DNA of 7,464 nt from an uncultured Bacilli bacterium. Lineage in GTDB: Bacteria; Bacillota_I; Bacilli_A; RF39; UBA660. A program made the position numbers and the translations under genes. The notes under the pieces are model-generated. The model worked only from the letters and a program-made list of their open reading frames with translations. It did no database searches and was not told where the DNA came from. Location: positions 1 through 7,464 of the forward strand of contig CANQOH010000049.1 of NCBI GenBank assembly GCA_947625425.1, written 5' to 3'. This document shows positions 1 to 7,464 of this stretch, piece after piece (the first letter of the stretch is position 1; every line of letters starts with the position of its first letter).

Positions 1-74
1 CTGATCGAGTTCAAACAGGAGCAGGTCATCGTCCTTCAGCTTTATTTAGATACAAAAAAGGTACTAAGAAATAG
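1..74 (+). CDS. 3' end of an unidentified plus-strand gene (partial)
   Basis: Reading from base 3, a frame stays open from the window edge to a TAG at 72-74 and encodes about 23 residues, including GAGHRPSALFRYKKGTKK. The codons fit a low-GC genome, and the basic Lys-rich tail looks like a natural C-terminus. The frame stops inside the hairpin of a terminator, as expected for two converging genes. Another plus-strand frame is also open here and no start lies in the window, so this is probable rather than certain. I do not recognise the family. Confidence 0.4.
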   Translation, partial: DRVQTGAGHRPSALFRYKKGTKK

Positions 75-84
75 TACTTTTTTT
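54..84. terminator. Bidirectional intrinsic terminator between converging genes
   Basis: A run of A, then GGTACTA, a short AGAAA loop, TAGTAC and a run of T form a hairpin with U-tracts on both strands. The left arm extends by a G-T pair and A-T pairs. It lies directly after the cwlJ stop codon on the minus strand and encloses the stop of the plus-strand partial gene, so it can end transcripts from both sides. Confidence 0.8.
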
Positions 85-505
85 AATACAATTCTTTGCA
101 TGTTCCTGGTTCAGGGACATAGAAGCAATGATTTTTATAAGAACCAGCTAGTTTTTCACCATACCAAGTACTTTTGCATGATTTATTAGTTCCTGGGGCA
201 TAGAACCATAGAGCATGGGTGGCTGGATGGTAATATTCACCATTTAAAACTCTTTTAGCTAGATTTTTTTCAGTAGTAGTTGCACTACCTTGAAATAAAG
301 AACTTTTAGTTCCAACAAATTGATTTGGTTGGTAGATAGCATCAGTTATGGTTCTAATATCAGAAAAAGTAAGACAAGTTGCTAATGCACGATTAACTAC
401 AACATTACCAACCATTAACATACCTAAACTTCCTTCATTTAAAGCTTCAGCACGCATTATTCTAGCTAATAAATCTAATTCTTTAGAAGTATAATTTAAT
501 AACAT
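83..505 (-). CDS. cwlJ: Spore cortex-lytic / cell wall hydrolase, CwlJ type (SleB/CwlJ hydrolase_2 family)
   Basis: This 140-residue protein matches Bacillus CwlJ in length and along its whole sequence as I recall it. Shared blocks include LLARIMRAEA (residues 12-21), GMLMVGNVVVNRA (28-40), IYQPNQF (57-63) and KNHCFYVPEPGTC (124-136). Glu20 in RAEA corresponds to the proposed catalytic Glu of this family. Like CwlJ it lacks a signal peptide. In Bacillus, CwlJ degrades the peptidoglycan cortex during germination and needs the coat protein GerQ; no gerQ is visible here. The start is supported by AGGTGA six bases upstream. A terminator lies between it and the lipoprotein gene upstream, so it probably has its own promoter, which I cannot place with confidence. 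A vegetative wall-remodelling role serving the neighbouring surface operon is an alternative. Confidence 0.88.
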   Translation of the reverse strand: MLLNYTSKELDLLARIMRAEALNEGSLGMLMVGNVVVNRALATCLTFSDIRTITDAIYQPNQFVGTKSSLFQGSATTTEKNLAKRVLNGEYYHPATHALWFYAPGTNKSCKSTWYGEKLAGSYKNHCFYVPEPGTCKELY

Positions 506-513
506 AAATATTC

Positions 514-526
514 ACCTATTATAGGT
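514..526. promoter_or_regulatory. 13-bp perfect dyad overlapping the cwlJ ribosome binding site
   Basis: ACCTAT and ATAGGT flank a single base. One arm shares four bases with the AGGTGA ribosome binding site of cwlJ (512-517, minus strand). It could be a small operator, or an RNA hairpin with five pairs and a three-base loop that hides the ribosome binding site. The function is inferred only from position and symmetry. Confidence 0.4.
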
Positions 527-539
527 TATGATTATTTAT

Positions 540-566
540 AAAAAAAGATAATCTATTAATTATCCT
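540..566 (-). terminator. Intrinsic terminator at the end of the four-gene operon, overlapping the lipoprotein stop codon
   Basis: On the minus strand GATAAT and ATTATC form a six-pair stem around a six-base loop, preceded by A residues and followed by seven T residues. The TAA stop of the upstream lipoprotein gene lies in the loop. The stem is AT-only and therefore weak, so partial readthrough into cwlJ is plausible. Confidence 0.65.
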
Positions 567-1200
567 TTTTGCTTTGTTTTCTTGATACTAAAAGAGCTAA
601 AATTAATATTAAGAAAATCCCAAATACTATTATCATTTTAATAGTTAATTTTTTCTCTTTATATTCTTTCTTTTTATTAATTCTAATACTAAGTGGTTTA
701 TTTTTATAATTATCTTTGTTTATTACCCAAGTATAAGTATTTTTATCTACTTTATCGGCATTAGAATTAGTTATTTCATATTTACTTGTTATATTGATAG
801 TTACTTCTTCTATTTCGGGATAGTAATCAAAACAAGTAAATTCATTGCTAGTATTTAATGTTATATAATCACCATTTTGAAAATTGAATTCATCATAGCA
901 TTTTTGTAATTGGGTATACATGTTATAATCACTATAATTAAAACCATAAGTGTAATTATAACCAGTATTATTACCTTCATAGAATTTTTCTCTTTTGTAG
1001 TAATCATATCCAAATTCAAAGTTATATAATTCATCACTAGCTTTTTGAATTGTTGCTTGATCAGCACTTTCTATAAGGGCATTATCAGTATATATTTTTA
1101 TTGATTCATTTATTTCGTTACTATCAAAGGAAATATTATATGTGGCTTTGCATCCCGTTAATAAAAGAACAAGAATAATTAATAATAATATTTTTTTCAT
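556..1200 (-). CDS. Lipoprotein with C-terminal membrane helix, module copy A
   Basis: The 214-residue product starts with a lipoprotein signal peptide ending in the lipobox LTGC, so Cys17 should be lipid-modified. A hydrophobic helix near residues 189-205 is followed by a basic tail, so the protein is probably anchored to the outer face of the membrane at both ends. The exposed part holds two further cysteines (101 and 123) that could pair. It is clearly paralogous to the lipoprotein gene at 2230-2889: shared landmarks include FNY (87-89), KCY (100-102), DYY (125-127), LTINI-like TINI (134-137), SNAD (146-149) and TW.IN with NYKNKPL (164-170). It begins nine bases after the preceding membrane-protein gene, whose TAG stop overlaps its ribosome binding site (TAGGAG). 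I do not recognise a named family; similarity to LppM-like lipoproteins (DUF3153) is a weak possibility. Confidence 0.85.
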   Translation of the reverse strand: MKKILLLIILVLLLTGCKATYNISFDSNEINESIKIYTDNALIESADQATIQKASDELYNFEFGYDYYKREKFYEGNNTGYNYTYGFNYSDYNMYTQLQKCYDEFNFQNGDYITLNTSNEFTCFDYYPEIEEVTINITSKYEITNSNADKVDKNTYTWVINKDNYKNKPLSIRINKKKEYKEKKLTIKMIIVFGIFLILILALLVSRKQSKKDN

Positions 1201-1209
1201 AAATTACTC

Positions 1210-2226
1210 CTATTCAACTACGTTAACATGAAGTCTTACCATACTTTTTATTTCGTCAAAATTAGATGTTTTTTGGAAAGAAGTTTGAGATAGTATTACT
1301 TCATCTTTAGTTGTTTCATTTCCAGTTATAACCCATTCATAAGTATCTGAGTCAATAAATGTAGAAGCATCGTTACGATTTACAAACGGATATGAAGAAG
1401 CACTTAAGTAATTGCGCCATCCACTTTGTCCATCAGCAGTTGTTCTAGTAAGTAATTGATTTTCCCCACAACGATCAGTAACTTTTACTTGAATACGAGC
1501 TGTTTCACCTTTCTTTATAGTAATACTAGCATCTTGACCTAATTCTTGGCCATTATATGTTAATGTTTGAGTTTGAGCTCTTTTGCCACATGAAGCATCT
1601 ACTGTTCCATTTCCTGAACTTATATTGCTAAAGTTGCCAGTACTATTAATTCCTGGGGTAGTATTGCTAGATCCGCCAGAAGAGTTTCCGCCACCACTAG
1701 ATTCTCCGGTTGAAGTTCCACCACTTGGAGTTCCACCACCAGTAGTACTACTTGGACCCATACCAGTACTTGGTTCAGAAATTTGATTATTTTTATAGAA
1801 ATCACGTTCTTGTTGTTCTTTAATTTGCTTTTTTAATAATAATTCTTGTCCTTCGATTCTATTTTGAATTAAAGAAGCTTTTTGTTCTTCATTATATAAA
1901 ACATTTAAAGCTCCTATTTTTTCAGTAGAAGCATTATTATAATAATAACTTATTTTAGAACTATCAAAATCTTCTATTAAAGTAAAAGCATAACTGATTA
2001 TAGTTGGGAGTAAAAAGATAGTTAAAGCAGATATGGTTCTTGTAGCAATTCTTTTAAGATTAGTTTTATTATTATCAGGTTTTAAAACAATCTCAACTAA
2101 ATCTTTAATTACTAATATAATTAACATTAAAGGAACTACAATAAAAATTATATTTAAGGCTATTTTTAAGATTAAAAACAATCTAAATATTCCTATATCT
2201 GTTAATGTATCTAAAAAATAAAACAT
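1210..2226 (-). CDS. Two-helix (VirB2/TrbC pilin-like) membrane protein with Gly/Ser linker and C-terminal beta-type domain, module copy A
   Basis: The 338-residue protein has four parts. Residues 1-85 contain two hydrophobic helices (about 22-43 and 63-83) joined by a short basic loop; the VP...I..IKD and R..SA..IFLLPTII patterns resemble TrbC/VirB2-type pilin-like proteins, which is a family guess. Residues 86-145 are charged and probably helical. Residues 152-207 are a Gly/Ser/Thr/Asn linker. Residues 208-338 look beta-rich, with Cys213 and Cys253, an alternating KKGETARIQVKVTDRC stretch and a closing RLHVNVVE strand, suggesting an Ig-like fold. The first 117 residues match the membrane protein at 2899-3894 closely, but the C-terminal domains are unrelated. 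The start lies three bases after the preceding lipoprotein stop, with the AGGAAAGGG ribosome binding site inside that gene's end. Function is unknown; display of a domain outside the cell is inferred. Confidence 0.82.
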   Translation of the reverse strand: MFYFLDTLTDIGIFRLFLILKIALNIIFIVVPLMLIILVIKDLVEIVLKPDNNKTNLKRIATRTISALTIFLLPTIISYAFTLIEDFDSSKISYYYNNASTEKIGALNVLYNEEQKASLIQNRIEGQELLLKKQIKEQQERDFYKNNQISEPSTGMGPSSTTGGGTPSGGTSTGESSGGGNSSGGSSNTTPGINSTGNFSNISSGNGTVDASCGKRAQTQTLTYNGQELGQDASITIKKGETARIQVKVTDRCGENQLLTRTTADGQSGWRNYLSASSYPFVNRNDASTFIDSDTYEWVITGNETTKDEVILSQTSFQKTSNFDEIKSMVRLHVNVVE

Positions 2227-2229
2227 ATA

Positions 2230-2889
2230 TTATTTCCCTTTCCTTTTTATATCTTTCTTATTTATTATATAAATAATTAGCAAAAGAATAAAGAGAATTA
2301 TGATTAAAATTTGTTTTAAATCTACATTTTTATCTTTTGGTTTTTCATATGTTTCTTGAAGATTTATTTTTAAATTTAATGGTTTGTTTTGATAATTTGA
2401 TTTATTTATATTCCAAGTAAGGGTATTATCTTTTGTTGAGTCAGCATTTGAACTAATTACTTTTTTATCTGTTTTAATATTAATTGTTAGATTATTAACA
2501 TCTTGATAGTAGTCTTTGCAAAGAAATTTGTTACTTGTAGTTAAAATTATTTCTTTATCATTGTAGGTGAAGTTAAAGTCTTCATAGCATTTTCTAATTT
2601 GACTCATAGCATCGTATTCGTCATAGTTAAAATCATATTTGTATAAGTAACCAGTTATTTTATCAGTTGTATAGACTTCTCTAGTATAGTGGTCATGACC
2701 TCTTTCCCATTCAAGTATTTTATTACTGAAGCTATCAATTGTAGCTTGAGTAGCATTATTAACTGTTTCAGTATCAGTAAATACTCTTATTTCATCTTTT
2801 ATTTTGTCTTCAGTAAATTCTATATCATATGTAGCACTACATCCTGTTAAGAGAATTGTTAGTAAAAATAGTAATAATATTTTTTTCAT
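2230..2889 (-). CDS. Lipoprotein with C-terminal membrane helix, module copy B
   Basis: The 219-residue product has a signal peptide ending in LTGC (lipidated Cys17), an exposed domain with Cys101 and Cys124, and a C-terminal helix near 193-209 followed by KKDIKRKGK. Its paralogue lies at 556-1200; by eye they share roughly four to five residues in ten, with nearly collinear landmarks (FNYDEY, RKCYEDFNF, KDYY, LTINI, SSNAD, TWNINKSNYQNKPL). The ATG is five bases after a perfect AGGAGG that overlaps the TAG stop of the upstream membrane-protein gene, implying translational coupling. It is the second gene of the operon. The constant pairing of each lipoprotein with a two-helix membrane protein suggests that the two partners interact. 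No named family is recognised. Confidence 0.85.
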   Translation of the reverse strand: MKKILLLFLLTILLTGCSATYDIEFTEDKIKDEIRVFTDTETVNNATQATIDSFSNKILEWERGHDHYTREVYTTDKITGYLYKYDFNYDEYDAMSQIRKCYEDFNFTYNDKEIILTTSNKFLCKDYYQDVNNLTINIKTDKKVISSNADSTKDNTLTWNINKSNYQNKPLNLKINLQETYEKPKDKNVDLKQILIIILFILLLIIYIINKKDIKRKGK

Positions 2890-2898
2890 ATTTTCCTC

Positions 2899-3894
2899 CT
2901 AACATGGAACATTACAAGCACCAAAGGATCCACCGGTTACTTGAAGTGGTTCAATGTGCCATGCTTCCCAAGATAATCTAAATGTTAAACCATAACTTTC
3001 AGCATTGGCATGGGCCCATTTAGCAGTTGCGTTGCAATCCCACGATCCGCCACAACCTGTTCCATTAAATGATAAGTCGGCAGCAATACCAAAATTATGT
3101 CTTGATCCGCCAGGGCAGGCTACCCATTTTGGTCTTTCTGAGCATGAATGGGTATCGTTGTTCCATAAATTCAATTGACTAGAATATGAACGCCATCCAC
3201 TAGTAACTGTTATGTTGTACCCTTGTGATTTAGCAGCACTTAAGAACTTACTTAATCTTTCCCAAAAAATAGGATTTAATCCGTATTCGCCTGATTGTTT
3301 AGGAGCATCAGCATCAGATCTAGCTCTTTGATTTGGAACATTAAAAACACCATTTGTAACTGTTACGGAACCAAAAGTACCACCAGATTGTGAATCGCCA
3401 GTATAAGTTCCGCCTGATGTCCCATTTGCTTGGTTATTCATTTCGTTTTCTTTACGTAATTCTTCAGTTTGTTCACGACGCTTTTCTTCTTCTTGATTCT
3501 TTTTCAGAACAGCTTCTTTAGCTTCAGCAAGACGTTGAGCTTGAGCTGCTTTTTGTTCTTCTTCATATTGCTTTTCTAAACTCTTAATTTTATCGACTGA
3601 TGCATTTGTATAATACTTTAAAATAGTACTATCATCATATGATTCAATTAAAGAAAAAGCATAACCAATGATAGTTGGTAATAGAAAGATAATTAATCCA
3701 CTTACTAAGCGTGAAACAATATCATGAATTGTCTTACCTGGAGAATCAGGTTTAATGACTAACATAAATAAATCTTTAGTAGCCATTATAATAACTATTA
3801 TAGGTACTATAATAAAAACAATATTTAATGCATATTTTAGTATTAAAAATACTCGATATATGCCTATATCAGCAAAAGTATCTAAAAATATCAT
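2899..3894 (-). CDS. Two-helix (VirB2/TrbC pilin-like) membrane protein fused to an M15 peptidase (VanY-like) domain, module copy B
   Basis: This first gene of the operon encodes 331 residues. Residues 1-85 hold two membrane helices (about 20-40 and 62-82) close in sequence to those of the protein at 1210-2226. Residues 100-152 form a charged, probably coiled-coil segment. A Gly/Ser/Thr linker (158-180) leads to an M15 domain at about 205-317. The zinc site is complete: the SxHxxGxAxD motif is SRHNFGIAAD (264-273) with His266 and Asp273, and EAWHIE (310-315) supplies catalytic Glu310 and His313. SGWRS (232-236) is the usual substrate-side motif. M15 enzymes cut D-Ala-D-Ala or L-Ala-D-Glu bonds in peptidoglycan stem peptides; which one applies here cannot be read. 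Six cysteines at 251-331 suggest disulfides in an exported domain. AGAGG lies eight bases before the ATG. Confidence 0.88.
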   Translation of the reverse strand: MIFLDTFADIGIYRVFLILKYALNIVFIIVPIIVIIMATKDLFMLVIKPDSPGKTIHDIVSRLVSGLIIFLLPTIIGYAFSLIESYDDSTILKYYTNASVDKIKSLEKQYEEEQKAAQAQRLAEAKEAVLKKNQEEEKRREQTEELRKENEMNNQANGTSGGTYTGDSQSGGTFGSVTVTNGVFNVPNQRARSDADAPKQSGEYGLNPIFWERLSKFLSAAKSQGYNITVTSGWRSYSSQLNLWNNDTHSCSERPKWVACPGGSRHNFGIAADLSFNGTGCGGSWDCNATAKWAHANAESYGLTFRLSWEAWHIEPLQVTGGSFGACNVPC

Positions 3895-3913
3895 AGTATC
3901 AACCTCTTATATA

Positions 3914-3922
3914 ATTATAACA
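3914..3922 (-). promoter_or_regulatory. Alternative extended -10 promoter for the minus-strand operon
   Basis: On the minus strand TGTTATAAT is a perfect extended -10 element. No good -35 box lies 16-18 bases upstream, and the predicted start near 3907 would leave almost no leader before the ribosome binding site at 3903-3906. It is therefore listed as the weaker alternative to the promoter at 3937-3964. Confidence 0.35.
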
Positions 3923-3936
3923 TTATTTTACTAAAA

Positions 3937-3964
3937 TTTATATTGACGTATAGTAGTATAGCAA
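3937..3964 (-). promoter_or_regulatory. Candidate sigma-A promoter of the four-gene envelope operon
   Basis: On the minus strand TTGCTA (3964-3959) and TATAAA (3942-3937) are separated by 16 bases. A start near 3930 would give a leader of about 36 bases containing the AGAGG ribosome binding site of the M15 gene. Its -35 box is three bases from that of the divergent promoter at 3968-3996. Confidence 0.45.
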
Positions 3965-3967
3965 ATC

Positions 3968-3996
3968 TTTACTTTTAGCATATATTAATTTATAAT
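3968..3996 (+). promoter_or_regulatory. Sigma-A promoter of the coiled-coil protein gene
   Basis: TTTACT (3968-3973) and a perfect TATAAT (3991-3996) are separated by exactly 17 bases. Transcription should start near 4003, leaving a leader of about 30 bases that holds the ribosome binding site. This is the best-formed promoter in the window, implying a well-expressed gene. Confidence 0.75.
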
Positions 3997-4017
3997 AGTT
4001 GTATAAAAAAATTATTT

Positions 4018-4026
4018 GAAAGGAGA
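4018..4026 (+). promoter_or_regulatory. Ribosome binding site that selects the second ATG (4033)
   Basis: GAAAGGAGA ends directly before an ATG at 4027, which is too close for initiation. The ATG at 4033 lies seven bases after GGAG, the usual distance, and gives a signal peptide that starts with the typical MKR. The start was therefore set at 4033. Confidence 0.75.
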
Positions 4027-4032
4027 ATGTAT

Positions 4033-5625
4033 ATGAAAAGGTTGTCAGTTAAGTCTGTTGCTGGATTATTTTTAGTTTCTGGATTAGCAGCAAGTGCTTA
4101 CGCCGTTGTGACAAATTTCAATAAGGGAGGAGATTTCTTTACTTATTCTAATGAGGTAGGTAGTAAAGCGACTTTGAATTATACAGAAAAAGAAATACTT
4201 GAAAAGGTTACTTCTGTTTTAGAAGCACAAAATGCAGTAGCTGTTGCTGTAGAAAATGATGAGGCAGTAGTTGAAGCTGAAGCCGCTGTAGAAGCAGCTG
4301 CCGAAGAGGAAACTAAAGCTAATGAAGAATTAGAAGCCGCTACTGAAGCTGTATCTAAAGCTGAAGAATCAAAGAAAGCTGCTGATAAAGCAGTAACAAA
4401 AGCAGCAGAAGATAAGAAAGCTGCTGAAGCCGCTGCCAAAGCTGCTGATAAAGCTAAAGAAGAAGCTGCTCAAAATTTAAAATCAGCACAAGCTGCAGCA
4501 CAAGCTGCTGCAAAAGCAGAAAAAGCTGCTGAAGCTGAATTAAAAAATGCTAAAACTGATGCAGAAAAGAAAGCTGCTGAAGCTAAATTAAAAGCTGCCG
4601 AAGAAGCCGCTAAGAAAGCAGAAGATGAAAAGAAAGCTGCTGAAGTTGCTAAGAAGAAAGCTGAAGTAGAAAAACAAAAGGCTGAAGCAGAGAAGAAAGC
4701 TGCAGATGAAGCCGCTGCCAAAGCAGCTGCAGATAAGAAAAAAGCTGAAGAAGCTGCTGCAAAAGCTGCCGCAGAACAGAAAGCTGCCGAAGAAGCCGCT
4801 GCCAAAGCTGCTGCTGAAAAGAAAGCTGCCGAAGAAGCCGCTGCCAAAGCTGCTGCTGAAGCTAAAAAGAAAGCTGAAGAAGATGCAAAAAGAAAAGCTG
4901 AAGCTGAAGCTGCAAGTCAATCACAAGCTAATTCTTTACCTCAATGGGCATTAGATGCTGCTGCTAGAGCAGAAGCTGCCGAAAAAGCTAAATTAGAAGC
5001 TTTAGAACAAGAGAAAAAAGATGCCGCTGCTAAAGCTAAAGCAGAAAGAGAAGCTGCAGAAAAAGCTGCAAAAGAACAAGCTGAAAAAGAAGCTCAAGAA
5101 AGAGCTGCTAGAGAATCTGAAGAAAGCTTAAAGAAAGCTGAAGCAGAAAAGAAAGCTGCTGAAGAAAAGGCTGCAGAAGAGGCTAAGAAAAAAGCTGAAG
5201 AGGAAGCTAATAAACCAAAAGTTAAATTATCTGATGCTGAAAGAGCACAAATAATTTCTACAAGTTGGGCTATTACTTCAACACCTACGGCTACTATAAT
5301 GGATACAATTGGTGTTGTAAGAGATGTAAATTTAGATGCTGAAACACTTAAGATGTATAATAACGGAGCTGGAATTATCTGGTTTGCGGATTTCTCATGT
5401 GATACATCTCGTTGTGTCGGATTTAAGGGTGGACAAGGCTTTGTTAGAGAAGGTAGACGTGGAGACGTTACTTCTATTACAATGACTGCTCCTGCTGCAA
5501 AACCTGGCTATGTATTTAGAGGTTGGAAACTTTCTAGAATAGAAGAGTATCAAGGAAAAGACTTAAAAGGTAATACATTAACTGTACGTATTCCATCATA
5601 TGAAGCTCTATACGAACAAGAATAA
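4033..5625 (+). CDS. Secreted Ala/Lys/Glu-rich coiled-coil surface protein with C-terminal InlB-repeat-like domain
   Basis: The 530-residue product begins with a signal peptide of about 24 residues (basic start, hydrophobic core, then ASAYA as a probable cleavage site). From about residue 50 to 392 it is almost entirely Ala, Lys and Glu in heptad-like order, a predicted long coiled coil resembling TolA or other rod-like surface proteins in composition only. The rod is interrupted once, at SQSQANSLPQW (295-305). Four tandem 14-residue units (two heptads each) lie near 222-277. The last 138 residues (393-530) are different: a Cys456-x4-Cys461 pair, and near the end PGYVFRGWK followed by YEALYE, resembling the close of InlB B/Flg_new surface repeats. 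No LPXTG or membrane anchor is visible, so attachment would be non-covalent or through a partner. It is divergent from the envelope operon and ends in a strong terminator. Binding partner and function are unknown. Confidence 0.85.
   Translation: MKRLSVKSVAGLFLVSGLAASAYAVVTNFNKGGDFFTYSNEVGSKATLNYTEKEILEKVTSVLEAQNAVAVAVENDEAVVEAEAAVEAAAEEETKANEELEAATEAVSKAEESKKAADKAVTKAAEDKKAAEAAAKAADKAKEEAAQNLKSAQAAAQAAAKAEKAAEAELKNAKTDAEKKAAEAKLKAAEEAAKKAEDEKKAAEVAKKKAEVEKQKAEAEKKAADEAAAKAAADKKKAEEAAAKAAAEQKAAEEAAAKAAAEKKAAEEAAAKAAAEAKKKAEEDAKRKAEAEAASQSQANSLPQWALDAAARAEAAEKAKLEALEQEKKDAAAKAKAEREAAEKAAKEQAEKEAQERAARESEESLKKAEAEKKAAEEKAAEEAKKKAEEEANKPKVKLSDAERAQIISTSWAITSTPTATIMDTIGVVRDVNLDAETLKMYNNGAGIIWFADFSCDTSRCVGFKGGQGFVREGRRGDVTSITMTAPAAKPGYVFRGWKLSRIEEYQGKDLKGNTLTVRIPSYEALYEQE
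4696..4863 (+). repeat. Four tandem 42-bp (14-codon) repeats inside the coiled-coil gene
   Basis: Units begin at 4696, 4738, 4780 and 4822 and encode variants of KAAEEAAAKAAAEK. The last two share 39 identical bases in a row (4780-4818 and 4822-4860), including the same synonymous codon choices, which points to recent duplication rather than protein-level constraint. The first two have diverged. Confidence 0.85.
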
Positions 5626-5635
5626 TATACAAAAT

Positions 5636-5668
5636 AAAAACTTCTTATTTAACATAAGAAGTTTTTTT
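5636..5668 (+). terminator. Strong intrinsic terminator after the coiled-coil gene
   Basis: CTTCTTAT (5641-5648) and ATAAGAAG (5654-5661) form an eight-pair stem around TTAAC. It is flanked by five A residues and followed by seven T residues, so it also works on the minus strand. It begins ten bases after the stop codon. Confidence 0.9.
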
Positions 5669-5697
5669 ATGGAAAAATAATACTGGATTGTAGATTA

Positions 5698-5746
5698 AAA
5701 ATGGGAGAGGTGGTTGGAGTTGAACCCACAATAGCGGTTTTGGAGA
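5698..5746 (-). pseudogene. Decayed 3' half of tRNA-Trp (candidate att site)
   Basis: This stretch aligns without gaps to 7353-7401, the intact tRNA-Trp 3' half plus four flanking bases, with 42 of 49 positions identical. It includes two perfect blocks of 15 and 14 bases covering the T-loop and the anticodon loop. Similarity stops abruptly at the base corresponding to the last 5' anticodon-stem position, and the 5' half is missing, so no tRNA can form. The acceptor part has drifted most: discriminator G to C, and a lost T-stem pair. It has the same orientation as the intact gene. It is most simply the displaced 3' end left when an element integrated into tRNA-Trp. Confidence 0.8.
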
Positions 5747-5856
5747 GAAGATGTTTATATTCCTATATTATTCACCTATATATTTTGGATCAATTTTAAA
5801 TTTATCTAGTTACTTTTTTGTTAACTTTGTATTGCTTTATTTTTAACAATTTTATT
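5747..5856. other. AT-rich non-coding stretch between the tRNA fragment and the repeat array
   Basis: About 110 bases, very AT-rich. I see no convincing gene, promoter or RNA. TTGTTAA (5818-5824) and TTAACAA (5843-5849) form a loose inverted repeat that could be chance in such sequence. Confidence 0.5.
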
Positions 5857-5949
5857 AAAAGTGGGTACAAAAAGGTGTAAATTTTAATAAAAAGTGGGTA
5901 CAAAAAGGTGTAAATTCCAACGAAAAGTGAGTACAAAAAGGTGTAAATA
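5857..5949 (+). repeat. Three direct repeats with a 33-bp period upstream of the DUF4143 gene
   Basis: A 27-base unit, AAAA followed by GTGGGTACAAAAAGGTGTAA and three more bases, occurs at 5857-5883, 5890-5916 and 5923-5949. The first two are identical; the third has two changes (GTGAG for GTGGG, and the last base). The spacers differ, so constraint appears to act on the units. The 33-bp period is close to three helical turns, placing the sites on about the same DNA face. Each unit contains the small inverted pair TACA...TGTA. The last copy abuts the predicted -10 box. They are probably binding sites for a regulator, perhaps the ATPase itself. Confidence 0.85.
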
Positions 5950-5951
5950 TA

Positions 5952-5960
5952 TGATATTAT
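5952..5960 (+). promoter_or_regulatory. Candidate extended -10 promoter of the DUF4143 ATPase gene
   Basis: TGATATTAT matches the extended -10 pattern TGnTAnnnT. The -35 region 17 bases upstream falls inside the third direct repeat and is poor (TACAAA), which would suit a promoter dependent on an activator bound at the repeats. The leader would be only about 14 bases. Confidence 0.4.
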
Positions 5961-5969
5961 GGATATATA

Positions 5970-5977
5970 GAGGTGAT
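5970..5977 (+). promoter_or_regulatory. Ribosome binding site that sets the DUF4143 start at 5981
   Basis: GAGGTGAT is a near-perfect match to the 16S anti-SD sequence and lies at normal distance from the ATG at 5981. An upstream in-frame GTG at 5894 would instead translate the direct repeats and has no comparable site, so the shorter protein was chosen. Confidence 0.85.
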
Positions 5978-5980
5978 TCT

Positions 5981-7297
5981 ATGAAAAGAAAAATTTATAA
6001 TGACTTACTTAAATGGAAAGAGAAAAAAGAATTTAAACCTTTAATTGTTTTGGGGGTTAGACAATGTGGTAAGTCTTACATAATTAATGAGTTTTGTAAG
6101 AATGAATTTAAACATTATAAAAAAATAAATTTATTCCAAGATACAAAAGTAATTGATTTATATAAATCTAGTGATGATTCAGATAAAAAATATCAAGATT
6201 TAAAATTATTACTAAATTTTGATTTCGATATGGAAGATAGTGTTTTATTCATAGATGAAATACAAGAGTGTGAAGAATTAATTTCTGAATTAAAATATTT
6301 TAATGAGAAACATAGTAATGTTAGGATTATTTGTGCTGGTTCTTTATTAGGTGTAAAACTAGCAAGGTTAACAAGGCCTTTTCCCGTAGGTAAGGTATCA
6401 AGATTGTATATGTATCCAATGGATTTTGAAGAGTTTTTAATTGCTTTTAATGAGGAAATGTTATTAAACAGAATAAAAGAATGCTTTGATTATAATCAAA
6501 CTATGGGGATCTTACATAATAAAGCACTTGATTATTATAAAAAGTATTTATTGTCAGGTGGTATGCCAGAAAGTATAAAAGAATTAATTAATGTAAAAGA
6601 TGCCTATTATTATAATCTTGAAGTTTTAAATGATATTGTTGCCGATTATCAAAATGATATGAATAATCATGTTACAAATGCTGTTGAAACTTTAAAATTA
6701 AATAAGATATATAATTCTTTACCATCTCAATTACAAAATGCTTCAAAGAAATTTCAATATTCTATTGTTGATTCAGATGCTAAATCAAGAGAGTATTCTA
6801 CACCACTTAATTGGTTAGAAGCAAGTAATATGGTACAAATAAGTAAATGTATAAAAATACCACAGAAACCCTTATTAGGTTTTGTGGATGAAGGAACATT
6901 TAAAGTGTATTATTCAGATGTTGGTATATTTAATAGAATATTAAATAACGATATAAAAACTATTCTTTTAGATGAAATGAATTTATATAGTGGTATTATT
7001 GCTGAGAATTATGTTGCAAATCAGTTAAAATCAAGTGGAATAGATTTATTATATTGGAGAGGTACTAGAGATGCTGAAATTGATTTTTTAATTACTACTC
7101 CTAATGATGGAATAATACCAATTGAAGTTAAAGCTGGAGAGAATACACAATCAAAGAGTTTAAAAGTTTATGATGAATTATATCATCCAAATTATATGAT
7201 TAGAATTAGTTCAAAGGATTTTGGATATAATTCAGAGACAAGAATTAAATCAATTCCGTTATATGCTGCATTCTTAGTAAAAAAATTAGTTGATTAA
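5981..7297 (+). CDS. AAA-type ATPase with C-terminal DUF4143 domain
   Basis: The 438-residue protein has an N-terminal AAA_14-type P-loop domain: Walker A GVRQCGKS (25-32), Walker B VLFIDE (88-93) and a sensor-like IICAGSLLG (116-124). The middle and C-terminal part is DUF4143, recognisable by YLLSGGMPE (189-197), GIIAENYVANQL (338-349) and DAEIDFLI followed by IPIEVKAG (364-386). Asp368, Glu382 and Lys384 in that last block have PD-(D/E)xK nuclease-like spacing, a known feature of this family whose activity is unproven. The length and all motifs indicate an intact gene. Such ATPases are common, patchily distributed and of unknown function; links to mobile DNA or defence are often suspected. 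It stands alone, with three upstream repeats and its own terminator, between tRNA-Trp and a tRNA fragment. Cytoplasmic. Confidence 0.9.
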   Translation: MKRKIYNDLLKWKEKKEFKPLIVLGVRQCGKSYIINEFCKNEFKHYKKINLFQDTKVIDLYKSSDDSDKKYQDLKLLLNFDFDMEDSVLFIDEIQECEELISELKYFNEKHSNVRIICAGSLLGVKLARLTRPFPVGKVSRLYMYPMDFEEFLIAFNEEMLLNRIKECFDYNQTMGILHNKALDYYKKYLLSGGMPESIKELINVKDAYYYNLEVLNDIVADYQNDMNNHVTNAVETLKLNKIYNSLPSQLQNASKKFQYSIVDSDAKSREYSTPLNWLEASNMVQISKCIKIPQKPLLGFVDEGTFKVYYSDVGIFNRILNNDIKTILLDEMNLYSGIIAENYVANQLKSSGIDLLYWRGTRDAEIDFLITTPNDGIIPIEVKAGENTQSKSLKVYDELYHPNYMIRISSKDFGYNSETRIKSIPLYAAFLVKKLVD

Positions 7298-7315
7298 GGA
7301 TTATATTTAATCTAT

Positions 7316-7345
7316 AAAAAACCTAGTATCTTACTACTAGGTTTT
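7316..7345. terminator. Bidirectional terminator between the DUF4143 gene and tRNA-Trp
   Basis: CCTAGTA (7322-7328) and TACTAGG (7335-7341) form a seven-pair stem, extended by A-T pairs on both sides. It has T tracts on both strands, longer on the minus strand, so it can end both the ATPase transcript and the converging tRNA transcript. Confidence 0.85.
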
Positions 7346-7356
7346 AAATTTCAAAA

Positions 7357-7430
7357 TGGCAGGGGTAGCAGGAGTTGAACCCACATCAGCGGTTTTGGAG
7401 ACCGACGTTCTACCATTGAACTATACCCCT
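7357..7430 (-). tRNA. trnW: tRNA-Trp (anticodon CCA)
   Basis: A complete 74-base cloverleaf with a perfect seven-pair acceptor stem (AGGGGTA with TACCCCT), D stem GTTC/GAAC, anticodon loop CTCCAAA (CCA, reading UGG), T loop TTCAACT, discriminator G and encoded CCA. It resembles Bacillus tRNA-Trp closely. The lowest anticodon-stem pair is a U-C mismatch, and the T stem has two G-U pairs. The 3' half recurs at 5698-5746. Confidence 0.96.
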
Positions 7431-7448
7431 AAAAAATGTAACAATTTC

Positions 7449-7457
7449 ATTATAGCA
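7449..7457 (-). promoter_or_regulatory. Extended -10 promoter of tRNA-Trp
   Basis: On the minus strand TGCTATAAT is a perfect extended -10 box, placing the start near 7442, about a dozen bases before the mature tRNA 5' end. The -35 box would lie beyond the window edge. Confidence 0.7.
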
Positions 7458-7464
7458 TAAAACT

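Follow-up and report, generated by a model that had tools for sequence, protein, structure and literature searches.

The ATPase gene beside tRNA-Trp in the window (the whole stretch of 7,464 nucleotides that was analysed) is on balance probably a self-regulated, mobile single-gene cassette of the defence type, lying beside an older tRNA-Trp scar. The sequence-only reading of this DNA had taken the two copies of the tRNA-Trp 3' half as the limits of one unit, possibly a very small satellite element or a remnant; its description of the repeat stands, and its choice of limits is not supported. The features concerned are as follows (window positions and strand, then the basis).

4027-5625, + strand: Ala/Lys/Glu-rich surface-type protein, upstream; C-terminal part 41% identical in genome G160, E 1.5e-21
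5698-5746, − strand: decayed tRNA-Trp 3'-half copy that reaches from the anticodon loop to CCA; 42/49 identity, sharp edge
5747-5839, no strand: spacer of about 93 bp between tRNA fragment and cassette; no tRNA 5' half detectable
5840-7301, + strand: cassette conserved between genomes, array plus ORF; exactly this stretch has a 91% DNA match in genome G038
5850-5882, + strand: array repeat 1, 33 nt; direct-repeat search
5883-5915, + strand: array repeat 2, 33 nt; 94% to repeat 1
5916-5948, + strand: array repeat 3, 33 nt; 82% to repeat 1
5949-5980, + strand: −10-like TATGAT and ribosome-binding stretch, from array to start codon; sequence
5981-7297, + strand: GVRQCGKS-type AAA_14-DUF4143 ATPase, PDC-S01 candidate; Pfam, PADLOC, AlphaFold2
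7316-7345, no strand: hairpin plus T-run, probable terminator common to ATPase and tRNA-Trp; by reading of the sequence
7357-7430, − strand: intact tRNA-Trp with CCA anticodon and encoded CCA; ARAGORN, Rfam tRNA 65.6 bits

The tRNA-Trp and the copy of its 3' half

The 3' half of the intact tRNA-Trp is the same at 45/45 positions in several relatives. As had been claimed, positions 5698-5746 equal 7353-7401 at 42 of 49 positions, in the same orientation and with an offset of 1655; a repeat search lengthens the match to 52 nt with 85% identity, and the runner-up site for the 49-nt half in window 1-7300 reaches only 25/49, with 28/49 the best of 100 shuffles. Counted against tRNA-Trp ten positions at a time, starting with the CCA, the copy gives 9, 6, 10, 8 and 9 matches and then 3, 2, 3 and 3; at the anticodon loop 9/10 gives way to 3/10, so that the match breaks off abruptly there, which bears out the earlier statement that it runs from this loop through the encoded CCA. 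Within its 45-nt tRNA part the copy has seven differences from the intact half, three of them with bases absent from all 21 distinct tRNA-Trp sequences compared (two of these three positions are invariant across the 21), and so the copy is a decayed half. The Rfam tRNA model leaves 5698-5746 unreported even at E ≤ 10. A 5' half of a second tRNA near its expected place is matched at best, ungapped, at 13/29 positions (binomial P 3e-7 for a uniformly decayed second tRNA), and in a separate search for this half 918 of 5000 shuffles do as well as the real sequence, which is within chance; the sequence comparison thus disfavours a uniformly decayed full second tRNA-Trp as the source of the fragment, a case the earlier reading had itself raised.

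According to the accessible text of PMC4383910, tRNA-targeted integration is marked by a regenerated tRNA and a displaced 3' fragment of the same orientation on its 3' side, with an anticodon-centred edge. In the window an intact tRNA is accompanied by a displaced 3' fragment, in the same orientation and on the 3' side, and the edge lies at the anticodon loop, one of the two crossover positions of such islands (anticodon loop or T region). That the fragment bears the published signature is thus supported by its sequence, and the anticodon-loop to 3'-end attachment pattern proposed earlier fits these marks as that text gives them. Islander-type islands resemble the window in all of these, the regenerated tRNA, the displaced fragment, its anticodon-centred edge, its orientation and its side, and differ in that the window insert is without an integrase and the ATPase homology boundaries lie elsewhere; published island sizes peak at 13.6 and 39.9 kbp (accessible text of PMC4383910), against 1.7 kb for the window insert.

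Between the tRNA halves the ATPase frame is the only ORF of at least 60 aa lying wholly within the interval on either strand. The ORF list and Pfam gave neither an integrase nor a transposase ORF there, and no inverted repeat of at least 16 nt links the two ends of the cassette. The earlier account of one gene with its own repeats and terminator and no integrase is upheld by the same ORF list and Pfam, the terminator by reading. A viral origin was considered and rejected, ATPase relatives being absent from the viral contigs searched and the 26-base repeat pattern having no viral match (a 17-base part of it matches six); a phage or plasmid origin was likewise rejected, the matches listed (20 of 75 phage and 20 of 88 plasmid records) falling on the tRNA. 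Elsewhere in the window, at 556-3894, two adjacent pairs of lipoprotein and membrane protein resemble a duplicated module, one partner having a VanY domain; the best relative of this VanY-domain protein among 31 genomes is 37% identical, with no close host genome among them.

Limits and occurrence of the ATPase cassette

Window positions 5690-7464 were searched against 145 genomes of a related family. The 91% DNA match in G038 takes in the three tandem 33-bp repeats and the ORF and leaves out the tRNA fragment, and six more long DNA matches have their starts at 5838-5890 and their ends at 7215-7322. All seven begin at the array, some 90 bp or more inside the tRNA fragment, and stop near the stop codon, and the more diverged DNA matches to the cassette begin later. 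Among the matches listed, one short weak one (query 108-165, G092) enters the spacer at 5747-5839, from the array side.

In genome G001 the gap between smpB and a yqfC-like gene measures 1521 bp and holds the array, the ATPase and a hairpin terminator, and in the sister genome G385 (smpB 97% identical) the same gap is 48 bp, the flanks being identical at 375/400 and 287/300 positions. The extra 1473 bp of G001 run from behind the T-run of the smpB terminator to the T-run of the cassette's own terminator; the block is bounded by T-runs only (TTTTTT and TTTTTTT), so a target-site duplication is indistinguishable from microhomology, and neither a tRNA nor an integrase is involved. In this sister pair, therefore, the block of array, ORF and terminator is present or absent as a whole, and it is the single precise filled and empty pair found. 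When joined flanks, from four loci in full and from a fifth in part, were compared with 386 genomes, only the G001/G385 pair spans the join among the matches listed. At the ruvA locus, taken from 12 genomes, ruvA is present in 10 (recognised by script in 9) and an array lies behind it only in G348; no precise junction was found there, gene order varying and the G348 contig ending soon after the ATPase. For the locus of G353 and G003, matched in 3 of 7 genomes, there was no informative sister. As to the prospect that every relative carries the ATPase with no empty sites, the family has an empty site in G385, at another locus than that of the window. In genome G019 a membrane-protein gene, array and ATPase are duplicated in tandem (L190, 2758-7115), the first ATPase being a C-terminal end only.

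The tRNA bracket is not a trait of the ATPase family. There are 104 distinct ATPase ORFs (11 of the 104 of the GxRR type), and among the 93 with flanks long enough to compare a long flanking direct repeat occurs in the window only (score 32), the next scores being 22.5 in L077, from a terminator-like stretch, and 22 in L236. With homology starting at 5838-5890, a clean block in the G001/G385 pair without a tRNA and the bracket in 1 of 93, the 1655 bp between the tRNA halves are not supported as the mobile unit.

The ATPase and its upstream array

The ORF is listed from a GTG at 5894; the ATG at 5981 was adopted, giving 438 aa with AAA_14 and DUF4143 domains. An AlphaFold2 model (pLDDT 92.3) predicts an AAA+ module, a winged helix and a PD-(D/E)XK nuclease fold, a model made with 22 close sequences having been set aside as poor (pLDDT 45.9). 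In the PD-(D/E)XK domain E342, D368, E382 and K384 are invariant across 45 aligned sequences, namely the window and 44 of 80 loci, a smaller set by choice from which L048 and L077 were excluded for a stop within their stretch. The window protein has the order of AAA+ and then winged helix that is a trait of the clade of the archaeal ATPases in PDB 2qen and 2fna, a clade whose name we take to be MNS/STAND, and differs from these in its extra C-terminal PD-(D/E)XK domain and its promoter array; a PDB sequence search with the ATPase gave nothing better than E 0.043.

Iteron-type origins and operator arrays offer a parallel. The window array resembles them in that its short direct repeats adjoin the gene for a probably DNA-binding AAA+ protein, and differs in being promoter-side, with no plasmid backbone seen in the window.

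PADLOC matches the protein to PDC-S01 over its full length (PDLC04786, residues 1-435, E 6.2e-134), and with its predicted AAA+, winged helix and PD-(D/E)XK parts it is a candidate phage-defence protein of this kind. According to the accessible text of PMC12988326, PDC-S01 is likewise an ATPase fused to PD-(D/E)XK and ranks fourth in frequency among the defence entries of prokaryotes, most candidates of this kind still awaiting validation. A promoter array, a restriction to GxRQ types and a clean single-gene insertion go unmentioned for PDC-S01 in the same text, so far as it is accessible, and no description of an array upstream of DUF4143 or PDC-S01 genes was found in the accessible parts of the open-access literature.

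Arrays were called at a score of at least 15 and a period of 31-34, for the 76 ATPase ORFs with at least 120 bp upstream in 80 loci and the window. Such tandem repeats lie upstream of 49 of the 76, a clear array being missing at score 15 from the other 27, against 3 of 711 other ORFs of the same loci, and two of these three are further ATPases and the third is a divergent gene sharing the array. Sixty distinct arrays (62 less two duplicates, L040 and L201) have periods of 33 in 49 cases, 32 in nine and 34 in two, and 42 of the 60 contain a core AAAnGTG, which 2% of shuffled units have. Between array end and ATG a TATAAT-like hexamer with at most one mismatch occurs in 58 of 60, against 69% of shuffled tails, a moderate enrichment that gives weak support to the suggestion that the −10-like hexamer may mark a promoter after the array. 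The window-type motif gave 43 matches in 20 of 386 family genomes (reversed control 3), and in 16 of these genomes the motif precedes an ATPase, intact or decayed; G313, G360 and G369 have a single motif match with no ATPase in the fetched stretch, and in G224 the stretch ends at a contig edge. At L024 a pair of divergent genes shares a single array between them, which could regulate both. At L014 arrays with shared flanking sequence are found on both sides of one ATPase (about 9840-10000 and 11309-11420), as if a neighbour had been lost and its array had stayed behind alone.

Motif similarity grows with protein identity (60 arrays, Spearman 0.51, Mantel p 0.001). Different paralogues of one genome have different motifs: G001, of 1.3 Mb, has three GxRQ-type paralogues with three different 33-nt motifs, and L017 has two ATPases on one contig with two motifs. 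G001 has ten DUF4143 matches in all, eight of which places were examined, and G423, of 1.1 Mb, has seven; several Walker-A types are represented, and among the genes examined in both genomes arrays occur only at GxRQ types. Among the classed loci a score of 15 is reached by 4 of 5 GxRQ genes, L237 being the one without an array, and by none of 19 other DUF4143 genes (ten GxRR, eight GPK, one other). This count comes from 30 DUF4143 loci, with L258 left out and L233, L234, L235, L241 and L245 such as could not be classed; L241 (12.2) and L240 (11.6) score below the cut-off. These comparisons show, at the level of sequence, an array that is linked to the gene, specific to GxRQ types and drifting in motif with the protein. 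The pattern is what one would predict were each protein to recognise the array of its own gene, and simple linkage could explain part of the tracking of motif and protein.

The tRNA-Trp neighbourhood, rival readings and proposed working

In the window the Ala/Lys/Glu-rich gene is followed by the tRNA fragment, the ATPase and the intact tRNA-Trp. In G160 only a terminator separates the homologue of that gene from tRNA-Trp, and so the window fragment occupies the place expected of a displaced tRNA end; no half-copy of tRNA-Trp above 27/49 is found in the 14-kb G160 contig. With regard to the empty site proposed earlier as a check, this gene order is synteny rather than a strict empty site, since G160 may be a different species; the intergenic lengths also differ (76 against 175 bp). 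In G038 a decayed ATPase immediately follows the 3' end of tRNA-Trp, which is also the side that the ATPase occupies in the window, and by reading a CTAGTA hairpin like that of the window stands between the two. The copies concerned are these.

L187 (G038:C27), 7195-7442: ATPase remnant
L187 (G038:C27), 4648-6112: intact 91% copy, about 1.1 kb from the remnant

Since this remnant also adjoins tRNA-Trp, the vicinity of ATPase and tRNA-Trp may not be chance. The G038 tRNA-Trp is of a clearly different sequence type (3' half 33/45 against that of the window), and the best match to a half-tRNA in its contig is 24/49. Among 122 ATPase-matching loci, some of which overlap and which total 1.29 Mb, three have a tRNA gene within 600 bp, namely the window, L127 (G038) and L050. 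The tRNA-Trp 3'-half pattern has matches in 32 of 193 genomes, once per genome, and no second tRNA-Trp scar was found in the 32. The 35 tRNA-Trp 3' flanks listed, among them two that overlap and three shorter than 70 bp, were judged by eye from at most four ORF starts per flank, with no tyrosine integrase recognised and one serine recombinase, which in G021 (L097) begins 565 bp downstream of the tRNA-Trp 3' end. A standing of tRNA-Trp as a hot spot of the ATPase family was considered and rejected, the 3' flanks being variable and a second scar absent. Twenty fetched tRNA-Trp loci (L098-L154) have a SleB-type hydrolase match, beside the tRNA 5' end where looked at; the SleB-type homologue of the window (83-505) is 6.8 kb off, on the 3' side of tRNA-Trp and in the other orientation.

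One rival idea is that the ATPase survives as cargo from a larger tyrosine-integrase element in tRNA-Trp, the integrase and the rest having been deleted. The displaced fragment with its anticodon-centred edge, in the correct orientation and on the correct side, the G160 gene order without the insert and the remnant at tRNA-Trp in G038 all agree with it, but no other gene of the element remains, the cassette elsewhere moves without a tRNA, the G038 contig is without a matching half-tRNA, and neither further scars in the 32 pattern-matching genomes of the 193 searched nor tyrosine integrases in the 35 flanks came to light; it is possible and, on this evidence, rather unlikely.

It is improbable that the fragment is the rest of a tandem second tRNA-Trp, with the cassette inserted between the copies and the 5' half removed, for two tRNA-Trp genes occur in none of the 32 genomes with the pattern and the 5' half stays within chance (918/5000 shuffles, 13/29 ungapped), even if both copies have the same orientation and, by reading, CACCTAT at 5773-5779 could pair with 6 of 7 bases of the fragment's acceptor strand. 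The least supported reading, and a highly improbable one, makes the 1655-bp unit a minimal satellite that an integrase mobilises in trans using the tRNA-Trp half as core: two tRNA 3' halves do bound a single gene with its own promoter array and terminator, but the bracket occurs in 1 of the 93 ATPase ORFs compared, the cassette boundaries fall elsewhere and the fragment, diverged at 7 of 49 positions, is decayed.

The preferred reading, a mobile defence-type cassette beside an older scar, would work as follows. The old integration scar would be the decayed 3' half where tRNA-Trp formerly ended. The cassette of the GxRQ-type DUF4143 ATPase-nuclease, in which three 33-bp repeats form an array on the promoter side and the ORF and a terminator follow, would be gained and lost as one block at intergenic positions with no need of a tRNA. 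Its winged helix would recognise the protein's own array, and because that array overlaps or abuts the promoter, protein bound there is proposed to repress its own synthesis. The AAA+ STAND-like module may act as sensor and switch, and the PD-(D/E)XK domain would cut nucleic acid once triggered, as in a one-gene defence system. Binding to the own array, autorepression, nuclease activity and a defence role are what we infer; judged from sequence, the array would most likely be a self-operator at the promoter and the protein a silent sensor-nuclease. A wider proposal is improbable, namely that GxRQ-type ATPase-nucleases are autonomous one-gene mobile elements that would bind their 33-bp array at the cassette's left end, cut with PD-(D/E)XK and insert the block of array, ORF and terminator behind terminator T-runs, a private motif per lineage keeping paralogues apart.

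The case is a warning that a gene and the tRNA fragment at its side may stem from different elements. A promoter-side array that is confined to one subfamily, varies among the paralogues of a single genome and moves together with its gene offers a direct, testable handle on what such proteins bind and on their silencing.
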